From contig JAOARG010000033.1 of the NCBI GenBank assembly GCA_025210655.1, positions 29,122 through 93,121 on the forward strand: a stretch of DNA of 64,000 nt, in the 5' to 3' direction. Below are positions 1-64,000 of the stretch, piece by piece. How positions within the stretch are numbered: the first letter of the stretch is position 1; the number at the start of each line of letters is the position of its first letter. This DNA is from Bacillota bacterium (GTDB lineage: Bacteria; Bacillota; Clostridia; Peptostreptococcales; Acidaminobacteraceae). The notes beneath the pieces were generated by a model, which ran no database searches, was not told where the DNA came from, and saw nothing but the letters and a program-made list of their open reading frames with translations. The position numbers and the translations under genes were made by a program.

Positions 1-1784
1 GAGCTTACATTTTAAATAAAAAAGAAGTAGAAACAATGAGAAAAATAATCGTTGTTGATGGCCATGTAAACCCTGCTATAGTTGGTAAGTCAGCCCATTA
101 TATAGCTAATCTTGGTGGTATATCAGTTCCTGAAGATACAAAGGTATTAATCGGTGAAGTAACTTCTGTAGAACTTGATGAACCATTTTCATATGAAAAA
201 TTATCTCCTGTACTAGGATTCTATAAAGCAAAGACTTTTGATGACGCTCTAGATAAAGCAGCAAGACTTGTTGAGCTAGGTGGACTTGGACATACCTCTG
301 TTCTATACACAGATCAAATAACTCAAGTAGACCGTATCGAGTCATTTGGAGCTAGAATGAAAACAGGTAGAACTATTGTAAATATGCCGTCTTCACAGGG
401 AGCAATTGGAGACCTATATAACTTTAAGTTAGCACCTTCTTTAACACTTGGCTGTGGTTCTTGGGGTGGTAACTCAATTAGTGAAAATGTAGGGGTGAAG
501 CACTTAATGAATGTAAAAACTGTAGCAACTCGTAGGGAAAACATGCTTTGGTATAGGGTACCTGAAAGGGTATATTTTAAGTCTGGCTGTCTAAGTGTAG
601 CTTTAGATGAACTAAAGGATATGGGAAAGAAAAAAGCATTTATAGTTACAGACAAAGTATTATATGACTTAGGTTTTGCAGAAACAATCACTAAAAAACT
701 GACTGAACTTGGTATCGACTCTAAGGTATTCTTCGATGTTCAGCCTGATCCAACCTTAGCATCTGCAAGGGCTGGGGCAAAAGAAATGAAAAACTTCGAG
801 CCTGATACAATTATTTCCATAGGTGGAGGTTCCCCAATGGATGCCGCTAAGATTATGTGGATCCTATATGAACACCCAGACGTAGAGTTTGAAGATCTTG
901 CTATGAGATTTATGGACATCAAAAAAAGGGGATTTAAGTTCCCTAAACTTGGTGAAAAAGCCATGATGGTTGCAATACCAACAACTGCCGGTTCAGGATC
1001 TGAGGTGACTCCATTCGCAGTAATTACTGATGAAAAAACTGGAATCAAGTATCCCCTAGCAGATTATGAATTAACTCCAGACATGGCAATAATAGACCCT
1101 GACTTAATGATGAATATGCCAAAGTCCTTAACATCTGCATCGGGTATCGATGTACTGACACACGCTATTGAAGCTTATGTATCAGTTATGGCATCAGACT
1201 TCACAAACGGTCAGGCACTTGAAGCAATAAGACTTGTATTTAAGTATCTTCCAGGATCATATAAGGAAGGGGCAAACAATGTTAAGGCAAGGGAAAAAAT
1301 GGCCCATGCATCAGCACTTGCAGGTATGGCCTTTGCCAACGCATTCCTAGGAGTTTGTCACTCAATGGCCCATAAACTTGGATCTGAGCACCATATATCC
1401 CACGGTGTAGCCAATGCCCTACTTCTTGAAGAAGTAATCAGATTCAATGCTGTTGATAACCCTAGAAAACAAGCAGCATTTCCACAATACAAGTATCCAA
1501 ATGCCAAGTGGAGATACGCAAAAATTGCAGACTTCCTAAAGCTAGGTGGAAAAACAGAAGATGAAAAAGTAGAATTACTTATAAGTAAAATAAATGAACT
1601 AAAAAAAGAAATAGATATCCCTTCTTCAATAAAAGAAGCCGGAGTATCAAGTAAGAAATTCTACGCTTCCCTTGATAGAATGAGCGAAATGGCATTTGAT
1701 GATCAGTGTACAGGAGCAAATCCAAGATACCCATTGATTAGCGAATTAAAAGAAATGTTCATCAACGCTTACGAAGGTAAATAG
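1..1784 (+). CDS. adhE: Bifunctional acetaldehyde/alcohol dehydrogenase AdhE, 3' part
   Basis: AdhE converts acetyl-CoA to acetaldehyde and then ethanol. The reading frame is open to the left edge (codons from base 3), so the ATG at 36 is internal and the gene starts outside the window. About 593 of the roughly 870 residues usual for AdhE are present. The first 170 residues are the end of the CoA-dependent aldehyde dehydrogenase half, with the family segment LGCGSWGGNS. The rest is the iron-dependent alcohol dehydrogenase half, with the GGGSPMDAAK cofactor motif, PTTAGSGSEVTPF, and the metal-binding D and H residues in ASGIDVLTHAIEAY and GVCHSMAHKLG/HHISHG. It ends in TAG followed by a strong hairpin terminator. 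The linker and both domain signatures make this clear; only the N-terminus is unseen. Confidence 0.95.
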   Translation, partial: AYILNKKEVETMRKIIVVDGHVNPAIVGKSAHYIANLGGISVPEDTKVLIGEVTSVELDEPFSYEKLSPVLGFYKAKTFDDALDKAARLVELGGLGHTSVLYTDQITQVDRIESFGARMKTGRTIVNMPSSQGAIGDLYNFKLAPSLTLGCGSWGGNSISENVGVKHLMNVKTVATRRENMLWYRVPERVYFKSGCLSVALDELKDMGKKKAFIVTDKVLYDLGFAETITKKLTELGIDSKVFFDVQPDPTLASARAGAKEMKNFEPDTIISIGGGSPMDAAKIMWILYEHPDVEFEDLAMRFMDIKKRGFKFPKLGEKAMMVAIPTTAGSGSEVTPFAVITDEKTGIKYPLADYELTPDMAIIDPDLMMNMPKSLTSASGIDVLTHAIEAYVSVMASDFTNGQALEAIRLVFKYLPGSYKEGANNVKAREKMAHASALAGMAFANAFLGVCHSMAHKLGSEHHISHGVANALLLEEVIRFNAVDNPRKQAAFPQYKYPNAKWRYAKIADFLKLGGKTEDEKVELLISKINELKKEIDIPSSIKEAGVSSKKFYASLDRMSEMAFDDQCTGANPRYPLISELKEMFINAYEGK

Positions 1785-1835
1785 AAAGCACAACAATTCA
1801 TATAGATTATAGTTGTCCCCAAAGCAACTAAAGAA

Positions 1836-1870
1836 AAAGCTCAAGAGGTATTAGCTCTTGAGCTTTTCTT
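1836..1870 (+). terminator. Rho-independent terminator of adhE
   Basis: A perfect 12-bp stem AAAGCTCAAGAG / CTCTTGAGCTTT with a 7-nt loop starts 52 bp after the adhE stop and runs into a T-rich tail (TTTTCTT). Confidence 0.85.
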
Positions 1871-1924
1871 ATTAGTATGATAATCGGGTTGTCTGATGGT
1901 CTGATAGGAAATACTTGCTTTTTC

Positions 1925-2112
1925 TTGCCTGCCTAATGTAGCCTAATGCTACTTTCTATCGCGCCTAACCCCTTATTCTCAGCTGGCCTAAGGTTGTTTT
2001 ACAGGACATTTATTTTTCTTTTTGAAAAGTAAATGTCCTTAACAATATTAGGCTAATTGCTAAGCAATGATTCGGCGCAAACCATGGGAGCTTTAGGCAA
2101 TATTAGGCAGTT
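1925..2112. repeat. GCCTAA/TTAGGC fishbone repeat, copy 1 (family A)
   Basis: GCCTAAT, GCCTAATGCTA, GCGCC and GCCTAA in the left half are matched in reverse order by TATTAGGC, GGCGC, AGCTTTAGGC and ATTAGGC in the right half. A long central hairpin has arms ACATTTA / TAAATGT. The same element, better preserved, lies at 40222-40402. No open reading frame is seen. It sits between the adhE terminator and the family B repeat that ends the aminotransferase gene. Confidence 0.7.
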
Positions 2113-2115
2113 AAT

Positions 2116-2300
2116 ACCACTCCATATATAATTAATTGCTACACTAAAAGGAGCTACTTCAACTTTGGTCTTAAAATATAAAGACCCCAAAACAAGTCTG
2201 GCCTGTCAGATAAGTACCGCTAATATATGGCCTGATTTATCCTAAAAGGATGCTTTTAATAGCCACTCAAGCTCTTGACCTTCCGACCTACCACCTACGA
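2116..2300. repeat. Dispersed repeat, family B copy 1
   Basis: The sequence from ACTCCATAT through GGAGCTACTTCAACTT, AAGTCTGGCCTGTCAG, CGCTAATATATGGCCTGATTT, GGATGCTTTTAATAGCCACTCAAGCTCTTG to CCGACCTACCACCTACGACC closely matches 53863-54060, 50 kb away. The right edge overlaps the last codons and stop of the minus-strand aminotransferase gene. Its central part contains a small inverted repeat GGTCTT...AAGACC. Confidence 0.8.
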
Positions 2301-3458
2301 CCTACTAACTACGGCACTTTCCATCCTATTAAAAGCCTCTTCCAGTTCCAATACTCCTACTGTACAGGCTATCCTTACGTAATCATCACAATTCTCACCA
2401 AAGGCTATTCCAGGTATAACTAATACCTTTGATTTTTCAAGGAGATATTTACTATACTCCACAGACGACATTCCTGTACCCTTAATGTTTACAAATAGGT
2501 AGAAGGTTCCTTGAGGTTTTGTTACTGATAATTCAGGTATTTTATTAATTCTTGCATGGGCATACTCTACCCTTTTCTTGTATTCTTGAGCCATTGGACT
2601 TAATATTTTGTCCCTGTTTCTTATCCCATGTATGGCAGCCCTTTGTGACATGGATGGGGCAGAAAAACATATTCCTTCGTTTATATCCCTGATACAATCA
2701 ATAATATACTTTTCAGCAATAACATATCCTATTCTCCATCCCGTCATTGCATAATCCTTAGAAAAACTTCCCAAGGTTATTGTTCTCTCTTTCATTCCCG
2801 GCAATGAGCCAATAGGGAAAAACTTCTCAACAAAGGAAAAACCACTATATACTTCATCAGCAATTACCACTAAATCATATTTAATGACAACTTTAGAAAT
2901 CTCAATAAGGTCTTCCTTTGAAAGACATGCCCCAGTAGGGTTATTAGGTGAGTTTATCACTATTGCCTTTGTCTTCTCTGTAATAACCTCTTCTAAATTC
3001 TCAGCTTTTAACCTAAAGCCATCCTCTTCCTTAGTTTCTACCGTAACAGGCACTCCCCTTACAAGCTCAATTTGATTATAATATGGTGTAAAATAAGGCT
3101 CTGGTATAATAACCTCATCTCCATCATCAATAATACTCTCAAGAGCAAGATACATACCGTGACAAGCACCAACCACTGACATTACTTCACCATCATTTAC
3201 TCCATACTTATACGAATCATTATAGAAACTTTTAATCTCCTCAATAAGTTCAGGATCACCTGTAGAATCAGCATATCCTGTACAACCATTTTGGGTATCA
3301 ATAAATGCTTTTTCTATTATTTCACCATCAGTAACAAAATCCGGATCACCAAGACTTAGATTGATTATATCCGAATACTTATTTGCCAACTCAACTACTT
3401 CTCCCATTGGAGTAGATATACTTTTCTTATATTTATTAGATAAAAATTTTTTACTCAT
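2295..3458 (-). CDS. Class I/II PLP aminotransferase
   Basis: A fold-type I aminotransferase of 387 residues, normal length for the AspC/AlaT/MalY-type group. It carries SPNNPTG (170-176), ADEVY (200-204) and the PLP-lysine site SFSKDYAMTGWRIGY with Lys234. Such enzymes exchange an amino group between an amino acid and a 2-oxo acid; the substrate cannot be read from sequence. It is last in a minus-strand set after a LarA-type racemase (14-bp gap) and an amino-acid binding lipoprotein, so it may supply or consume the 2-oxo acid partner of a 2-hydroxy acid. The last five codons (VVSRS) and the stop lie in a dispersed repeat, so the native C-terminus was probably replaced; the catalytic part is intact. 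Confidence 0.9.
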   Translation of the reverse strand: MSKKFLSNKYKKSISTPMGEVVELANKYSDIINLSLGDPDFVTDGEIIEKAFIDTQNGCTGYADSTGDPELIEEIKSFYNDSYKYGVNDGEVMSVVGACHGMYLALESIIDDGDEVIIPEPYFTPYYNQIELVRGVPVTVETKEEDGFRLKAENLEEVITEKTKAIVINSPNNPTGACLSKEDLIEISKVVIKYDLVVIADEVYSGFSFVEKFFPIGSLPGMKERTITLGSFSKDYAMTGWRIGYVIAEKYIIDCIRDINEGICFSAPSMSQRAAIHGIRNRDKILSPMAQEYKKRVEYAHARINKIPELSVTKPQGTFYLFVNIKGTGMSSVEYSKYLLEKSKVLVIPGIAFGENCDDYVRIACTVGVLELEEAFNRMESAVVSRS

Positions 3459-3472
3459 TAAGTCACCACTTT

Positions 3473-4759
3473 CTACAAAACTAGAGGAAGAGTACTTCCG
3501 CTACTAGGCATTAAATATACTTCATAATCTTCACCAATATTATTCTCAACAATTGATAAGGCCTCTTCAACAGTATCCACTACTTTTATTCCACTGCTAG
3601 CCAGCTCTTTTTTATTAAGATCAGACACTAGGATAATATTATACTTTTCAGCACTAAGGGCTGTATCAAATCCTATATATTTTGCTACTGTAAACTTATC
3701 CCTTAGGGATATTTCCCTGTCATAATTATTTTCAAAATCAAGAAGAATATCCTTAAGATCATTTGACCCATAGTCCTCTTGACACTGACATAGAAGAATT
3801 ATATAGCCACCATCCTTCACTGCTTCCTTACAATTACTAAGGCCTTTTGTCGCCTGATAGAGATTAATATCCTTAGGATAACCTCCAAGGGATCCTACTA
3901 CTAAATCTGCCTTTTTTTCTATCTCAACTGAATCAAGATCTTCTACTATTTCCATGCCAATATTATGGGCATCAATATAGTCCCCCGCCACAGCATTAAC
4001 TATCCTTCCATCAGACCCAATAATTACATTGAATAGAAAAGTTGGATCAACCATCCTTGCAGCTTCGACCATATCAAGATGAATAGGATTATTCTCAGCC
4101 TTACCACATCCTATATTTGGATTTGAACCACTACCAAGTTCTTCTCCAAGTGCAAGTCCATGGTTGGTCATTATAGATTCATATCCAGCTATTCCAGGAA
4201 GAATTGATTTTCTTCCACCTCCCCATCCAGCAAGATCATGGTATACAACTGCACCAGTTAAAATAATATGATCAGCTTCCATAGCTGTTTTGCTAATGCT
4301 AAGGGGAGTCCCATAAGAAGTAATTCCAATATCCATAAGGTTATCCTTATCAAAGCTATTGTGATCAATTACTTTAAACCTATCTTTTAGTTTATCTCCA
4401 AGTAAAGAATCATGCTCATCCTTAGACTGCTTCCTATGACTACCAGTAGCACACAAGAAGCAAATATCTTCATCTTTTACACCAGCTTTATTTAATCTCT
4501 CAACTACATAAGGTAAAAACATCCACATCTTCTGCCATAATCTTGTTACATCCGAAATAACAATACATACCTTTTCACCTTTATTGACCAATTCTTCAAG
4601 TTTCAAAGAATTAATAGGGTTCTCAAGGGCTTCGATAATAATATCCTCTTCAGAATCACCTGAACTTATATATGTAGATGATATACTTCCCAATATATTT
4701 TTAGATGGTATTAAAAAATCTACCATCTCTTTTCCATATTTCATTTCAACTTTTTTCAT
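3473..4759 (-). CDS. LarA-family (DUF2088) nickel-pincer racemase/epimerase homologue
   Basis: A 428-residue member of the LarA family, whose type enzyme racemises lactate with a nickel-pincer nucleotide. Four key residues fall at the same numbers as I recall for the Lactiplantibacillus enzyme: His108 (ATGSHR), His174 (YHDLAGWGGG), Lys184 (GGRKSILPG) and His200 (MTNH). This supports a catalytically competent protein. The family acts on several 2-hydroxy acids, so lactate is not assured. The cofactor genes larB, larC and larE are not in this window. It lies 56 bp downstream of an amino-acid binding lipoprotein and 14 bp upstream of an aminotransferase, suggesting an amino-acid-derived 2-hydroxy acid. 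The start has GGAGG 7-8 nt upstream. Confidence 0.88.
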   Translation of the reverse strand: MKKVEMKYGKEMVDFLIPSKNILGSISSTYISSGDSEEDIIIEALENPINSLKLEELVNKGEKVCIVISDVTRLWQKMWMFLPYVVERLNKAGVKDEDICFLCATGSHRKQSKDEHDSLLGDKLKDRFKVIDHNSFDKDNLMDIGITSYGTPLSISKTAMEADHIILTGAVVYHDLAGWGGGRKSILPGIAGYESIMTNHGLALGEELGSGSNPNIGCGKAENNPIHLDMVEAARMVDPTFLFNVIIGSDGRIVNAVAGDYIDAHNIGMEIVEDLDSVEIEKKADLVVGSLGGYPKDINLYQATKGLSNCKEAVKDGGYIILLCQCQEDYGSNDLKDILLDFENNYDREISLRDKFTVAKYIGFDTALSAEKYNIILVSDLNKKELASSGIKVVDTVEEALSIVENNIGEDYEVYLMPSSGSTLPLVL

Positions 4760-4783
4760 ATCATGGACCTCCGTAAATATAAC

Positions 4784-4811
4784 TTAACCACCCTATCACT
4801 AGGGTGGTTAA
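4784..4811 (-). other. Intercistronic hairpin before larA-like gene
   Basis: A perfect 11-bp inverted repeat TTAACCACCCT / AGGGTGGTTAA with a 6-nt loop lies between the binding-protein stop and the racemase ribosome binding site. It has no T-run on the minus strand, so it looks more like an mRNA-stabilising or partial attenuating hairpin than a full terminator. Confidence 0.6.
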
Positions 4812-4815
4812 ATTG

Positions 4816-5634
4816 TTACTCCTGCTCAGCTAACTTAGTAGCATCATCGATAAATTTATCAATAGCACCTTCACTCATTAACTTATCAAGTGTCACATTA
4901 ACATCTTCTAACAAATCTTCATTTCCTTTGTTTATAGCTGCTGCAACTCCATCTTCCACTCCGTAAGATATTTCAGGAACAAAGAAGTTTGAATTGCTAT
5001 TTGCATATGCCATTGCAACCGGCTTTACAAGAATGATTCCGTCAACTCTGTTGCTATCAAGTTCAAGAACTAAGTCTGTGATTTTACTTAGTAGCTTAAC
5101 CTCAGCACCTTCGATTGACTTTGCAATGTCTTCTTGTATAGTTGCCTTTTGAGCTCCAATCACTAGGCCTTCAATATCTGCCTTTGTAAGATACTTATCC
5201 TTATTCTCTGCTTTAATCAGGATACTTTGCTCAGCATTATAATATGTGTTTGTGAAATCCACGGTTTTAGATCTCTCTTCAGTAGGAACCATTCCAGCTA
5301 CAATAATATCAATTTTATCAGCAACTAATGCTGGTAATAAGCCGTCAAATTTCATATCCATGATTTCAAGCTCTACACCTAAATCATCAGCTATTGCCTT
5401 AGCTATATCAATATCGAATCCTACTATAGTATCTTCACCATCAATTACCTTGTGGAATTCATACGGTGGATAATCAGCCGCAGTACCTAATACCAGCTTT
5501 CCACTCTCCTTGATTTTTTCAATTTTAGTAAGAGCTTTTTCCTCCTGTGCACTTCCACTACATCCAGTAAAAGATAAAATCATAATGGCAATAAACATTA
5601 GCGCCAAGACCTTTTTAAACTTTGAATTTTTCAT
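4816..5634 (-). CDS. Amino-acid ABC transporter substrate-binding lipoprotein
   Basis: A family 3 extracellular solute-binding protein. It has a lysine-rich start, a hydrophobic segment and the lipobox LSFTGC, so it should be a lipid-anchored receptor outside the membrane. The body shows the family pattern LVLGTAADYPPYEF, VGFDIDIAKAIADDLG, DGLLPALVADKIDIIVAGM and TEERSKTVDFT. The start is the ATG at 5634: a TTG six codons earlier coincides with the GAGGGGG ribosome binding site itself. No permease or ATPase gene is adjacent, so it is an orphan receptor or uses a transporter encoded elsewhere. Its neighbours (racemase, aminotransferase) suggest an amino acid or 2-oxo/2-hydroxy acid ligand. Confidence 0.88.
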   Translation of the reverse strand: MKNSKFKKVLALMFIAIMILSFTGCSGSAQEEKALTKIEKIKESGKLVLGTAADYPPYEFHKVIDGEDTIVGFDIDIAKAIADDLGVELEIMDMKFDGLLPALVADKIDIIVAGMVPTEERSKTVDFTNTYYNAEQSILIKAENKDKYLTKADIEGLVIGAQKATIQEDIAKSIEGAEVKLLSKITDLVLELDSNRVDGIILVKPVAMAYANSNSNFFVPEISYGVEDGVAAAINKGNEDLLEDVNVTLDKLMSEGAIDKFIDDATKLAEQE

Positions 5635-5677
5635 TTTTATTTTCCCCCTCAAGAATATTTATTCATCATTTTGTATC

Positions 5678-5706
5678 ATTATACATAGTTATTCATATTT
5701 ATGCAA
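5678..5706 (-). promoter_or_regulatory. Sigma-A promoter of the binding protein-larA-aminotransferase operon
   Basis: On the minus strand TTGCAT and TATAAT are separated by exactly 17 bp, 44 bp upstream of the ATG. Nearby AT-rich dyads (GAATAAATATTC at about 5654, ATGAATAA within the spacer) resemble ArgR boxes, but this is weak. Confidence 0.65.
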
Positions 5707-5802
5707 TAGCTTTTTATAATTTTTTTAAGTAAATCTTAACTTTCTTTTAATCTCTTTCTGATATATTATTTAAAGTACATTAATTTTCAGACGGAGGATA
5801 CC

Positions 5803-6696
5803 ATGAATCTAAGTTTATTAAAATATATTCAAAGCTTCTATCTACCAATCTTTGACCAGATATTCAACTTCATATCATTTTTAGGTGAAGATATGATATA
5901 CATTCTGATTACTGCAATAATATACTGGACAATAAACAAGGACCTAGGAAGAAGATTATCAATAATCACACTTGTTTCCATACTGTCCAACTTCTTTATA
6001 AAAATGTTAATGAAAGTTCCAAGACCAATAGGAATAGAAGGGATAAGATCACAAAGAGTCCATACGGCAGACGGATATGCATTTCCCAGTGGACACACCC
6101 AAACAGCAACATCATACTGGTCTACTTTCCTACTAAAATTATCAAAAGTAAAAGTACACATAGCCTTTAAAATCCTAATAGTAGCCTACCTTTTCCTAAT
6201 AGGATACTCAAGATTATACCTAGGTGTACACTGGCCAACTGATGTATTTGGTGGCTATTTACTCGGAGTGGCATTCTGTATAATTGGCTCATTCATATAC
6301 GATGCAATTAAGGAAGTATTTGAAAATAATAATAAATCCATAGCAAACATAATCACAATGCTAATGCTACCACTATTAACAATATTGGCCTTAATATTTA
6401 ATGATACAAACTCAATGATAAAACTAGCGTCACTTTCATCAGGATTATTCATAGGAATGGTCTTAGAGATGAAAACACTAAAATACCAAATAGTACACCA
6501 CAAAGACAAAATGACCAACATCTTCAAAAAGACATTGGTCAACTTAGTTGGAATAATAATGATAGTATTAATAGCATTACCCCTTAAATTTATATTCGGT
6601 GAATCTATCATACTAAGATATTTTGTTATTGGATTTTCGATTATTTATTTGATACCTCTTTTACTTAAAGGACTATTCAAAGGAGACTTTGAATAG
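5803..6696 (+). CDS. PAP2-superfamily membrane phosphatase
   Basis: A 297-residue membrane protein with all three acid-phosphatase signatures of the PAP2 family: K67 with RP at 74-75, PSGH (95-98) and SRLYLGVHWPTD (136-147), the two histidines being catalytic. Several hydrophobic segments precede and follow. Family members dephosphorylate undecaprenyl diphosphate or phosphatidate at the outer membrane face; which one is not decidable here. The extended C-terminal half (about 150-297) has further membrane helices. The ribosome binding site is GGAGG 7 nt before the ATG. It converges on the patatin gene, overlapping by 20 bp. Confidence 0.88.
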   Translation: MNLSLLKYIQSFYLPIFDQIFNFISFLGEDMIYILITAIIYWTINKDLGRRLSIITLVSILSNFFIKMLMKVPRPIGIEGIRSQRVHTADGYAFPSGHTQTATSYWSTFLLKLSKVKVHIAFKILIVAYLFLIGYSRLYLGVHWPTDVFGGYLLGVAFCIIGSFIYDAIKEVFENNNKSIANIITMLMLPLLTILALIFNDTNSMIKLASLSSGLFIGMVLEMKTLKYQIVHHKDKMTNIFKKTLVNLVGIIMIVLIALPLKFIFGESIILRYFVIGFSIIYLIPLLLKGLFKGDFE

Positions 6697-6698
6697 TC
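6671..6698. terminator. Shared bidirectional terminator inside two overlapping stop regions
   Basis: A 12-bp perfect stem GACTATTCAAAG / CTTTGAATAGTC with a GAGA loop contains the stop codons of both convergent genes (plus stop at 6694-6696, minus stop at 6677-6679). The plus side is followed by TTCTTTG. Confidence 0.7.
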
Positions 6699-7450
6699 TT
6701 CTTTGCGTAATCATACCCATACTCAAACTTCTCCTTCACAAAATCCCTATCAAAAGTAACCATATGGTATTTTTCAAATTTAAAATTTGGTGACAAATCT
6801 ACTATTTGATTTTCTCTATAATTTTCATATATGTATTCTGGCAATCTAAAATCCTTTATGAAGCTTACTATGTACAATTTATCAACTTTATTTTCTAGGA
6901 AGGGATTCATAAATTCATTGTTAATTATTCCTCCATCAAGATGATAGCCATCATATAGACCTTTTTTCAAATCTTCCTTAAACATATCGAAAAGTTCTCT
7001 TGAATCATAATCCTGCATTTTTTCCTCAGTTACTTCATATCCTGAACGTTTTGGTAGTAGTGTTGTATATACCATTTTTTCTATTATATCTTCCTTATTT
7101 CTCCCCCTCATATTGGGCGAAAGCTCTTTTAATCTTGTGCCTTTTACCTCTGTATAGTTTATATAAAAGTCTTTTTCATTTTTTATCTTGTCCATCTTTT
7201 TTATGTAATCAAATAAAAAGGAATTGTCTATTGTGCTATCTTCAGTTTTAACATTCACTTGTGTTTTTAGACTCATCCAGTATTCTTCTAGTTTGTCTTC
7301 ATTGCCTGAATATATAAAATATCCATTTACTGCTCCAATTGATGTTCCGCATATTACATCCATCTTAATACCTAAATCACTTAGGGCACTAATTACACCC
7401 GCTTGGTAGGCTCCTTTTCCGCCCCCACCTTGTAAAAATATACCGTTCAT
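6677..7450 (-). CDS. Patatin-like phospholipase
   Basis: A 257-residue cytosolic lipid acyl hydrolase of the patatin family. The oxyanion glycine loop GGGGKGAYQ is at 8-16, the nucleophile elbow GTSIG at 35-39 (Ser37) and the catalytic aspartate in LDGGI at Asp172, giving the expected Ser-Asp dyad. No signal peptide is seen. GGAAAGGAAG precedes the ATG. The coding 3' end overlaps the PAP2 gene; both proteins act on lipids, but they are transcribed toward each other. Confidence 0.88.
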   Translation of the reverse strand: MNGIFLQGGGGKGAYQAGVISALSDLGIKMDVICGTSIGAVNGYFIYSGNEDKLEEYWMSLKTQVNVKTEDSTIDNSFLFDYIKKMDKIKNEKDFYINYTEVKGTRLKELSPNMRGRNKEDIIEKMVYTTLLPKRSGYEVTEEKMQDYDSRELFDMFKEDLKKGLYDGYHLDGGIINNEFMNPFLENKVDKLYIVSFIKDFRLPEYIYENYRENQIVDLSPNFKFEKYHMVTFDRDFVKEKFEYGYDYAKKTIQSLL

Positions 7451-7570
7451 TTTAATACTTCCTTTCCCCTACATCTCTTAAAACATCTATCTTTAATCAT
7501 ATGATAAATTTCAGAATTATTCAAATAGTTGTATTATTCATTTTATACAAACAAATACCCTTGTAAAGTA

Positions 7571-7599
7571 TTGTTAATTGTGACTATATATTATAGAAT
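7571..7599 (+). promoter_or_regulatory. Probable sigma-A promoter of the 5'-nucleotidase gene
   Basis: TTGTTA and TAGAAT are 17 bp apart, 54 bp before the start codon. An inverted repeat AAGTATTG (7566-7573) / CAATACTT (7619-7626) brackets the expected transcription start and could be an operator or leader stem. Confidence 0.45.
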
Positions 7600-7653
7600 A
7601 TAAGATGCGACATAATCGCAATACTTATTTTATACAAGGGGGAAATTTTAATC

Positions 7654-9447
7654 ATGAAACAAATGAAGAAGAATTTATCGTTTATCATGATCCTAGCAAT
7701 GTTAATTACTTGCTTTGGACCACTTTCTTTTGCTGAGGAAACTACAGCTGCTGCTAAATTAGTTCCAGCTACTACAGTTGAAGAAAAAGCTATCGTATCA
7801 AACACTATTGATATTGTTTCTTTCAATGACTTCCACGGTAACCTTGCTGAGGATGCTAGAGAAAAAGGAAAGAATGTTGGTATGGCTAAGATGATTGGTG
7901 TTATTAACGAGTACATGGCTAAGAACCCAAATACTATCGTAGTATCTGGTGGAGACAACTACCAGGGTTCTGCAATGTCTAACCTTACTCAAGGTGCTCC
8001 TGTTAACAACATGTTCAAGGCTATGGATCTTAAAGTATCTGCAGTTGGAAACCACGAGTTTGATTGGGGAACTTCATACATGAACAAGTGGCAAGAAGAT
8101 GGTGGATTCCAGTACCTTGCAGCTAATATCGTTGACGAGGCTACTGGTGAAGTTGTAGCATGGGCTAAGCCTTATAGCTTTACTGAAGTTGATGGAAAGA
8201 AAATTGCTTTCATCGGTCTAGCTACTACAACTACTCCAACAGTTACTAAAGCTGATAACGTTGAAGGACTTAAGTTCGTTGATGCTGCTGAAGCAGCTGC
8301 TAAGTGGGTTGCTTTCCTTAAAGAAGGAAAAGCTGAAGAAGGAACTCCTGATTTAATTATCGCTGTTACTCACTTACCTTCTAAGCAAGATAAGTATGGT
8401 TCGGATGTTACTTTACCTGTAGTAGGTGAAGAAATCAATGCTGTAGCAATGGTTGACGGTATTGATGGTATTATTTCTGGTCACAGTCACAAGACTGTAG
8501 CTGGATACATTAACAATGTTCCTGTTGTTCAGGCATACAAATATGGTAGAGCAATGGCTAAGATTTCTTTCGAAATGAATGAAGACGGATCTGTAAAGGC
8601 TGCTACTCCATCTATCGATACTCTTTACAAGCGTAAAGGTGATATCATTGCTGATGCTACTGGAACTGCTGAGTACGACAAATGGGACAAGGAACTTGGC
8701 CCAATCATGGGAGAAAAAATCGGTGTTGCTACTGGAACTTTCTCACATAACACAGATGTAGATCAAACTACTCCACTTGGAGAGTTCGTATGTAAGTTAA
8801 TGGCTGAAAAAGCTGGTGTTGATATTGCTATCCAAAATGGTGGAGGTCTTAGAAGAGACATGCCTGCTGGAGATATCACAATGGGTCTTATGTATGAAAT
8901 CATGCCATTTGACAACACTCTTATGGTTGTAGAACTTACTGGTGCAGATCTTAAGAAAAACATTGACAACGGACTTAAGCCAGAAGGATCAAGAGCTGGT
9001 TCATTCTCAGGACTTGAGGTTTCTTACGACCTTAACAAGCCTGCTGGAGAAAGAATTTTAAGCATGACTCTTGCTGACGGAACTCCTGTTGAAATGGACA
9101 AAGTATACAAAGTAGTATCTAATGACTTCTTAGTTGAAACTACTGGAGCTGATGGATATGATTTCTCTACTGCTAAGAGCAAGGTTAATCTTATGATTCC
9201 AATCAGAGATGCTATGGTTGACGAAATCAAAGCTAAGGGTTCTGTAACTCCAGCAAACAACGAATACGAAGTTAACAAGACTGGTAAAGTTGTTGCTATG
9301 GCTGACTACTATGTTGTTAAGAAAGGTGATGTTCTTTGGAAAATCGCTAAGAAATACGACATTGATTACAAAAAGCTTGGTGAAATGAATAACCTTAAGA
9401 ATAACAATGTTATTGTTGTTGGACAAAAGCTTAAAATTGCTAAGTAA
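7654..9447 (+). CDS. Secreted 5'-nucleotidase/2',3'-cyclic phosphodiesterase with LysM domain
   Basis: A 597-residue exported metallophosphoesterase. A signal peptide covers about 1-27 (…PLSFA-E). The dinuclear metal site motifs are NDFHG (Asp59, His61), GGDNYQG (Asp101), GNHEFDWG (133-140) and SGHSHK, followed by the 5'-nucleotidase C-terminal substrate domain (NGGGLRRDM, PFDN, YDFS). The last 45 residues form a LysM repeat (YYVVKKGDVLWKIAKKYDI…VGQKLKI) that binds peptidoglycan, so the enzyme should be held on the wall while scavenging nucleotides. Codons are strongly biased to GCT, ACT, AAC and GAC compared with neighbouring genes, which suggests high expression. GGGGG lies 11 nt before the ATG. 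Confidence 0.93.
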   Translation: MKQMKKNLSFIMILAMLITCFGPLSFAEETTAAAKLVPATTVEEKAIVSNTIDIVSFNDFHGNLAEDAREKGKNVGMAKMIGVINEYMAKNPNTIVVSGGDNYQGSAMSNLTQGAPVNNMFKAMDLKVSAVGNHEFDWGTSYMNKWQEDGGFQYLAANIVDEATGEVVAWAKPYSFTEVDGKKIAFIGLATTTTPTVTKADNVEGLKFVDAAEAAAKWVAFLKEGKAEEGTPDLIIAVTHLPSKQDKYGSDVTLPVVGEEINAVAMVDGIDGIISGHSHKTVAGYINNVPVVQAYKYGRAMAKISFEMNEDGSVKAATPSIDTLYKRKGDIIADATGTAEYDKWDKELGPIMGEKIGVATGTFSHNTDVDQTTPLGEFVCKLMAEKAGVDIAIQNGGGLRRDMPAGDITMGLMYEIMPFDNTLMVVELTGADLKKNIDNGLKPEGSRAGSFSGLEVSYDLNKPAGERILSMTLADGTPVEMDKVYKVVSNDFLVETTGADGYDFSTAKSKVNLMIPIRDAMVDEIKAKGSVTPANNEYEVNKTGKVVAMADYYVVKKGDVLWKIAKKYDIDYKKLGEMNNLKNNNVIVVGQKLKIAK

Positions 9448-9471
9448 GAAAAACTTATAATCAAATAAACT

Positions 9472-9508
9472 ACTTAGAGACTGCAAATGTTATTTGCAGT
9501 CTCTAAGT
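9472..9508. terminator. Hairpin between nucleotidase and YibE/F genes
   Basis: A perfect 17-bp stem starting ACTTAGAGACTGCAAAT with a 3-nt loop lies 25 bp after the stop. The T-run is poor (GTATTTAGG), so it may be a terminator needing help or an mRNA-stabilising 3' hairpin. The next gene starts 17 bp later. Confidence 0.55.
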
Positions 9509-9525
9509 GTATTTAGGAGCATTGT

Positions 9526-10671
9526 ATGAAAAAATTTATATCATATTTATTAATACTTATATTATGTATTTCTTCAAGCATTTCCTTTGCAAGTGAAAAA
9601 GATGCTGCTATGCGTGAATACTATGATGAAAAAATGAACGTAGTAGAAGAAGTGGTAAAAGCTAAAATCATCGATATAACTTATGATGACACGGCTGAAG
9701 AAAGACCTGATATTCCAATAGAATCAGATGTAAGATTTCAGCACCTAAAAATACAACTTGTATCAGGTGACCATAAGGGCGAGGTATTTACAGTACGTAA
9801 TACTATTGAGTATGTAAATCCTTACAATCTTATCTTCAAAAAAGGTGAAAGTGTATTATTATACCAGACAGAAACCACAGATGGAGCTATTGAAGGCCTT
9901 AGAATATTCGAAAGACCTCGAAGCTCTGCTATTTACTTTATAATAGGACTTCTTTTCATAGTCTTAGTATTAATTGGTGGTAGAAAAGGCTTTAAATCCT
10001 CTATTACCCTTGTTTTCACAGGACTTATAATTTTCCTTGTTATGATACCCCTATTATTAAAAGGTTTTAATCCCATACTAGTATCAGTACTCACCTGTGC
10101 AGTAACGTCTGCTTTCACATTGATTGTTGTAAGTGGAAGAAACAAAAAGACAGCTACTGCAATTATGGGTACAGTAGGTGGAGTACTTGCTGCAGCCATA
10201 ATTGCAATAATCGTTGGAAATTGGGCTAGACTAACAGGTCTAGGAAATGAAGAAGCACAACTTCTGGCATATGTACCCCACTTTAGAAACTTGGATTATA
10301 AGGGATTACTTTTCGCCGGGGTAATAATAGGTGCCCTTGGGGCCGTAATGGATGTTGCCATGAGTATATCTTCCGCAATGTCTGAAATAGAAAACATACA
10401 TCCAAAGATTACTAATATGGAGCTATTCAAGTCAGGAATGAATGTAGGAAAAGATATCATGGGTTCAATGTCAAACACCCTTATTTTAGCTTATGTAGGT
10501 AGTTCAATTCAGGTACTACTACTATTCTACTCATTCAATGTATCATCATACGCAATAATAAATATGGATCATATGGCTTCAGAAATAATCAGAGCAATGG
10601 CCGGCAGTATCGGTCTTGTTTTTGCAATACCGATTACGGCAGCTATATATGTAAAGTTTAGAAAAAAGTAG
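9526..10671 (+). CDS. YibE/F family membrane protein
   Basis: A 381-residue protein with an N-terminal signal/anchor (1-22), an extracytoplasmic beta-rich part to about 135 and then seven or so membrane helices. The family segment starts at GGRKGFKSSITLVFTG and includes LLFAGVIIGALGAVMDVAMSI. The molecular function of YibE/F proteins is not established; they are common in Firmicutes and usually single genes or divergent pairs. It follows the nucleotidase gene by 78 bp, behind a hairpin. The start is placed at the ATG at 9526 with AGGAG 9 nt upstream. Confidence 0.85.
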   Translation: MKKFISYLLILILCISSSISFASEKDAAMREYYDEKMNVVEEVVKAKIIDITYDDTAEERPDIPIESDVRFQHLKIQLVSGDHKGEVFTVRNTIEYVNPYNLIFKKGESVLLYQTETTDGAIEGLRIFERPRSSAIYFIIGLLFIVLVLIGGRKGFKSSITLVFTGLIIFLVMIPLLLKGFNPILVSVLTCAVTSAFTLIVVSGRNKKTATAIMGTVGGVLAAAIIAIIVGNWARLTGLGNEEAQLLAYVPHFRNLDYKGLLFAGVIIGALGAVMDVAMSISSAMSEIENIHPKITNMELFKSGMNVGKDIMGSMSNTLILAYVGSSIQVLLLFYSFNVSSYAIINMDHMASEIIRAMAGSIGLVFAIPITAAIYVKFRKK

Positions 10672-10674
10672 CTT

Positions 10675-10977
10675 TTACACCTAGCATAACCTTAGGTCAT
10701 AGTCTGGCCACCCTTTTAGTGAGCCCAGCTGTTACTTTGCAACTTATAAATTGTTATTTTACTTTTGTAAAATCGAATCTAAAAAAAGGCCTTTGAAAGA
10801 AAATCTCTCAAAGGCCTTATATTTTATTCAAATAAGTTTTCCCAAGGAAAACAACCTTGGTCGGGCTATAAAATAGTCCACTAGACGTAAAACTGAAAAA
10901 TAAGTTTTACACTAGACGATTAGCCGAAGCTAATCACTAGACGTGAGTTTTCTCAAAGAAAACAAACACTAGACCAT
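10675..10977. repeat. CTAGACG fishbone array, copy C1
   Basis: The right part (10880-10977) is the clearest example of the unit structure: TAAAAC…GTTTTA, ATTAGC…GCTAAT and GAGTTTTC…GAAAAC are separated by ACTAGACG words. The left part carries degenerate counterparts (ACCTAGC, AGTCTGG, GAGCCCAGC) and a terminator hairpin. It fills the whole gap between the convergent yibE/F and chemoreceptor genes, ending 2 bp from the latter's stop. No coding sequence is seen. Confidence 0.8.
10781..10822. terminator. Bidirectional terminator within array C1
   Basis: The stem AAGGCCTTTGA / TCAAAGGCCTT has an 11-nt loop, with an A-run before and TTATATTTTA after. It can stop both yibE/F (plus) and chemoreceptor (minus) transcripts. 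Confidence 0.75.
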
Positions 10978-10979
10978 AT

Positions 10980-13343
10980 CTACCCTATCTTTAAATCCCT
11001 AAAATCTTTAACCTTAGAATTAGATCTCAAATGGAACTCATCTACCATTCCATTTAGCATTTCCAGTTGAGCGGCTATCTCTTCGCTTATTGAGGCACTT
11101 GATGTTGCTGATTGTGAGTTGGTTTGGGTCACGTCTGATATTTCTGATATTCCCTCTTTTATCTGTTTAGCTATCTCTGCCTGCTCAACTGAATCATTGC
11201 TTATATTAGAAACAATTTCATTAACACTTGATATTCCACTCATCATTTTATTTAAAGCTTCTGAAGTCTTCCTAGCAATTGATGTTCCAGATTTTATAGT
11301 TTCTGATGATTCTTGAATTAATGCTTCTGTCTCTTTAGCAGCATTTGCACTTTGTGATGCTAAATTTCTTACTTCTTCAGCAACTACTGCAAATCCTTTT
11401 CCATGCTCCCCAGCCCTTGCCGCTTCTACCGCAGCATTAAGAGCCAGTATATTTGTTTGGAATGCAATATCATCAATTACTTTTATTACACTAGAAATCT
11501 GATGGGATGAATTTTCAATATTCTCCATTGACTCCATCATTTCTCTCATTTGCTCAACACCATTTTGAGCACTCAGGCTAACATCAGAAGATAAATTACT
11601 TGCTGTTACTGCCTGGTCTGCATTTTCCTCAGTTTTAATTGATACTTGATTCATAGATGAACTCATCTCTTCTATAGCACTTGCCTGCTCTGTAGCTCCC
11701 TGAGATAAACTCTGGGCAGAATGGGCAACTTCATCAGCACCAGTACTAATACCTGAAATAACTTCCTTTATTTCAAAGAATATTTCATTATATGAATCAA
11801 GAATCATATTTATTGATCCTTTAATTTCTTTAAAATCGCCAAGATACTCCCTTTCTATCCTTTGATTAATATTCTTCTTTGCCATACCTGTTAGTACCCT
11901 GTTAATATCCTCAATATAACTAGAAACAGTTCCTATTGTAGTATTTAGGGATTCTTTAATCTTACTGTGGTCTCCCCTATAGTCTCCAGTTACTTTAACA
12001 TCAAGTCTACCTTGAGAAAACTCCTCTAATACATCTTGAGCCTCTTTAACCGGTAAAGTAACTGCATCCAGTATACTATTTACACCGTGAATGATATCTT
12101 TGTATTCTCCCTTATGCACTCTTTCATCAGCTCTTGAATCAAGTTTACCTTCTACCCCATCATCAATAAGCATCTGAGTATCTTTTAATAGACCATTTAT
12201 AGAATCAATACATCCATTTATACTGTTTTTTATTCTTTCAAAATCTCCATTATATTTCCTATCAATTTTTTGAGGAATATTCCCATCACCAATCTTAGTA
12301 ACATAATCAACAGTTAGATGAATAGGCTCTGAATATAAATCTAAAATCTGATTAAGTCCAGTAATCAATGCCTTCCATTCACCTTCAAACTTTTTGTCAT
12401 TAGCTCTATTTTCTATATTACCTTCTTTTACAGAATCGATAATAGTTTCAAGTTCTCCTCTTAAGTTCTTTAATGTGTGATTCATATTTATAAGTGCCTT
12501 ACCAAGGGTATCCTTATCAGATTCCATTGTAATATCCACGTCAAGATTTCCTTTTGAAAAACTATCAACAGCATCTACTTTAGACTTCAGACCAGCTATC
12601 ATTTGATCAAATGACCTAGATAAATCTGAGAACTCATCTTTTCCCTTAGTATCAATATCGAAATCCAAATCTCCAGTTCTTGCAACTTCCATATATTTAA
12701 TAAGCTTATTAACAGGTCTAGTAAATCTTCCGGTCATTATAGCAACAACAATTATAGATAATAATAAACCTAAGGCATTAAATATTATTGTACTGTTTCT
12801 AAAATCAGCAACCATTGCATCATAGAAACTATTTGGAACACCAACATACCATATTCCTATTACCTCTCCTGCCTTATTTTTTATTGGTTCATATGCTGTT
12901 TGGTTCCATGTATCATATACAAATGCCTTACCAATAAATCTTTCACCATCCCTTAGTACCTTATCAACAATGACCTGAGATACAGTTGTATCTACAGCAC
13001 GTCCATCAATATCCCCTTCTTTAGGTACATTTGTAGCTACCCTAGTGTTACCCATAAAAATTGTAACAGTGTCACCTGTCAGATTACCTATGTAGTCAAC
13101 CACATCATAATTTCTATATAAGGCTACATCTCCTTTAAATAACTGACCATCTCTAATTGACCAATCTCCCGGAATTTCCCTGTCTAAAATAGACTTTCCA
13201 GTTTTCAAATCAGAGATAAGTTTTTCCTGAGCTGCAGCAATCACTTTCCCATGCATAGTATTTACTGAATATACACCAAGAGTTATATTTGAGATTAAAA
13301 ACACAATCACAAATAAAATAATCATTTTCCCCTTAAATTTCAT
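10980..13343 (-). CDS. Methyl-accepting chemotaxis protein with Cache sensor and repeated HAMP-like modules
   Basis: A transmembrane chemoreceptor. One helix at about 5-27, an extracytoplasmic Cache-type sensor (including [16 protein letters not shown] and [12 protein letters not shown]) and a second helix near 190-210 are followed by a HAMP domain. An unusually long series of HAMP-like segments (about 215-510; GNLDVDI, GNIENRA, GNIPQKI, GKLDSRA, GRLDVKV) links to the signalling coiled coil. The kinase/CheW contact tip is [37 protein letters not shown], here broken only by its normal length. The start is the ATG at 13343; the upstream ATG at 13349 is one base from the GGAGG site and is unlikely. 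No che genes are nearby. Confidence 0.92.
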
Positions 13344-13445
13344 TCCCATACCTCCAATATTTATTAAACGAATCCCCCGATGATAAATATCTACCCACAG
13401 AACAATTACATATTCATATCATTTGGTTAAGATATGGTTAGAAAA

Positions 13446-13860
13446 GAAAAAAAGAAAGCCCTAAGGGCTTTCTCCAGAGTGTAGACAAAGTCAACACTCT
13501 CGTTAAGCAATATATTGAGGTTCTCAATATATGTGAAGCAGGTGCATTTGCACCGTTAAGCATCTATTTTCAATAGACGTTAAGCGGCGTTTCTTAAACG
13601 CTGTACAATGAAACCTCGCTACGCAAGCTAGAATTTCAAAACTTGTGATAACAAGATTTTTAAGCTCTTTCTTATATAAGTATTTCCTCTAAAGGAAATT
13701 ACCTTGTACGTAATTCGAAGAATTACTGCTTAACAATGAATTGATAAATTCATCGCTTCACGGGAATAAAATGACCGCTTAACGTTATGATTTATCATAA
13801 TGCTCAACCAGACTGTAGTTTGTCTACAGTCTGAAGTACCCCCTAATGGCTTTCTTTTTT
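13446..13860. repeat. GTTAAGC fishbone array (family D)
   Basis: The block holds at least ten small hairpins, such as GAGTGT…ACACTC, ATATATTGAG…CTCAATATAT, GGTGCA…TGCACC, GCGTTT…AAACGC, GTAATTC…GAATTAC, GTTATGAT…ATCATAAT and GACTGTAG…CTACAGTC. In the left half they are separated by GTTAAGC, GTGAAGC, GTTAAGC and GTTAAGC. In the right half the separators are GCTTAAC, GCTTCAC, GCTTAAC and GCTCAAC, i.e. the reverse complements, with the variant GTGAAGC matched by GCTTCAC. The outer ends also pair (AAAAAAAGAAAGCC / GGCTTTCTTTTTTT). It fills the gap between the chemoreceptor leader and the diguanylate cyclase stop and has no coding sequence. Confidence 0.85.
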
Positions 13861-15407
13861 TATCCTTCTATTCGATTTTTACCTTTAGATTTGGCTAAAT
13901 ACATGTTGTCATCAGCTTTTTTAATTAAATCCAAAACAGCTTCCCCAGACCACATCTTATAACCAAAACTTGCAGTTGTAATGAAGTTATCAAAGTCATA
14001 TGAAATAAGCTCAATTGATTTTCTAATATCTTCAGAAATTCTTTCAACTTCACTTTTATTTTTATCCTTAAAAATAATAATAAACTCTTCCCCACCATAT
14101 CTTCCAATACAGCAGTTTTCATCAGAAAAATCATTTAATACAGCCGATACTTTTACAAGTACTTCATCACCAATTACATGACCATATTTATCATTGATTT
14201 TCTTAAAATTATCTATATCCATCATAACTATCCCAAGGGACAAGTTTTCATCTACTTTCTTGTCAATAATAGAATCCAATTTTTTCATTATTGCTTTATG
14301 ATTAAAGAGTCCTGTAAGACTATCTTTTTGTACAAGTATTTTAAGTTCCTTGGTTCTTTCATCTACAAGTAACTCAAGCTTTTTCTTGCTTTTTTCCAAC
14401 TGTTCTTCTTTAATTTTCTTTTCATTCAGAGTATTAAAAAACACCATAAGTGATGTTATAAGTACACTTAAAACTATCACTAAATTAATAGATACAATTT
14501 TTAAACGGTTGTAATTTTTAAGTATTTCTTTCATATCCTGAGAAAAGATTATATACCATCCGCTTTCAATTTTCTCCGAATCAATGTCTAACTTTGAAGA
14601 CACATAGTATCTTTCTCTACCCATAAAATCATCTATTGCAGACCCTAAACCTTTCATAGCTTTATCTCTAAGTTCCTCTGAACCTTCAGGCTTTGTAAGG
14701 ACAAATTCTCGATTTGGGTGGGCCAGCACGTATCCCCTTGAATCAGCAATTATAAAATAACCAGTTTCACCAAACTTTACATCATCAATAAATCGTTCGA
14801 TAAAAAAATCCATTTGTGGCGGGAGCAAAAGACTACCGATCACTTTTTCATTATCATAAATTGGGATACTTATAACAAAAATAGGATTTCCCCTATATAT
14901 ACTCTTATACACATCACTAATAAAATAATCCCCACCAGCTTTTATATATGGAAGAAAGTCCTTTACCCTTTCAACCTCACCAGTAGTTTTACCACCAACT
15001 GTATCTACAAATATTGCATCTTTTTGAATCACAATATTTCTACCCTTGATGTTTTTCTCAATAGAATAATCTTTAAATGAAACTAAAGCAAGATTTTCAT
15101 AAAAGTCTACTTCATCATGAATGTTCCTCAAATAGTCTGTAGCCCTTGCGAGAATCTCACTGTTCTCTGGATGAAGACACGCTTCAACTATCCTAGGATC
15201 TTTAACTATTACCTTTCCCCACTTGACCTGATTTTCAACCCAGGAAGTAAGGGCATCAGAAGCCTGAACAGTGTAATTATTACCTAGTTCGTTAATATTT
15301 GACATTATATGATGTTTCTGAACATACAGAACACCTGCAGCTACAAGGGACGTAAAGAAAATACATACAATTAATATTGCACTAGCATATTTAATTCTCC
15401 TATTCAT
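13860..15407 (-). CDS. Membrane diguanylate cyclase with Cache sensor (GGEEF)
   Basis: This enzyme makes cyclic di-GMP from two GTP. An N-terminal helix (about 3-25), a double-Cache extracytoplasmic sensor (with GETGYFIIADSRGYVLAHPN) and a second helix near 300-322 precede a short coiled coil and the GGDEF domain. The active-site loop reads GRYGGEEF, with the DIDNFKKINDKYGH motif before it. The RxxD product-inhibition site is not visible (the upstream residues are NCCIG). The ATG at 15407 is chosen because GGAGGG lies 6 nt before it; the longer frame lacks a site. Its stop codon abuts the fishbone array at 13446-13860. Confidence 0.92.
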   Translation of the reverse strand: MNRRIKYASAILIVCIFFTSLVAAGVLYVQKHHIMSNINELGNNYTVQASDALTSWVENQVKWGKVIVKDPRIVEACLHPENSEILARATDYLRNIHDEVDFYENLALVSFKDYSIEKNIKGRNIVIQKDAIFVDTVGGKTTGEVERVKDFLPYIKAGGDYFISDVYKSIYRGNPIFVISIPIYDNEKVIGSLLLPPQMDFFIERFIDDVKFGETGYFIIADSRGYVLAHPNREFVLTKPEGSEELRDKAMKGLGSAIDDFMGRERYYVSSKLDIDSEKIESGWYIIFSQDMKEILKNYNRLKIVSINLVIVLSVLITSLMVFFNTLNEKKIKEEQLEKSKKKLELLVDERTKELKILVQKDSLTGLFNHKAIMKKLDSIIDKKVDENLSLGIVMMDIDNFKKINDKYGHVIGDEVLVKVSAVLNDFSDENCCIGRYGGEEFIIIFKDKNKSEVERISEDIRKSIELISYDFDNFITTASFGYKMWSGEAVLDLIKKADDNMYLAKSKGKNRIEG

Positions 15408-15450
15408 AATTATCCCTCCGAAGTCAAGCAAACTAGTAATGTCATAATTA

Positions 15451-15482
15451 AAAAAGTATGCAAATAATCTGCATACTTTTTA
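15451..15482 (-). terminator. Terminator of the lipoprotein gene
   Basis: The inverted repeat AAAAGTATGCA / TGCATACTTTT lies between the lipoprotein stop and the diguanylate cyclase start, with a T-run on the minus strand. Confidence 0.75.
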
Positions 15483-15522
15483 TAATCATATTATACCATT
15501 GTTTTTACTAAAATCAATGTAA

Positions 15523-16299
15523 CTACTTTTTCTCAGACAATGCCATATCATAACGATCTTTCATATTCTGAATAATTTCCATATCATAATACTCAATTCC
15601 ACTATTCATAAACTTCTCTAATTGAAGAGATCTATCTTTTAATTCTTCAAGACTTACATCAGGATTAACCATTTCTTCAATATATATTGGATTTTCAATC
15701 TCCCTATTTCTCAAATCATAAAAACCTTTTAAATCTTCAGACATCATATCTTTAAAAGTGCTATAAAACTTACTTCCATCAACACGAAGATAAAACTCTC
15801 CTTCTTCATTCTTGTAGACAAAACCGCTATCTAGAACATTTTTCAATTCCTGCTTCATGCTTTCATCTTCAACCAAGTTAATATCAAATTTATAGTTATC
15901 ATCCCTTGCAGCCATTACAGCTTCTATATACTTACCACTCTCATATTTTTGAGAAACATTTTGACTCTCATTTAACAGCATTTCATCATACATAATAATC
16001 ATTGCATCAACAAAAGCTTGATCTGCGACTTCGTAATTATTATCTATGTAAGACTTAACAACATTTATATCCTTAGTTCCAATGGCATCTAAAAAACCTA
16101 CTTCAAGGGCATTCTCCTCAGAAACAGCTTCTTCATGTCCATCAACTTCTTCCATTTCACCTGTTTCCTCAGTAGATTCCTGAGTTTCTTCAGCAACAGG
16201 TTTTTCCTGAGGCTCTTCAGTTTTCGGAGTTTCTGATGCCCCACAACCACTCAGTACAACAACCCCAGAAAGAACTAGAGCTAACAATTTTTTATTCAT
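15523..16299 (-). CDS. Hypothetical lipoprotein with acidic linker
   Basis: No family is recognised. The protein (258 residues from the ATG at 16299, GGAGG 8 nt upstream) has a lipoprotein signal with lipobox VLSGC. A Glu/Thr/Pro-rich linker of about 45 residues follows, then a mostly alpha-helical acidic domain of about 190 residues with a weak tetratricopeptide-like feel. It should be anchored to the outer face of the membrane. It sits between two diguanylate cyclase genes with its own terminator. Fourteen extra codons upstream in frame lack a ribosome binding site. Confidence 0.75.
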   Translation of the reverse strand: MNKKLLALVLSGVVVLSGCGASETPKTEEPQEKPVAEETQESTEETGEMEEVDGHEEAVSEENALEVGFLDAIGTKDINVVKSYIDNNYEVADQAFVDAMIIMYDEMLLNESQNVSQKYESGKYIEAVMAARDDNYKFDINLVEDESMKQELKNVLDSGFVYKNEEGEFYLRVDGSKFYSTFKDMMSEDLKGFYDLRNREIENPIYIEEMVNPDVSLEELKDRSLQLEKFMNSGIEYYDMEIIQNMKDRYDMALSEKK

Positions 16300-16386
16300 A
16301 TTACTTCCTCCCATATTAAATCTATTATAAGTATACTTCATTATACAAATATTATTAAGTAAAGATTTGATTAAAAATACATAAAA

Positions 16387-16412
16387 ATAAGTTCAGCAAA
16401 TGCTGAACTTAT
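16387..16412 (-). terminator. Terminator of the diguanylate cyclase gene at 16422
   Basis: A perfect 12-bp stem ATAAGTTCAGCA / TGCTGAACTTAT with a 2-nt gap in the middle is followed on the minus strand by TTTTTATG. Confidence 0.8.
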
Positions 16413-16421
16413 ATGCTTTTA

Positions 16422-18134
16422 TTATATAAAAAGATTCTTTTTCATCTGTTTTTCCTTATACATTCTTTCATCTGCTATTCTAATCATATCTACAGGTTTA
16501 ATAGTAGATTTCTTACTACTGTGACATACACCTATTGATAGTCCCAGTTTAGATTCATCAGGAATTGATATATCACTACTATCAGTCCACAACATCAACT
16601 TTGTTACAAGACTATCCATATTTGATATACCTGTCATTAGTTTATCCTTTATTTTTAATCCATTATCGTAAGTAATATGGGGAATCACCAATACAAATTC
16701 ATCACCACCATATCTAGCAAGGAAATCCCCTTCCCGGATATAGGTTCTTAACATATCAGTAATATATTTAAGCATTTGATCCCCCACACCATGTCCAAAA
16801 GTATCATTGTAGTACTTAAAATTATCCAAATCCATAAATAGTACAACATACTCCTTTATCAGATCCCTTTCAATATTACGGTGGTATTCATCAAGTTTTT
16901 TAAACAATTCTATTCTATTAAACAAGCCTGTCAACTCATCTTTCGAAGCACTATCGTATAGATTAATATTTTCAATTTCCAATGCCTTATTGTACTTCAT
17001 AAGCTTTGTATTAGCTTCTTTTAATTCTTCAGTTCTCTTTTCAACAAGATTTTCAAGTTCCTTTGTATGAACATTAAGAGCCCTATTCATATGATTATAT
17101 GCTCTTATCAAATTTCCTATTTCATCATCAGTTTCTTTTATTTCCAAATCATTAAAATCATTCATTGCTCTATTTGATACAACCGCTGTTAAGTTATTAA
17201 TAGGCTTAGTAATACGGTCTATAAGCTTATAATTAATAAATACAAATATCAATAAAAATATCATAGAAGTAATAAAAACCCTATTTAGTATATCATCAAC
17301 CCTTGAAAAAACGTCTTTTTCAAGGGTGGTTATAGCCAGTTTCCAACCATCGCTTCCTGGTATCTTTGAGTAAGCTAAAACTTTCTTTTCACTAATATTT
17401 TTGTCATAGTAGTAACCATATCCCATATCACTAGAAAGCATTTCACCTGATAATTTATTAAAACCATCATATCCTAGCTTCTCATTTTCAATTATATTTC
17501 TTTTTAACCATAAAGATTTATCTGGATGTATTATCACATCCCCATCCCTATCAACAATCCAGGAATAGCTTTCTCCATCGAATTTTACATCTTCAATAAT
17601 CTCAGAAAATATTTCTAGACTTATGGAAAGACCCACGCCACCAATTACATCATCACTATTTTTTATTGGAACAAAAAAAGCAACTAAGGGCTTATCTGCA
17701 AGCTTTCCCATCAAAGGTTTACTAATTACATAATCGACATTACCTTCCATCAATTTTTGAAAATACTCACGATCAACTATATTACTTTTTTCACCATATG
17801 AATTAGTAACATTACCATCTTTATCAAAATATACTGTGCTCTGATAAACATCACAACATTCTAGAAGAGACTGAAGTTCACCTATAATATATTCTTCATC
17901 AAAATCTTTCACATGCTTTCTCTGAGCAATATTAGATAGTATAGTAATATTCTTATCAATAAGATTCCCTACAATTTCCCCATGTAACTTAGCTTTTTCA
18001 AGAGAAGTCTCGATAGTCATATTAAGTAATTCTTCTCTTTCTTGAAAATATATTGATCCGTTAACAACTAGTATGAAGATAATGATTATTATTGAAGATA
18101 AAAATATAAATTTTGATCTAATAGTCTTAAACAT
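16422..18134 (-). CDS. Membrane diguanylate cyclase with Cache sensor and HAMP (GGDEF)
   Basis: This 570-residue c-di-GMP synthase has an N-terminal helix (9-28), a double-Cache sensor (YSWIVDRDGDVIIHPDKS; ending WKLAITTLEKDVF) and a second helix at about 285-305. A HAMP domain beginning DRITKPINNL, a coiled coil and the GGDEF domain follow. The active site is ARYGGDEF, and REGD four residues earlier forms the RxxD inhibitory site, so unlike the neighbour at 13860 this enzyme should be feedback-inhibited. MDLDNFKYYNDTFGH is the metal/GTP segment. The start ATG has GGGGGA upstream. Confidence 0.93.
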   Translation of the reverse strand: MFKTIRSKFIFLSSIIIIIFILVVNGSIYFQEREELLNMTIETSLEKAKLHGEIVGNLIDKNITILSNIAQRKHVKDFDEEYIIGELQSLLECCDVYQSTVYFDKDGNVTNSYGEKSNIVDREYFQKLMEGNVDYVISKPLMGKLADKPLVAFFVPIKNSDDVIGGVGLSISLEIFSEIIEDVKFDGESYSWIVDRDGDVIIHPDKSLWLKRNIIENEKLGYDGFNKLSGEMLSSDMGYGYYYDKNISEKKVLAYSKIPGSDGWKLAITTLEKDVFSRVDDILNRVFITSMIFLLIFVFINYKLIDRITKPINNLTAVVSNRAMNDFNDLEIKETDDEIGNLIRAYNHMNRALNVHTKELENLVEKRTEELKEANTKLMKYNKALEIENINLYDSASKDELTGLFNRIELFKKLDEYHRNIERDLIKEYVVLFMDLDNFKYYNDTFGHGVGDQMLKYITDMLRTYIREGDFLARYGGDEFVLVIPHITYDNGLKIKDKLMTGISNMDSLVTKLMLWTDSSDISIPDESKLGLSIGVCHSSKKSTIKPVDMIRIADERMYKEKQMKKNLFI

Positions 18135-18223
18135 AAATAGTCCCCCATAGAAATATCTGGAATAGTTATATTATATTGATACACAGATTGAAACTATGGT
18201 AAACATGAGAGATCTATAAAATA

Positions 18224-18691
18224 TTATTTATTTTTTAGATCCCTAATAAGACCAGTACCATGTCCCATCGGACAAACCTGACACCAAGATCTTGGTTTGA
18301 AAAATACTCCCATAATAATCCCCACAACAAATGAAGCAAACATCAATCTAAATATAGACATAGCAATTTTTACAGGAACAAACTGAGAATGATAAAGGGA
18401 AATCCCAAACATAGTCATCATAAAAATCAACATAAAATTCTTAAATCCCTTAGTTCTCATAAACTTAGGAAGAGTATTATCCATAGACACACTAGGCATA
18501 AACTTACCTAAAAACGACCCCCTTGGACAATACTTAGAACAATGAATCTTCCCCCTACCCCTAAGGGCATGATACATTGGCATTCCCATACATACAAAAC
18601 CAAAAAGTCCAAACCATATATTTACGATAGATAGTGCAAAGAATACTACTATAATTACCCAGCTCCATTTCATATGACTACTCTTGCTCAT
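18224..18691 (-). CDS. Small membrane protein with two CxxC-P Fe-S type motifs
   Basis: A 155-residue protein with about four membrane helices and two cysteine clusters, HCSKYCPRGSF (about 51-61) and WCQVCPMGHG near the C-terminus. They resemble the membrane-embedded NapH/CcoG/RnfC-like 4Fe-4S domain but each has only two cysteines, so together they could hold one cluster. A role in membrane electron transfer or redox sensing is inferred; no partner reductase is adjacent. GGAGG lies 9 nt before the ATG. Alternatively it is a shortened maturation protein. Confidence 0.65.
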   Translation of the reverse strand: MSKSSHMKWSWVIIVVFFALSIVNIWFGLFGFVCMGMPMYHALRGRGKIHCSKYCPRGSFLGKFMPSVSMDNTLPKFMRTKGFKNFMLIFMMTMFGISLYHSQFVPVKIAMSIFRLMFASFVVGIIMGVFFKPRSWCQVCPMGHGTGLIRDLKNK

Positions 18692-18817
18692 TATTTACTA
18701 CCTCCATTATTTTTATCCCCTCCTATGGGGGGGTGTTTTCTTTTTATATAATAACAGGAGATTTACTTTGATGCAAGAGTTTTTTTATATGCGCTTTAAT
18801 AATCTTAAAAATAATGC

Positions 18818-19426
18818 TTAATTATACTCACTTTTTGTTGCAACAACTACATACATTTCCTCACTATCAATAGTAATAGAAGTATCCAAACCAGCAGCCT
18901 TGTAATAATCACTTATTACATCTATTGTTGGTAAATTATCGTCTGACACGGCCTCAGAAACTTTCTTGTGAAGATTATTAATAGCATCTCTACTTTGTGA
19001 ATGACATATTATGAGTTTGCCACCTTCATTAAGATATTTACTAACAACTTTTACAAGAGATTCTTGATCATCAAAATGGGGAAAAACTGAATAACAAATA
19101 ATATAATCAAAATACTCACTATGTAAATTAGCCTTCATAATATCCTCACATATAAAATTTACATTATTATAATGATATTTACGTTTTGCAACTTCTATCA
19201 TTTTACTTGAGATATCAATAGCTGTTATTTCACCACTACTTCCTGATAGATCTACCAAATAAGGTAGAAGTACACCCGTACCCGTTCCAATATCTAATAT
19301 CTTTGAGCCATTTTTTATATTCAACAAACCTAGTATATCCTTAATTTTATCAGTATCATGATTGCAAAATTCGTCCCAACTTTCTGCCATTGAATTGAAG
19401 AACTCGATTTGATTAATCATATACAT
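18818..19426 (-). CDS. Class I SAM-dependent methyltransferase
   Basis: A 202-residue Rossmann methyltransferase with the SAM motif ILDIGTGTGVLLPYL (about 39-53), the acidic motif II TAIDIS and motif YDYIICYSVFPHF. The methyl acceptor is unknown. The first codons overlap the 3' end of the ECF S-component gene by 14 bp, so the two are translationally coupled and may act on the same small molecule. An ATG two codons in is an equal alternative start. Confidence 0.85.
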   Translation of the reverse strand: MYMINQIEFFNSMAESWDEFCNHDTDKIKDILGLLNIKNGSKILDIGTGTGVLLPYLVDLSGSSGEITAIDISSKMIEVAKRKYHYNNVNFICEDIMKANLHSEYFDYIICYSVFPHFDDQESLVKVVSKYLNEGGKLIICHSQSRDAINNLHKKVSEAVSDDNLPTIDVISDYYKAAGLDTSITIDSEEMYVVVATKSEYN

Positions 19427-19952
19427 TACCTACTCTCTTAGTAAAAATCCCTCTTTCTAATACAGAAACAATTCTCGGTATAAGTATTATTTGAATTACA
19501 ATGCCCGGTAGTCCCTGTATGATACCAATTCCAACAAAGGTAAATGGATTAGGAAGCTTTGCCATAAAAAATGATACAAGTACCCATACAACTAGGGATG
19601 ACACTATTCTTCCAAAAGTCATACTTAAAATTAGGGACGGATATATATTTAATCTAAATTTTCTATACAGCAAATTCATAGTAGCACCATATGTCATCAG
19701 TTCAAAAATCATAAAAGGTAATACCGGAAACATCGGCGGCATACCTGTTAAAAGGGAACTCAAAATAGGTGTTATTACACCTACTGCAATGGCAAATGGT
19801 AAACTAACTATACAAGCAGCAACTAAAACTGGAATATGCATAGGTAAAAACATTGCACCGGCATTAAATATATGGAAAAGCATAGGTAAAATTAATCCTA
19901 TGGCAATAAAAAGCCCTGATATTACTATTTCTTTTACAATTTTTTTTTGCAT
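19413..19952 (-). CDS. ECF transporter S component (substrate-specific subunit)
   Basis: A 179-residue, six-helix hydrophobic protein with the energy-coupling-factor S-component look: a basic N-terminus then IVISGLFIAIGLILPMLFH, and FMIFELMTYGATMNLLYRK mid-protein. It would capture a vitamin or cofactor precursor and work with shared EcfA/A'/T subunits encoded elsewhere. The substrate is not readable; no riboswitch was recognised in the 170-bp leader. It overlaps the methyltransferase gene, which suggests a methylated or methylatable ligand. Confidence 0.75.
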   Translation of the reverse strand: MQKKIVKEIVISGLFIAIGLILPMLFHIFNAGAMFLPMHIPVLVAACIVSLPFAIAVGVITPILSSLLTGMPPMFPVLPFMIFELMTYGATMNLLYRKFRLNIYPSLILSMTFGRIVSSLVVWVLVSFFMAKLPNPFTFVGIGIIQGLPGIVIQIILIPRIVSVLERGIFTKRVGNVYD

Positions 19953-20051
19953 AATATTTTCCTTTCTTATTCTAGTAAACTATAAAAAATAATAAGTTAT
20001 TAAAACACAAAATTCATCAAACACCCTAACATCCAGAAGTAAATATAACCA

Positions 20052-20100
20052 TCATCAAAGAAATCATATAATGAAAATTTCTTTGATGATGCTTTTGTTA
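20052..20100. terminator. Hairpin after the CooC-like gene
   Basis: A 14-bp stem ATCATCAAAGAAAT…ATTTCTTTGATGAT has an 11-nt loop. The better T-run is on the plus strand (GCTTTTGTTATTTTTT); as a minus-strand terminator for the gene ending at 20125 it is weak. Confidence 0.5.
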
Positions 20101-20124
20101 TTTTTTACTTTTTTATTGCTATCT

Positions 20125-20892
20125 TTATATTCCGAATTGAGGAAGCATCTTATCCAACATACTACTTATAGCCCTTGGACACTCAGAATCTAATGGTAAT
20201 TCTAATAAGGATCTACCTGATCTATCAAAGCTATTTACTAAAGAATCTTCTGGTAAGCAAGCTGATATTTCTACACCAATTTTTTCTATCATTTCTTGAG
20301 ACAGTTTGTCGTCACGAACTCTATTTAGAACCAAACCAACTTTCTTAATGTTAACTCCATCGTCACAGTCCTGAGCTACTTTTATAATGCTCTTGGCAGT
20401 CTCTAAACTTCTTCTGGACATATCTGCAACAACTAACAATACATCAATGCTTTTCATTACCCTTCTATTCAATTGTTCAGGACCTGCTTCTCCGTCTATA
20501 ACTGTTATTTCATAATCATCTACCAATGAATCAATACCATATTTCAGTAGCTCATTGACAGCACAAAAGCAGCCTGGCTCTTCTGGCCGACCCATTGTCA
20601 ATAAATCAAATCCCTCAGCCTTAGTTAAAATATCTTTCATCATATCCTTAGTTGGACTTGCTTTCAGATTACTTCTAAGTTGATCTCTTCCAACTAATCC
20701 TTTCCTTACTTCACTAACTGTCTTTTCTACATCAACCCCCAGTGTATAGGGTAAACTCATAGCTGAATCTGCATCAATTGCAAGGACCCTATTATTGTAT
20801 CTTTCAGCTAATAACCTAATCAGCAAAGTAGCCACTACAGTTTTTCCAGTACCACCTTTACCAGCTATAGCAATCGACTTAATTTTTTCCAT
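20125..20892 (-). CDS. CooC-like P-loop ATPase (Fe-S/metalloenzyme maturation type)
   Basis: A 255-residue MinD/NifH-superfamily ATPase with the deviant Walker A GKGGTGKT (11-18, signature Lys12 and Lys17), switch residues DADSAMSLPYTLG and a CxC pair (Cys108, Cys110) as in CooC, which inserts nickel into CO dehydrogenase. Here it is the last gene of the reductase operon, 37 bp after the BzdO-like gene, with no CO dehydrogenase in the window. I infer a role in assembly or metal/cluster loading of this reductase. GGAGGG precedes the ATG. Family assignment is firm, the partner is inferred. Confidence 0.85.
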   Translation of the reverse strand: MEKIKSIAIAGKGGTGKTVVATLLIRLLAERYNNRVLAIDADSAMSLPYTLGVDVEKTVSEVRKGLVGRDQLRSNLKASPTKDMMKDILTKAEGFDLLTMGRPEEPGCFCAVNELLKYGIDSLVDDYEITVIDGEAGPEQLNRRVMKSIDVLLVVADMSRRSLETAKSIIKVAQDCDDGVNIKKVGLVLNRVRDDKLSQEMIEKIGVEISACLPEDSLVNSFDRSGRSLLELPLDSECPRAISSMLDKMLPQFGI

Positions 20893-20928
20893 AATCCTTA
20901 CTCCCTCCTATGAATTTATATCACTCCA

Positions 20929-22203
20929 CTATTTCTTTCTAGCCAGCCTTTTGGCCCCAACAACACTCTCCATGTATTCACTCATAGATGCTTTTACTTC
21001 ATCAATGCTTTTATAACGTAAATCTATTGAATCAAGTTCCACAGTAAATGTTGGAAGATTATACTTATCTTGAACCATATCTGTCACCATTTTTGCTGAT
21101 GCAAATGTATGATTACAACCTACATGACCAATAAACATTGAGACATTAATATCATATTCATCCATAATATTATCTACTAAGTAAATAAAATTCTCTGAAG
21201 GACCGGAAGCACCGTGAATCATAGGTAATGTCATTGACTTTTGTGCAGTTACATATAAGGCATCCTCTTTGTCATTAACATCATTAAAAAAAACACCTTT
21301 TTGATGACCAAATCCATCCATGACAAGTATAGCTCCATATTCTCTTTCCATCCAATCAAGTAAACCTGCATTTGCCCAAACTATATTTTGCAGCCAGGCA
21401 ACCCTATACTTTTCATCTTTAACTGCACCAATTCCATTATCAGCATTATACTTACCCACTTCGTATTGTTTCTCCATAAACTTCAACATTTCAGGATGTC
21501 CATTCATCCCCATCATCATTTCATTTAGAACTAATAATCGTCCAGGCAAAGGACATGGTTTAATCTTCCTCAAGTCTGCGATTTTATGCATTAACTTAGT
21601 GGTTTTATTAGAAATTTCAGCTACCTCGGCAAACTTATCCCAATCCATCTTTTTACCTGTCACTTCTTCCATAAAAGATATGAATCCCTCATATTGTTTT
21701 GCTAAATATTTATATCCCCTATCATCCCTTCTAAAAGGAATATCAACCCTATATGAAGGAACATTAAAAATTTTGTCGATAGCCGGGTGACAGACACGGG
21801 ATGAGTCACAAGGAACTGTACAATATACAAAAGCATCTGGCATTATACCATAGTCCCCCCTCAAGGCAATTCCTAACTCTGTCTTATCTAAACCACATAC
21901 TGTTGAAGGAACATATTTTTCAGCTTCATCAATATATGGTGATATTTCTTCAGTATTCGATGCAAGTCGTGTTGGCATCATATCAAGAAAAAATGGTACT
22001 GCATCGAATGAATAGATTAATTCAAGTGGGGCAGGACCACCGAAAAATATCAACTTTTTACCATCTTTTTTAGCATCTCTAATATGGTCCCAATAAGCCT
22101 TTTGTACTTCAAACATCCACAAACTATCCGGTGCTTTTTTACTCATATAAGCTAATATACTATCTACCTGATCACAAGTTTCAGAAATAAGATTTTTACT
22201 CAT
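20929..22203 (-). CDS. Benzoyl-CoA reductase/2-hydroxyacyl-CoA dehydratase subunit (BzdO/HgdA-like)
   Basis: A 424-residue member of the HgdA/HgdB/BcrB/BcrC fold family, which holds a 4Fe-4S cluster at the substrate-binding subunit. Conserved-looking cysteines lie in PSTVCGLD, YCTVPCDSSRVCHP and IGHVGCNHT. Length fits the larger catalytic subunit of bzd-type ATP-dependent benzoyl-CoA reductases (or HgdA). The gene follows the 375-residue partner by 2 bp and precedes the CooC-like gene, with two distinct ATPase-activator genes upstream. The presence of two activators favours reductase over dehydratase, but sequence alone cannot exclude a 2-hydroxyacyl-CoA dehydratase. Confidence 0.82.
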   Translation of the reverse strand: MSKNLISETCDQVDSILAYMSKKAPDSLWMFEVQKAYWDHIRDAKKDGKKLIFFGGPAPLELIYSFDAVPFFLDMMPTRLASNTEEISPYIDEAEKYVPSTVCGLDKTELGIALRGDYGIMPDAFVYCTVPCDSSRVCHPAIDKIFNVPSYRVDIPFRRDDRGYKYLAKQYEGFISFMEEVTGKKMDWDKFAEVAEISNKTTKLMHKIADLRKIKPCPLPGRLLVLNEMMMGMNGHPEMLKFMEKQYEVGKYNADNGIGAVKDEKYRVAWLQNIVWANAGLLDWMEREYGAILVMDGFGHQKGVFFNDVNDKEDALYVTAQKSMTLPMIHGASGPSENFIYLVDNIMDEYDINVSMFIGHVGCNHTFASAKMVTDMVQDKYNLPTFTVELDSIDLRYKSIDEVKASMSEYMESVVGAKRLARKK

Positions 22204-22205
22204 AA

Positions 22206-23333
22206 TTAATTCTCCTTTTCAATCATTTCTACAAATGCTTCAACACGAATAGCTAATTGACCCGCATTAGCCATCAACTGTTCCCTTTCTACAGATAACA
22301 TAGGAATATTTGCATCTTCCATTAGTTTATTGAGATATACTCCTTCTCCTCCCCAACACTCACAGTTTTGCATTTTTTGAAAAATCACTCCATCAACCTT
22401 GTATTCCTTTATCATATCGAATATAAAGCTGTGCATTTCATCATGTCCATCTAGCATACGGGGACACACAGATCTAGTTAAATATGATTCTGCGATAGAT
22501 CCCATTACATCCTCAGCCTTAACTTCTACTGGCTCCCAAAGGTATCTGCTTCCGTAGCAAAGAGCGTCTGTCACCACTAAAGCTCCTGTATCTTCAATTA
22601 CTTTCATATATTCTGGATCATCAAGGGCACTACCAATTACCATAAGCCTGACTCTACTATTCGTAATAGGTTTTCTATTTTTAGCATCTTTCAAAAATGA
22701 TTCTAATAAATCATTAAACTCTTCTTTTGGTAAGGAAGTTGCTGAAAGGATAATCTTAAGAACATCTACACCACTTACTACAGGACTATCTGCTTTTCTT
22801 AGTTCATATAATTCCCTAATCAAACTACGTGTCTTATTATATAAATCTATTGAACTTTTTAATTTATCATCTGTTATTTGCAAGTCTCCGTATTTTTCTA
22901 AACCTTCCTTCATATCAAAAAGCTCATCTTTGTAATATTCAATATTTAAATCCCCCAATAATCTTGGAGCTCCAATTTGTTGAAGATAATTTTTATCTTT
23001 ACTCGGATCTATGTAATGCCAATTATCAAAAATTCTACTAGCCATTATACATCCATCTGATGATATAACACCATCCAAATCATATGTTCCATCTAATAAA
23101 TACTGTAAGCAGCTTCTAGCATAGCTACAGCTTAAACTCGACATCCAAGTCTCACCCTCACTACTGTCCTTACAATCAGTTGCCCTTATTCGAACTGGCA
23201 ACATTCCAGCTGCATGGATTATTTCTTCAGGTACATGACAACAAACAGTACCCATTACTTTTTTGCCATCACCTTTATACGACTCGATGGAATTATTAGA
23301 AATACTTGTATCAAACAATTTTTCATAATTCAT
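22206..23333 (-). CDS. Benzoyl-CoA reductase/2-hydroxyacyl-CoA dehydratase subunit (BzdN/HgdB-like)
   Basis: A 375-residue second catalytic subunit of the same fold family. It begins with the family pattern KKVMGTVCCHVPEEIIHAAG and contains LSCSYARSCL, SSDGCIMASR and QNCECWGGEG as likely cluster ligands and active-site cysteines. It would form a heterodimer with the product of the next gene. The start has AGGAG 8 nt upstream. Together with the activators at 23441 and 24389 it makes a four-subunit set with the composition of class I benzoyl-CoA reductases. Confidence 0.82.
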   Translation of the reverse strand: MNYEKLFDTSISNNSIESYKGDGKKVMGTVCCHVPEEIIHAAGMLPVRIRATDCKDSSEGETWMSSLSCSYARSCLQYLLDGTYDLDGVISSDGCIMASRIFDNWHYIDPSKDKNYLQQIGAPRLLGDLNIEYYKDELFDMKEGLEKYGDLQITDDKLKSSIDLYNKTRSLIRELYELRKADSPVVSGVDVLKIILSATSLPKEEFNDLLESFLKDAKNRKPITNSRVRLMVIGSALDDPEYMKVIEDTGALVVTDALCYGSRYLWEPVEVKAEDVMGSIAESYLTRSVCPRMLDGHDEMHSFIFDMIKEYKVDGVIFQKMQNCECWGGEGVYLNKLMEDANIPMLSVEREQLMANAGQLAIRVEAFVEMIEKEN

Positions 23334-23440
23334 AATATCACTCCTTTTTTTCTATCTATTTTAATTGTTACTACAACAATCAAATACAAATCCACATTTA
23401 GCAGTTACAAAATCTTATACTAGTAACTTTTAAGTAAAAA

Positions 23441-24352
23441 TCATGTTTGATATGCTACTTTCAGCGCTTTCTTCCCTACTAAGCTGTTCTCTCTTTTTTC
23501 AGCATACTCTTTTGCTATCAATGCTGCCCCTAAGGCTCCTGCAATCTGTGAATCCATTTTAGCTTCCCTTGATTTTACCCCTAGTATTTTTTCTATTCTT
23601 TGTGTAACACCAATATTTTTTCTAATACCACCTGTTATAGCAAAATCAAGCTCCAAACCATTTTTTTCTATAAGTTTAACTACTCTAATAGACATAGCAT
23701 GACAATAAGCAGCCAGTACCTTTTCTTTACTCCAACCACTTCTCATAAGCTTTGTAGCTTCAGACTTTGCAAAAATAACACAGGTGCTTGAAACAGCTTC
23801 TGGTTCTTCATCAATATCAAAAGACATAGGTCCGATATCTTCAACATGAACAGCTAATAGATCAGCTATTACTTCCATACCTCTTCCCGTACCTGCTGCA
23901 CATTTGTCATTCATAAGGAAAGAGAGCACTTTGCCATTTTCATCACAACTTATTACCTTGCAATCTTGTCCACCCATATCCAAAATAGTTCGAACTTCTT
24001 TTCCATAAATATAGTTAGCACCCTTTGAATGACATGTAATTTCAGTAATATTTCTATCTGCAAACTCTACATTAACCCGTCCATATCCTGTTCCTATGCA
24101 ATAATCTATATCATCAATTACAAGTCCAGTACCTTCCATTGCCCATTTTATTGCCTTTGATGCTGATTCAGGGCTATTTGAACCAGTCCTTATATTAGAG
24201 TAAGCATATGGCTCCCCATCAATCAATATAACAGCCTGAGTACTAGTGGAACCAATATCTACACCTGCTGTTATTAAATGCCCCTCCCATCCATCAATAT
24301 CTGGATTAATCCACTTGGATTCTTTCCATCTCCAATATTCAATTTTTTCCAT
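23441..24352 (-). CDS. ATPase/activator subunit, BcrA/BzdQ-like
   Basis: An ASKHA-fold ATPase that drives one low-potential electron into the catalytic subunits on ATP hydrolysis. From the ATG at 24352 it has a tryptophan-rich N-terminal extension before GVDIGSTSTQAVI, then LDMGGQDCK, the cluster cysteine in MNDKCAAGTGRG and the second in SSTCVIFAKSEA, and ITGGIRKN. These segments, including the extension, match my memory of BzdQ/BcrA rather than the simple HgdC activator. The upstream in-frame TTG is rejected because it overlaps the GAGGGG site. It follows the second activator gene by 36 bp. Confidence 0.82.
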   Translation of the reverse strand: MEKIEYWRWKESKWINPDIDGWEGHLITAGVDIGSTSTQAVILIDGEPYAYSNIRTGSNSPESASKAIKWAMEGTGLVIDDIDYCIGTGYGRVNVEFADRNITEITCHSKGANYIYGKEVRTILDMGGQDCKVISCDENGKVLSFLMNDKCAAGTGRGMEVIADLLAVHVEDIGPMSFDIDEEPEAVSSTCVIFAKSEATKLMRSGWSKEKVLAAYCHAMSIRVVKLIEKNGLELDFAITGGIRKNIGVTQRIEKILGVKSREAKMDSQIAGALGAALIAKEYAEKRENSLVGKKALKVAYQT

Positions 24353-24388
24353 ATATCTCATTCCCCTCAAATATCAAATTCTTTTCAA

Positions 24389-25150
24389 CTACTCATATAA
24401 AGCTGCACCTATGGCATTTACATAATCCATTTCTTCTGGTACGAAAATATCCCTTTTAAGAATAGTGGACATACATTCAGTAAGACCTTTATTATGTCCT
24501 GGTCCACCGATTAAAGCCACCTCATCTCTAATACCAACCCTTTTGATTAAAGAAGATATTCGATTGCAAATTCCTACATGAATACCATGGGCTATGTCCT
24601 CCCTACTTTCTTTACGATGTATTAAAGAAATTACTTCAGATTCAGCAAATACAACACACTGTGCATTAGTTGTTATCTCTTTTTTGTGTCGTAATGAATA
24701 ATCTCCAATATCTTCAACACTAATTTGAAGTGCACGTGCCATAGCTTCTATAAACATCCCTGCACCAGATGCACATTTATCATTTGCCTGATATTTAATA
24801 ATCTTTCCATCTTCAGACAAACTAATAACATGAGACCCTTCAGCTCCAATATCTATCAGCAACTGAATATTTGGGTTTATAAAATACATGCCTTTGGAAG
24901 CAGATATAACTTCGTTGACTACATCATCAGCAAAACTAATCATATTTCTACCAGACCCAGTTGCAATAATCTTATCTATTTTATTTTCAAATACTGCCAT
25001 ATCTCCTTTTAAGAGATTCTTGTAAACGTCTTGGCCAGCCTTATTTGCATCAAACTTAGTTGCAAGCATAAAACTACTTAGGACCTTGTCATCTTTCATC
25101 AGTACACCCTTGGTGTTTTGACTCCCACTGTCAATTCCAACAGTAACCAT
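24389..25150 (-). CDS. ATPase/activator subunit, BcrD/BzdP-like
   Basis: The second ASKHA-type activator, 253 residues, with GIDSGSQNTKGVL, the motif DIGAEGSHV (where the partner has DMGGQDCK), NDKCASGAG and AQCVVFAESEVISLIH, and RVGIRDEVALIGGPG. The DIGAEG and NAQC-FAESEV-SLIH segments are typical of the BcrD/BadG/BzdP branch. Each subunit offers two cysteines, so a heterodimer could share one 4Fe-4S cluster. It is the first gene of the reductase operon, 60 bp downstream of a sigma-54 promoter. The ATG at 25150 has AAGGAGG with good spacing; the earlier ATG is inside that site. Confidence 0.83.
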   Translation of the reverse strand: MVTVGIDSGSQNTKGVLMKDDKVLSSFMLATKFDANKAGQDVYKNLLKGDMAVFENKIDKIIATGSGRNMISFADDVVNEVISASKGMYFINPNIQLLIDIGAEGSHVISLSEDGKIIKYQANDKCASGAGMFIEAMARALQISVEDIGDYSLRHKKEITTNAQCVVFAESEVISLIHRKESREDIAHGIHVGICNRISSLIKRVGIRDEVALIGGPGHNKGLTECMSTILKRDIFVPEEMDYVNAIGAALYE

Positions 25151-25210
25151 TATTCTCATCCTCCTTTCAATATATAAAGTAATTAATTAACTATGTATGA
25201 CAATAATATA

Positions 25211-25228
25211 AGCAATTTGCATGCCATT
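25211..25228 (-). promoter_or_regulatory. Sigma-54 promoter of the reductase operon
   Basis: On the minus strand TGGCAT-GCAAA-TTGCT matches the -24/-12 consensus (TGGCAC-N5-TTGCW) with exact spacing, about 60 bp before the activator start codon. An NtrC-type activator gene lies in the same module. Confidence 0.8.
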
Positions 25229-25362
25229 TTTTCTCTTTAATATTTTTTTCATAATAAGTCTTAATAGTTTTTTAAAGCCGTTGATTTAACTCTTCTAGAA
25301 CATAGTAACCAAAATATAATCAGTAGCTATTTCCTTAGCTAAAATAAATATGCTTTTATAGC

Positions 25363-25401
25363 TTGTGCAAAGATTGTACATAGCACCCAATCTTTGCACA
25401 A
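25363..25401. promoter_or_regulatory. Enhancer (UAS) palindrome for the NtrC-like regulator
   Basis: A perfect 14-bp inverted repeat, TTGTGCAAAGATTG and CAATCTTTGCACAA, separated by 11 bp, lies about 135 bp upstream of the sigma-54 promoter. The TTGTGCAA core recurs at the second sigma-54 promoter (33354-33405). A terminator role for the upstream ferredoxin gene is possible but there is no T-run. Confidence 0.75.
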
Positions 25402-25444
25402 AATTTGCTTAATTCTTGACTATTGTCTTTTAACAAACTCCAAT

Positions 25445-25639
25445 CTAATAAGTATTTTCATCAGTAGACCAATCCATAGTTATTGCTTCAAAGGGACATA
25501 CAGAAAGACATGATCCACATCCTCTACATTTTTCATTAATAACCGCAAAATTTTCTATCATATCTATCCCGTCAAAAGGACATATATTTAAACATATATT
25601 GCACCCTGTACATTTTTCCTTATTTACAAATACAGTCAT
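25445..25639 (-). CDS. 2x[4Fe-4S] ferredoxin
   Basis: A 64-residue clostridial-type ferredoxin with two full CxxCxxCxxxCP motifs, CTGCNICLNICP and CRGCGSCLSVCP. It is the natural low-potential electron donor for the ATP-dependent reductase encoded next to it. The start is the ATG at 25639 with CGGAGG upstream; nine earlier in-frame codons are not needed. A weak -24/-12 like sequence (CGGCAC-N5-TTGT, minus strand, about 25728-25741) precedes it, so it might be co-regulated. Confidence 0.92.
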   Translation of the reverse strand: MTVFVNKEKCTGCNICLNICPFDGIDMIENFAVINEKCRGCGSCLSVCPFEAITMDWSTDENTY

Positions 25640-25765
25640 TTCTATCCTCCGTTTTGTATTACTCATATTTTTAAAATTTAATAAATGAAGATTTGTTTTA
25701 GCAATGTGAAGAAAATTATGGATACAATATCAGTGCCGAGTTTCAATAGCAGGCTCCTGATAACT

Positions 25766-25800
25766 AAAAAAAGCGAATCTAATCACATGTAGATTCGCTC
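25766..25800 (-). terminator. Terminator of the acyl-CoA ligase gene
   Basis: The stem GCGAATCTA / TAGATTCGC has an 8-nt loop, followed on the minus strand by CTTTTTTTAG. It ends the beta-oxidation-like operon. Confidence 0.85.
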
Positions 25801-25807
25801 ACCAATT

Positions 25808-27361
25808 TTATGACATTCCATATAATTGTTGCAATACTCCTCGCTGTATTTTACCAGCACTATTTTTAGGTATATTGTCAACAAAATGATAATATTTTGG
25901 TATTTTGATGCTACTCATATTATTCTTTAAAAAAAATATTACTTCTTCTTCATCAAGATCCTCATTAGATTTTACAGCAACAATAGCTTTACCTACTTCT
26001 CCCCATTTCTCATCTGGAAAACCTATTACACATACCTCATCAACCAATGGATGTTTCTGTATTTCAGACTCTATTTCAGGTGGATAAATATTTTCACCAC
26101 CACTTATAAACATATTTTTTTTCCTGCCTACAATGTAATAATATCCATCCTCATCTTTTCTCCCAATATCACCTGTATAAACCCATCCATCCTTCAATGT
26201 CTTATTACTTTCCTTTTCATTATTCCAGTATCCAGAATATATACCTGGTCCACTCCATATCAATTCCCCACATTGTCCCCTTTCAACTTCATTACCAATA
26301 TCATCAACCACTTTTACTTGGGTAAAATACATGGGCTTTCCAACAGCTGTGTGTTTCTTTTTTATATCATCAAGGCTAATACAATCTGCCTGTGTTGTGC
26401 AGTTACATGGACCTGCTTCTGTCATTCCATAGGCCAAGGCAAATTTTACTCCCTTTTCCCAAAACTTCTCCATTGTAGATATTGGCGTAGGTGCAGCTGC
26501 ACTAAGTATCCACCTTAAAGAAGAATAATCAGTACTATCAAATTCTTTTTCTTTAATCATCATTCCGAATAAAGTTGAAACACCTAATAATACCGTAGGC
26601 CTTTCATTATTAATAATCTTAAGGGTTAGTTTGGGTTCATTTTTTTTACTAATTATTATTCTTCCACCCATATGAAGTATTGGCAATGTGAGTACACTCC
26701 AAGCCGCAGTGTGAAACATAGGCGTCATAATATAGCTTGAATCAAATTGTGATAAGTTAAATGTCATTGCTGCACTTAAGGAGTTATAAAGTAAAGAACG
26801 ATGTGATATTTTTGCACCTTTCGGAATCCCAGTTGTACCTCCAGTATGGATAATCATATGTATATCCTCTAAATCTAAATCTTTACACTCCCTATAATCA
26901 CTATTTTTATAGTTCATAATATCTTTATATTTGTATTCACATCTTCCATTATTATTCCCATCAAGTTCTATAAACTTACTTATATTAGTTTTTTCTCTAA
27001 TTCTAATAATCTTTTCTTCAATATTGCCTTCATAAAACAAAACTGAAGGTGTTTCATTGTTTATCATATTAATCAACTCATTTTCCGATAAAAGCTGATT
27101 GTATGTTACTAAAATTGCACCTATCTTTGCTGTTGCATAATAAGCATCAAATAACTCTATACAATTTCTTGTACAAAAAGCTATTCTGTCACCTTTATCA
27201 ATCTCTAAGACTTCAACTAAATAATTCGCTAATAAATTGGCTCTATTTTCTAAATCTCCATATGTGTAACTTATTTTGTTTTCATAGTCATAAATTGCTT
27301 CTTTTGTTGGGGAAATCCTTGATCTAAAATAAGAATAGTTTCCTATCCAGCTATTATTCAT
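25808..27361 (-). CDS. Acyl-CoA ligase (AMP-forming)
   Basis: A 517-residue ANL-superfamily enzyme that activates a carboxylic acid to its CoA ester through an acyl-adenylate. It has the P-loop IIHTGGTTGIPKGAK, the YGMTEAG motif (ALAYGMTEAGPCNC), the hinge segment GWVYTGDIGRKDEDGYYYIVGRKKN and the catalytic lysine near the end (KNSAGKIQRG). The substrate is unknown; the operon suggests the acid handled by the reductase. The ATG at 27361 has GGAGG 8 nt upstream. It lies after the thiolase gene, separated by a long inverted repeat. Confidence 0.9.
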   Translation of the reverse strand: MNNSWIGNYSYFRSRISPTKEAIYDYENKISYTYGDLENRANLLANYLVEVLEIDKGDRIAFCTRNCIELFDAYYATAKIGAILVTYNQLLSENELINMINNETPSVLFYEGNIEEKIIRIREKTNISKFIELDGNNNGRCEYKYKDIMNYKNSDYRECKDLDLEDIHMIIHTGGTTGIPKGAKISHRSLLYNSLSAAMTFNLSQFDSSYIMTPMFHTAAWSVLTLPILHMGGRIIISKKNEPKLTLKIINNERPTVLLGVSTLFGMMIKEKEFDSTDYSSLRWILSAAAPTPISTMEKFWEKGVKFALAYGMTEAGPCNCTTQADCISLDDIKKKHTAVGKPMYFTQVKVVDDIGNEVERGQCGELIWSGPGIYSGYWNNEKESNKTLKDGWVYTGDIGRKDEDGYYYIVGRKKNMFISGGENIYPPEIESEIQKHPLVDEVCVIGFPDEKWGEVGKAIVAVKSNEDLDEEEVIFFLKNNMSSIKIPKYYHFVDNIPKNSAGKIQRGVLQQLYGMS

Positions 27362-27417
27362 AAAAGTTACCTCCATTTGTTATTAACTCATCAAATGTCT
27401 TTTTTCAAAATTTCTTT

Positions 27418-27505
27418 ATATTTAAGGGAGAGGATTGATAATTTATAACTCTTTATTTCTTTTAAGAAGATCCCCCAAACAGAATAAACCTCTTCCCTTA
27501 AATAT
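27418..27505. other. Long inverted repeat between thiolase and ligase genes
   Basis: ATATTTAAGGGAGAGG (27418-27433) is complementary, with one bulged base, to CCTCTTCCCTTAAATAT (27489-27505), enclosing about 55 nt. It could be an mRNA processing or polarity element in the long operon. Confidence 0.6.
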
Positions 27506-27539
27506 TTATAGTGCCTTATAAATACAACTAATAAATATT

Positions 27540-28724
27540 CTACATATCCATCAATTCTATTACGCCAGCTGCACCCATTCCGCCTCCTATACACATACTC
27601 ACTACTCCATACTTGATTTTTTCACGCCTCATTTCAGAAAGAAGTTTTCCTGTTAGAAAAGCTCCTGTACATCCAAGAGGATGGCCTAGTGCAATAGCAC
27701 CACCATTTGGATTCACTATTTCAGGTTTAAGGCCCAACTCATCGATACAAGCGATAGCTTGGGATGCAAATGCTTCATTAAGTTCAACTAAACCAATATC
27801 ATCTTGCTTTAACCCAGCTAAATCTAAAGCTTTAGGAATTGCTCTTATTGGACCAATGCCCATTATCTCTGGTGCAACACCAGCAACCGCATATGATAAA
27901 AATTTAGCTATAGGTTTTATTCCTAATGAATTTGCTTTTTCTTTTGACATTAACAAAACCATTGAAGCACCTTCGCTCATTTGAGATGCATTACCAGCAG
28001 TGACTGTACCACCAACTTTAAATACAGTTCTTAGCTTTCCTAAACCTTTAATATCAGTATTTCCCCTAACCCCTTCATCTTTATCAAATATAAAAGTTTC
28101 ATTAACTATAATCCCATCATCACCCATTACAGGTTTTATAGCTTCAACAGGAATAATCTCATCTTCAAATTTTCCTTGCAGAATTGCACTATGTGCTTTC
28201 CTATGACTCTCAACAGCAAATTCATCCTGCATTTCCCTTGTTATCTTATATCTATCAGCTACTTCTTCGGCAGTTAAACCCATCGACATATAAGATTCAG
28301 GCTTGTTCTCCATAAGATAAGGATTAGGAGTTATAATATTACCTGACATAGGAACCGTTCCCATAAATTCAACTCCACCAGCCAGTACGACATCTGCTTG
28401 ACCAGCTATAATGCTATTTGCTCCATTTGCAATAGTTTGAATTCCCGATGCACAAAATCTATTTACAGTCTGACCTGGCACAGAATTTGGCAAACCTGAT
28501 CTTAGTGCCACAATACGTCCTAAATTATAACCTTGTTCAGCTTCTGGAAATGCACATCCAATAATTAAATCATCAATCTCTTCACATCTTAACTGAGGTA
28601 CTTTATCTAAAACACCCCTTACAACCTGCGATGCTATATCAGCAGGTCTTGTATACTTGAGTTTTCCCTTTGGGGCTTTACCTATAGCTGAGCGTCCATA
28701 AGCTACAATTACAGCTTCTCTCAT
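27540..28724 (-). CDS. Acetyl-CoA C-acyltransferase (thiolase)
   Basis: A 394-residue thiolase II-type enzyme that cleaves a 3-oxoacyl-CoA with CoA. The acylated cysteine is Cys91 in NRFCASGIQ, the base histidine is in GGAIALGHPLGCTGA and the second cysteine in SMCIGGGMGAA, so the active site is complete. It follows the dehydrogenase/hydratase fusion by 13 bp, as in FadN-FadA pairs. GGAGG precedes the ATG. It would complete degradation of the CoA ester to acetyl-CoA. Confidence 0.93.
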   Translation of the reverse strand: MREAVIVAYGRSAIGKAPKGKLKYTRPADIASQVVRGVLDKVPQLRCEEIDDLIIGCAFPEAEQGYNLGRIVALRSGLPNSVPGQTVNRFCASGIQTIANGANSIIAGQADVVLAGGVEFMGTVPMSGNIITPNPYLMENKPESYMSMGLTAEEVADRYKITREMQDEFAVESHRKAHSAILQGKFEDEIIPVEAIKPVMGDDGIIVNETFIFDKDEGVRGNTDIKGLGKLRTVFKVGGTVTAGNASQMSEGASMVLLMSKEKANSLGIKPIAKFLSYAVAGVAPEIMGIGPIRAIPKALDLAGLKQDDIGLVELNEAFASQAIACIDELGLKPEIVNPNGGAIALGHPLGCTGAFLTGKLLSEMRREKIKYGVVSMCIGGGMGAAGVIELMDM

Positions 28725-28737
28725 ATTAATTCCTCCA

Positions 28738-31077
28738 TTAATTCCTTAATCTTTTCCCTGTTTTAAGCATGCTCTTCATTCTATCTATTGTCTTTTCTTC
28801 CTTACAAAGATCAATAAAAGCTTCCTTTTCAAGTTGTAATATTTGTTCTTCAGTAACATATACTCCATTTGATACATCACCGCCAGTTAATACATATGCA
28901 ACTTTATTAGCAATAAATGCATCGTAATCACTGATAAAACCACCCCTTGATAAAAAATCTAAGTCAAACTGCAAAGCTGCTCTTCCAGTGGCTCCTAATA
29001 CCGGAATCTTCTTCTTCTCTAATGGTCTAAAGCCACTATTATAAAGGAAAAGAGCTGTTTTCTTTGCTTCGTCAATTATATAATCCCTATTCATAACAAT
29101 TTGATCATTTTTATTAATAAAACCTTTTTCTGCTGCATCATGCGCACTAGATGATACTTTACCCAAAACTATGTTTTTCCATGTTTCTCGTAATTCACCT
29201 AATACTTCACCAGTGGAAACATTCCCTAACTTGTCCATCATTCTAAGCAATAGTTCTTTTATTCCTCCACCAGCAGGAATAAGACCAACACCACTTTCTA
29301 CTAGTCCCATATAAGTCTCAGCATGGGCTGCTGTCATATGGGTATGCATAACCAATTCTGCTCCACCGCCTAATGTCATACCGTAAGGTGCAGAAATTAC
29401 AGGTTTCTTGCAATATTTTAGTGCCATGTTTGCCTTTTGCAAATTATCTATCATATCTTCAATAACCTTATATTCACCTTGAGATGCTAATTTAGATACA
29501 ACAGAAATATTTGCCCCCACTGAGAAATTCTTATTTCTATTTCCAATAACTAATCCTTTGTAGTTTTCTTCAACCTCTCTTACTGAAGTCATAATCATCT
29601 CTACTACATCTTCTGTTATGGTATTTCTTTTTGACTTAAACTCTAGACAAAGAATTCCATCACCAATATCCAGTAGTCTAGCACCATCATTTTCACTAAC
29701 AATATTATTTTTAGATTCTTTTAGGTCTATATAAGCTTCTTCAGTGTCAACTCCATCATAGAATTTCTTATTTCCAAATGCTAACCTATCATGAATCCAA
29801 GATGGTATTATTTCACCCTCATCTTTCATTTTCTCTACAGATTTTTCTAAACCAATCATGTCCCAAATTGCAAAAGGACCTAATTCCCAGTTATATCCCC
29901 ACATCATGCCCTTATCTATATCTTTAAAATTATCAGTAATTGTAGGCATAATCTTAGCACTATAAAGAAGTGTGCTTTTGATGTTCTCCCAGACAAATTT
30001 ACTCTCTTCACTGTCACCATAAACCAATGTACTAAGTGGATTTTCACTTTTCTTGGCTTCTTCTAAGATAGGATTTTTGACCCTAACAGCCTCTATATAA
30101 ACTTGATTTTTATAATCCCACATATAGGTTTTCGATCCACTTTCAGACCTTACTTTTTTATAGAATCCACCTTTGCTTTTATCTCCTAACCTTCCATCAC
30201 TAATTAGTTTTTCTACAAAATTAGGTATTGTCAAAGCTTCGATCTCATCCACATCATCAATTGCTTTTATTGTATTACTTGGTACTTTTTTAAAAACATC
30301 TAAGCCTACCATATCTAATGTTCTAAATGTAGCACTCTTAGGTCTTCCAATTACAGGACCTGTTAATTGATCAACAGTTCCAAAATCATAGCCATATTTT
30401 TCAGTTAGTTTTACGGCCGTAACTAGAGCATGTGAACCGATTCTATTAGCTATAAATCCAGGTGTATCCTTGGCAAGAATTATCCCTTTACCTAGTCTTT
30501 TGGTTCCAAATTCATACATAAAATCCACAACTTCAGGAAGTGTATCCTGACCTGCTATAACTTCAAACAATTTCATATAACGGGGAGGATTAAAAAAATG
30601 GGTACCTAAGAATTTTTGTCTAAATTCTAATGGTAAATCTTCAACAATCTTATTTATTGATACACCAGAAGTATTAGAACTCACAATACAATCATCTTTA
30701 GCATATTCACCAATTTTTTTAATAAATTCTTTTTTTATTTCAAGATTCTCTACAATAACCTCTATAATCCAGTCACAGTCACTGATTAAATCCATATCGT
30801 CTTCAAAATTACCAACCTTGATTCTACTTGCCATTTTTTTTGAATAGATTGCTTTATTCCTTGGATTAGTTACCCTATCCTTGTTTAATTGAGCCACACG
30901 ATTTCTAACCCTAGAATCATTCATAGTAAGTCCCTTAGAAATCTCGTTTTCAGTCAACTCCTTAGGAAGCATATCTAATAAAACTACATCTAGACCTGCT
31001 CCCGCCAAGTGAGCTGCTATTCCAGATCCCATGACTCCTGAACCAAGTACAGCTACCTTATTAATATTCAAACTCAT
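28738..31077 (-). CDS. 3-hydroxyacyl-CoA dehydrogenase/enoyl-CoA hydratase fusion (FadN-like order)
   Basis: A 779-residue bifunctional beta-oxidation enzyme. The NAD-binding GSGVMGSGIAAHLAGAG (12-28) opens the dehydrogenase half, which has SSNTSG and GTHFFNPPRYM with the catalytic His-Glu region. The crotonase half begins near 480, with the oxyanion segment SVGANIS and GGGAELVMHTHMTAAHAETYMGL. The dehydrogenase-first order and length match Bacillus FadN and not E. coli FadB. It would oxidise a 3-hydroxyacyl-CoA and hydrate an enoyl-CoA. It is 47 bp downstream of the CoA-transferase gene. No acyl-CoA dehydrogenase or ETF gene is in the module. Confidence 0.92.
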   Translation of the reverse strand: MSLNINKVAVLGSGVMGSGIAAHLAGAGLDVVLLDMLPKELTENEISKGLTMNDSRVRNRVAQLNKDRVTNPRNKAIYSKKMASRIKVGNFEDDMDLISDCDWIIEVIVENLEIKKEFIKKIGEYAKDDCIVSSNTSGVSINKIVEDLPLEFRQKFLGTHFFNPPRYMKLFEVIAGQDTLPEVVDFMYEFGTKRLGKGIILAKDTPGFIANRIGSHALVTAVKLTEKYGYDFGTVDQLTGPVIGRPKSATFRTLDMVGLDVFKKVPSNTIKAIDDVDEIEALTIPNFVEKLISDGRLGDKSKGGFYKKVRSESGSKTYMWDYKNQVYIEAVRVKNPILEEAKKSENPLSTLVYGDSEESKFVWENIKSTLLYSAKIMPTITDNFKDIDKGMMWGYNWELGPFAIWDMIGLEKSVEKMKDEGEIIPSWIHDRLAFGNKKFYDGVDTEEAYIDLKESKNNIVSENDGARLLDIGDGILCLEFKSKRNTITEDVVEMIMTSVREVEENYKGLVIGNRNKNFSVGANISVVSKLASQGEYKVIEDMIDNLQKANMALKYCKKPVISAPYGMTLGGGAELVMHTHMTAAHAETYMGLVESGVGLIPAGGGIKELLLRMMDKLGNVSTGEVLGELRETWKNIVLGKVSSSAHDAAEKGFINKNDQIVMNRDYIIDEAKKTALFLYNSGFRPLEKKKIPVLGATGRAALQFDLDFLSRGGFISDYDAFIANKVAYVLTGGDVSNGVYVTEEQILQLEKEAFIDLCKEEKTIDRMKSMLKTGKRLRN

Positions 31078-31124
31078 TCTTTTCCCTCTCTTTCGAATTT
31101 TCCTCTGCTTCTACTAAAAATTAA

Positions 31125-32432
31125 CTAAGAAATAATTCCTGCCTCAATAGCTTGTTGTTTTAGCTCTTCTCTAAAATCAGGATGAGCTATTCCAATCAAT
31201 AACTTTGCCCTTTCTGATAGGGTTTTATTTGACACATCTGCAGCTCCATATTCTGTAACAATGTACTGTGCGTCTGTTCTTGGAACTGTAACGGCTGTTC
31301 CCGGAGGTAAAGTCATCATAATTCTTGATTTTTTCCCTTTTTCTGAGTTGAAAGTTGATGGTAGACATATAAATGATTTTCCACCTTTAGAAAGTTGCGA
31401 TCCCCTAACAAAATCTAGCTGACCACCAGTCGAACTAAACTGATTAAATCCAATTGCTTCAGATGCTACTTGTCCTGTAAAATCAACCATTAATGCATTA
31501 TTTATAGAAATCAAATTATCATTCTTTGCAATCTCATTAGGATCATTTATCTCATTAAAAGGTCTAATCTCTATGGATTCGTTTTTATTCATAAAGTCAT
31601 ATAACTCTTGGCTTCCTAATCCAAAACTAATTACAGTTTTATTTGGCTTGTAATTTTTCTTAGAATTATTAATGACCCCCTTCTTGATTAAATGCACCAT
31701 AGAGTTTGTCAACATTTCACTATGTACTCCAAGATCTTTTTTATTTTCCAAACCATATCCAACTGCATTAGCAGTACCACCTATACCTAACTGAATTGTT
31801 GCTCCATCTGGTATTTCAGGTATAATATAGTCTGCTATTTTTTCATCAATCTCTGATGCAGGTGCTTGAGGTAGTTCTAAAACTTGATGATGATCCTCAC
31901 AAATATATGCGACCTCACTAACGTGTACCTTATTTCTCTCACCATGAATGTATGGACAATGTTTATTTACTTGCACAATAATTCGATCAGCACTTTTAGC
32001 TGCTTCATCACAGGTTACTACACCTGCTGGACCATAACACATATAACCATTTTCATCAGGTTCAGAAACTTCACAAAGTACTACTGTAGGTTCTTTTTCT
32101 TGGATATATTTATATAATTTAGAAAGATGTATTGATGCTACATTTATATTTCCTTCTTTTTTAAACTTTCTTGTAACACCAGACATATACCATGTATTAA
32201 CATTGATATGTCCTTTTCCTTCTCCTTTGAAAAAATCGAAAAGGTTAAAAGCCAAACTGTCATACCATTCTACATCAACTAATTCACTTGATCTTTCTGC
32301 AATAGAATTCACAAGTTTTGCTGGTGCACTTGCAGCTGATGCAACCCATACTCTATCTCCTGACTTGATTTTCGATGCAGCTTCCTCTACAGTAACAAGT
32401 TTACTATCATATATTTTTTTCCACTCTTTCAT
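31125..32432 (-). CDS. Acetyl-CoA hydrolase/CoA-transferase family protein (Cat2-like)
   Basis: A 435-residue member of the group that includes 4-hydroxybutyrate, butyrate and succinate CoA-transferases. The catalytic glutamate is in GVHSEMLTN after GIGGTANAVGYGL, and the C-terminal VTEYGAADV motif is present. It would move CoA between acetyl-CoA (or a product) and the free acid substrate, making an ATP-free alternative to the ligase in the same operon. Which acids are used cannot be seen. It starts 22 bp after the crotonase stop. Confidence 0.88.
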   Translation of the reverse strand: MKEWKKIYDSKLVTVEEAASKIKSGDRVWVASAASAPAKLVNSIAERSSELVDVEWYDSLAFNLFDFFKGEGKGHINVNTWYMSGVTRKFKKEGNINVASIHLSKLYKYIQEKEPTVVLCEVSEPDENGYMCYGPAGVVTCDEAAKSADRIIVQVNKHCPYIHGERNKVHVSEVAYICEDHHQVLELPQAPASEIDEKIADYIIPEIPDGATIQLGIGGTANAVGYGLENKKDLGVHSEMLTNSMVHLIKKGVINNSKKNYKPNKTVISFGLGSQELYDFMNKNESIEIRPFNEINDPNEIAKNDNLISINNALMVDFTGQVASEAIGFNQFSSTGGQLDFVRGSQLSKGGKSFICLPSTFNSEKGKKSRIMMTLPPGTAVTVPRTDAQYIVTEYGAADVSNKTLSERAKLLIGIAHPDFREELKQQAIEAGIIS

Positions 32433-32454
32433 TTCAATCCTCCTTAATTAAAAA

Positions 32455-33243
32455 CTACTTTCCCTGAAAGTTTGCTTTTCTCTTTTCTGCAAAAGCATAA
32501 ATACCTTCTTTGAAATCATTTGTATTTGCACATTGCATCTGGTACTCTGTTTCATTATCTAAATTATTTTCAAAGCCCTGGAATGCAGCCCTGTTTATCA
32601 AAGTTTTCATTTTACCCAGTGCAATACTTGGCAAATTAGATAGTTTATCAGCAAGCTCAACAGCAGTATCCTCCAACTCTTCAAGAGGAACCACCTCTGA
32701 AACTAAACCTAAAGAATAGGCGTCTTTCGCATTTATAGGCTTTCCTGTCATTATCAACTCCGTGGCTTTTGATACACCTAAAGTACGGGTAAGCAAGAAA
32801 GTTCCTCCCATATCAGGAACCAATCCAATATTAACGAAGGCCTGTATAAACTTAGTATTTTCTGCAGCTACACGAAAATCACAAAGCAATGCAAAGTTAA
32901 AACCTGCCCCAGCTACAGAACCATGTACAGATGCAATAACAGGTTTTCCTAAATTTCTAATTTTTAAAGCAAGTAAACCTGCCTTTCTTACTCCAGCACC
33001 AAGTCTTTGTTCACCACTTTTCAAACCTTCTAACATCATGCCAATATCACCACCGGCACTGAAACTTTTACCTTCACCAGAAATAATAACTACTTTTACA
33101 GTCTCATCATCAGCACATCTGTCTATTGCTAAGGAAAGTTCATCTACCATAGGTTCATCTAAGGCATTTAGATTTTTAGGACTATCCATTTTTATCTTGG
33201 CAACCCCCCTTTCTTGAAAATATTTAATTTTCCTGAATTCCAT
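32455..33243 (-). CDS. Enoyl-CoA hydratase/isomerase (crotonase family)
   Basis: A 262-residue crotonase-fold protein, first gene of the operon. It has the oxyanion-hole segments SFSAGGDIGMML and SVHGSVAGAGFNFALLCDFRVA, and PDMGGTFLLTRTLG where hydratases carry the second catalytic glutamate; here an Asp occupies that region, which resembles isomerase or side-pathway members. So hydratase is likely but not certain. The ATG at 33243 has AGGAGG 8 nt before it; the twelve upstream codons are rejected. A sigma-54 promoter lies about 58 bp upstream. Confidence 0.88.
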   Translation of the reverse strand: MEFRKIKYFQERGVAKIKMDSPKNLNALDEPMVDELSLAIDRCADDETVKVVIISGEGKSFSAGGDIGMMLEGLKSGEQRLGAGVRKAGLLALKIRNLGKPVIASVHGSVAGAGFNFALLCDFRVAAENTKFIQAFVNIGLVPDMGGTFLLTRTLGVSKATELIMTGKPINAKDAYSLGLVSEVVPLEELEDTAVELADKLSNLPSIALGKMKTLINRAAFQGFENNLDNETEYQMQCANTNDFKEGIYAFAEKRKANFQGK

Positions 33244-33300
33244 AAAACATCCTCCTATTCTCTTAAAATCAACTTGCAAATATTTCTTGCATTATTACAG

Positions 33301-33318
33301 AGCAATTATCATGCCAAT
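33301..33318 (-). promoter_or_regulatory. Sigma-54 promoter of the beta-oxidation-like operon
   Basis: On the minus strand TTGGCAT-GATAA-TTGCT fits the -24/-12 consensus with exact 5-bp spacing, about 58 bp upstream of the crotonase ATG. Confidence 0.82.
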
Positions 33319-33353
33319 TTAAATTACAGCAAAAACCCACATTTTCAACTTTA

Positions 33354-33405
33354 CTTGTGCAATTTTTTCACCCTATGTGCAAGCTTAGTAAACTATTTGC
33401 ACAAA
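33354..33405. promoter_or_regulatory. Enhancer sites (three TTGTGCAA-like boxes)
   Basis: CTTGTGCAAT (33354-33363), TGTGCAAG (33376-33383) and the inverted TTTGCACAAA (33396-33405) lie 40-100 bp upstream of the sigma-54 promoter; the first two are about two helical turns apart. The core equals that of the 25363-25401 palindrome, so one regulator should bind both. Confidence 0.7.
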
Positions 33406-33457
33406 TTCATTAATAAAGCTTCTAATAGAATTTCTTAAAATGCATGGTCTTAAACAT

Positions 33458-33490
33458 AAAAAAAGCCCGCTCTATTGAGCGAACTTTTCT
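33458..33490 (-). terminator. Terminator of the regulator operon
   Basis: The stem CGCTC / GAGCG with a TATT loop, flanked by AAAAAAAGCC and TTTT, follows the response regulator stop; the minus strand reads into GGGCTTTTTTTAT. Confidence 0.75.
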
Positions 33491-33506
33491 TTATTCTCAT
33501 GATAAT

Positions 33507-34853
33507 TTACTTATTTATCAATCCAAATTTTTTCAACTTATACTGTAGGGTTCTTCTTGATATTCCTAGTTCATTTGCAGTTTTTTCTCTATGCCCATCA
33601 TTCTTTAGTAAGGCTTTTTTTATTATATCAATTTCTTGCTCTGCAAATATACTCATGCTTTTGCTATTATAACTTGATTCCTTATTTTCTACATTTTGTA
33701 CAATTCTTAATGGCAAATCTTTTTTTATTATTATTTCTCCATCTGCTAGAGCAACTGAACTTTCTATTGTGTTTTCCAACTCCCTCACATTACCAGGCCA
33801 CTCATACTCTTTAAGTATATTTAATACCTCTTTTGATATTTCCATTCCTTTCTTGTCAAACTTTTTACTGGTCTTTTTTAAAAAGTTATCAGTCAGTATT
33901 TCTATATCTTCTTTTCGATGGCGTAATGGTATACATTCTATTGTAATTACATTTAAACGGTAATATAAATCTTCTCTAAAAACCTTACTCTTTACTGCTT
34001 CCTCTAAATTTTCATTTGTAGCTGCAATAATCCTTGCATTGACTTTTATAGGTCTGTTTCCACCTATCTTATCAATCTTTTTTTCCTGTAAAACCGTTAG
34101 TAGTTTAGCTTGGAGTTTCGGCGACAATGTTCCTATTTCATCTAAAAAGATTGTCCCTTTACCAGCTAATTCAAATTTTCCTTTTTTACTGTCACTGGCT
34201 CCGGTGAAGGAACCTTTTTCATGTCCAAATAATTCACTTTCTATCAAATTTTCTGGTAGTACAGCACAGTTAACATGAATGAAAGGCAATTTCCGTCTAT
34301 TACTCTTACAATGTATTACCTTAGCTACTACACCTTTACCAGTCCCACTTTCTCCTGTTAATAATACAGTATTCCCCAAATCCTTTATCTTTTCAATCTT
34401 CACTTTAATCCGTTCAAGTTCAATACTTTCACCAAGGAGTTCGACATTAACATCTTCTATTTCCTCAGAGCCACTGTTTAACTTTTCTCTTATTTTAAGT
34501 GCCTGATGAATTTTTGTGGTTAGTTCACTGCTATCAAAAGGCTTTGTTAAATAATCATATGCCCCTACTTTCATTGCTTCAACAGCATTTTCGATACTTC
34601 CATAGGCCGTCATTATTATCACGATAATATCAGGATTATTTATCTTTATTTCTTTTAATACCTGAATACCACCTTTTTTTGGCATCCTGATATCAAGTAT
34701 TACAACATCATATCTATTTCCTTTTATTTTCTCACTTGCCTCATTACCATCATATGCCACATCAACTATAAATCCCTCGCTTCTCAACTCTTCACGAATA
34801 ACCTTAACTATATTAATCTCATCATCCACTACCAAAATATTTTTTTTATTCAT
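33507..34853 (-). CDS. NtrC-family sigma-54-dependent response regulator
   Basis: A 448-residue activator: receiver domain (VVDDE, phosphoacceptor in VVILDIRMP, conserved Lys in LTKPFD), AAA+ domain with Walker A GESGTGKG, the sigma-54 contact loop GSFTGA and Walker B GTIFLDEIG, and a C-terminal Fis-type helix-turn-helix (TANELGISRRTLQYKLKK). Domain set and loop mean it should open the two sigma-54 promoters found at 25211 and 33301. The ATG at 34853 has AAGGAG upstream and overlaps the kinase stop by about 8 bp, so the pair is translationally coupled. Confidence 0.93.
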   Translation of the reverse strand: MNKKNILVVDDEINIVKVIREELRSEGFIVDVAYDGNEASEKIKGNRYDVVILDIRMPKKGGIQVLKEIKINNPDIIVIIMTAYGSIENAVEAMKVGAYDYLTKPFDSSELTTKIHQALKIREKLNSGSEEIEDVNVELLGESIELERIKVKIEKIKDLGNTVLLTGESGTGKGVVAKVIHCKSNRRKLPFIHVNCAVLPENLIESELFGHEKGSFTGASDSKKGKFELAGKGTIFLDEIGTLSPKLQAKLLTVLQEKKIDKIGGNRPIKVNARIIAATNENLEEAVKSKVFREDLYYRLNVITIECIPLRHRKEDIEILTDNFLKKTSKKFDKKGMEISKEVLNILKEYEWPGNVRELENTIESSVALADGEIIIKKDLPLRIVQNVENKESSYNSKSMSIFAEQEIDIIKKALLKNDGHREKTANELGISRRTLQYKLKKFGLINK

Positions 34854-36309
34854 ATGACAGCTCCTTTCTAACAGGCAGGTAAACTTCAAATGTTGTTCCT
34901 ATATTAACTTCAGAATTCACTTTAAGATATCCATCATGCTTATCTATAGCCCTTTTGGCAATTGATAGTCCATATCCTATCCCCTTAGGCTTTGTGGAAT
35001 AAAATGATTTAAAGATTTTATCAATATTCTCAGGACTTATTCCAACTCCGTTGTCTATTACTTTAGTCAATATCTTACCCTCTTCTTTTAAAAAACTTGT
35101 CTCAATCCTTATACAACCTTCAGTTTCTATAGCCTGTATCGAATTTGTTAATAGATTAATAAAAGCCTGCTGTAACTGAACATTATTCCCCTTAATAAGA
35201 GGCAAATCATTTATCGTTTTCTTTTCTATATTTATATGTTTTGAATCTTTATTTATTTTAATAAAACTCAAACATTTATCTATCACTTCATTAAGATTTA
35301 TCATTGTACTATTATTTTTCTTTGTCATAGTAGCATATAAAAGCATTTCCCTAACAACCTCATTAACCCTATCCACTTCATCTATAATCGGTTGAATAAA
35401 ATCCATATATTCAGGATCTTTATAAAAAGCTTTTTTCAAAATATTTGCACATCCCTGAATTCCCATTAATGGATTTCTAATGTCATGGGCAATACCCATA
35501 GCTAACTCACCCATCAATGCAAACTGCCTCAATTGTTCTAATTCCAACTCTTTCATCTTCAACTTAGTGATATCAGATGTAATGAAAATTACACCAATCA
35601 TTTCCTCGTCCATATTATATATAGGGGAAGTAACAACTTTTAAAACTTTATCCCCCTGCATTAATTCATTAAGATAAAAAGTACTATTATTCCTTATTAC
35701 ATACTCTACAGTACCTATCATTATTTTTCTATTCTCATCTAGCATTGAATCATAAATCAATTTCCTCTTGATCTGATCTGGTATCCAGCCTAAAACCCTA
35801 ACAGTAGCTTGATTTGCCATAGTAACTATACCGTCTAGATCAGTACTAATTATAGATGATTCAATACTATTAAAAACATTATGTAAATAATTTTGCTCTT
35901 GAATTTTCTCATGATTCAGTAGAACATTTTCATATACTACTTTGGTAAGAAATTCTAGTATATATATATCCTTTTGATTGTATCCTTGAAAACTACTGTA
36001 ACATACATAAAAGACTTTATAATTATCATAAACTCTAATAGGTGAGATTAAAAAGCTTTCATCCTCGGAAATTTTAAATATGTCTCCATCCTCCATACCT
36101 AGCATATCCAACTGTATCTCTTGTAAATAAGCTATAATACTTAATGATTTTGAATTCTCATATTTTTTTTCTCCATCAATTTTGATTTTCCCCTCTTGAG
36201 AAATTGTCACAAGGCCCATCCAATCTATAGGTAAAAGCTCCCTTATCTTTAACTCCTCAATCTTTTCCAATGTGTTTTCAACATTACAACTAACATCTGA
36301 ATAATACAT
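34846..36309 (-). CDS. PAS sensor histidine kinase (NtrB-like), partner of the sigma-54 activator
   Basis: A 487-residue kinase without a clear membrane segment. About 130 residues of unassigned, possibly GAF-like sequence come first, then a PAS domain (IISTDLDGIVTMANQATVRVLGW), the phosphoacceptor His in MGIAHDIRNPLMGIQG, and the ATPase with DNGVGIS and KGIGYGLSIAKRA. It presumably senses the pathway substrate or energy state in the cytosol and phosphorylates the coupled regulator. The ATG at 36309 has AAGGAG 7 nt before it. Confidence 0.9.
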   Translation of the reverse strand: MYYSDVSCNVENTLEKIEELKIRELLPIDWMGLVTISQEGKIKIDGEKKYENSKSLSIIAYLQEIQLDMLGMEDGDIFKISEDESFLISPIRVYDNYKVFYVCYSSFQGYNQKDIYILEFLTKVVYENVLLNHEKIQEQNYLHNVFNSIESSIISTDLDGIVTMANQATVRVLGWIPDQIKRKLIYDSMLDENRKIMIGTVEYVIRNNSTFYLNELMQGDKVLKVVTSPIYNMDEEMIGVIFITSDITKLKMKELELEQLRQFALMGELAMGIAHDIRNPLMGIQGCANILKKAFYKDPEYMDFIQPIIDEVDRVNEVVREMLLYATMTKKNNSTMINLNEVIDKCLSFIKINKDSKHINIEKKTINDLPLIKGNNVQLQQAFINLLTNSIQAIETEGCIRIETSFLKEEGKILTKVIDNGVGISPENIDKIFKSFYSTKPKGIGYGLSIAKRAIDKHDGYLKVNSEVNIGTTFEVYLPVRKELSYE

Positions 36310-36330
36310 TATTCTAGCTCCTTCCCACAC

Positions 36331-36640
36331 ACACTATCCGAATATTCTGATATATCGCAATATTACTATAACCATAGAAATTAGAAACCCACACTACTAT
36401 ATTCAATTTTAAATTCCCTACTATTTTTAGTTTACAATAAGTTTTTTTTCATTTCAATCAATTCAATTTCATATCAATGAAATTTGATATCAATGAAATT
36501 TGATAAATTATTGTTCCAGCTTGTTTTTAATGTGCCTAAAAGTCCTGAGAAAAAATCAAAAAAAATCGCCGAAAACCGACCATAAAAAGTCAATTTTTAA
36601 GCGATTTTTACTATTTTTCAGTTTACAGGAGCTAAAAAGT
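36331..36640. other. Intergenic region with tandem palindromes and a terminator-like stem
   Basis: ATCAATGAAATTTGAT occurs twice in tandem at about 36473-36504, each a near-palindrome, upstream of the kinase gene; they may be operator sites. Nearer DUF1015, AAAAATCGC…GCGATTTTT (about 36556-36610) with a long loop gives a T-rich tail on the minus strand and is a plausible terminator. No coding sequence is seen. Confidence 0.45.
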
Positions 36641-37888
36641 CTACTTAAGTCTATGAACAAAAAGCCCACTTCTAAGTTTTGGCTCAAACCATGTTGACTT
36701 AGGTGGCATTACTTCACCAGCATCTGCTATATCTATTAGATCATCCATTGTTGTTGGATACATTGAAAAGGCAACTGCCATTCCATTTTCTACTCTTCTT
36801 TCAAGTTCCTCAAGACCTCTTATTCCACCGATAAAATCTATTCTTTTATCAGTTCTTGGGTCTTTAATATCAAGTATATTTGAAAGTAGATTATTCTGAA
36901 GTATTGATACATCCAGTCTATCAACTGGATCTTTAGGATCAAAGCTTCCTTTTTTGGCCTTTAAGCTGTACCAAGATCCTTCAAGATACATTCCAAAACT
37001 GTGCTTTTCAAGTGGTCTATAAGGAGAATCTCCATTTGATTTTTCTACCTCAAACTTTTCCTTCACCTTTGTCATAAACTCTTCCACATTATTTCCATTT
37101 AAATCTTTTACAACCCTGTTGTAATCCATAATAAAAAGATCTTCATCTGGGAAAATTACAGACATAAAGTAGTTAAATTCATCACTTTCCTTATAGTCTG
37201 GATTTTCCTCTCTTCTTTTTAAGCCTACTTTTACCGATGAAGCTGTTCTGTGATGACCATCAGCAATATATAAATAATCCACATTGAAGAAAAGACTTTG
37301 AAGTTCTTCAACTACACTTTCATTATCTATAGTCCATACAATATGGGTGATTTCATCTTCACTTTTAAAATCATAAACTGGTTTATTAAATTTAATCCAG
37401 TCATTAATCATTTTAGTAATCTTATCATTTTTCTTATAGGTCATAAATATTGGTGCCGTATTAGCATCACATCTATCGAAGTTGTTTATTCTATCCTCTT
37501 CCTTCTCAGGACGTGTAAATTCATGTTTTTTTATTGTCCCATTAATATACTCATCAATTGATGTACATGCAACAAGTCCTGTCTGAACCCTACCAAACAT
37601 AATCTGTCTATAAATATAATAAATTGGCTTTCCATCTTGAAGCATTTTCTTTTTATCAATAAAATCATCAAGATTAATCCTAGCCTTATCATATACCTTC
37701 TCATCATATTGACTTACTTCATCAGAAAAATCAATATCACTTCTTACAACATGAAGAAAAGAATCATCATTTCCCTCAGCCATTTTTCTAGCTTCTTCTC
37801 TATTCATAACATCATACGGTAATGATGCAATCTTATCTACAAGATTTTTATCAGGTCTTATCCCCTTAAAAGGTCTAACAATTGCCAT
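36641..37888 (-). CDS. DUF1015 family protein
   Basis: A 415-residue protein of the DUF1015 family, recognised by the start AIVRPFKGIRPD, LPYDVMNREEA, YIADGHHRTASS and the C-terminal MPPKSTWFEPKLRSGLF. Its biochemical role is unknown. In many Clostridia it is neighbour to a class V aminotransferase and 3-phosphoglycerate dehydrogenase, hinting at serine or related amino-acid metabolism; here it follows such an aminotransferase by 131 bp. GGGGAG lies upstream of the ATG. Confidence 0.85.
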   Translation of the reverse strand: MAIVRPFKGIRPDKNLVDKIASLPYDVMNREEARKMAEGNDDSFLHVVRSDIDFSDEVSQYDEKVYDKARINLDDFIDKKKMLQDGKPIYYIYRQIMFGRVQTGLVACTSIDEYINGTIKKHEFTRPEKEEDRINNFDRCDANTAPIFMTYKKNDKITKMINDWIKFNKPVYDFKSEDEITHIVWTIDNESVVEELQSLFFNVDYLYIADGHHRTASSVKVGLKRREENPDYKESDEFNYFMSVIFPDEDLFIMDYNRVVKDLNGNNVEEFMTKVKEKFEVEKSNGDSPYRPLEKHSFGMYLEGSWYSLKAKKGSFDPKDPVDRLDVSILQNNLLSNILDIKDPRTDKRIDFIGGIRGLEELERRVENGMAVAFSMYPTTMDDLIDIADAGEVMPPKSTWFEPKLRSGLFVHRLK

Positions 37889-37950
37889 TATATTTCTCCC
37901 CTTTATTTTTTTGTGGTTAGCAGTTAGATGTTAGTTGTTAGATGTTAGAA

Positions 37951-37997
37951 TGATGACTTTTAAAATTCATATATAAATTTTAAAAGTCATCCTAACT
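37951..37997 (-). terminator. Hairpin between aminotransferase and DUF1015 genes
   Basis: A 14-bp perfect stem ATGACTTTTAAAAT / ATTTTAAAAGTCAT has a 10-nt loop. It is flanked by degenerate GTTAGATGTTAG-type short repeats on one side and CTAACTACTATCCACTATC on the other, reminiscent of the edge of repeat family B. Confidence 0.55.
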
Positions 37998-38019
37998 ACT
38001 ATCCACTATCTACTATCAT

Positions 38020-39090
38020 TTATATTTCCAATACATCCTCTATATTCTTAAGAAGCACCTTAAGATCATCCAAAGTAGTATCAGCCATGTGTGCTATTCT
38101 AAAAGTTTTTTCCTTAAGGTCACCGTAACCGTTTGAAATCATGAAGCCCCGCTCTCCAAGTTTTTCATTCAGTTCTTTAACACTGATTCCCTTAGTATTT
38201 TTTACAGTAGTTAAAGTATTAGAAGCATACTTTTCCTCTGCAAACATTTCGAAATTCATTTTTGCCCATGTTCTAACATACTTGGCCATCTCACTATGTC
38301 TGTCAAATCTTTCTTCTATACCTTCTTCAATAATCTGATCCAGCTTATAGTCAAGGGCAAACATGTGAGAAAGTGAAGGTGTTGATGGATATTGATGATC
38401 TTTTTTCACTATTGTTTCATATAGTGATAATAGATCAAAATACATCCCTCTATTTTCAACTGTCTTTGCTTTTTCAATGGCCTTCTCAGACATTGAACAT
38501 ATAGCAAGTCCCGGAGGAAGTCCTAAACATTTCTGAGTTGATGTGATACAAATATCAACCCCAAGTTTATCTACCTCAACTTTCGCCCCACCTAATGAAG
38601 ACACAGTATCTAAGCAAAAAATAACTTCAGGATATTTTTTAATAACCTCTGCAATCTCTTCGACTGGATTCATAATACCAGTAGATGTTTCATTATGAGT
38701 AATAGTAACTAAATCATACTCCCCTGATGAAAGAGCCTCTTCAACCATTTCGGCCGTAGTAGGTTTTCCTAACTCTGAAGAAAACTTATCTGCTTTCTTT
38801 CCATTTGAAACCGCCATTTTATGCCATCTATCACCAAATGCACCTATTGAAAATACTGCTATTTTCTTACTTGAACAAGATCTAACAGCACCTTCCATAA
38901 GCCCACTTCCTGATGAAGTAGAAAGAATAATTGGATTTTTTGTGTACATTAACTTCTGCATTTTTCCTGTGATTCGTTTCTGTAATTCAGATGCATCTTT
39001 TGTTCTATGGCCAATCATTTCTGTAGCCATTTTCTCTAAAACATCTTTTTTCACATCAACTGGCCCAGGAATAAAAAGTTTTTTATGCAT
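38020..39090 (-). CDS. Class V aminotransferase (SerC/alanine-glyoxylate type)
   Basis: A 356-residue PLP enzyme. It starts with FIPGPVDV, has STSSGSGLMEGAV, HNETSTG (132-138), CLDTVSSLGG and the PLP lysine Lys187 in ITSTQKCLGLPPG. It resembles the alanine-glyoxylate/serine-pyruvate branch used in Clostridia for serine or glycine interconversion. It follows the Nit amidase by 31 bp in the same direction. An aminotransferase followed by an omega-amidase is the pair expected for transamination of glutamine or asparagine, but this is only suggestive. Confidence 0.88.
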   Translation of the reverse strand: MHKKLFIPGPVDVKKDVLEKMATEMIGHRTKDASELQKRITGKMQKLMYTKNPIILSTSSGSGLMEGAVRSCSSKKIAVFSIGAFGDRWHKMAVSNGKKADKFSSELGKPTTAEMVEEALSSGEYDLVTITHNETSTGIMNPVEEIAEVIKKYPEVIFCLDTVSSLGGAKVEVDKLGVDICITSTQKCLGLPPGLAICSMSEKAIEKAKTVENRGMYFDLLSLYETIVKKDHQYPSTPSLSHMFALDYKLDQIIEEGIEERFDRHSEMAKYVRTWAKMNFEMFAEEKYASNTLTTVKNTKGISVKELNEKLGERGFMISNGYGDLKEKTFRIAHMADTTLDDLKVLLKNIEDVLEI

Positions 39091-39121
39091 TTCCTTAGCC
39101 TCCCCTTTTATTTAAACTCCA

Positions 39122-39946
39122 CTATTTCTTTATAATCTCATATATATCATCCCTAAGATGATTGAGTAGTGGTAGTTCTTGCCTTATTCTGTGGATTTCT
39201 TTAAAATCTACTTCCCCGAAAATTATTTCTTCATCTATATCAGCTTCTGCAATAACTTCACCCCAAGGGTCTACAATCATTGTATGACCATAGGATTTGT
39301 ATCCTTTTCCCTTGCTTCTTGCCGGCGAACATATACCGTAGTATACTTGATTATCTACAGCCCTTTGTCTAGTAGTGGTATGCCAATGAGCTGGACCAGT
39401 CGTTGTATTAAAGGCTGCGGGAACAATTATTACTTCCGCCCCCCTCATAGCCATAAGACGTGCCAATTCAGGAAATCTTATGTCATAACATATACATACA
39501 CCAATTCGTCCAAATACAGTATCAATAACCGTAATATCGTCTCCCGGTGTAAATACATCAGATTCCTTAAAAGTAATCTTACCCTTTATATCTACATCAA
39601 ATAAATGAACCTTTCTATGTTTTCCAAGAAGATTTCCATCAGGTCCAAAAATATAAGAAGTATTATACAGTTTGTCCCTATCCCTTTCAGTTATAGACCC
39701 ACCTACTAATGTAATACCATTCTCCTTAGCTGCATTTGCAAGCATAGTAGTAGAAGGACCAGGATAGCCTTCAGAATAATCCTTAAAAAGCTTCATGTTA
39801 TAAGGGCCGTTAAATATTTCAGGAAGAACAACAAGCTCAGCCCCCTGATTAGAAGCCCTATCAATCAACTTCCTCGCATTTTTTAGATTCTCATTCTTAT
39901 CCTTTACAACATCCATTTGGATAAGAGCTATTTTTAGGTTTTTCAT
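39122..39946 (-). CDS. Carbon-nitrogen hydrolase, Nit/omega-amidase type
   Basis: A 274-residue nitrilase-superfamily amidase with the complete Glu-Lys-Cys triad: Glu43 (LPEIFNGPY), Lys112 (HRKVHLFD) and Cys153 (CYDIRFPEL). Size and motifs are closest to the Nit2 omega-amidase branch, which deamidates 2-oxoglutaramate or 2-oxosuccinamate. The ATG has GAGGTG upstream. Only 16 bp separate it from the fishbone array at 39963, so its promoter must lie within or beyond the array, or it is read from the histidine operon. Confidence 0.88.
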   Translation of the reverse strand: MKNLKIALIQMDVVKDKNENLKNARKLIDRASNQGAELVVLPEIFNGPYNMKLFKDYSEGYPGPSTTMLANAAKENGITLVGGSITERDRDKLYNTSYIFGPDGNLLGKHRKVHLFDVDIKGKITFKESDVFTPGDDITVIDTVFGRIGVCICYDIRFPELARLMAMRGAEVIIVPAAFNTTTGPAHWHTTTRQRAVDNQVYYGICSPARSKGKGYKSYGHTMIVDPWGEVIAEADIDEEIIFGEVDFKEIHRIRQELPLLNHLRDDIYEIIKK

Positions 39947-39962
39947 GGTAACACCTCTTTTT

Positions 39963-40200
39963 GAGACATTCAGTTGATGTCTCGTCTAGTGAAACGTTAA
40001 TTTCATTACATTTCGTCTAGTAGTTTTATTTTATAAAACCGTCTAGTGTAAAAAATCCACTTTCTTTTCACGTCTAATGCTATTACTTGGTATTAGCGAC
40101 CTAGGTACCCTTGCTAAGGCAAGCTTTTAATTCAATTTATTTTCCGCTGGAAAATTTCCTTGGTCATACTTCTTAAGAAGTATACTAGACGTAACACCTC
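39963..40200. repeat. CTAGACG fishbone array, copy C2
   Basis: The left half carries CGTCTAGT words between hairpins (GAGACAT…ATGTCTC, GAAAC…, AGTTTTAT…ATAAAAC, TGCTAT…TATTAGC). The right half has CTTGC…GCAAG, TTTTCC…GGAAAA and ATACTTC…GAAGTAT ending in ACTAGACG. The CCTTGGTC-hairpin-ACTAGACG junction is shared with copy C1 and, as CGGTCGGA-hairpin, with copies C4-C6. Confidence 0.78.
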
Positions 40201-40221
40201 TATTCTTATAGTTAGCTGTGT

Positions 40222-40402
40222 TTATACTGCCTAATGTTGCCTAAAGCATACTCTGATCGCGCCTAATTTTTGCTTTGCAATTAGCCTAATATTGTTATAA
40301 TGTCCTCGTATTTCAAAGAAATACAAGAGCACCTAGAACAACCTTAGGCTAGTTGCAAAGCAAAAATTAGGCGCGATCGAAGCAGCTTTAGGCTATATTA
40401 GG
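40222..40402. repeat. GCCTAA/TTAGGC long palindrome, copy 2 (family A)
   Basis: The block folds into one very long stem: GATCGCGCCTAATTTTTGCT… in the left half pairs with …AGCAAAAATTAGGCGCGATC in the right, flanked by GCCTAAAGC / GCTTTAGGC and GCCTAA / TTAGGC, with a tip hairpin GTATTTC…GAAATAC. It ends 3 bp before the fchA stop codon. Copy 1 is at 1925-2112. Confidence 0.82.
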
Positions 40403-40405
40403 CCT

Positions 40406-41023
40406 CTACAACTGAGCACAATCAAGTATTTCAGTTTCAAGAATAGCTACATTCCTAGTCAGTACTTCGATTTTTTCTCTATAATTAGCTACGAAAGTCT
40501 CATCCTTGATAGAATTAAGATTGATTTTTACATTTAAAATTGCACTTAGTACAGCTGTTCTTGATAGCATTGCTGCTACCATTCCGTCTGTTACTGCGTT
40601 TGTATTTCCGTGAAGAACTACTAGTTTGATTAGCTTCATCATGTCGAATGACATTTCTGCTACTTCGTATGGAACTATTGCTGCTTCTTTTAGGCTTTCT
40701 TGTATCTTTGCTTTTCTTAATTCCTTTTCTTCCTCTGTTTCCTTTGGAAGTTTGAATGCCTTCATAACACCGCTGAATGCGTCTGCATCTTTGTTGATGT
40801 AATCATAAAACTCATCACTAAGAGAAGACATTTTTTCTTTAATATCTTCCATCTCAGCTTCATGCTCTTTGTATTTTTCCTTACCGATAGTAAGGTTCGT
40901 TACCATTTCTGTAAGACTACATGAAAGTACACTACAAAGGGCAGCAACGCTTCCTCCCCCTGGTACCGGATCCTTTGATGCAGTTCTATCTATAAAATCT
41001 TTTAATGTAATGTCTTTAAACAT
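40406..41023 (-). CDS. fchA: Formiminotetrahydrofolate cyclodeaminase
   Basis: A 205-residue cyclodeaminase that converts 5-formimino-THF to methenyl-THF and ammonia. It carries the glycine-rich VPGGGSVAALCSVLSCSL near the start and the helical body of the family. It is encoded apart from the formiminotransferase, as in Clostridia, instead of fused as in animals. It is last in the histidine-degradation operon, and its stop is adjacent to the family A palindrome. GAGGTG precedes the ATG. Confidence 0.92.
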   Translation of the reverse strand: MFKDITLKDFIDRTASKDPVPGGGSVAALCSVLSCSLTEMVTNLTIGKEKYKEHEAEMEDIKEKMSSLSDEFYDYINKDADAFSGVMKAFKLPKETEEEKELRKAKIQESLKEAAIVPYEVAEMSFDMMKLIKLVVLHGNTNAVTDGMVAAMLSRTAVLSAILNVKINLNSIKDETFVANYREKIEVLTRNVAILETEILDCAQL

Positions 41024-41086
41024 AATTCACCTCTAAAATAATAATTAACAAATTTCCACTAGTAATTATTTCTTTTTCTTAATATT

Positions 41087-42334
41087 TTAAACTCTATTAT
41101 ACACTATTTCACCCTTTTTTATAACTTTTTCTACAGTATTTACTGATATATTGTATGAAATATGCTTATAGTTTGGACAATCGTGTATCAGAATATCCCC
41201 ATTTTTCCCTTTTTCAATGCTTCCTGTAATTTTTTCAAGTCCCAGGGCAGCTGCTCCATTGATAGTAAGTGCATTAAGAACCTCTTCTATAGTAAGCCCC
41301 ATATATATAGTCGACAATGCTATCATAAGAGGTATTGAATGGGAATGACAAGATCCAGGATTATAATCTGTAGCAATAGCAACAGCACCACCATTATCTA
41401 TAATAAATCTTCCCCTAGCATATTCCTCTTTCAAAGAAAATGCTGTAATAGGTAATAGGGTTGCCACTACACCACTTTTAGCCATATCCTTAATTCCCTG
41501 ATCTGAAGCTTTTAGAAGATGGTCTGCTGACTTCATCTCCAACTCCGCAGCAAGCTCGGCTCCACCCAATCTATAGATTTCATCAGCATGAATTTTAAGT
41601 CCCAATCCCATTTCCTTTGCCCTTAACATAAGTCTCCTTGATTGCTCTATAGAAAATACATTTTTCTCACAGAATATATCACAAAATGTTGCCAGCTCTT
41701 CACTTACTACATAGGGAAGTACTTTATCAATCATATAATCTATATACTGATCTTCCTTACCTTTATATTCATCAGGCACTGAATGGGCTCCCATATATGT
41801 TGAAACTACATCAACAATATGATTTTCATCTATTCTTTTGTTGACCTTCAATTGTTTTATTTCAGTATCAAAATCGAGACCATAGCCACTTTTTGATTCT
41901 ACCGTTGTCACACCAAATCTCAAAAAAGAATCCAATCTTTTTAAGGCTTTTTCATATAAGAAGTCTTCACTTTCCTGTCTCGTAGCCCTAACAGTATTAT
42001 TGATACCTCCACCCATTTCCATGATTTCCATATAAGAGGCACCTTTAAGCCTCATTGCATACTCATCTTCCCTATTTCCACCAAAAACCAAATGGGTATG
42101 GGAATCCACATAAGCAGGAGTAATTATCTTACCCTTACAATCAATAATATTATAATTTTTCATATCGAAAATACTTTCTAAATCATCAGTTTGACCTACC
42201 CAGACAATTTTCCCATCCTCAATAACCACAGATCCATTGTCTACAAGGCCTACATCTGACATCTCAGAGCCCTTTTTACTATGACTCCCTCTACATGTAA
42301 CCACCTGGTTACTATTAAAGAATATTGTTTTCAT
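41087..42334 (-). CDS. hutI: Imidazolonepropionase
   Basis: A 415-residue amidohydrolase that opens imidazolonepropionate to N-formiminoglutamate. It has the metal motif DSHTHLVFGG, GGGINNTV, the second histidine pair near KIHADEIYRLGGAELA and the metal aspartate in ATDYNPGS. It lies between ftcD (4-bp gap) and fchA. GGAG lies 8 nt before the ATG. Confidence 0.95.
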   Translation of the reverse strand: MKTIFFNSNQVVTCRGSHSKKGSEMSDVGLVDNGSVVIEDGKIVWVGQTDDLESIFDMKNYNIIDCKGKIITPAYVDSHTHLVFGGNREDEYAMRLKGASYMEIMEMGGGINNTVRATRQESEDFLYEKALKRLDSFLRFGVTTVESKSGYGLDFDTEIKQLKVNKRIDENHIVDVVSTYMGAHSVPDEYKGKEDQYIDYMIDKVLPYVVSEELATFCDIFCEKNVFSIEQSRRLMLRAKEMGLGLKIHADEIYRLGGAELAAELEMKSADHLLKASDQGIKDMAKSGVVATLLPITAFSLKEEYARGRFIIDNGGAVAIATDYNPGSCHSHSIPLMIALSTIYMGLTIEEVLNALTINGAAALGLEKITGSIEKGKNGDILIHDCPNYKHISYNISVNTVEKVIKKGEIVYNRV

Positions 42335-42338
42335 ATGA

Positions 42339-43238
42339 CTACTCCATTATTCTTTTCTCAAGTACCTGTTCCACTGAGAAGTTTTCTATACCTAAATAAT
42401 ACTCCGCAGATCCAATTAAAGCATCCATAGGAACTAATCCAATTACTTCACTAGCAACAACATTTACTCCATATCTTCTAGCTTCGACTCTTATTAGTTC
42501 AAAGACCCTATAAAGAGGTGTTTTTGTATAGTCAGTCATATTCATAGATACTTGAACAAGGCCCCTGTCTTCCATCTCAATGCCAATTGCCTTAACATAT
42601 CTTAGTCCACCATTTATATGCCTAACAGCTCTAGCAATTTTATTTGCAATTTCAATATTTTCAGTATCCAAAATAACATTATAAGCCACTAGGGGCATCC
42701 TTGCACCAATAGCAACAATTCCCGCTGTTGGATGAAGGTCTACACCATAGTCAGGAGCATAATCCTCTGACTCGATTTTGGAAGCCATATTTTCAAATTC
42801 ACCCTTCCTAAGCTTTGCAAGATTTTCCCTATGTGGAGCACTTGCTGACTTCTCATATAAGAAAGATGGTAACTTATACTTATCATACACAAGCTGAGCA
42901 ACTTCCTTAGAAAGATCAATTAGTTCTTCAATACCAATATTTCTAATTGGAATAAATGGTATAACATCAACAGCCCCCATTCTAGGGTGTTGACCCTTAT
43001 GTTTAGTAAGGTCAATCAAAACAACCGCTGAACCAACAGCTTCTATAACTGCATCTTTCAAAGCTTCAGGTTCACCAATTACAGTAACAACAGTTCTATT
43101 GTGGTCCTCATCAGAACTATAATCAAGAAGCTTGACCCCATTTTTGCCCCTGAAAGCATTAACTATCTTTTCTATTTTATCCTTATCTCTACCTTCACTA
43201 AAGTTTGGAACACATTGAACTATTTTTTTCTTATTCAT
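42339..43238 (-). CDS. ftcD: Glutamate formimidoyltransferase
   Basis: A 299-residue stand-alone formiminotransferase moving the formimino group from formiminoglutamate to THF. Family features are CVPNFSEGRD at the start, DHNRTVVT, KHKGQHPRMGAVDVIPFIP, and LRYVKAIGIEMEDRGLVQVSMNMTDY-type segments near the end. It starts 17 bp after hutU and is followed at once by hutI. AGGAGG precedes the ATG. Confidence 0.95.
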   Translation of the reverse strand: MNKKKIVQCVPNFSEGRDKDKIEKIVNAFRGKNGVKLLDYSSDEDHNRTVVTVIGEPEALKDAVIEAVGSAVVLIDLTKHKGQHPRMGAVDVIPFIPIRNIGIEELIDLSKEVAQLVYDKYKLPSFLYEKSASAPHRENLAKLRKGEFENMASKIESEDYAPDYGVDLHPTAGIVAIGARMPLVAYNVILDTENIEIANKIARAVRHINGGLRYVKAIGIEMEDRGLVQVSMNMTDYTKTPLYRVFELIRVEARRYGVNVVASEVIGLVPMDALIGSAEYYLGIENFSVEQVLEKRIME

Positions 43239-43254
43239 TATTTTGTCCTCCTAA

Positions 43255-45276
43255 TTAGTATTTTTCTTCAACAAGTTTTTTGATATAGTCCTCATCGCAA
43301 ACATACGGTATTGTAATATGATCAGATCCATTTCTAATTTGATTGTATTCAATTGAAGTCTCAATTGAATTTTCATTTCTAGCCCATGATCTCCTAGATA
43401 CACCTACCATTACATCCCATGGCACTGAAAGTCTTATTATTTCATCAACTTCAGAAGAACCATCCAGTACTAGACCAAAACCTCCATTTATGGATTTACC
43501 AATACCTACTCCCCCACCATTGTGAAGTGCAACCATGGTCATACCCCTTGCGCAGTTTCCAGCAAAGCACTGTACTGCCATATCAGCCATAACATTAGAA
43601 CCATCCTTAATATTAGAGGTTTCTCTAAAAGGAGAATCTGTTCCACCTGTATCATGGTGATCTCTTCCTAACATTACTGGACCAATTTCTCCATCCCTAA
43701 CCATCTGATTAAACTTTAGGGCTATATTCATCCTACCTAGGGCATCTTGATAAAGTATCCTAGCCTTAGTTCCAACAACCAACTTATTTTCTTTAGCATC
43801 CCTTACCCAAACATAATTATCCCTATCCTGAGACCTTCTATCTGGATTAATCAAGTGCATTGCAGCTATATCCGTCTTATCTAAATCCTCATCTTTTCCA
43901 CTTAAACAAACCCATCTAAAAGGTCCATAACCATAATCAAATAACATAGGGCCCATGATATCTTCAACATAAGAAGGCCAAATAAAGCCATCAGTTTCGT
44001 CCTTCTTATTTTTACATATCTCATCAACCCCAACGTCATAAATGGCTTTCATGAAACTATTGCCGTAATCAAAGAAGTAAGTACCCCTGTCAGCCAATGT
44101 CTTTATAGCCTTATAATGGGCTTTGAGGCTTTCGTCAACCATAGCTACAAATTTCTTTTTATCCTTTTCAAGAAGAACTGTTCTTTCTTCAAAACTAATA
44201 CCTTGAGGACAATATCCTCCTTCATAAACTGCATGGCAAGAAGTCTGATCGGAAAGAAGAGGAATATCTATGTTATTTTCCGCTGCATATTCAAGAAGGT
44301 CAACAATATTTCCCTCAAAAGCTATGGAAGCAGCCTTCTTTTCATCCATATATTTTTTAGCTTCATCAAATACTTTCTTAGGATCTGATTCAGAGAAATC
44401 TACCCAACCTTGCTCTAGCCTAGTTTCAATTCTAGACTTATCTACTTCAGCAATAATACCTACACCACCAGCAATCTTAACCGCCTTTCCTTGAGCACCT
44501 GACATGCCGCCTAGTCCTGAGGAAACAAAAAGCACTCCCCCTAAATCATCCTTTTCACCTATTCCAAGTTTCATTCGACCTGCATTTACAATTGTATTAA
44601 AAGTACCATGTACAATCCCCTGAGGGCCTATATACATCCAGCCACCAGCAGTCATCTGTCCATAATTTGCAACTCCTAGGGCAGTAGCCTTATGCCAAGA
44701 CTCACCGTTGTCATAAAGACCTACCATCATTGAGTTTGTAATAATAACCCTTGGACTTGATTTAGAAGACTTAAATAATCCAAGAGGGTGACCTGACATC
44801 ATAACAAGAGTCTGATCATCTTCCATATTCTCTAAATACTTCATAATAAGTCTGTACTGCATCCAGTTTTGACAAACTTGCCCTGTTTCACCGTAGGTGA
44901 CTAACTCATATGGATAAAGGGCAATATCAAAATCAAGATTGTTATCTATCATTACCTGTATGGCCCTAGCTTGGACCGATTTTCCCTTGTACTCATCAAT
45001 AGACTTACCAAACAACCTTCCCTTAGGCCTATATCTATATCCGTAAATCCTTCCAGTTGTCAAAAGTTCCTCTAGAAATTCCCCTGCCATTTCCTTGTGA
45101 TGCTTTTCTGGTACATATCTAAGTGCGTTTTTTACTGCTAATTCTGTCTGCTCCTTAGTTAGATTAAATTCCCTTTTAGGAGCCCGCCTTATCCCTTTTT
45201 CAAATTCAGGATATTCAGGTAAGTCTCCATCAAGTTTTATCACCATTGCTTCTCCAATAGAACGATTATCAATCAT
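43255..45276 (-). CDS. hutU: Urocanate hydratase
   Basis: A 673-residue urocanase that hydrates urocanate to imidazolonepropionate with a tightly bound NAD. Recognisable segments are MSGHPLGLF, GGWMYIGPQGIVHGT, FVSSGLGGMSGAQGKA (NAD site), DQTSCHAVYEGGYCP and FAGNCARGMT. It is longer than the roughly 555-residue E. coli type and fits the longer Firmicutes/animal form. It is the first gene of the operon; the expected hutH (histidine ammonia-lyase) is not in the window. GGAGGGG precedes the ATG. Confidence 0.94.
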   Translation of the reverse strand: MIDNRSIGEAMVIKLDGDLPEYPEFEKGIRRAPKREFNLTKEQTELAVKNALRYVPEKHHKEMAGEFLEELLTTGRIYGYRYRPKGRLFGKSIDEYKGKSVQARAIQVMIDNNLDFDIALYPYELVTYGETGQVCQNWMQYRLIMKYLENMEDDQTLVMMSGHPLGLFKSSKSSPRVIITNSMMVGLYDNGESWHKATALGVANYGQMTAGGWMYIGPQGIVHGTFNTIVNAGRMKLGIGEKDDLGGVLFVSSGLGGMSGAQGKAVKIAGGVGIIAEVDKSRIETRLEQGWVDFSESDPKKVFDEAKKYMDEKKAASIAFEGNIVDLLEYAAENNIDIPLLSDQTSCHAVYEGGYCPQGISFEERTVLLEKDKKKFVAMVDESLKAHYKAIKTLADRGTYFFDYGNSFMKAIYDVGVDEICKNKKDETDGFIWPSYVEDIMGPMLFDYGYGPFRWVCLSGKDEDLDKTDIAAMHLINPDRRSQDRDNYVWVRDAKENKLVVGTKARILYQDALGRMNIALKFNQMVRDGEIGPVMLGRDHHDTGGTDSPFRETSNIKDGSNVMADMAVQCFAGNCARGMTMVALHNGGGVGIGKSINGGFGLVLDGSSEVDEIIRLSVPWDVMVGVSRRSWARNENSIETSIEYNQIRNGSDHITIPYVCDEDYIKKLVEEKY

Positions 45277-45611
45277 TTAGCACCCCTCCAACTGTAAAAG
45301 AAAATTTTACTTATTCAATAATTCTTACCCCATTTATTATCATTTGAAAATAGAATCATCTCCCTGTGAAAAATTTAAATATTTAGAATATTTCTTATAC
45401 TTCAATTTTACTATATTGAAATTTCAAACTAAACATGTAAATACACTTGTTAAGATATATTAATATTTTTTACATAATCATAGTATATAGAATAATATTT
45501 TTATGTATATTTCCAACTTTTTTCAATTGAGTTTTTATGATAAAATTTATTCATATAGTTTAAATGGGATAATAGATGACGAAATAAGATTATAGCAGTA
45601 GGAGTAATAAA
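45277..45611. other. AT-rich divergent intergenic region
   Basis: This 335-bp gap separates hutU (minus) from mgtC (plus). It is very AT-rich and must carry both promoters, but no clear consensus pair, riboswitch or open reading frame was recognised. Confidence 0.4.
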
Positions 45612-46289
45612 ATGAATATTGAAGATATTTTAATCAGACTCTTCCTCAGTTGCATCCTTGGAGGTATCATCGGATATGAGAGGGAAAGTCTTAACAGGCC
45701 AGCCGGTTTTAGGACACATATACTTGTATGTATAGGTGCCACAGTAGTAATGATACTGAATATCTATCTAGTCAGAACATACAGTGAATACGTAAATCTG
45801 GACCCTGGAAGGTTCGGTGCCGCAGTTATTTCTGGTATTGGTTTTCTAGGTGCCGGTACAATCATCAGACAGGGGGCAAATGTAACTGGACTTACAACAG
45901 CTGCAAGTTTATGGGCATGCGCCTGCATAGGACTTGCAATTGGTGCTGGTGTTTTCGAACTTGGAATTATTGCAGCAATACTTGTAATAGTAATTCTAGC
46001 CGCATTTGCAAGATTTGAAGGCAAGTTTACACCTAAAAAATTTAAAGGTGACCTTATCTTAGAAATCAATAGTCGTCCCGGTCAAATTGGTTTAATCGGT
46101 AATATTTTAGGAAAACACAATGTCAAGATTATGAATATTGAAATCCAAAATATAGATGATTATAGGGCAGAAATAAACCTCCAACTTTTCTATCCTAAAA
46201 AGGTTGATTTCAGAAAATTGATTGAAGATTTTTATTCCCTTGAGGGTATAAATAAAGTTAGTAGTAATAGTAATGGTGGAGGAAAGTAA
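45612..46289 (+). CDS. MgtC/SapB family membrane protein
   Basis: A 225-residue protein with the MgtC core: LILGGIIGYERE-type start (LGGIIGYERESLNRPAGFRTH), GIGFLGAGTIIRQG and GLTTAASLWACACIGLAIG, forming about four helices. A soluble C-terminal ACT-like domain follows (LILEINSRPGQIGLIGNIL). Members are linked to magnesium limitation or pH homeostasis, not direct transport. GGAG lies upstream. The stop is one base before the start of the Hpt gene, so they form an operon. Confidence 0.9.
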   Translation: MNIEDILIRLFLSCILGGIIGYERESLNRPAGFRTHILVCIGATVVMILNIYLVRTYSEYVNLDPGRFGAAVISGIGFLGAGTIIRQGANVTGLTTAASLWACACIGLAIGAGVFELGIIAAILVIVILAAFARFEGKFTPKKFKGDLILEINSRPGQIGLIGNILGKHNVKIMNIEIQNIDDYRAEINLQLFYPKKVDFRKLIEDFYSLEGINKVSSNSNGGGK

Positions 46290-46290
46290 A

Positions 46291-46623
46291 ATGTATGAAT
46301 TTAACAAATTAGCTGATGATATCGGCATAGAAATAATGGACCTTAAGGGTCTTTACACTAGTTTTATTGAGGAAATGGATTCAGAAATCATGTCTCTTCA
46401 GTCTGATATAAAATCCGGAAATTTAAAAGGACTTCAAAGCACAGTTCATAATATAAAGGGTATTTCATCAAATCTCTTGATTAACGATATTTATGAACAC
46501 TGCCAGATTTTTGACAAGGAACTAAAAGCAGAAAACTTTCAAAATGTAAGAATCCATATGAGTACTTTAGAATCAATGTATAAAAGTACCCGTGATTACA
46601 TAAAAGTTTTTTTTAAGATTTAA
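46291..46623 (+). CDS. Stand-alone Hpt phosphotransfer protein
   Basis: A 110-residue helical protein with the histidine phosphotransfer signature VHNIKGISSNL; the His is the expected phosphoacceptor in HxxKG. The true start is the ATG at 46291 with GGAGG 8 nt before it; the six earlier in-frame codons belong to the mgtC end. It stands between mgtC and a response regulator gene, so it probably exchanges phosphate with that receiver. No kinase is adjacent. Confidence 0.8.
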   Translation: MYEFNKLADDIGIEIMDLKGLYTSFIEEMDSEIMSLQSDIKSGNLKGLQSTVHNIKGISSNLLINDIYEHCQIFDKELKAENFQNVRIHMSTLESMYKSTRDYIKVFFKI

Positions 46624-46655
46624 GTAATTTGTAATATCATATTTGGAGGTTGACA

Positions 46656-47201
46656 ATGGAAGACTTAAAAAGAATATTAATTGTTGATGATTCCCCTACG
46701 GTAATCGAACATGTTAAGCTTCTCTTGAAAGATTACAATGTTAAGCTAAACACAGCTGGTAGTAGTTTTGGGATGTATCAAAATATTGAAAGCTATGGAA
46801 ATCTAACAGATTTAATTCTAATGGATTTAACCCTAAAAAAAGAACACGGACTCGATCTTATAGAAGATCTTAGAGCTAACGAAAAGTATAAAAACATTCC
46901 AATAATAATAGTAACAGAGTATGTTACCATGGATTTTATCATGAGAGCAAAAAAACTCTCTGTTAGTCACTACATTAAAAAACCAATAAAAAAAGACTTA
47001 TTAATTAATAGAATACAAGAAATCATTAATATATATGACCTTAACGAAATGAATAAGGGAATAGAAACAGAAACAGTAGAGGAAGAATCTACTGAAAACA
47101 TTAATAATGAAAATACAAGTACTGATGAAACTGTTGAGGAAACAAGGGCTAACAGTGAAATAAGCGAAAATACTGAAGAAGAAACTCTTGAAGAAAATTA
47201 G
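46656..47201 (+). CDS. CheY-like response regulator with acidic C-terminal tail
   Basis: A receiver domain of about 125 residues (ILIVDDSPTV, phosphoacceptor in ILMDLTL, IIIVTEY, conserved lysine in YIKKPI) is followed by about 50 residues that are almost entirely Glu, Thr, Ser and Asn. No DNA-binding or enzymatic output domain is present. It starts 33 bp after the Hpt gene. The ATG at 46656 is preferred over the TTG two codons earlier because of GGAGG spacing. It probably signals by protein contact. Confidence 0.85.
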   Translation: MEDLKRILIVDDSPTVIEHVKLLLKDYNVKLNTAGSSFGMYQNIESYGNLTDLILMDLTLKKEHGLDLIEDLRANEKYKNIPIIIVTEYVTMDFIMRAKKLSVSHYIKKPIKKDLLINRIQEIINIYDLNEMNKGIETETVEEESTENINNENTSTDETVEETRANSEISENTEEETLEEN

Positions 47202-47207
47202 GAAATT

Positions 47208-47235
47208 TTTATAAAAAAGCCTTGTAGGCTTTTTT
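47208..47235 (+). terminator. Terminator of the mgtC-Hpt-regulator operon
   Basis: The stem AAAAAGCC / GGCTTTTT with a TTGTA loop and T-run lies 10 bp after the stop. Confidence 0.85.
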
Positions 47236-47253
47236 ATTTTTGGAGATGATATA

Positions 47254-47898
47254 ATGTATAAAGACATAATAAAAAAATTGATCAGATTATTTATAGGATT
47301 CATTGTTGTTGCATTTGGAATTGTATTCATGCTAAATTCTGGACTTGGACTTAGCCCTTGGGATACATTTCAAAAAGGTATTTCAGATATTACTTTCCTT
47401 ACATTTGGTCAAGCTACACAGCTTGTTGGCTTTGTAATGATTTTTGCAGGATATATACTAAGGGTAAAACCGGGACTTGCAACCATATGCAATATGTACT
47501 TTGTTGGTTTATTCATAGATATAATAGTTGCTAAAAACATTATTCCTACAGACATAAACCAATTCACAAAATATATTTTTCTTTTTATAGGTCTAATCCT
47601 ACTTAATTACGGTATATACTTATATATTAGTTCTGGCTTAGGAGCAGGTCCAAGGGACGGCTTTATGCTTGGTCTAATAAAAAGATTCAATGTGAAAACT
47701 ATCGTGGCTAAAACTGCATTAGAAGTAACTGTTCTGATAATTGGAATATTAATGGGTGGACCATTTGGTGCTGGAACACTAATAATAACTGCCAGCAATG
47801 GATTTATCCTACAAAGAGTTTTTGATGTAATGAAATATGAACCAAATAATCAAAAACATCTGAGTTTTAATGACTTAATTCCTGCTACAAAGAAATAA
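47254..47898 (+). CDS. YczE/YitT-like integral membrane protein
   Basis: A 214-residue, five- to six-helix membrane protein with two related halves, each carrying a small-residue loop: SGLGLSPWDTFQKG and SGLGAGPRDGFMLG. This internal duplication is typical of the YczE group, whose function is unknown. GGAG lies 7 nt before the ATG. It is followed 11 bp later by the broken HxlR gene, which perhaps once regulated it. Confidence 0.8.
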   Translation: MYKDIIKKLIRLFIGFIVVAFGIVFMLNSGLGLSPWDTFQKGISDITFLTFGQATQLVGFVMIFAGYILRVKPGLATICNMYFVGLFIDIIVAKNIIPTDINQFTKYIFLFIGLILLNYGIYLYISSGLGAGPRDGFMLGLIKRFNVKTIVAKTALEVTVLIIGILMGGPFGAGTLIITASNGFILQRVFDVMKYEPNNQKHLSFNDLIPATKK

Positions 47899-47909
47899 TG
47901 GAGGTAAAA

Positions 47910-47990
47910 ATGTCTAAAATAAAAAAAGAATACAATTGCTCATTGATGCTTACCCACGATCTTATCGGAGGAAAGTGGAAAATGAGATAA
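47910..47990 (+). pseudogene. Truncated HxlR-family regulator gene
   Basis: A good GGAGG site and ATG begin a frame of 26 codons whose end, HDLIGGKWKMR, equals the first helix region of HxlR regulators (the intact copy here, at 63266, has NKIAGKWKLVILWH). The frame then stops at TAA and the sequence passes straight into the TAGGGGAATC fishbone array. The rest of the gene is missing from the following kilobase, so it was cut by insertion plus deletion. Confidence 0.75.
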
Positions 47991-48004
47991 TTGTACCTAA
48001 ACAT

Positions 48005-48350
48005 TGATGACTGTTATTATCAGTCCATTTAATCTATCGCTGAAAAGAGGAACCGCACTAGACTAGTTTAGTGCTAGGAGAATCGTTTTGCATGCAAAAC
48101 TAGGGGAATCAATATTGTGAACAATATTTAGGAAAATGGGAAAATCTTAAAGACCTAAATCCCTTCCCTTTTCCCCTAAGTTTGCCAAGCAAACTGCTTC
48201 CCCCAGCACAAAATTGTGCGATTCCCCTTTTCCCCCTAACCACTATCAACCGCCCCCATCCCAACTGCTTTTCTCCGCAAAGAAACAAAAGGATGCTTTT
48301 TGTTACACAAAACCATAATTTCAAACTGAATAGGAACATTTTCAATTAGA
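48005..48350. repeat. TAGGGGAATC fishbone array (family E)
   Basis: Hairpins GACTG…CAGTC, GCACTA…TAGTGC, GTTTTGC/GCAAAAC, AATATTGT/ACAATATT, GTTTGC…GCAAAC and GCACA…TGTGC are separated on the left by TAGGAGAATC, TAGGGGAATC and TAGGAAAATG. On the right the separators are TTTTCCCCTAA, GCTTCCCCCA and GATTCCCCTT, the reverse complements. The centre (TCTTAAAGACCTAAATCCCTTCCC, 48146-48169) recurs at 48492-48515. A 78-codon open frame inside has no ribosome binding site. Confidence 0.8.
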
Positions 48351-48631
48351 AATTATTAGCTCACAAAGTAGTTTGACCCCATAAGTGTCTTTTTTGCTAG
48401 GTCGCAGGTCGGGTAAGTTCATTAGAACATTTTATATACTGCTAAAGTAAATCAATGTGGGGTCAGTTCCCTACGGAAGGATTCACTTGATTTTAAGGTC
48501 CTAAATTCCTTCCCTTTCCCCCTCATGTTCTTCCAATCACCTCATGGCTAATGCATGAAAACCACCCAAACCAAAACACAATTTGAGTGGTAACATATAC
48601 TCATATAAATAGATAATATTTCACATCTAAC
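48351..48631. repeat. Partial second copy of family E and flanking inverted repeat
   Basis: TTTTAAGGTCCTAAATTCCTTCCC (48492-48515) with CCCCCTCATG repeats the core of the array at 48146 with changes. GTTTGACCCCA (48371-48381) and TGGGGTCAG (48458-48466) form a distant inverted repeat. No gene is seen up to the tenA stop. Confidence 0.55.
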
Positions 48632-49291
48632 CTACTTAAAACTCATATCCCAAAATCCCATCTCATACCTACATGCTTCCACATAGATATCAAGTAATTC
48701 CTCTATCTCTTCTTCTGAACAGTCTTTTGATAGTCTATCAATAAGTTCACAACTTCTTACACTGAAATCTTCAAAGCTTTCTCCTGCGTAAGCCTCTATC
48801 CAGTTCTTAAAGTAATTATTCTCAATTGACTGCCCGCAGTTTTTTTGAAGTGTCTTTCCGATATACTCATATGTCAAAGTACATGGTAGTGCTGACATAA
48901 AAGTTTTTCTTATATCATCTTTGTAGGCAAATGAAAGCATATAATCAAGATATTCTCTATTTTCTTTTTCAACTGGTTCATTATCTACTTTAACTACATC
49001 AAGTCCGTAATCCATAAGATACTGGGTATGCATATTGGTTTCGTCTGATACTACAACACCAATACATGTATGTAGAAATTGAAGGTCCTCAATTCTATCA
49101 AGTTTCATAAATACACTTGCATAAACTTTTCCATAATCCTTAAGATATAGTGAATCCTGAATAAGATAATTTCTAAATTTATCCCTATCAAGATCTCCTT
49201 TTTCTAATCCCTTAATAAATGGGTGCTCCATATACTTATTGTAATAATCAATTACCCTAGGGTCCTGTGCTATTCTTTCTGATAATCTCAT
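48632..49291 (-). CDS. tenA: TenA family thiaminase II/aminopyrimidine aminohydrolase
   Basis: A 219-residue all-helical TenA protein that salvages thiamin breakdown products by releasing HMP. The catalytic cysteine is Cys137 in LPCTLTYEYIG and the conserved glutamate is Glu210 in YEMGFWDMSF, so it is the TenA_C type. It directly follows thiT (GGAGGCGGAG across the junction) under a TPP riboswitch, which fixes its place in thiamin salvage. Confidence 0.92.
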   Translation of the reverse strand: MRLSERIAQDPRVIDYYNKYMEHPFIKGLEKGDLDRDKFRNYLIQDSLYLKDYGKVYASVFMKLDRIEDLQFLHTCIGVVVSDETNMHTQYLMDYGLDVVKVDNEPVEKENREYLDYMLSFAYKDDIRKTFMSALPCTLTYEYIGKTLQKNCGQSIENNYFKNWIEAYAGESFEDFSVRSCELIDRLSKDCSEEEIEELLDIYVEACRYEMGFWDMSFK

Positions 49292-49894
49292 TTACTCCGC
49301 CTCCGGCATTAATTTTGTTCTAAATCTCATTCCAACAACAGATAATACAGCTATACTCATTGCTACTTCTACTCCATATCCCAAGAAATTATAACCTAGT
49401 GAATATACAAATGGATGCATTCCAGCTGGGGCAAATTGTCCAAAGAATATTGCTCCAGAAAGAACAGAAAAAATAGTTGATAAAAGACCAGCAAATACTG
49501 CACCTAATAATAATTTTTTCTTCGTTTCAGTTCCAAATACAGAAGTATATGCTACAGCAATCATACCTCCAAAATAATCAAGTGGTAACTGCATTAAAAA
49601 ATAAGGTGGTGCAATAACTATTTTTAGCATTGCTACTACTACAGCACTTATTATTGCCTCTTTCCTACCATACATGATAGCCAAAATCATTATAGGAAGT
49701 ATAGATAATAAGCTACATCCTCCCCCTTGTGGAAATGGAACTAATTTAACCATATAAAGACTAATTGTCGCTGCACTGACAAGGGCAATCCTTGCCATTG
49801 ACCTTGTCGTAAATTTAAAATCCCTAAGTTGCCAAATACTTTCCCCAAATACTACTGCACATAAAAGTACAGCTACAATAACCATAGTGTTCAT
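49292..49894 (-). CDS. thiT: Thiamin ECF transporter S component ThiT
   Basis: A 200-residue, six-helix S component with the ThiT-type segments LVPFPQGGGCSLLSILPIMILAIMYG-like core and FGGMIAVAYTSVFG, which bind thiamin. It needs EcfA/A'/T encoded elsewhere. The start is the ATG at 49894 with GGAGG 8 nt upstream; 19 extra upstream codons overlap the riboswitch terminator and are rejected. It is the first gene behind the TPP riboswitch. Confidence 0.9.
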   Translation of the reverse strand: MNTMVIVAVLLCAVVFGESIWQLRDFKFTTRSMARIALVSAATISLYMVKLVPFPQGGGCSLLSILPIMILAIMYGRKEAIISAVVVAMLKIVIAPPYFLMQLPLDYFGGMIAVAYTSVFGTETKKKLLLGAVFAGLLSTIFSVLSGAIFFGQFAPAGMHPFVYSLGYNFLGYGVEVAMSIAVLSVVGMRFRTKLMPEAE

Positions 49895-49949
49895 TATATT
49901 TCCTCCAATGAAATTTTTTATTTCAAATACAAGAGGATGAATTACTTCC

Positions 49950-49984
49950 AAAAAAAATAAAACGGGTTACAAAAGTAACCCGCT
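49950..49984 (-). terminator. Riboswitch expression-platform terminator
   Basis: The stem CGGGTTAC / GTAACCCG with an AAAA loop and TTTTATTTTTTTT on the minus strand lies between the TPP aptamer and thiT, so thiamin pyrophosphate should favour termination here. Confidence 0.85.
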
Positions 49985-50004
49985 AAAATACATAAACGAA
50001 AATA

Positions 50005-50096
50005 TCCATCTCCTTACGTTGGCATTACCCATGTCAAGTTAAAGGGTCTGGACCGCATTAGATCCACTCTCAGCCTGAAGACACAAGCTCCCCTGT
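50005..50096 (-). promoter_or_regulatory. TPP riboswitch (THI element)
   Basis: On the minus strand the hallmark segments appear in order: GGGGAGCTT, GGCTGAGAGTGG, a variable arm, GACCCTTTAACTTGACATGGGTAATGCC-type core and AACGTAAGGA. The downstream genes are thiT and tenA, and a terminator follows, so it is a classic transcription-terminating thiamin switch. Confidence 0.92.
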
Positions 50097-50156
50097 ATAT
50101 GAAATTATGATTATTATACTATCTTTTGATAAGTATGTCTATACATTCAAAATCAA

Positions 50157-51128
50157 TTACTCCATATCTTCCATTTCTACAGCTGGTACAAGCTTCTCTA
50201 AAGCTTCCCATTTCTTATCAGCATCATCATATTTCTCTTCTTTTTCAAGATTTTGAATCTCACTTAATAATTTTAATGCTTTCTCCTTACTTGTACTGTC
50301 TTTAGCATCTTTTTCAATAATAGTTTTTAATTCTTTATAAAAATCTTCATCAGAAATATCACTGAAATCTCCTTCTTCATCAAAGTCTCCATCTATATCT
50401 TCAAAATCCATTTGTGGAAGTAACTTATCTAATTTCTCCCATACCTTATCTGCTTCATCATACTTCTCAGCCTTTTCAAGCTTTTCCATCTCAGTAAGAA
50501 TTTTTAAAGCCTCTACCTTGTTTTCAGCTTTCACTTCTTCATTAATATAATCCTTCATATCTTCATAATAGTCGCCACCATCAAAGTCTCCATCCATATC
50601 CTCATCAAAATCACCATCAACAGTACAAGTAGTAGCATATGAAGGTACAATCTTCACAAGCTTATCCCATACCTTATCTGCTTCATCAAACTTCTCAGCA
50701 GTTTCTAATTTCTCAAGTTCAGTAAGAAGATTAAGGGCTTCCTTCTTGTTCTCAGCTTTCACTTCTTTATTTATATGATCTTTCATTTCTTTATAAAAAT
50801 CATAATCATCTACCATATCTGCTTCTGGAAGAAGTTTATCAAATTTCTCCCAAAGTTTTGAAGCATCATCAAACTTTTCAGCCTTCTCAAGTTTCTCTAT
50901 TTCATTAAGTAATTTTATCGCCTCAGCCTTATTTTCAGCCTTTGCTTCCTTATTAACATACTCCTTCAAGTTTTCATAATAATCCTCTTCAATATCAAAC
51001 TCAAGGGGTTCAGCAGCAGTTAATGCAGTAGCCTTGATAGTCTCACCTGCAAATACACTTCCTCCAGCAATACTTGATCCTAATAAAAATACACTTAGCA
51101 TAGTTAACATTTGTTTTTTCATAGTCAT
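50157..51128 (-). CDS. Secreted acidic protein with four helical repeats, function unknown
   Basis: No known family is recognised. After a signal peptide (about 1-28), four copies of a 55-75-residue unit follow. Each has YYE/FYKEM-type aromatic starts, a K-E-A-L-x-LL-E-E-L helix, and EKYDEADKVWEKLDKLLP or a variant. Between units 2 and 4 lie Asp/Gly-rich stretches such as DGDFDEDMDGDFDGG that could bind calcium. Repeats 1-3 are more alike than repeat 4. The protein should be exported; it has no sorting or wall-binding signal. The ATG at 51128 is chosen over the GTG at 51137, which overlaps the ribosome binding site. It is a single gene. Confidence 0.75.
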   Translation of the reverse strand: MTMKKQMLTMLSVFLLGSSIAGGSVFAGETIKATALTAAEPLEFDIEEDYYENLKEYVNKEAKAENKAEAIKLLNEIEKLEKAEKFDDASKLWEKFDKLLPEADMVDDYDFYKEMKDHINKEVKAENKKEALNLLTELEKLETAEKFDEADKVWDKLVKIVPSYATTCTVDGDFDEDMDGDFDGGDYYEDMKDYINEEVKAENKVEALKILTEMEKLEKAEKYDEADKVWEKLDKLLPQMDFEDIDGDFDEEGDFSDISDEDFYKELKTIIEKDAKDSTSKEKALKLLSEIQNLEKEEKYDDADKKWEALEKLVPAVEMEDME

Positions 51129-51255
51129 TTTATTCACCTCATAATTTTTTTGTTTTTTCTCAATCCATTGATTTACACTTCGAAGTTGTTTTCCTATCTT
51201 GATTAATATATTATGGGGTAAATGTGTAAAAGTTATGTATGGTATTTTACAATTT

Positions 51256-51284
51256 AAAAAAATGCATCCAAAGATGCATTTTAA
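51256..51284 (-). terminator. Terminator of the AraC/GyrI gene
   Basis: The stem AAATGCATC / GATGCATTT with a 5-nt loop lies just after the stop, followed on the minus strand by TTTTTTTAAATTG. Confidence 0.8.
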
Positions 51285-51289
51285 ATTTA

Positions 51290-52141
51290 CTATTCAATTG
51301 GAATCCATATCTCCATATAATAATCCTCACTATTAACATCGCCAGGAAAATATACTTCAAGTTCTGGCTCAGCTGCATGTTTATAGCCAGTTTGCGGGAA
51401 CCACTCTGCAAAAATTCTTCTCCATGTGTCTTGTAGGACCTTCATCACAGGGCCATTTACTTGGAATACTGCCCATTTATGTTCTGGTACATTATAGTTG
51501 TCGTAATCCCCTATCTCTTTATCACAGAATCCTCCTATTACATAGTCAAATTCTGTATCTTTGTCTGGGTCCATTGGCATACATGCACCGATAGATTTTT
51601 CTGTACCTGTAGCTTCAATCATCTTCATAAAAGTACCGTCATTCATTGTTTCTTGCCAAAATAGTGGAATGTCCCTGAAATTAGCCTCATCAATCGTTGA
51701 TACTGTTCTTGTCATGCCATAAAATGAAAAAGCCGGCTTTGTTTCAATACTATACTTCATAGGTAATTCTCCTTTCAATGTAACTTGAATAGTAAGCTTC
51801 ATAAAGGCCTTGATTGCAGTATTTTCCTTTCTTAAAACAGATGGATTTACACCATGTGCTTTTTTAAAAGCTCTGGAAAAAGCTTCTGGTGAATCATATC
51901 CATACTTCATTGCCAAATCTATGATTTTAATATCAGTATTTTGAAGTTCCATTGCAGCCAATGTCAACCTTCTATTTCTTATATAAGAATGTACACTCAT
52001 ATTGGTAAGAACAGAAAACATTCTCTGATAATAAAAAGGTGAAATACAGGCAATCTTTGCAATATCTTTGATACTAATATCTTCAGTCAAATTATCTTCA
52101 ATAAAATCAATAGATTTTGATACTGCTTTAATCCAGTCCAT
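51290..52141 (-). CDS. AraC-family regulator with GyrI-like ligand domain
   Basis: A 283-residue protein with the AraC DNA-binding pair at the N-terminus (ISIKDIAKIACISPFYYQRMFS and DLAMKYGYDSPEAFSRAFKKAHGVNPS) and a GyrI-like small-molecule binding domain from about 120 (ending PELEVYFPGDVNSEDYYMEIWIPI). This Rob/BmrR-like layout is found in regulators responding to hydrophobic drugs or metabolites. Target genes are not evident; the flanking genes are divergent or separately terminated. Confidence 0.9.
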   Translation of the reverse strand: MDWIKAVSKSIDFIEDNLTEDISIKDIAKIACISPFYYQRMFSVLTNMSVHSYIRNRRLTLAAMELQNTDIKIIDLAMKYGYDSPEAFSRAFKKAHGVNPSVLRKENTAIKAFMKLTIQVTLKGELPMKYSIETKPAFSFYGMTRTVSTIDEANFRDIPLFWQETMNDGTFMKMIEATGTEKSIGACMPMDPDKDTEFDYVIGGFCDKEIGDYDNYNVPEHKWAVFQVNGPVMKVLQDTWRRIFAEWFPQTGYKHAAEPELEVYFPGDVNSEDYYMEIWIPIE

Positions 52142-52535
52142 TTAATCATCTCCTACAATTATTATAAAAATTTTACTATGCATTTTCTTGACTATCCATG
52201 CTAAGTTTTGTCAGTTTTTTATCTATATTTAATTATACACATCAATTTATTCCAATACACTTTTTATATTACTTAGATGTTAATACTTTAAAACTTCAGA
52301 CCACTGAAAAAGTCAAATTTGAAATTCTTATACCACAATATGTATCTTTCTTTCAACTATGGAACCCAACATATTCTAGATAAAAATCAACTGTAGCTAC
52401 TTTTTCAGTAAAAAGCGAAAAAAGTTTTAGGTTATTCCTAGTCTATTTGATATAATATTCCAAGATGTGCAGATTTTAATTACATATAAAGAAGATGACA
52501 TAACAGCCACATCAATTATATTTTAGGGGGAAAAC
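52142..52535 (+). promoter_or_regulatory. Intergenic region with extended -10 promoter
   Basis: Upstream of the SLH-like gene, TGATATAAT at 52448-52456 is an extended -10 element, with a weak -35 (TTAGGT, 18 bp). It implies an 80-bp leader. The remaining 300 bp toward the AraC gene are AT-rich with no frame or structure recognised. Confidence 0.5.
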
Positions 52536-53750
52536 ATGAAAAAATTATTGTCACTAATTATGGTCTTGGTACTTACTCTAGCTGGGGTTTCTTTCGCTTC
52601 CGAAGCACTTACAGCTACTGCCGCTGACCAAGTCTTTGCGGGACCACAACCAAGAACTTTTGGAACTATGCTTTTTGAAATGGAGTTAATTTCAGAAGTA
52701 AAAGAGGAAATGAATGCAATTAGCAAGGAAGATTTTATTGATCTTATGATTAATATAAGTCAGCATAAAGCTCTATTCGCAAATTATAATCCACCAGCTA
52801 CACCAAGTTTTATTGATGTACCAAAAGATAATCCACACTATAAGGCAATCGAATTTGCCAATGCATTAAAACTTGTATCTAAAGACCCAGAAGGAAAATT
52901 TGGTCTAGGTGGTCAAATAACTATGAATGAAGCCTTAAAAGCTGTAGCTACTAATTTAGGGGTTAAAGTAAATGAAATGCCAGCTACAGAGTCTATTACT
53001 TCATATATGTATAATAAATTCTATTATGACTTCACATATTTTAGAAATCTTGAAAAAGCAGTAACTAAAGGTGAAGCCTACGCAATGGCATATAAAAGTA
53101 TCTCAATGTTTCCACAAGGAATAGATAAAGATCTTAAGACTATCATAGGTCTTGATACTATTAAAACTGAAAAAGACTTCAGAAGAGATGAATACCTTGG
53201 CTTTATTCCCCATATAGTAGACTTAGCTCACTACTCACCAGTAGTTAAAATGCAAATTCCTGCTGAGTGGACTACTAAAAGTGCTAAGGCAGAAGAAATC
53301 AACAAATTCAACACAGAATTTATGACACTAGTAGCTAAAGTAAAAGCAGCTAATCTAGTTCCTGTAGAACTATCGGAAATCAAGCCATATACAAACCAAA
53401 ATTTTGTTTCATTCACATCTGAAGGACTATATAAATATGATGATGGAACTACAGTAAATGAATATGAAATCATCGATCAATGCACCTTTATGCTACCAGA
53501 CACAAAGGATGCTCCAATGTTCTACGAAGTAATATCTTCAGAAGGTATGGGCGGTGGAGAGATATCTCTTATCGGAACATACAAGGCAACTATTGACGCA
53601 AAAGCACATTATGTGATATTATTTCAAGAATCTATATTTTCACCATACCAAAAAGCAATGGGATTAGTAGTAATTATCCCAGAAGCAAACGGCAAAGTTA
53701 CAACTTACGGTGATCTTAGTTATGGTAAGGGAAAAGGAATAAAAGAGTAA
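52536..53750 (+). CDS. Secreted SLH-like surface protein
   Basis: A 404-residue exported protein: signal peptide 1-22 (…GVSFA-S), then a region resembling S-layer homology repeats (FIDVPKDNPHYKAIEFANALKLVSKDPEGKFGLGGQITMNEALKAVATNLG) that would bind secondary wall polymer. An unassigned C-terminal domain of about 200 residues follows. Only one SLH-like repeat is clear. It has a strong GGGGG site and its own terminator, as for an abundant surface protein. The function of the C-terminal domain is unknown. Confidence 0.75.
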   Translation: MKKLLSLIMVLVLTLAGVSFASEALTATAADQVFAGPQPRTFGTMLFEMELISEVKEEMNAISKEDFIDLMINISQHKALFANYNPPATPSFIDVPKDNPHYKAIEFANALKLVSKDPEGKFGLGGQITMNEALKAVATNLGVKVNEMPATESITSYMYNKFYYDFTYFRNLEKAVTKGEAYAMAYKSISMFPQGIDKDLKTIIGLDTIKTEKDFRRDEYLGFIPHIVDLAHYSPVVKMQIPAEWTTKSAKAEEINKFNTEFMTLVAKVKAANLVPVELSEIKPYTNQNFVSFTSEGLYKYDDGTTVNEYEIIDQCTFMLPDTKDAPMFYEVISSEGMGGGEISLIGTYKATIDAKAHYVILFQESIFSPYQKAMGLVVIIPEANGKVTTYGDLSYGKGKGIKE

Positions 53751-53757
53751 AAATTAA

Positions 53758-53806
53758 AATAAAGCTGCCTATCATAAATTATTTATGATAGAGCAGCTTT
53801 TCTTTA
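53758..53806 (+). terminator. Terminator of the SLH-like gene
   Basis: AAAGCTGC pairs with GCAGCTTT around an inner stem CTATCATAAAT / ATTTATGATAG; TTTTCTTT follows. Confidence 0.85.
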
Positions 53807-53859
53807 TGACAATATCTTACAAACTACCATCTACAAACAACAAATACTATCCTAATAAA

Positions 53860-54060
53860 TCACTCCATATGAATGTCATAACTTTCCTGAAAGGAGCGAC
53901 TTCGACTTACAGTCTTAAATTTTCCCGACCCAAAACCAAGTCTGGCCTGTCAGTAAAGGACCGCTAATATATGGCCTGATTTGTCCTATAAGGATGCTTT
54001 TAATAGCCACTCAAGCTCTTGAACTTCCGACCTACGAATCACGACCTACCATCTACGAAT
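53860..54060. repeat. Dispersed repeat, family B copy 2
   Basis: It matches 2116-2300 almost base for base in blocks, such as AAGTCTGGCCTGTCAG, CGCTAATATATGGCCTGATTT, GGATGCTTTTAATAGCCACTCAAGCTCTTG and TTCCGACCTACGA. Confidence 0.82.
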
Positions 54061-54545
54061 AATTTACTGAAAAATCACTCCATATATCTGTCACAACTCT
54101 ACGGACAGGAGCGACTTCAACTTAGGTCTTTGAAATCCATCTCCACGGTTAAACTAATTTATAAGCTAGTATTTCAATTTGAAGTGTTTCTATTCAAATT
54201 GAAGATACGGTTTTGTATTGCAAAAAGCCTCCTTTAACGTCCCACTGAGAAAATCAGTTGACTCAGGGACTTGCCCTTCCGACCTACGAATCACGACCTA
54301 CCATCTATGAATAATTTACTGATAAATCACTCCATATATCTGTCACAACTCTACGGACAGGAGCGACTTCAACTTAGGTCTTTGAAATCCATCTCCACGG
54401 TTAAACTAATTTATAAGCTAGTATTTCAATTTTAAGTGTTTCTATTCAAATTGAAGATACGGTTTTGTATTGCAAAAAGCCTCCTTTAACGTCCCACTGA
54501 GAAAATCAGTTGACTCAGGGACTTGAACTTCCGACCTACCACCCA
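54020..54545. repeat. Family B variant, two tandem 252-bp units
   Basis: The stretch beginning GACCTACCATCTA(C/T)GAATAATTTACTG recurs with a period of 252 bp (54042 and 54294) and only a few differences. Each unit begins like family B (ACTCCATAT, ACGGACAGGAGCGACTTCAACTTAGGTCTT). A different middle follows, with the hairpin TTTCAATTTGAA…TTCAAATTGAA and GTCCCACTGAG…CTCAGGGAC. The right edge overlaps the stop of the diguanylate cyclase gene. Confidence 0.85.
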
Positions 54546-56152
54546 CGACCTTCCGACCTACGAATCCCCTCTTTCATTGCCCTCTTCTCAACATACATCC
54601 TTTTATCAGCAATGTTAATCATATCATCTAGAGTCTTTACTTCCTTTTCATCTATCGAAGCAACACCATGACTTAAGGATATTTCAAAAGGATATTCGCT
54701 TTTTTCATTATAGCTTTTAGCATCTTCTATTAAACATTTCCATCCAAAATCAATTTCTTCTTTAGACTTAAATACTCCAACTAAAAACTCGTCGCCACCC
54801 ATTCTAACGATATTTTCTCTATAGTTCAGTCGACTTTTTATCATATTAACCGAATCCTTCAAATACAAGTCTCCCATTTCATGACCATACTTATCATTCA
54901 CTTTTTTCAAGTCATTCAAATCAATAAAACAAACAGAATATTCCCTCTTATTTTTTACAGCAAACTCCATATCCATCTTTACTATTTCAAATCCCCTGGA
55001 TCTACTATAGGCACCTGTCAACTTATCATATGTAGCCATATCAGAAATATTTTTGATATTTTTTCTGTAAAGAGTGTATGAAAGAATAATAAAATAACTT
55101 AATATTATACATGCAATAAAATACATTTTTTGATCTAGATACTCTAAAAGTATTATCTTAAATATACTATCCTTTGTGCATAACTTATCTTCTTCCTTTG
55201 TTATACCAGTCAATATGAACCATCTTTCATTCAAAATAATATTTGGTGACCTATTTACTTCTGTAAAGGTCATCAAACCATTTCTACCATATCTTTGAAC
55301 TATACCGTCAGAAGGAGAAATAGCTATTATTTTTCCCCAAAGTGGAGCGTATATATTCTTTAAACTTTTCTCTGAATTCTTATGGTACATAAAATCAAAT
55401 TTATCATCACTATCCCCAGCCAAAGAATATCCTCCAGTATTTAATAAGAATGATTTTCCAGCACTCCCCTTCGACATATCTTCAAAGGATTTAAGCATTA
55501 CCTTAGCATTATAATTAATAATTACTATTCCCATCCTGTTTTCATTCTCATCATAAACCGTTTTAGCAAACCTGATCATAGGTTTTTCAGGATACTCAAT
55601 TTCACCATTCTCAACATTCAAATCAAGAACAGATTGATACACCTGATTTTTTTCCAACTTAATCGAGTCCTTAAAGTAATATCTGTTTGATTTATCTTGA
55701 AGTCTACTTTCATCTACAATATCTATTTTATTACCATCAAAATTGACCCTTACCCTTTCCTTACCATCAATATCAATATATCTAATTTGATCATATTGGC
55801 TATGTACCTTGATAAATCTTTTTAATTCTTCTTGAAATTCATCCTTATAAATTTTATGCTCCAAATCATCCTTTGAATTTAATAATCTGCTAAAGGAACA
55901 CATTGTAGCTACATACTCAAGGTCATTTACAACACCATCCATCTTACTTTCAATAAGTCCTTCTTGAAGCATTACAACAGACATTTCACTGGTTTGTATC
56001 TTCTCTCTATAAGCAACTACCTCAGCTTTTTTCTGAAAATAAAATATAGCAAATAAAATAGCGATTAATACTAACGACAAGCCTATCCATTCAATATTGA
56101 ATCTTGATCTACTAATGTTCTCTTTTTTATACCTTCGAAAAAACTTTTTCAT
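54536..56152 (-). CDS. Membrane diguanylate cyclase (GGDEF) with Cache-like sensor
   Basis: The third c-di-GMP synthase of the window, 538 residues: helix at about 24-44, extracytoplasmic sensor (IRYIDIDGKERVRVNFDG, MGIVIINYNAKVML, GKSFLLNTGGYSLAG), second helix near 335-357, then the GGDEF domain with MGGDEF and DLNDLKKVNDKYGHEMGD. The RxxD inhibitory site is not visible. The C-terminal tail RRSEGRGW and the stop are encoded by the dispersed repeat at 54020-54545, so the original end was replaced after the catalytic domain. Confidence 0.92.
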   Translation of the reverse strand: MKKFFRRYKKENISRSRFNIEWIGLSLVLIAILFAIFYFQKKAEVVAYREKIQTSEMSVVMLQEGLIESKMDGVVNDLEYVATMCSFSRLLNSKDDLEHKIYKDEFQEELKRFIKVHSQYDQIRYIDIDGKERVRVNFDGNKIDIVDESRLQDKSNRYYFKDSIKLEKNQVYQSVLDLNVENGEIEYPEKPMIRFAKTVYDENENRMGIVIINYNAKVMLKSFEDMSKGSAGKSFLLNTGGYSLAGDSDDKFDFMYHKNSEKSLKNIYAPLWGKIIAISPSDGIVQRYGRNGLMTFTEVNRSPNIILNERWFILTGITKEEDKLCTKDSIFKIILLEYLDQKMYFIACIILSYFIILSYTLYRKNIKNISDMATYDKLTGAYSRSRGFEIVKMDMEFAVKNKREYSVCFIDLNDLKKVNDKYGHEMGDLYLKDSVNMIKSRLNYRENIVRMGGDEFLVGVFKSKEEIDFGWKCLIEDAKSYNEKSEYPFEISLSHGVASIDEKEVKTLDDMINIADKRMYVEKRAMKEGIRRSEGRGW

Positions 56153-56274
56153 ATAGCAGCTATCCTTTCAACCTTATATTCAACCATTCATACCCATACT
56201 ATAATTTTATACCTACAAATAGAATCTTAACACTAATACCCAATTTTATTACCAATTTATCACATTTACCAACA

Positions 56275-56308
56275 AAAAAGAAGTATACAAATAAATGCAT
56301 ACTTCTTA
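56275..56308 (-). terminator. Terminator of the selenium cluster
   Basis: The stem AAGAAGTAT / ATACTTCTT is followed on the minus strand by TTTTTGTTGG, 5 bp after the DUF3343 stop. Confidence 0.8.
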
Positions 56309-56312
56309 AAAA

Positions 56313-56513
56313 TCAATCTTCAAAAACCACTTCTTTTATTTCATCTATTCTTTCTATCCCTTCTAAATCACTGTCAGTAAAAATGCATACACCGCAACTT
56401 GAACTTAAGTGCCTTGGTACAGGTCTAAGAACAGACTCTATATTGTTTTTCTTCAGTATTTTATCAAATTTTAAGGCCCCGGTATGGGTATGAAAGAGAA
56501 TAATAGTCTTCAT
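56313..56513 (-). CDS. DUF3343 putative Se/S carrier-like protein
   Basis: A 66-residue protein of the DUF3343 group: FHTHTGALKFDKILKKNNI, LRPVPRHLSSSCGVCIF. The CGVC pair near residue 40-43 could bind selenium or sulfur. It closes a yedE-yedF-DUF3343 operon seen in selenium-using Firmicutes. The exact reaction is unknown. Confidence 0.8.
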   Translation of the reverse strand: MKTIILFHTHTGALKFDKILKKNNIESVLRPVPRHLSSSCGVCIFTDSDLEGIERIDEIKEVVFED

Positions 56514-56521
56514 ATCCCCAC

Positions 56522-56737
56522 CTATTTTTTAGCTAGTATAAACATATCCTCATCAACTGACCTGTATGATATGTTTTTATAACCATTGCTCTTCAAAAAC
56601 CTTGTAACATTGTTTCTTGCAGTCATGTTGTCCACTGCAACTTCAAGTTCAGGACTTTTACCTTCTATACCTTTTTTTACAATTAAAACTGGTTGTGGAC
56701 AAGATAATCCCCTGGCATCAAGCTTCAACATATTCAT
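56522..56737 (-). CDS. yedF: YedF/TusA-like sulfurtransferase-fold protein
   Basis: A 71-residue SirA/TusA fold protein with the CPxP motif (LDARGLSCPQPVLIVKKG); the cysteine is the expected persulfide or perselenide carrier. It overlaps the end of the yedE gene by 20 bp and precedes DUF3343 by 8 bp, so it is assigned to selenium handling rather than tRNA thiolation. Confidence 0.85.
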   Translation of the reverse strand: MNMLKLDARGLSCPQPVLIVKKGIEGKSPELEVAVDNMTARNNVTRFLKSNGYKNISYRSVDEDMFILAKK

Positions 56738-57800
56738 TCACATCCTTTCTACTTCCAATAAATTCAGCATTCTTTAATGAAACCACAAGCATTAAAGCTA
56801 ATATAATCCCAACTGCAATCTTTGCATTTCCTGTTACACCCTTTGGGCTAGCTGCAAGGGCAAAATTATGAGCAATAGCTGCACCTACAATCATACCTAC
56901 AACAGTAATAGCAGAATCACTATTTCCTTCACCAGATAAGATAAGTTGTCTAAGTGGGCAACCACCAAGAAGAACAGATCCCCATCCAACTACCAGCATA
57001 CCCATAAAGTTCCAAAGGCCATCATTATGGGCAATAGGTTGAGCTTCAAAGCCAAGATTGAAGTTTCCAAAATATACATTCCCAATAGCTGAGAATATTA
57101 GTATCCCTACAAAACCGATTAATAAATAAGAATCTTTAAATAATACTAAATCCCTAATACCACCAACCATACAAAGTCTAGTTCTTTGAGAAACAATACC
57201 AGTAATAAGACCAGCCACTAGTGCTAATACAAGAGGAGCATGCATACTACCAGGTCCCTTCTCACTAAAGAAAATAAATGCTGGTGCCATAACTAATAAA
57301 ATAAGTAATCCAATCATTACAATTGGCATTGCTAAACCTTCAGAAGAACTTTGCTTGTATGTTCTTTTTAAGTTAAATCCTTTATTTAAGAAGAATATAC
57401 CAATAAGAATACCTAATCCAAAACCTAAAAGACCTACTACAGCATTTAAATCCCCTGCAGAAATCCTTAAAACCATCCTAAGTGGACAACCTAAAAATAC
57501 AAGGGCACCAATCATAACCATAGCACCAAGCAAGATTCTTGTAATAGGTGAAGATCCGCCTTCAGCTCTTCTTTCCTTAAATATGAAGGATGAGATGAAT
57601 GCACCAAGTACAATACCAATAACCTCTGGTCTTATGTACTGAACAACACCTGCCCTATGTAATCCAATTGCCCCGGAAATATCCCTTAAAAAACACGCTA
57701 TACAAACACCCATGTTCATTGGATTTCCAAACTTAACTAGTAGAGCTGAAAAAATACCAATAAGCCCCCCAGCCATAAAAATACCTTTCTTGCTTCCCAT
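56718..57800 (-). CDS. yedE: YedE-type putative selenium transporter
   Basis: A 360-residue membrane protein of the YeeE/YedE family with about ten helices and the repeated motifs NMGVCIACFLRD, GCPLRMVLR, RTRLCMVGGIRD and GCPLRQLI. The cysteines in these motifs line the transport path of related thiosulfate carriers. With the linked yedF and DUF3343 genes it fits the selenium-metabolism subgroup. GGAGG precedes the ATG. Confidence 0.87.
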   Translation of the reverse strand: MGSKKGIFMAGGLIGIFSALLVKFGNPMNMGVCIACFLRDISGAIGLHRAGVVQYIRPEVIGIVLGAFISSFIFKERRAEGGSSPITRILLGAMVMIGALVFLGCPLRMVLRISAGDLNAVVGLLGFGLGILIGIFFLNKGFNLKRTYKQSSSEGLAMPIVMIGLLILLVMAPAFIFFSEKGPGSMHAPLVLALVAGLITGIVSQRTRLCMVGGIRDLVLFKDSYLLIGFVGILIFSAIGNVYFGNFNLGFEAQPIAHNDGLWNFMGMLVVGWGSVLLGGCPLRQLILSGEGNSDSAITVVGMIVGAAIAHNFALAASPKGVTGNAKIAVGIILALMLVVSLKNAEFIGSRKDVNEYVEA

Positions 57801-58079
57801 AGCAAATAACCTCCTAAAAAATAAATGAATATAAATTACAAATGAATAATACCAATTAATTTGGCATATGCCAAATTAATTATTTTTATAGAATTCCATT
57901 CACTATAAAACTTACTTATAAATTTGATATAAAAGTATCTCCTTTTAAAAAAATCATAGAAGCATTTTATAAATCTCAAAGCTGTAGATAATCACTGCAT
58001 ATCAAACATTTAAGTAGACAGAACCTATCAAAAGATGGTAATATAGATAATATAATTACTAAAGGAGTGAAATTTTTTA
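57801..58079. promoter_or_regulatory. Divergent promoter region with a 28-bp perfect palindrome
   Basis: AATTAATTTGGCAT/ATGCCAAATTAATT at 57854-57881 is a perfect dyad without a loop, 54 bp upstream of the yedE start; it is a likely operator. TATAAT at about 58049 lies upstream of the 58080 gene. Confidence 0.6.
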
Positions 58080-58463
58080 ATGAATAATTGGATGATCGCA
58101 GGAATAGTCGTAGTAATCGTAATAGGTGCCCTAGCTGCCTTATATTTCAATAGAAAAAGAGGTATGGAGCAATTATTTCAACATGTGTATGACAATGCGA
58201 GACAAGTACCAGGCAAAAAGAGAAAAAGCTTTTTATTATTTATGTTTAGAGAGACAATAACAACACCAAGAAATAAGAAAAAAGCAGCTGCACACGCAAG
58301 CAAGCTTAACAATAGAGTATACGTAGAAACTCAAATGGTTAAAATGACTAACATATTAAAGGATACATCAAAAGTTACAGACAAAACTATTAAAAGAGCT
58401 CTTACAATGCTTCAACAGTACTATATCTGGGAAAAAGCAAAGAGAGAAGAAGAGAAGAAGTAA
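58080..58463 (+). CDS. Small membrane-anchored basic protein, unknown
   Basis: Not recognised. It has 127 residues with one N-terminal helix (4-22, IAGIVVVIVIGALAALYF) and then a strongly basic, helical cytoplasmic part (21 or more Lys/Arg) with NARQVPGKKRKSFLLFMFRET and a charged end. AAGGAG precedes the ATG and a strong terminator follows, so it is a real single gene. It could bind nucleic acid or acidic lipids at the membrane. Confidence 0.7.
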   Translation: MNNWMIAGIVVVIVIGALAALYFNRKRGMEQLFQHVYDNARQVPGKKRKSFLLFMFRETITTPRNKKKAAAHASKLNNRVYVETQMVKMTNILKDTSKVTDKTIKRALTMLQQYYIWEKAKREEEKK

Positions 58464-58469
58464 TTACAA

Positions 58470-58503
58470 AAACTCATCAGGATATTCCTGATGAGTTTTT
58501 TTC
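58470..58503 (+). terminator. Terminator of the 58080 gene
   Basis: The stem AACTCATCAGGA / TCCTGATGAGTT with an ATAT-type loop and T7 follows the stop by 8 bp. Confidence 0.9.
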
Positions 58504-58870
58504 GTCTAGTGCTTATTTGATACTCAAATATCGCGTCTAGTCTGAATGTTACATCCAGGTCTAGTGAAAAACTTTAACCCCATGTTTTTCGTCAAGTATA
58601 CTTCCTTTGGTAGTACGACCATTGATATTTTTCGCTTTTAGCAAATAAATCTCCTTTCAAAAAATAAACTGTCCATATAAAAATCTATAGATTTTTATAT
58701 GGACAGAAGATCTTATACTTCAATTATAATTTTACGAAAGTAAAATCTCCCCGGACAGAATTTCTAAGAAATTCGATTAGACGAAAAACGAATCTATGAG
58801 TTTTTTACTAGACCGGAATCTATAGATTTCGACTAGACGTAATGTTTTCAAAAGAAAACACACACTAGAC
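58503..58870. repeat. CTAGACG fishbone array, copy C3
   Basis: The left half uses CGTCTAGT (three times), the right half ATTAGACG, ACTAGACC, ACTAGACG and ACTAGAC. Hairpins on the right are GAATTTC…GAAATTC, GAAATC-type AATCTATAGATT and GTTTTC…GAAAAC. The central hairpin CTGTCCATATAAAAATCT… (58669-58706) and the following AACTTCAATTATAATTTTAC are the conserved core shared with C4-C6. The last word overlaps the first base of the neighbouring gene's stop codon. Confidence 0.85.
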
Positions 58871-60348
58871 TAACTAAAAACCTCACCCGAGTAATATCCC
58901 GAAACAAGTGTCTTCGCCCCACTATTACCCTTATACATAATCTTAAGTTTCCTAAGGCCCACAAGTCGATAAAGTGGTCCCTGTATCAAGGATATTTGGT
59001 CTATTTCACTATAATCAATTGTTTCCCTTATTATTCTAAAGACACCTTTTTGGATTACAATGCTCTCTTCCGTTACATGTAATCCTTCATTTAGGTATCC
59101 TAAAAAAGGATTTAATAAAGCTAGACAAGTTGAGATTATATAAATGTACATTCTCCAATCTTCAAAGAATCCACTTAACATATATCCAAGGGATATACAT
59201 ACAGTAAGACTTGGTATAAGGGATATGAAAAGTACCTTTACTGACTGTTTCATATAGCTATTTTCCAGTTGATATTCAGGAAGAATTTTCGATAAATAAT
59301 CATCGAGCTCAGTATTTTTCATATATAAGCTCATCATTTGGTTTTCGGATTTATCATTACCAACACCTACAGCTGTAATTCTTAAGGCAGTGTATCCAAA
59401 CATCCTTGAGAAAAGACTTTGTTTTGAGCCTATTCCTGTTATCTTATTTACCGGTATTGTGAATCTATCAGTATTCATCATCCCATACTGTATTTCTAAA
59501 TGATCCCCTTCCCTTTTACAAGAGAAATTGATTTTTTCATTTAGACTTTTAGCTAGATCATATACACTTCTTAATATAATGAATAAAGCAACTATTCTAC
59601 CCTTATCCTTCATTTCCGAAAACATCATAAATAAGGCAAATCCAAAGAATAGTATAGAAAAAATTGAGATATCGAATACAGAATGTCTTATACCTTCCCA
59701 AGGTGTAAAATTTCTTGTATGAGATTGACCGCTATAGCTTCCCTTTTTAGAAAGCCCACTTATTATTGATCTATCAAAAATATTTTTAAAATTGATTCTC
59801 TTAATATTTTCAACACATGCAGTAAAGTCTTTGTGTTCCTCACTTGCTATATTTGTCTCATCGGCTAAAACTTCTTCCACCACTTCATTACTAGTTTTCA
59901 AAGAAAGTATTTCCTTTATTCTTTCCGCCTCATTCATTGACAGAAGTATTTCAAAATCAGTCTCCTTAGCAGTATGGGAAGAACTAATATCAATTTTAAC
60001 TTTTCCTATAGAAAATACTTTATCTAAAAGAGATCTCTCTAGATTGATATTACTTATCTGAGAAAGCCTTACCTCTTTATTTTTCTTTCTAAACAATCCC
60101 CTATATTTATAGTTGAGATATCCATTTGAAATAGTATATATAGTATTCTTCCACTTTATATAGGCATTCGTCGTTACAAGAATAAGTAAAAAAGAAACTA
60201 CTGCAAGTATTATAAATACAGCACCACCCTCTTCAAAAATATTCACCTTATCAATCAACCTAGCTAAAAATATAGCAACAGCAATAAAAAGACCTATGAT
60301 TTTCTTAAAAATAATCAGCACATGATTCCTAAACTCAACTCTTTCCAT
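58870..60348 (-). CDS. Bacterial PH-domain membrane protein, YdbT type
   Basis: A 492-residue protein with three bacterial PH (bPH2) units, each after paired membrane helices: about 60-150 (YTISNGYLNYKYRGLFRKKNKEVRLSQISNINLE), about 270-345 (IQYGMMNTDRFTIPVNKITGIGSKQSLF) and about 425-490 (VIQKGVFRIIRETIDYSEIDQISLIQGPLYRLVGL). This matches Bacillus YdbT. Its role is unknown, though the YdbS/YdbT pair has been tied to resistance to antimicrobial peptides in bacilli. It overlaps ydbS by 14 bp. Confidence 0.85.
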   Translation of the reverse strand: MERVEFRNHVLIIFKKIIGLFIAVAIFLARLIDKVNIFEEGGAVFIILAVVSFLLILVTTNAYIKWKNTIYTISNGYLNYKYRGLFRKKNKEVRLSQISNINLERSLLDKVFSIGKVKIDISSSHTAKETDFEILLSMNEAERIKEILSLKTSNEVVEEVLADETNIASEEHKDFTACVENIKRINFKNIFDRSIISGLSKKGSYSGQSHTRNFTPWEGIRHSVFDISIFSILFFGFALFMMFSEMKDKGRIVALFIILRSVYDLAKSLNEKINFSCKREGDHLEIQYGMMNTDRFTIPVNKITGIGSKQSLFSRMFGYTALRITAVGVGNDKSENQMMSLYMKNTELDDYLSKILPEYQLENSYMKQSVKVLFISLIPSLTVCISLGYMLSGFFEDWRMYIYIISTCLALLNPFLGYLNEGLHVTEESIVIQKGVFRIIRETIDYSEIDQISLIQGPLYRLVGLRKLKIMYKGNSGAKTLVSGYYSGEVFS

Positions 60349-60838
60349 TTAAGCTATCCTCCTGGGCAAAACCATTGATATAAGACTTCAGCCTCTCCGA
60401 AATAACACGCCCTTCCTCAATAGACAAATACTCCACAGTCATTTCACCACCAGAAGTGATTACAAGTAGACTTGATAACTTAAACAGTCTGTTAAAAAAA
60501 CTCTCCTCAAGCTCAATTTGCTGCATCCTATGTATAGGAACAATTTCATGACTCTTAGTAAAAATACCAGATATCTTTTCAACCGAATCCTCAGTCACCC
60601 TATATCTATATCTAGAATATCCAAGAGTAGGTTCAAGTAAAGTATCAAGAATCAAATATGTAAAAGCAATCTTAGAAAGAAGTATAGCCACATTCTTCAC
60701 CGTATAAGGAAAAAAATCAACATTCTTTATAATCAGTAAAGCTATCACAATTCCTCCAGAAAAAATCAAGTTCCACATAAGACCACTTAAAAACATATTA
60801 AACCTAGCCCTAAAGGGCAGTTTTTTAAATTCATTCAT
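60335..60838 (-). CDS. Bacterial PH-domain membrane protein, YdbS type
   Basis: A 167-residue partner of the YdbT-type protein: two membrane helices (about 18-65) then one bPH2 domain (YRYRVTEDSVEKISGIFTKSHEIVPIHRMQQIELEESFFNRLF). Translational coupling to the next gene suggests a membrane complex. It begins only 48 bp downstream of fishbone array C4, leaving little room for a promoter. Confidence 0.85.
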   Translation of the reverse strand: MNEFKKLPFRARFNMFLSGLMWNLIFSGGIVIALLIIKNVDFFPYTVKNVAILLSKIAFTYLILDTLLEPTLGYSRYRYRVTEDSVEKISGIFTKSHEIVPIHRMQQIELEESFFNRLFKLSSLLVITSGGEMTVEYLSIEEGRVISERLKSYINGFAQEDSLNGKS

Positions 60839-60885
60839 ATATTATCCTCCATATCATTACTTCAATTATACTATATTTTATTGGT

Positions 60886-61258
60886 ATAAACAGCTGGAGC
60901 TGTTTAGCCTAGCATTAGCAATGCTAATAATCCAGCCGTATCTTGTATACGAGCCCAGCCATGTCTTTTAACATGAGCCCAGCGAATCTCATTGAGATTC
61001 TAGTGCAAGGTTATTTTTTGCTCTTCGATCAAATAAATTTACTTTCAAAAAAATCTTCCAACGAAAAATCAATAGATTTATCATTGGAAGAAGATCTTAA
61101 ACTTCAATTGTAATTTTACGTAGGTAAAATGTCATAGGACGGACTTCATAGTGAAGTCTACTAGACATAAAACACGGTTACACGTTTCATACTAGACGAC
61201 TTTGCTAAGCAAAGACACTAGACGAAATACTGAACAACGTAAAGTATTTCACTAGACT
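60886..61258. repeat. CTAGACG/AGCCCAGC fishbone array, copy C4
   Basis: Left half: AAACAGC…GCTGTTT, ATTAGC…GCTAAT, GTATAC-type and CATGT…ACATG, GAATCTC…GAGATTC, separated by AGCCTAGC, ATCCAGCC, AGCCCAGC and AGCCCAGC. Right half: GACTTC…GAAGTC, AAAC-type, CTTTGC…GCAAAG and GAAATAC…GTATTTC, separated by ACTAGAC words. Core hairpin 61055-61090 and AACTTCAATTGTAATTTTAC follow. It begins 14 bp after the nitroreductase stop at 61272 (reading minus). Confidence 0.85.
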
Positions 61259-61271
61259 ATACTCTATATAA

Positions 61272-61958
61272 TTACACCCACTCAACAACTGAATGCATAG
61301 GCTGCCTCGCCTTAGGATAGTGACTATCTTCCTTCTTATATCCAAAGGCAGCCATTACAGAAACACCGAATTGATTTCTATCAATAAGGCCCTCAGCTTC
61401 AAGAAGTTTTTCCACATTTTCCTTTTCAAATCCTTCAATAGGACAAGAATCTATACCAATTTGAATAGCCGCATTCATCATATTTGCAAGGGCAATATAT
61501 ACCTGTCTACTGGACCAATCAAATACCTTTCTATCATCAGTTAGATCAAATTCATTTTCCATAAAGTTCTTATAATGATCAAACTTTGTCTGTTCAACCT
61601 TTGCAGGCAATCTGTATATATCCCTAGATATATACCTTAAAAAATTAGAATCAGGTGCCATATCCTGTGATTTCCTAGCCAGCAATATCATAAAATGACT
61701 AGCAGATTTAAGCTGCCTCTTAGCACCCCAGCTAAGATCATGAATCTTACTTCTCATTTCATCACTTTGAACAACTAAAAACTTCCAAGGTTCAAAACCA
61801 AAAGAACTAGGAGAAATCCTTGCAACCTCAAGAATAAACTCAAAATCCTCATCAGAAATCTTCTTATCTTCCTGAAAAATCTTAATAGCCCTTCTTGAAT
61901 ACAAAGCATCAATCAATTCTTTCCTCTTATCCATACAATTATGCGCATAGCTCCCCAT
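61272..61958 (-). CDS. Nitroreductase-family flavoprotein, copy 1
   Basis: A 228-residue FMN-dependent oxidoreductase: SRRAIKIF near the start (FMN phosphate arginines), ISPSSFGFEPWKFLVVQ, and SCPIEGFEKENVEKLL with AAFGYKKED near the end, as in the NfsB/YdgI group. It probably reduces nitro compounds or quinones with NAD(P)H. It is a paralogue of the 62408 gene, including the same leader AGAAGGGAGTAGC-ATG. The array C4 follows its stop and C5 precedes its start by 30 bp. Confidence 0.9.
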   Translation of the reverse strand: MGSYAHNCMDKRKELIDALYSRRAIKIFQEDKKISDEDFEFILEVARISPSSFGFEPWKFLVVQSDEMRSKIHDLSWGAKRQLKSASHFMILLARKSQDMAPDSNFLRYISRDIYRLPAKVEQTKFDHYKNFMENEFDLTDDRKVFDWSSRQVYIALANMMNAAIQIGIDSCPIEGFEKENVEKLLEAEGLIDRNQFGVSVMAAFGYKKEDSHYPKARQPMHSVVEWV

Positions 61959-61988
61959 GCTACTCCCTTCTTAAACGTGTTGGTTTTT

Positions 61989-62396
61989 ATACCCCGAAGG
62001 GGTGCAATTTACTCTGTAAATTGTAAACAGCTTAGCTGTTTGGCCTAGCATTAGCCACTCTAATAGCCCAGCTATATCTTGGATACAAGCCCAGCCATGT
62101 TTTTTGACATGAGCCCAGCGAATCTCTTAGAGATTCTAGTACAAGGATATTATTTACTCTAAGCAAATAACTTTTATTTCAAAATAAACTTTCCATGCAA
62201 AAATCTATAGATTTTTGCATGGAAAGAAAGACCTTAAACTTCAATTGTAATTTTACCTAGGTAAAATATCATCGGTCGGACTTCATAATGAAGTCCACTA
62301 GTCATAAAACACGAACACAAGTTTTATACTAGACGACTTTGCATGGCAAAGGCACTAGACGAAATACTAAACAAGGTAAAGTATTTCACTAGACCA
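61989..62396. repeat. CTAGACG/AGCCCAGC fishbone array, copy C5
   Basis: The most complete copy. Additional left hairpins CCCC…GGGG, CAATTTAC…GTAAATTG and AAACAGC…GCTGTTT precede the series ATTAG…CTAAT, CATGT…ACATG and GAATCTC…GAGATTC with AGCCCAGC separators. Core hairpin 62189-62226, then GACTTC…GAAGTC, AAAAC…GTTTT, CTTTGC…GCAAAG and GAAATAC…GTATTTC with ACTAGACG separators. Nearly identical to C6 over 250 bp. Confidence 0.88.
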
Positions 62397-62407
62397 CGAC
62401 CTAAAAA

Positions 62408-63100
62408 CTACACCCACTTCACAACCTTATCAATAGTTTGCCTAGTATTAGGATAAGGGCTATTCTCACTTCTATAACCAAAAGCAACCATAGCAGCTAC
62501 ACCAAAGTGGTCAGTATCTACAATACCCTCTTTCTTAAGAAGCTCTTCAGCCTTTAATCTGTCAAATCCTTCAATAGGACAAGAATCTATATTGATTTGA
62601 GCTGCTGCAGTCATCATATTTGCCATAGGTATATAAACCTGCTTACTAGCCCAGTCAAATAATTTTCTATCATCAGTTAGATCAAACTCATTTTCTTGGA
62701 AGTTTTTAAAGAAACCTATTTTCATTTCTTCAATCTCTGCTGGCAAATTATCCACTTCTTTTGAAATATAACTTAAATACTCTGATCCAGGTCTCATATC
62801 ATCTGCTTTTCTAGCCAGCAAAACTACAAAGTGACTAGCAGATGCTAATTGCTTTTCAGCACCCCAGCTAAACTCTGACAACTTACCTCTTATATCCTGA
62901 TTTTGAACAACAAGAAACTGCCAAGGCTCCCATCCAAATGAACTAGGAGAAAGTCTACCTACTTCAAGAATAAAGTCAAAATCCTCTTTAGAAATAATTT
63001 TATCCTTTTCAAACACCTTAATAGCTCTTCTATACTTAACCGCCTCTAGAATCTCATTTTTCTTACTCATATATTTTATGTGCATGACACTCCTTATCAT
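62408..63100 (-). CDS. Nitroreductase-family flavoprotein, copy 2
   Basis: A 230-residue paralogue of the 61272 gene with the same motifs: YRRAIKVF, LSPSSFGWEPWQFLVVQNQ, SHFVVLLARKADDM, and SCPIEGFDRLKAEELL. The two share long identical stretches, so they arose by tandem duplication with their leaders. Two starts are possible: the ATG at 63100 (GAAGGGAG) or at 63085 (AAGGAG); homology to the paralogue begins after both. It is divergent from an HxlR regulator, which probably controls it. Confidence 0.9.
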   Translation of the reverse strand: MIRSVMHIKYMSKKNEILEAVKYRRAIKVFEKDKIISKEDFDFILEVGRLSPSSFGWEPWQFLVVQNQDIRGKLSEFSWGAEKQLASASHFVVLLARKADDMRPGSEYLSYISKEVDNLPAEIEEMKIGFFKNFQENEFDLTDDRKLFDWASKQVYIPMANMMTAAAQINIDSCPIEGFDRLKAEELLKKEGIVDTDHFGVAAMVAFGYRSENSPYPNTRQTIDKVVKWV

Positions 63101-63173
63101 GCTACTCCCTTCTTATTAGATAATAAATATTATTAAAACACCCTAATACAAATAACTCTCAATAGTTTTTTCT

Positions 63174-63195
63174 GTAAGCTTACTTATGGTACAAT
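63174..63195. promoter_or_regulatory. Dyad and -10 element between nitroreductase and HxlR genes
   Basis: The perfect palindrome GTAAGCTTAC (63174-63183) is directly followed by TTATGGTACAAT, whose TACAAT (63190-63195) fits a -10 box for the HxlR gene. The dyad is placed where an HxlR-type repressor could block both divergent promoters. Confidence 0.45.
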
Positions 63196-63265
63196 AGTAG
63201 CATCAAAAAGGTCTGACTGAAAAGTATGCACTTTAATGTTAGATACTAAACAAAAGGTGAGAATT

Positions 63266-63619
63266 ATGAAAAATACAGGTGTTCAGGAAGAAAATAAATT
63301 GAGGGTAACATGCCCAATGGAATATGCAATGAACAAAATAGCTGGAAAATGGAAGCTAGTAATCCTATGGCATATATACGATCAAGAAGTAATAAGATAC
63401 GGAGAACTACAAAGACTTCTAGACAAAATATCCCACAAAATGCTAAGTAATCAACTAAAAGAACTACTAGCCGACGGAATAATCCACAAAGAAGTATACA
63501 AAGAAATACCACCAAAAGTAGAATACTCCCTAACAGACTTTGGAAAAACACTAATCCCAATTATGGATTCCCTATTCGCTTGGGGACAGGAGAATAGACC
63601 GGATATGACGGAATTATAA
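63266..63619 (+). CDS. HxlR-family winged-helix regulator
   Basis: A 117-residue regulator: CPMEYAMNKIAGKWKLVILWHI, the recognition region SHKMLSNQLKELLADGIIHK, and the wing PPKVEYSLTDFGKTLIPIMDSL. The cysteine in VTCPMEYA is in the position used for redox or electrophile sensing in this family. It is divergent from the nitroreductase pair, a usual target of HxlR regulators. The ATG at 63266 has AAAGGTGAG upstream; the ten codons before it are not supported. Confidence 0.9.
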   Translation: MKNTGVQEENKLRVTCPMEYAMNKIAGKWKLVILWHIYDQEVIRYGELQRLLDKISHKMLSNQLKELLADGIIHKEVYKEIPPKVEYSLTDFGKTLIPIMDSLFAWGQENRPDMTEL

Positions 63620-63624
63620 ACTAC

Positions 63625-63886
63625 TTGGCTAGCATTAGCTCCTCTAAATAGCCCAGCTATATCTTGGATACAAGCCCAGCCATGTTTTTTGACATGAGCC
63701 CAGCTAATCTCATAGAGATTCTAGTACAAGGATATTATTTACTCTAAGCAAATAACTTTTATTTCAAAAATAAACTTTCCATGCAAAACTCTATAGACTT
63801 TTGCATGGAAAGAAAGACCTTAAACTTCAATTGTAATTTTACCTAGGTAAAATATCATCGGTCGGACTTCATAGTGAAGTCCACTA
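63625..63886. repeat. Fishbone array copy C6, interrupted
   Basis: The left half and core match copy C5 nearly base for base (AGCCCAGC words, core hairpin 63775-63812, AACTTCAATTGTAATTTTACCTAGG). The match stops after GACTTC-ATAGT-GAAGTC-CACTAG at 63886, where the intron-like sequence begins; the expected continuation seen at 62303 is absent. Confidence 0.85.
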
Positions 63887-64000
63887 GTGTTTGCGAGGCA
63901 TGTTGCCGAGCCGATGGGTTGTAAGAAGCCCTTTTACCCAGCCAATGGGGAAGAAAAGTTGTAAGCAAGGGCGTATCTGGTGACAGATGGGTCTGAAGGA
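63887..64000 (+). mobile_element. 5' end of a group IIC intron (runs off the window)
   Basis: GTGTTTGCGAGGCATG resembles the 5' end of class C introns such as the Oceanobacillus one (GUGUGCCCGGCAUG, from memory). GCAAGGGCGTATCTGGTGACAG followed by TCTGAAGGA matches the conserved domain I segment GCAAGGGTGT…GGCGACA…TCTGAAGGA. It starts 5-7 nt after the hairpin GACTTC/GAAGTC, as expected for IIC introns, which insert after stem-loops. The reverse transcriptase would lie beyond the edge. Confidence 0.75.

Follow-up and report, generated by a model that had tools for sequence, protein, structure and literature searches.

The window, the whole stretch of 64,000 nucleotides analysed here, is a part of contig C68 in a 3.94-Mb assembly that is 92.9% complete. 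It carries a series of elements (C1 to C6) in which short fixed words alternate with small hairpins, and a member of a second family. These features and their parts are as follows.

10723–10974, no strand assigned: element C1, mixed, composed of an F arm at 10860–10974 (−) and a partial GCTGGGC-class arm.
39984–40190, no strand assigned: element C2, composed of an F arm at 39984–40100 (+) and the inner part of a second arm.
48078–48260, no strand assigned: member of the second family with the word AGGGGAA(TC)/(GA)TTCCCCT, an unrelated family with the same build.
58504–58870, no strand assigned: element C3, with facing GTCTAGT-class arms at 58504–58619 (+) and 58754–58870 (−), between convergent genes.
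58669–58706, no strand assigned: central hairpin of C3, in a slot equal to 62189–62226 in C5 and 63775–63812 in C6.
60886–61257, no strand assigned: element C4, with a left GCCCAGC-class arm, a centre and a right GTCTAGT-class arm (read on the minus strand).
60906–60983, plus strand: left words of C4, namely AGCCTAGC (60906–60913), ATCCAGCC (60930–60937) and AGCCCAGC (60952–60959 and 60976–60983), with hairpins in between.
61138–61257, minus strand: F arm of C4, with four GTCTAGT words and hairpins 1–4 (covariance-model match of 75.6 bits).
61160–61166, 61191–61197, 61217–61223 and 61251–61257, plus strand: right words of C4, ACTAGAC.
62021–62394, no strand assigned: element C5, the second element of the initial annotation.
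62275–62394, minus strand: F arm of C5 (covariance-model match of 80.5 bits).
63625–63888, plus strand: element C6, the portion aligning with C5; it stops at the fourth word, where a group II intron is inserted.
63889–64000, plus strand: 5′ end of the group II intron, inserted as ACTAGT^C.

Three of these elements lie immediately past stop codons: the right edge of C4 is 14 nt past that of the gene at 61272–61958 (−), the F arm of C5 starts 13 nt past that of the gene at 62408–63100 (−), and the F arm of C1 is 5 nt past that of the gene at 10980–13349 (−). The two genes in the region 61272–63100 belong to the nitroreductase family and are related (73% DNA identity over 300 bp), and behind each of them comes a fishbone element. 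C4 and C5 are themselves homologous, with 86% and 89% identity over two repeat blocks, and thus are not independent examples; C5 and C6 are near-identical (96% over 263 nt), but their surroundings differ. The window also contains a TPP riboswitch at 49994–50104 (−) and, at 54009–54512, a 252-bp near-perfect tandem duplication (97%) within a larger intergenic repeat family (GACCTACGAATCACGACCTACC), which also occurs at 2265.

The initial annotation described C4 and C5 as arrays of differing hairpins set between fixed words, and both elements are built in that way: the hairpins inside one copy are mutually unrelated in sequence, and the folds are far better than those of shuffled sequences. As RNA, C4 folded at −121.6 (z −9.1) on the minus strand and −95.4 (z −5.4) on the plus strand, and C5 at −131.9 (z −9.7) and −106.7 (z −8.1), respectively; none of 100 dinucleotide shuffles was as good for either element. 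The minus strand was accordingly the better-folding one in both. Its account of the right words, ACTAGAC four times, is exact for C4, while C5 has ACTAGTC once and ACTAGAC three times, facing left words that consist of GGCCTAGC and three copies of AGCCCAGC. When all four word pairs were forced on the minus strand, the cost over the free optimum was 4.8 kcal/mol for C4 and 6.3 kcal/mol for C5, the elements whose values were used (the C3 values, which lie below the free optimum, were left out).

The difference between the strands had been taken as a sign of selection on a minus-strand RNA. This conclusion finds no support in that form, because GTCTAGT and GCCCAGC differ by T/C transitions only, so that one strand with G-U pairs and another with A-C mismatches arise whenever an element combines an arm of each class. 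Elements of one class fold about equally well on both strands (−129.1 and −127.9 for the element in locus L261; −117.5 and −119.5 for C3). By our own reading, the sense strand for the facing gene among seven mixed elements is the G-U strand in two (C4 and C5) and the A-C strand in two (L268 and C6, the latter with its far side beyond the contig end), and it is undefined in three, all at convergent sites (C1, L259 and L274:5882).

The unit of this family was found to be the arm, consisting of four words with a hairpin after each. In the genome, 108 pairs of GTCTAGT words lie at a distance of 12–40 bases, as compared with none for the reversed control pattern, and therefore the arrangement is not due to chance. 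Counted inward from the outer edge on the GTCTAGT strand, the median word-to-word distances are 30, 25 and 33 (quartiles 28–31, 24–26 and 31–34); past the fourth word, the fourth hairpin is followed by a G(A/T)CC word, in most cases by a further, fifth hairpin, and finally by the centre. Outside the hairpins, the conservation at ranks 1–4 is confined to the 7-nt word, with the consensus GTCTAGT. The word classes are GTCTAGT, GACTAGT and GCCCAGC, with GCCTAAT in addition in L283, a weak model match. The covariance model R1 and the alignment A1 were made from 16 of the 49 arms first extracted, picked for their similar hairpin lengths. R1 gave 99 matches in the genome at E up to 1 and, in the 469 kb of loci fetched around matches, 103 matches up to E 0.01, among which 92 scored at least 40 bits; all counts out of 92 refer to the latter arms, two of which overlap on opposite strands in L273. 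The centre of the two-arm elements varies, and in the element at 2969–3744 of L267 it holds no hairpin but an open frame that is about 120 codons long. For 41 of the 92 arms, including that of C2 with its remnant of a second arm, a partner was not detected within reach. Thus, the fishbone is seen in C4 and C5 but is not the basic unit.

A single RNA comprising the whole element, in which the paired words form a long main stem and hairpins project to either side, would explain why C4 and C5 fold very stably on the minus strand and come near the full fishbone. It would also suit the agreement of the words between arms and the two-arm build in the second family, both described below. Nevertheless, the partnerless arms and the sense strand of the mixed elements, which is not consistently the G-U one, argue against this explanation, and we consider it unlikely.

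The letters of the hairpins vary freely while their pairing is kept. Among the 92 arms, the median pairwise identity is 0.86 in the words and 0.46 in the stem columns, and 137 of the 4186 arm pairs exceed 0.8 stem identity, so most copies are deeply diverged. In the alignment of 103 arms, which was fitted to R1 and hence leans towards structure, 90.3% of the cells are paired, as compared with 58.0% when partners are shuffled. The covariation score there is 0.715 vs 0.184 for shuffled partners (0 of 500 shuffles reached it) and at most 0.107 when the partners are slid; 28 of 28 pairs changed on both sides, which was equalled by 14 of 500 shuffles. The covariance model, proposed as a check in the initial annotation, thus captures a real structure with strong covariation. 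A1, which was aligned with MAFFT using no structure (16 arms), gave a similar contrast (0.680 vs 0.177). Column-free shuffling of partners in 49 arms yielded 6.16 of 7 pairs vs 3.03 (sd 0.20) for the middle hairpin, 6.41 of 7 vs 4.05 for the inner one, and 5.35 of 9 vs 4.23 for the outer one. The copies share ancestry, and these counts are not independent. Hairpin pairing is 0.883 in single arms and 0.897 in two-arm arms (p 0.18), and since the former are as well paired as the latter, the hairpins of single arms appear to be kept where they sit.

Covariation would also be produced, with no selection on folding, if template switching during replication rewrote one side of a hairpin from the other and the words were ordinary protein sites. 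The changes found on both sides of a pair far outnumber the standard pairs changed on one side (120 vs 2, in 16 arms), which is in line with this process. However, it fails to give the rank-fixed lengths, the strand bias and the conserved mismatch of the outer hairpin (see below), and such mutational upkeep seems improbable.

As for the proposed pairing of words across the element, the letter at the second word position is the same in 65 of 76 comparisons from 19 facing arm pairs, as compared with 44.1 when arms are re-paired randomly (0 of 2000 trials as high). Without two doubtful pairs, L273 (overlapping matches) and L283 (weak), the values are 58 of 68 vs 43.7 (4 of 2000). The hairpins of facing arms are barely more alike than those of random arms (0.595 vs 0.562, sd 0.017). 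The word alphabets differ between elements and mostly agree within one. The word match to GTCTAGT or GACTAGT is 0.949 in 36 arms of two-arm elements, 0.982 in 6 mixed arms and 0.910 in 41 single arms (two-arm plus mixed vs single, p 0.0008), nine arms near contig or stretch ends (0.813) being kept apart. Facing words therefore agree beyond chance and are better kept when a partner arm exists, while they also persist without one; this combination fits direct recognition of the words together with pairing across arms.

Hairpins kept as folded single strands are expected to show G.U/G.T and G.A mispairs on the acting strand. Symmetric scoring of 324 distinct hairpins, with duplicates removed, gave 81 A.C vs 31 G.T and 131 T.C vs 12 A.G on the GTCTAGT strand, which is equivalent to an excess of G.U and G.A on the ACTAGAC strand. 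The favoured strand is thus ACTAGAC, which is read outward from the centre and, in the case of the C4 and C5 F arms, is the plus strand (the bias derives from F/A arms). The single arms behave in the same way (A.C 42 vs G.T 14 and T.C 60 vs A.G 2 on the GTCTAGT strand). In hairpin 1, the outer one, T.C outnumbers A.G by 63 to 3, so that 63 of the 131 T.C mispairs belong to one conserved mismatch, which is best taken as a motif. When 206 hairpins were extracted in a cruder way, the counts on the ACTAGAC strand were 35:25 for G.T vs A.C (p 0.25) and 66:4 for A.G vs T.C, and the GCTGGGC-class arms lean likewise (9:3 in 88 hairpins, p 0.15); all these p-values are optimistic, since the copies share ancestry. 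No bias was found in the AGGGGAA family (3:3) or in a first count on 49 arms (21 G.T vs 23 A.C). The ratio of A.C to G.T is 28:3 at convergent sites and 12:6 at co-directional ones (Fisher p 0.058), and the bias has no clear link to opposing transcription. Wobble pairs make up about 3% of the pairs on the favoured strand, a low value for an RNA, and the data fit either DNA or RNA as the folded molecule. Facing arms favour opposite strands; no single RNA can therefore have both arms in the favoured sense, which is a further argument against the whole-element RNA.

The strand preference may be considered together with the group II intron. Its 5′ end lies at the ends of four contigs (C82, C68 at window position 63889, C12 and C9), and its 3′ end at the ends of four others (C78, C80, C48 and C43). 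The 3′ end matches RF00029 with 43.5 bits against a threshold of 40, which assigns the intron to group II, and a reverse transcriptase was not found in the assembly (92.9% complete). All eight junctions found interrupt the fourth word, as ACTAGT^C on the ACTAGAC strand, next to hairpin 4: the four 5′ junctions follow hairpin 4, and the four 3′ junctions precede hairpin 3. The number of four copies is deduced, because the assembly leaves the 5′ and 3′ ends unlinked, and since C43 and C48 have a flank in common for over 100 bases, one site may be duplicated. Class IIC introns are described as recognising a DNA stem-loop adjoining their site (PMC10190682, in part), and here a stem-loop immediately precedes the insertion site on the strand that carries the intron. 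This recognition and the location of the junctions suggest that hairpin 4 can fold as DNA on the ACTAGAC strand. A group II intron finds in this family a landing site that is both predictable and repeated.

The arms are positioned at gene edges. In the following counts, which have no random-position baseline, a gene is an open reading frame of at least 100 codons, defined by this rule and not by annotation. On the side of the outer word, the gene reads towards the arm in 62 of the 92 arms and away from it in 27, and none is present in 3. A facing stop codon lies within 60 nt of the outer word in 51 of the 92 arms (one overlaps its arm by 61 nt), and seven stop codons overlap the first base of the word; on the inner side, a facing stop codon is found within 66 nt in 5 arms. 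Several two-arm elements, C3 included, sit between convergent genes. Among the 41 single arms, the outer edge is within 60 nt of a facing stop codon in 16 and within 150 nt of a gene start in 12, while the inner edge has a stop or start within 150 nt in 4, its distance from genes being partly due to the arm's own tail. A count of terminators failed to separate the arms from the control: they occurred on the inner side in 57 of 85 cases, in the same stretch read backwards in 51 of 85, and on the outer side in 46 of 85.

These features lead us to propose, tentatively, that an arm may be a strand-specific barrier: transcription coming from the intergenic side would be kept out of the gene at the arm's outer edge. 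The ACTAGAC strand would fold as RNA within transcripts that proceed outward and enter the adjacent gene, which would be antisense transcripts at stop codons and read-through transcripts at start codons. The chain of hairpins would stall or end such transcription, a protein would read the words, and in two-arm elements the words might also pair with each other, closing the fishbone. Pairing, length, strand and word all appear to be kept where an arm sits, and a barrier with a word-reading factor is the simplest account drawing on all four. Clusters of hairpins after stop codons have been proposed as terminators (PMC8355165, in the portion concerned). On the other hand, termination alone needs no fixed word, which speaks against the barrier, as do the small share of wobble pairs, the weaker wobble bias of the cruder extraction, the lack of a clear link between the bias and opposing transcription, and the terminator count.

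The distribution of the family and its neighbours in the genome bears on a second explanation. R1 found no match in 40 other members of the family of this bacterium or, among the best 9 candidates per genome, in 392 genomes sampled from the order; for 397 genomes sampled from the phylum, again among the best 9 candidates per genome, there was one 30.5-bit match with two words and no array. Nine of the genome's own arms appear in the order and phylum scans. Few candidates were scored in these two scans, and all three scans of relatives used Infernal's stricter filters, so that faint or divergent copies may have escaped. A search for arrays built on any word gave no convincing array in 758 kb of eight relatives: 3 were found vs 2 in one shuffle for 358 kb of seven genomes, and 48 vs 13 for 400 kb of genome G012, where the words are A/T-rich by eye with none in common. 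Our own loci, selected because they contain words, gave 119 vs 6. A three-word scan returned 85 stretches in genome_contigs and 104 in viral_contigs; the hairpin filter, applied to all 85 and to 80 of the 104 (L150–L229), left tandem repeats and weak cases, with no word-hairpin array by eye. Plasmids and phages had no match at E 1e-5. Unrelated GTCTAGT arrays with a spacing of about 21 bases were observed in Thalassobacillus, Piscibacillus and Aquisalibacillus (L071, L075, L085, L096, L113, L118, L129, L136 and L138); their spacers are variable and A/T-rich, with no clear hairpins.

Within the genome, the second family, with the words AGGGGAATC / GATTCCCCT, forms 14 clusters in our own loci (48078–48260 and 13 more). 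By our own reading, the word occurs in both orientations in 9 of the 14, arranged as two facing arms with intervening hairpins. The existence of this family means that the fishbone plan is not tied to one word family. In addition, GCCTAA/TTAGGC word-hairpin palindromes were observed at window positions 1980–2150 and 40220–40400, the latter following C2, and at 776–940 of L283. They are apparently another alphabet of the same plan, a third example.

In the second explanation, an arm is a mobile DNA site similar to a REPIN or attC: the ACTAGAC strand would fold single-stranded, and an enzyme would read word and shape, the complete unit being two inverted arms and the single arms remnants. This explanation, though doubtful, is nearly as likely as the barrier, and the two can be combined if a once mobile site was retained as a boundary. 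The near-identity of C5 and C6 in different surroundings, the single word class of facing arms, the variable centre with the open frame of L267, the failure of R1 to find the family in the 40 family members and the 392 order members (best 9 candidates per genome), and the strand bias common to single and two-arm elements all accord with it. So do the less conserved words of single arms, REP singlets being described as less conserved than doublets (PMC3116915, in part). Three genes resembling REP-associated tyrosine transposases (RAYT-like; L368, L369 and L370 on contigs C71, C42 and C76) score 61.4–71.1 bits, below the NF047646 cut-off of 80, and have flanking repeats of their own, twice of the GGGGTCAGG type and once a TAATAAAAATTAAAT...GCATCC mini-element. 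GTCTAGT-class arrays are absent from 5.5 and 6 kb around two of these genes, and the nearest to the third is about 3.1 kb off. A RAYT was therefore set aside as the enzyme for the arms. An integron integrase was rejected as well: there are four tyrosine recombinases, and the best TIGR02249 score, in XerD, is 146.8 against a cut-off of 265 (genome 92.9% complete). Neither a target duplication nor an empty site was seen in an unsystematic look, and the hairpins of single arms show no decay while most copies are deeply diverged, which also tells against a mobile site. Apart from this, a mini-element like that of the C71 transposase was seen by eye to have inserted into or close to hairpin 4 of fishbone arms in L271 (2899–3003), L263, L279, L280, L289, L350, L353 and L358.

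As a rule, a dispersed bacterial repeat is known by its letters. In this family, about 90 copies in one genome keep pairing, length and strand while the letters of their hairpins vary. It is conceivable, although we hold it with considerable reserve, that they represent a genomic repeat of a new kind that is written in shape: a short word with free hairpins, one strand of which is read by a factor, in at least four interchangeable alphabets (GTCTAGT, GACTAGT, GCCCAGC and GCCTAAT), with the unrelated AGGGGAATC family at the same build in the same genome. If the barrier at gene edges is indeed read by shape, it would be an unusual way to write a repeat. The copies are a rare data set on selection for the shape of DNA or RNA and on what reads shape.

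As regards the statement that no described repeat class is known with this build, neither Rfam nor searches of the open literature gave a match, but REPINs share a part of the logic. At gathering score, Rfam identified only the TPP riboswitch in the window, and only sub-gathering matches in 58400–64000; the open papers include REPINs, REP families, stem-loop families and TAACTGA repeats, but no word-hairpin array of such a build. Like the arms, REPINs and REP doublets are inverted doublets between genes, with conserved blocks, a spacer kept for its length and its hairpin, and compensatory changes (as far as described in PMC3116915). The better conservation of an inverted doublet was found here for the words, whereas the hairpins do not differ. 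Unlike REPINs, the present family has a 7-nt word, GTCTAGT, of which an arm contains four copies, every one followed by a free hairpin, in place of a 16-mer with a GTAG or CGTC tag (tags as named in the title of PMC3733652), and its words flank no RAYT gene. The attC sites and their group IIC-attC introns resemble it in the location at gene 3′ ends, the few conserved letters, the action of one strand and the insertion of introns against the gene direction (parts of PMC7923331 and PMC3053210). However, an attC site has an R″/R′ core (R′ GTTRRRY) and one long hairpin (PMC7923331, same part), whereas an arm has four separate hairpins between direct GTCTAGT repeats, is dispersed at single genes and is accompanied by no integron integrase above the cut-off. 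The TAACTGA heptamer repeats of Beggiatoaceae are likewise fixed seven-letter words in intergenic DNA, but they lie mostly upstream of start codons, and the portion of PMC4679880 concerned describes no hairpin between the words. Finally, BIME, BOX, ERIC and other stem-loop families are also structured intergenic repeats dispersed in one genome (PMC2267715, in part); the survey in that paper clustered them by sequence similarity, whereas the members of the present family, with a stem identity of 0.46, were gathered by a structure model.
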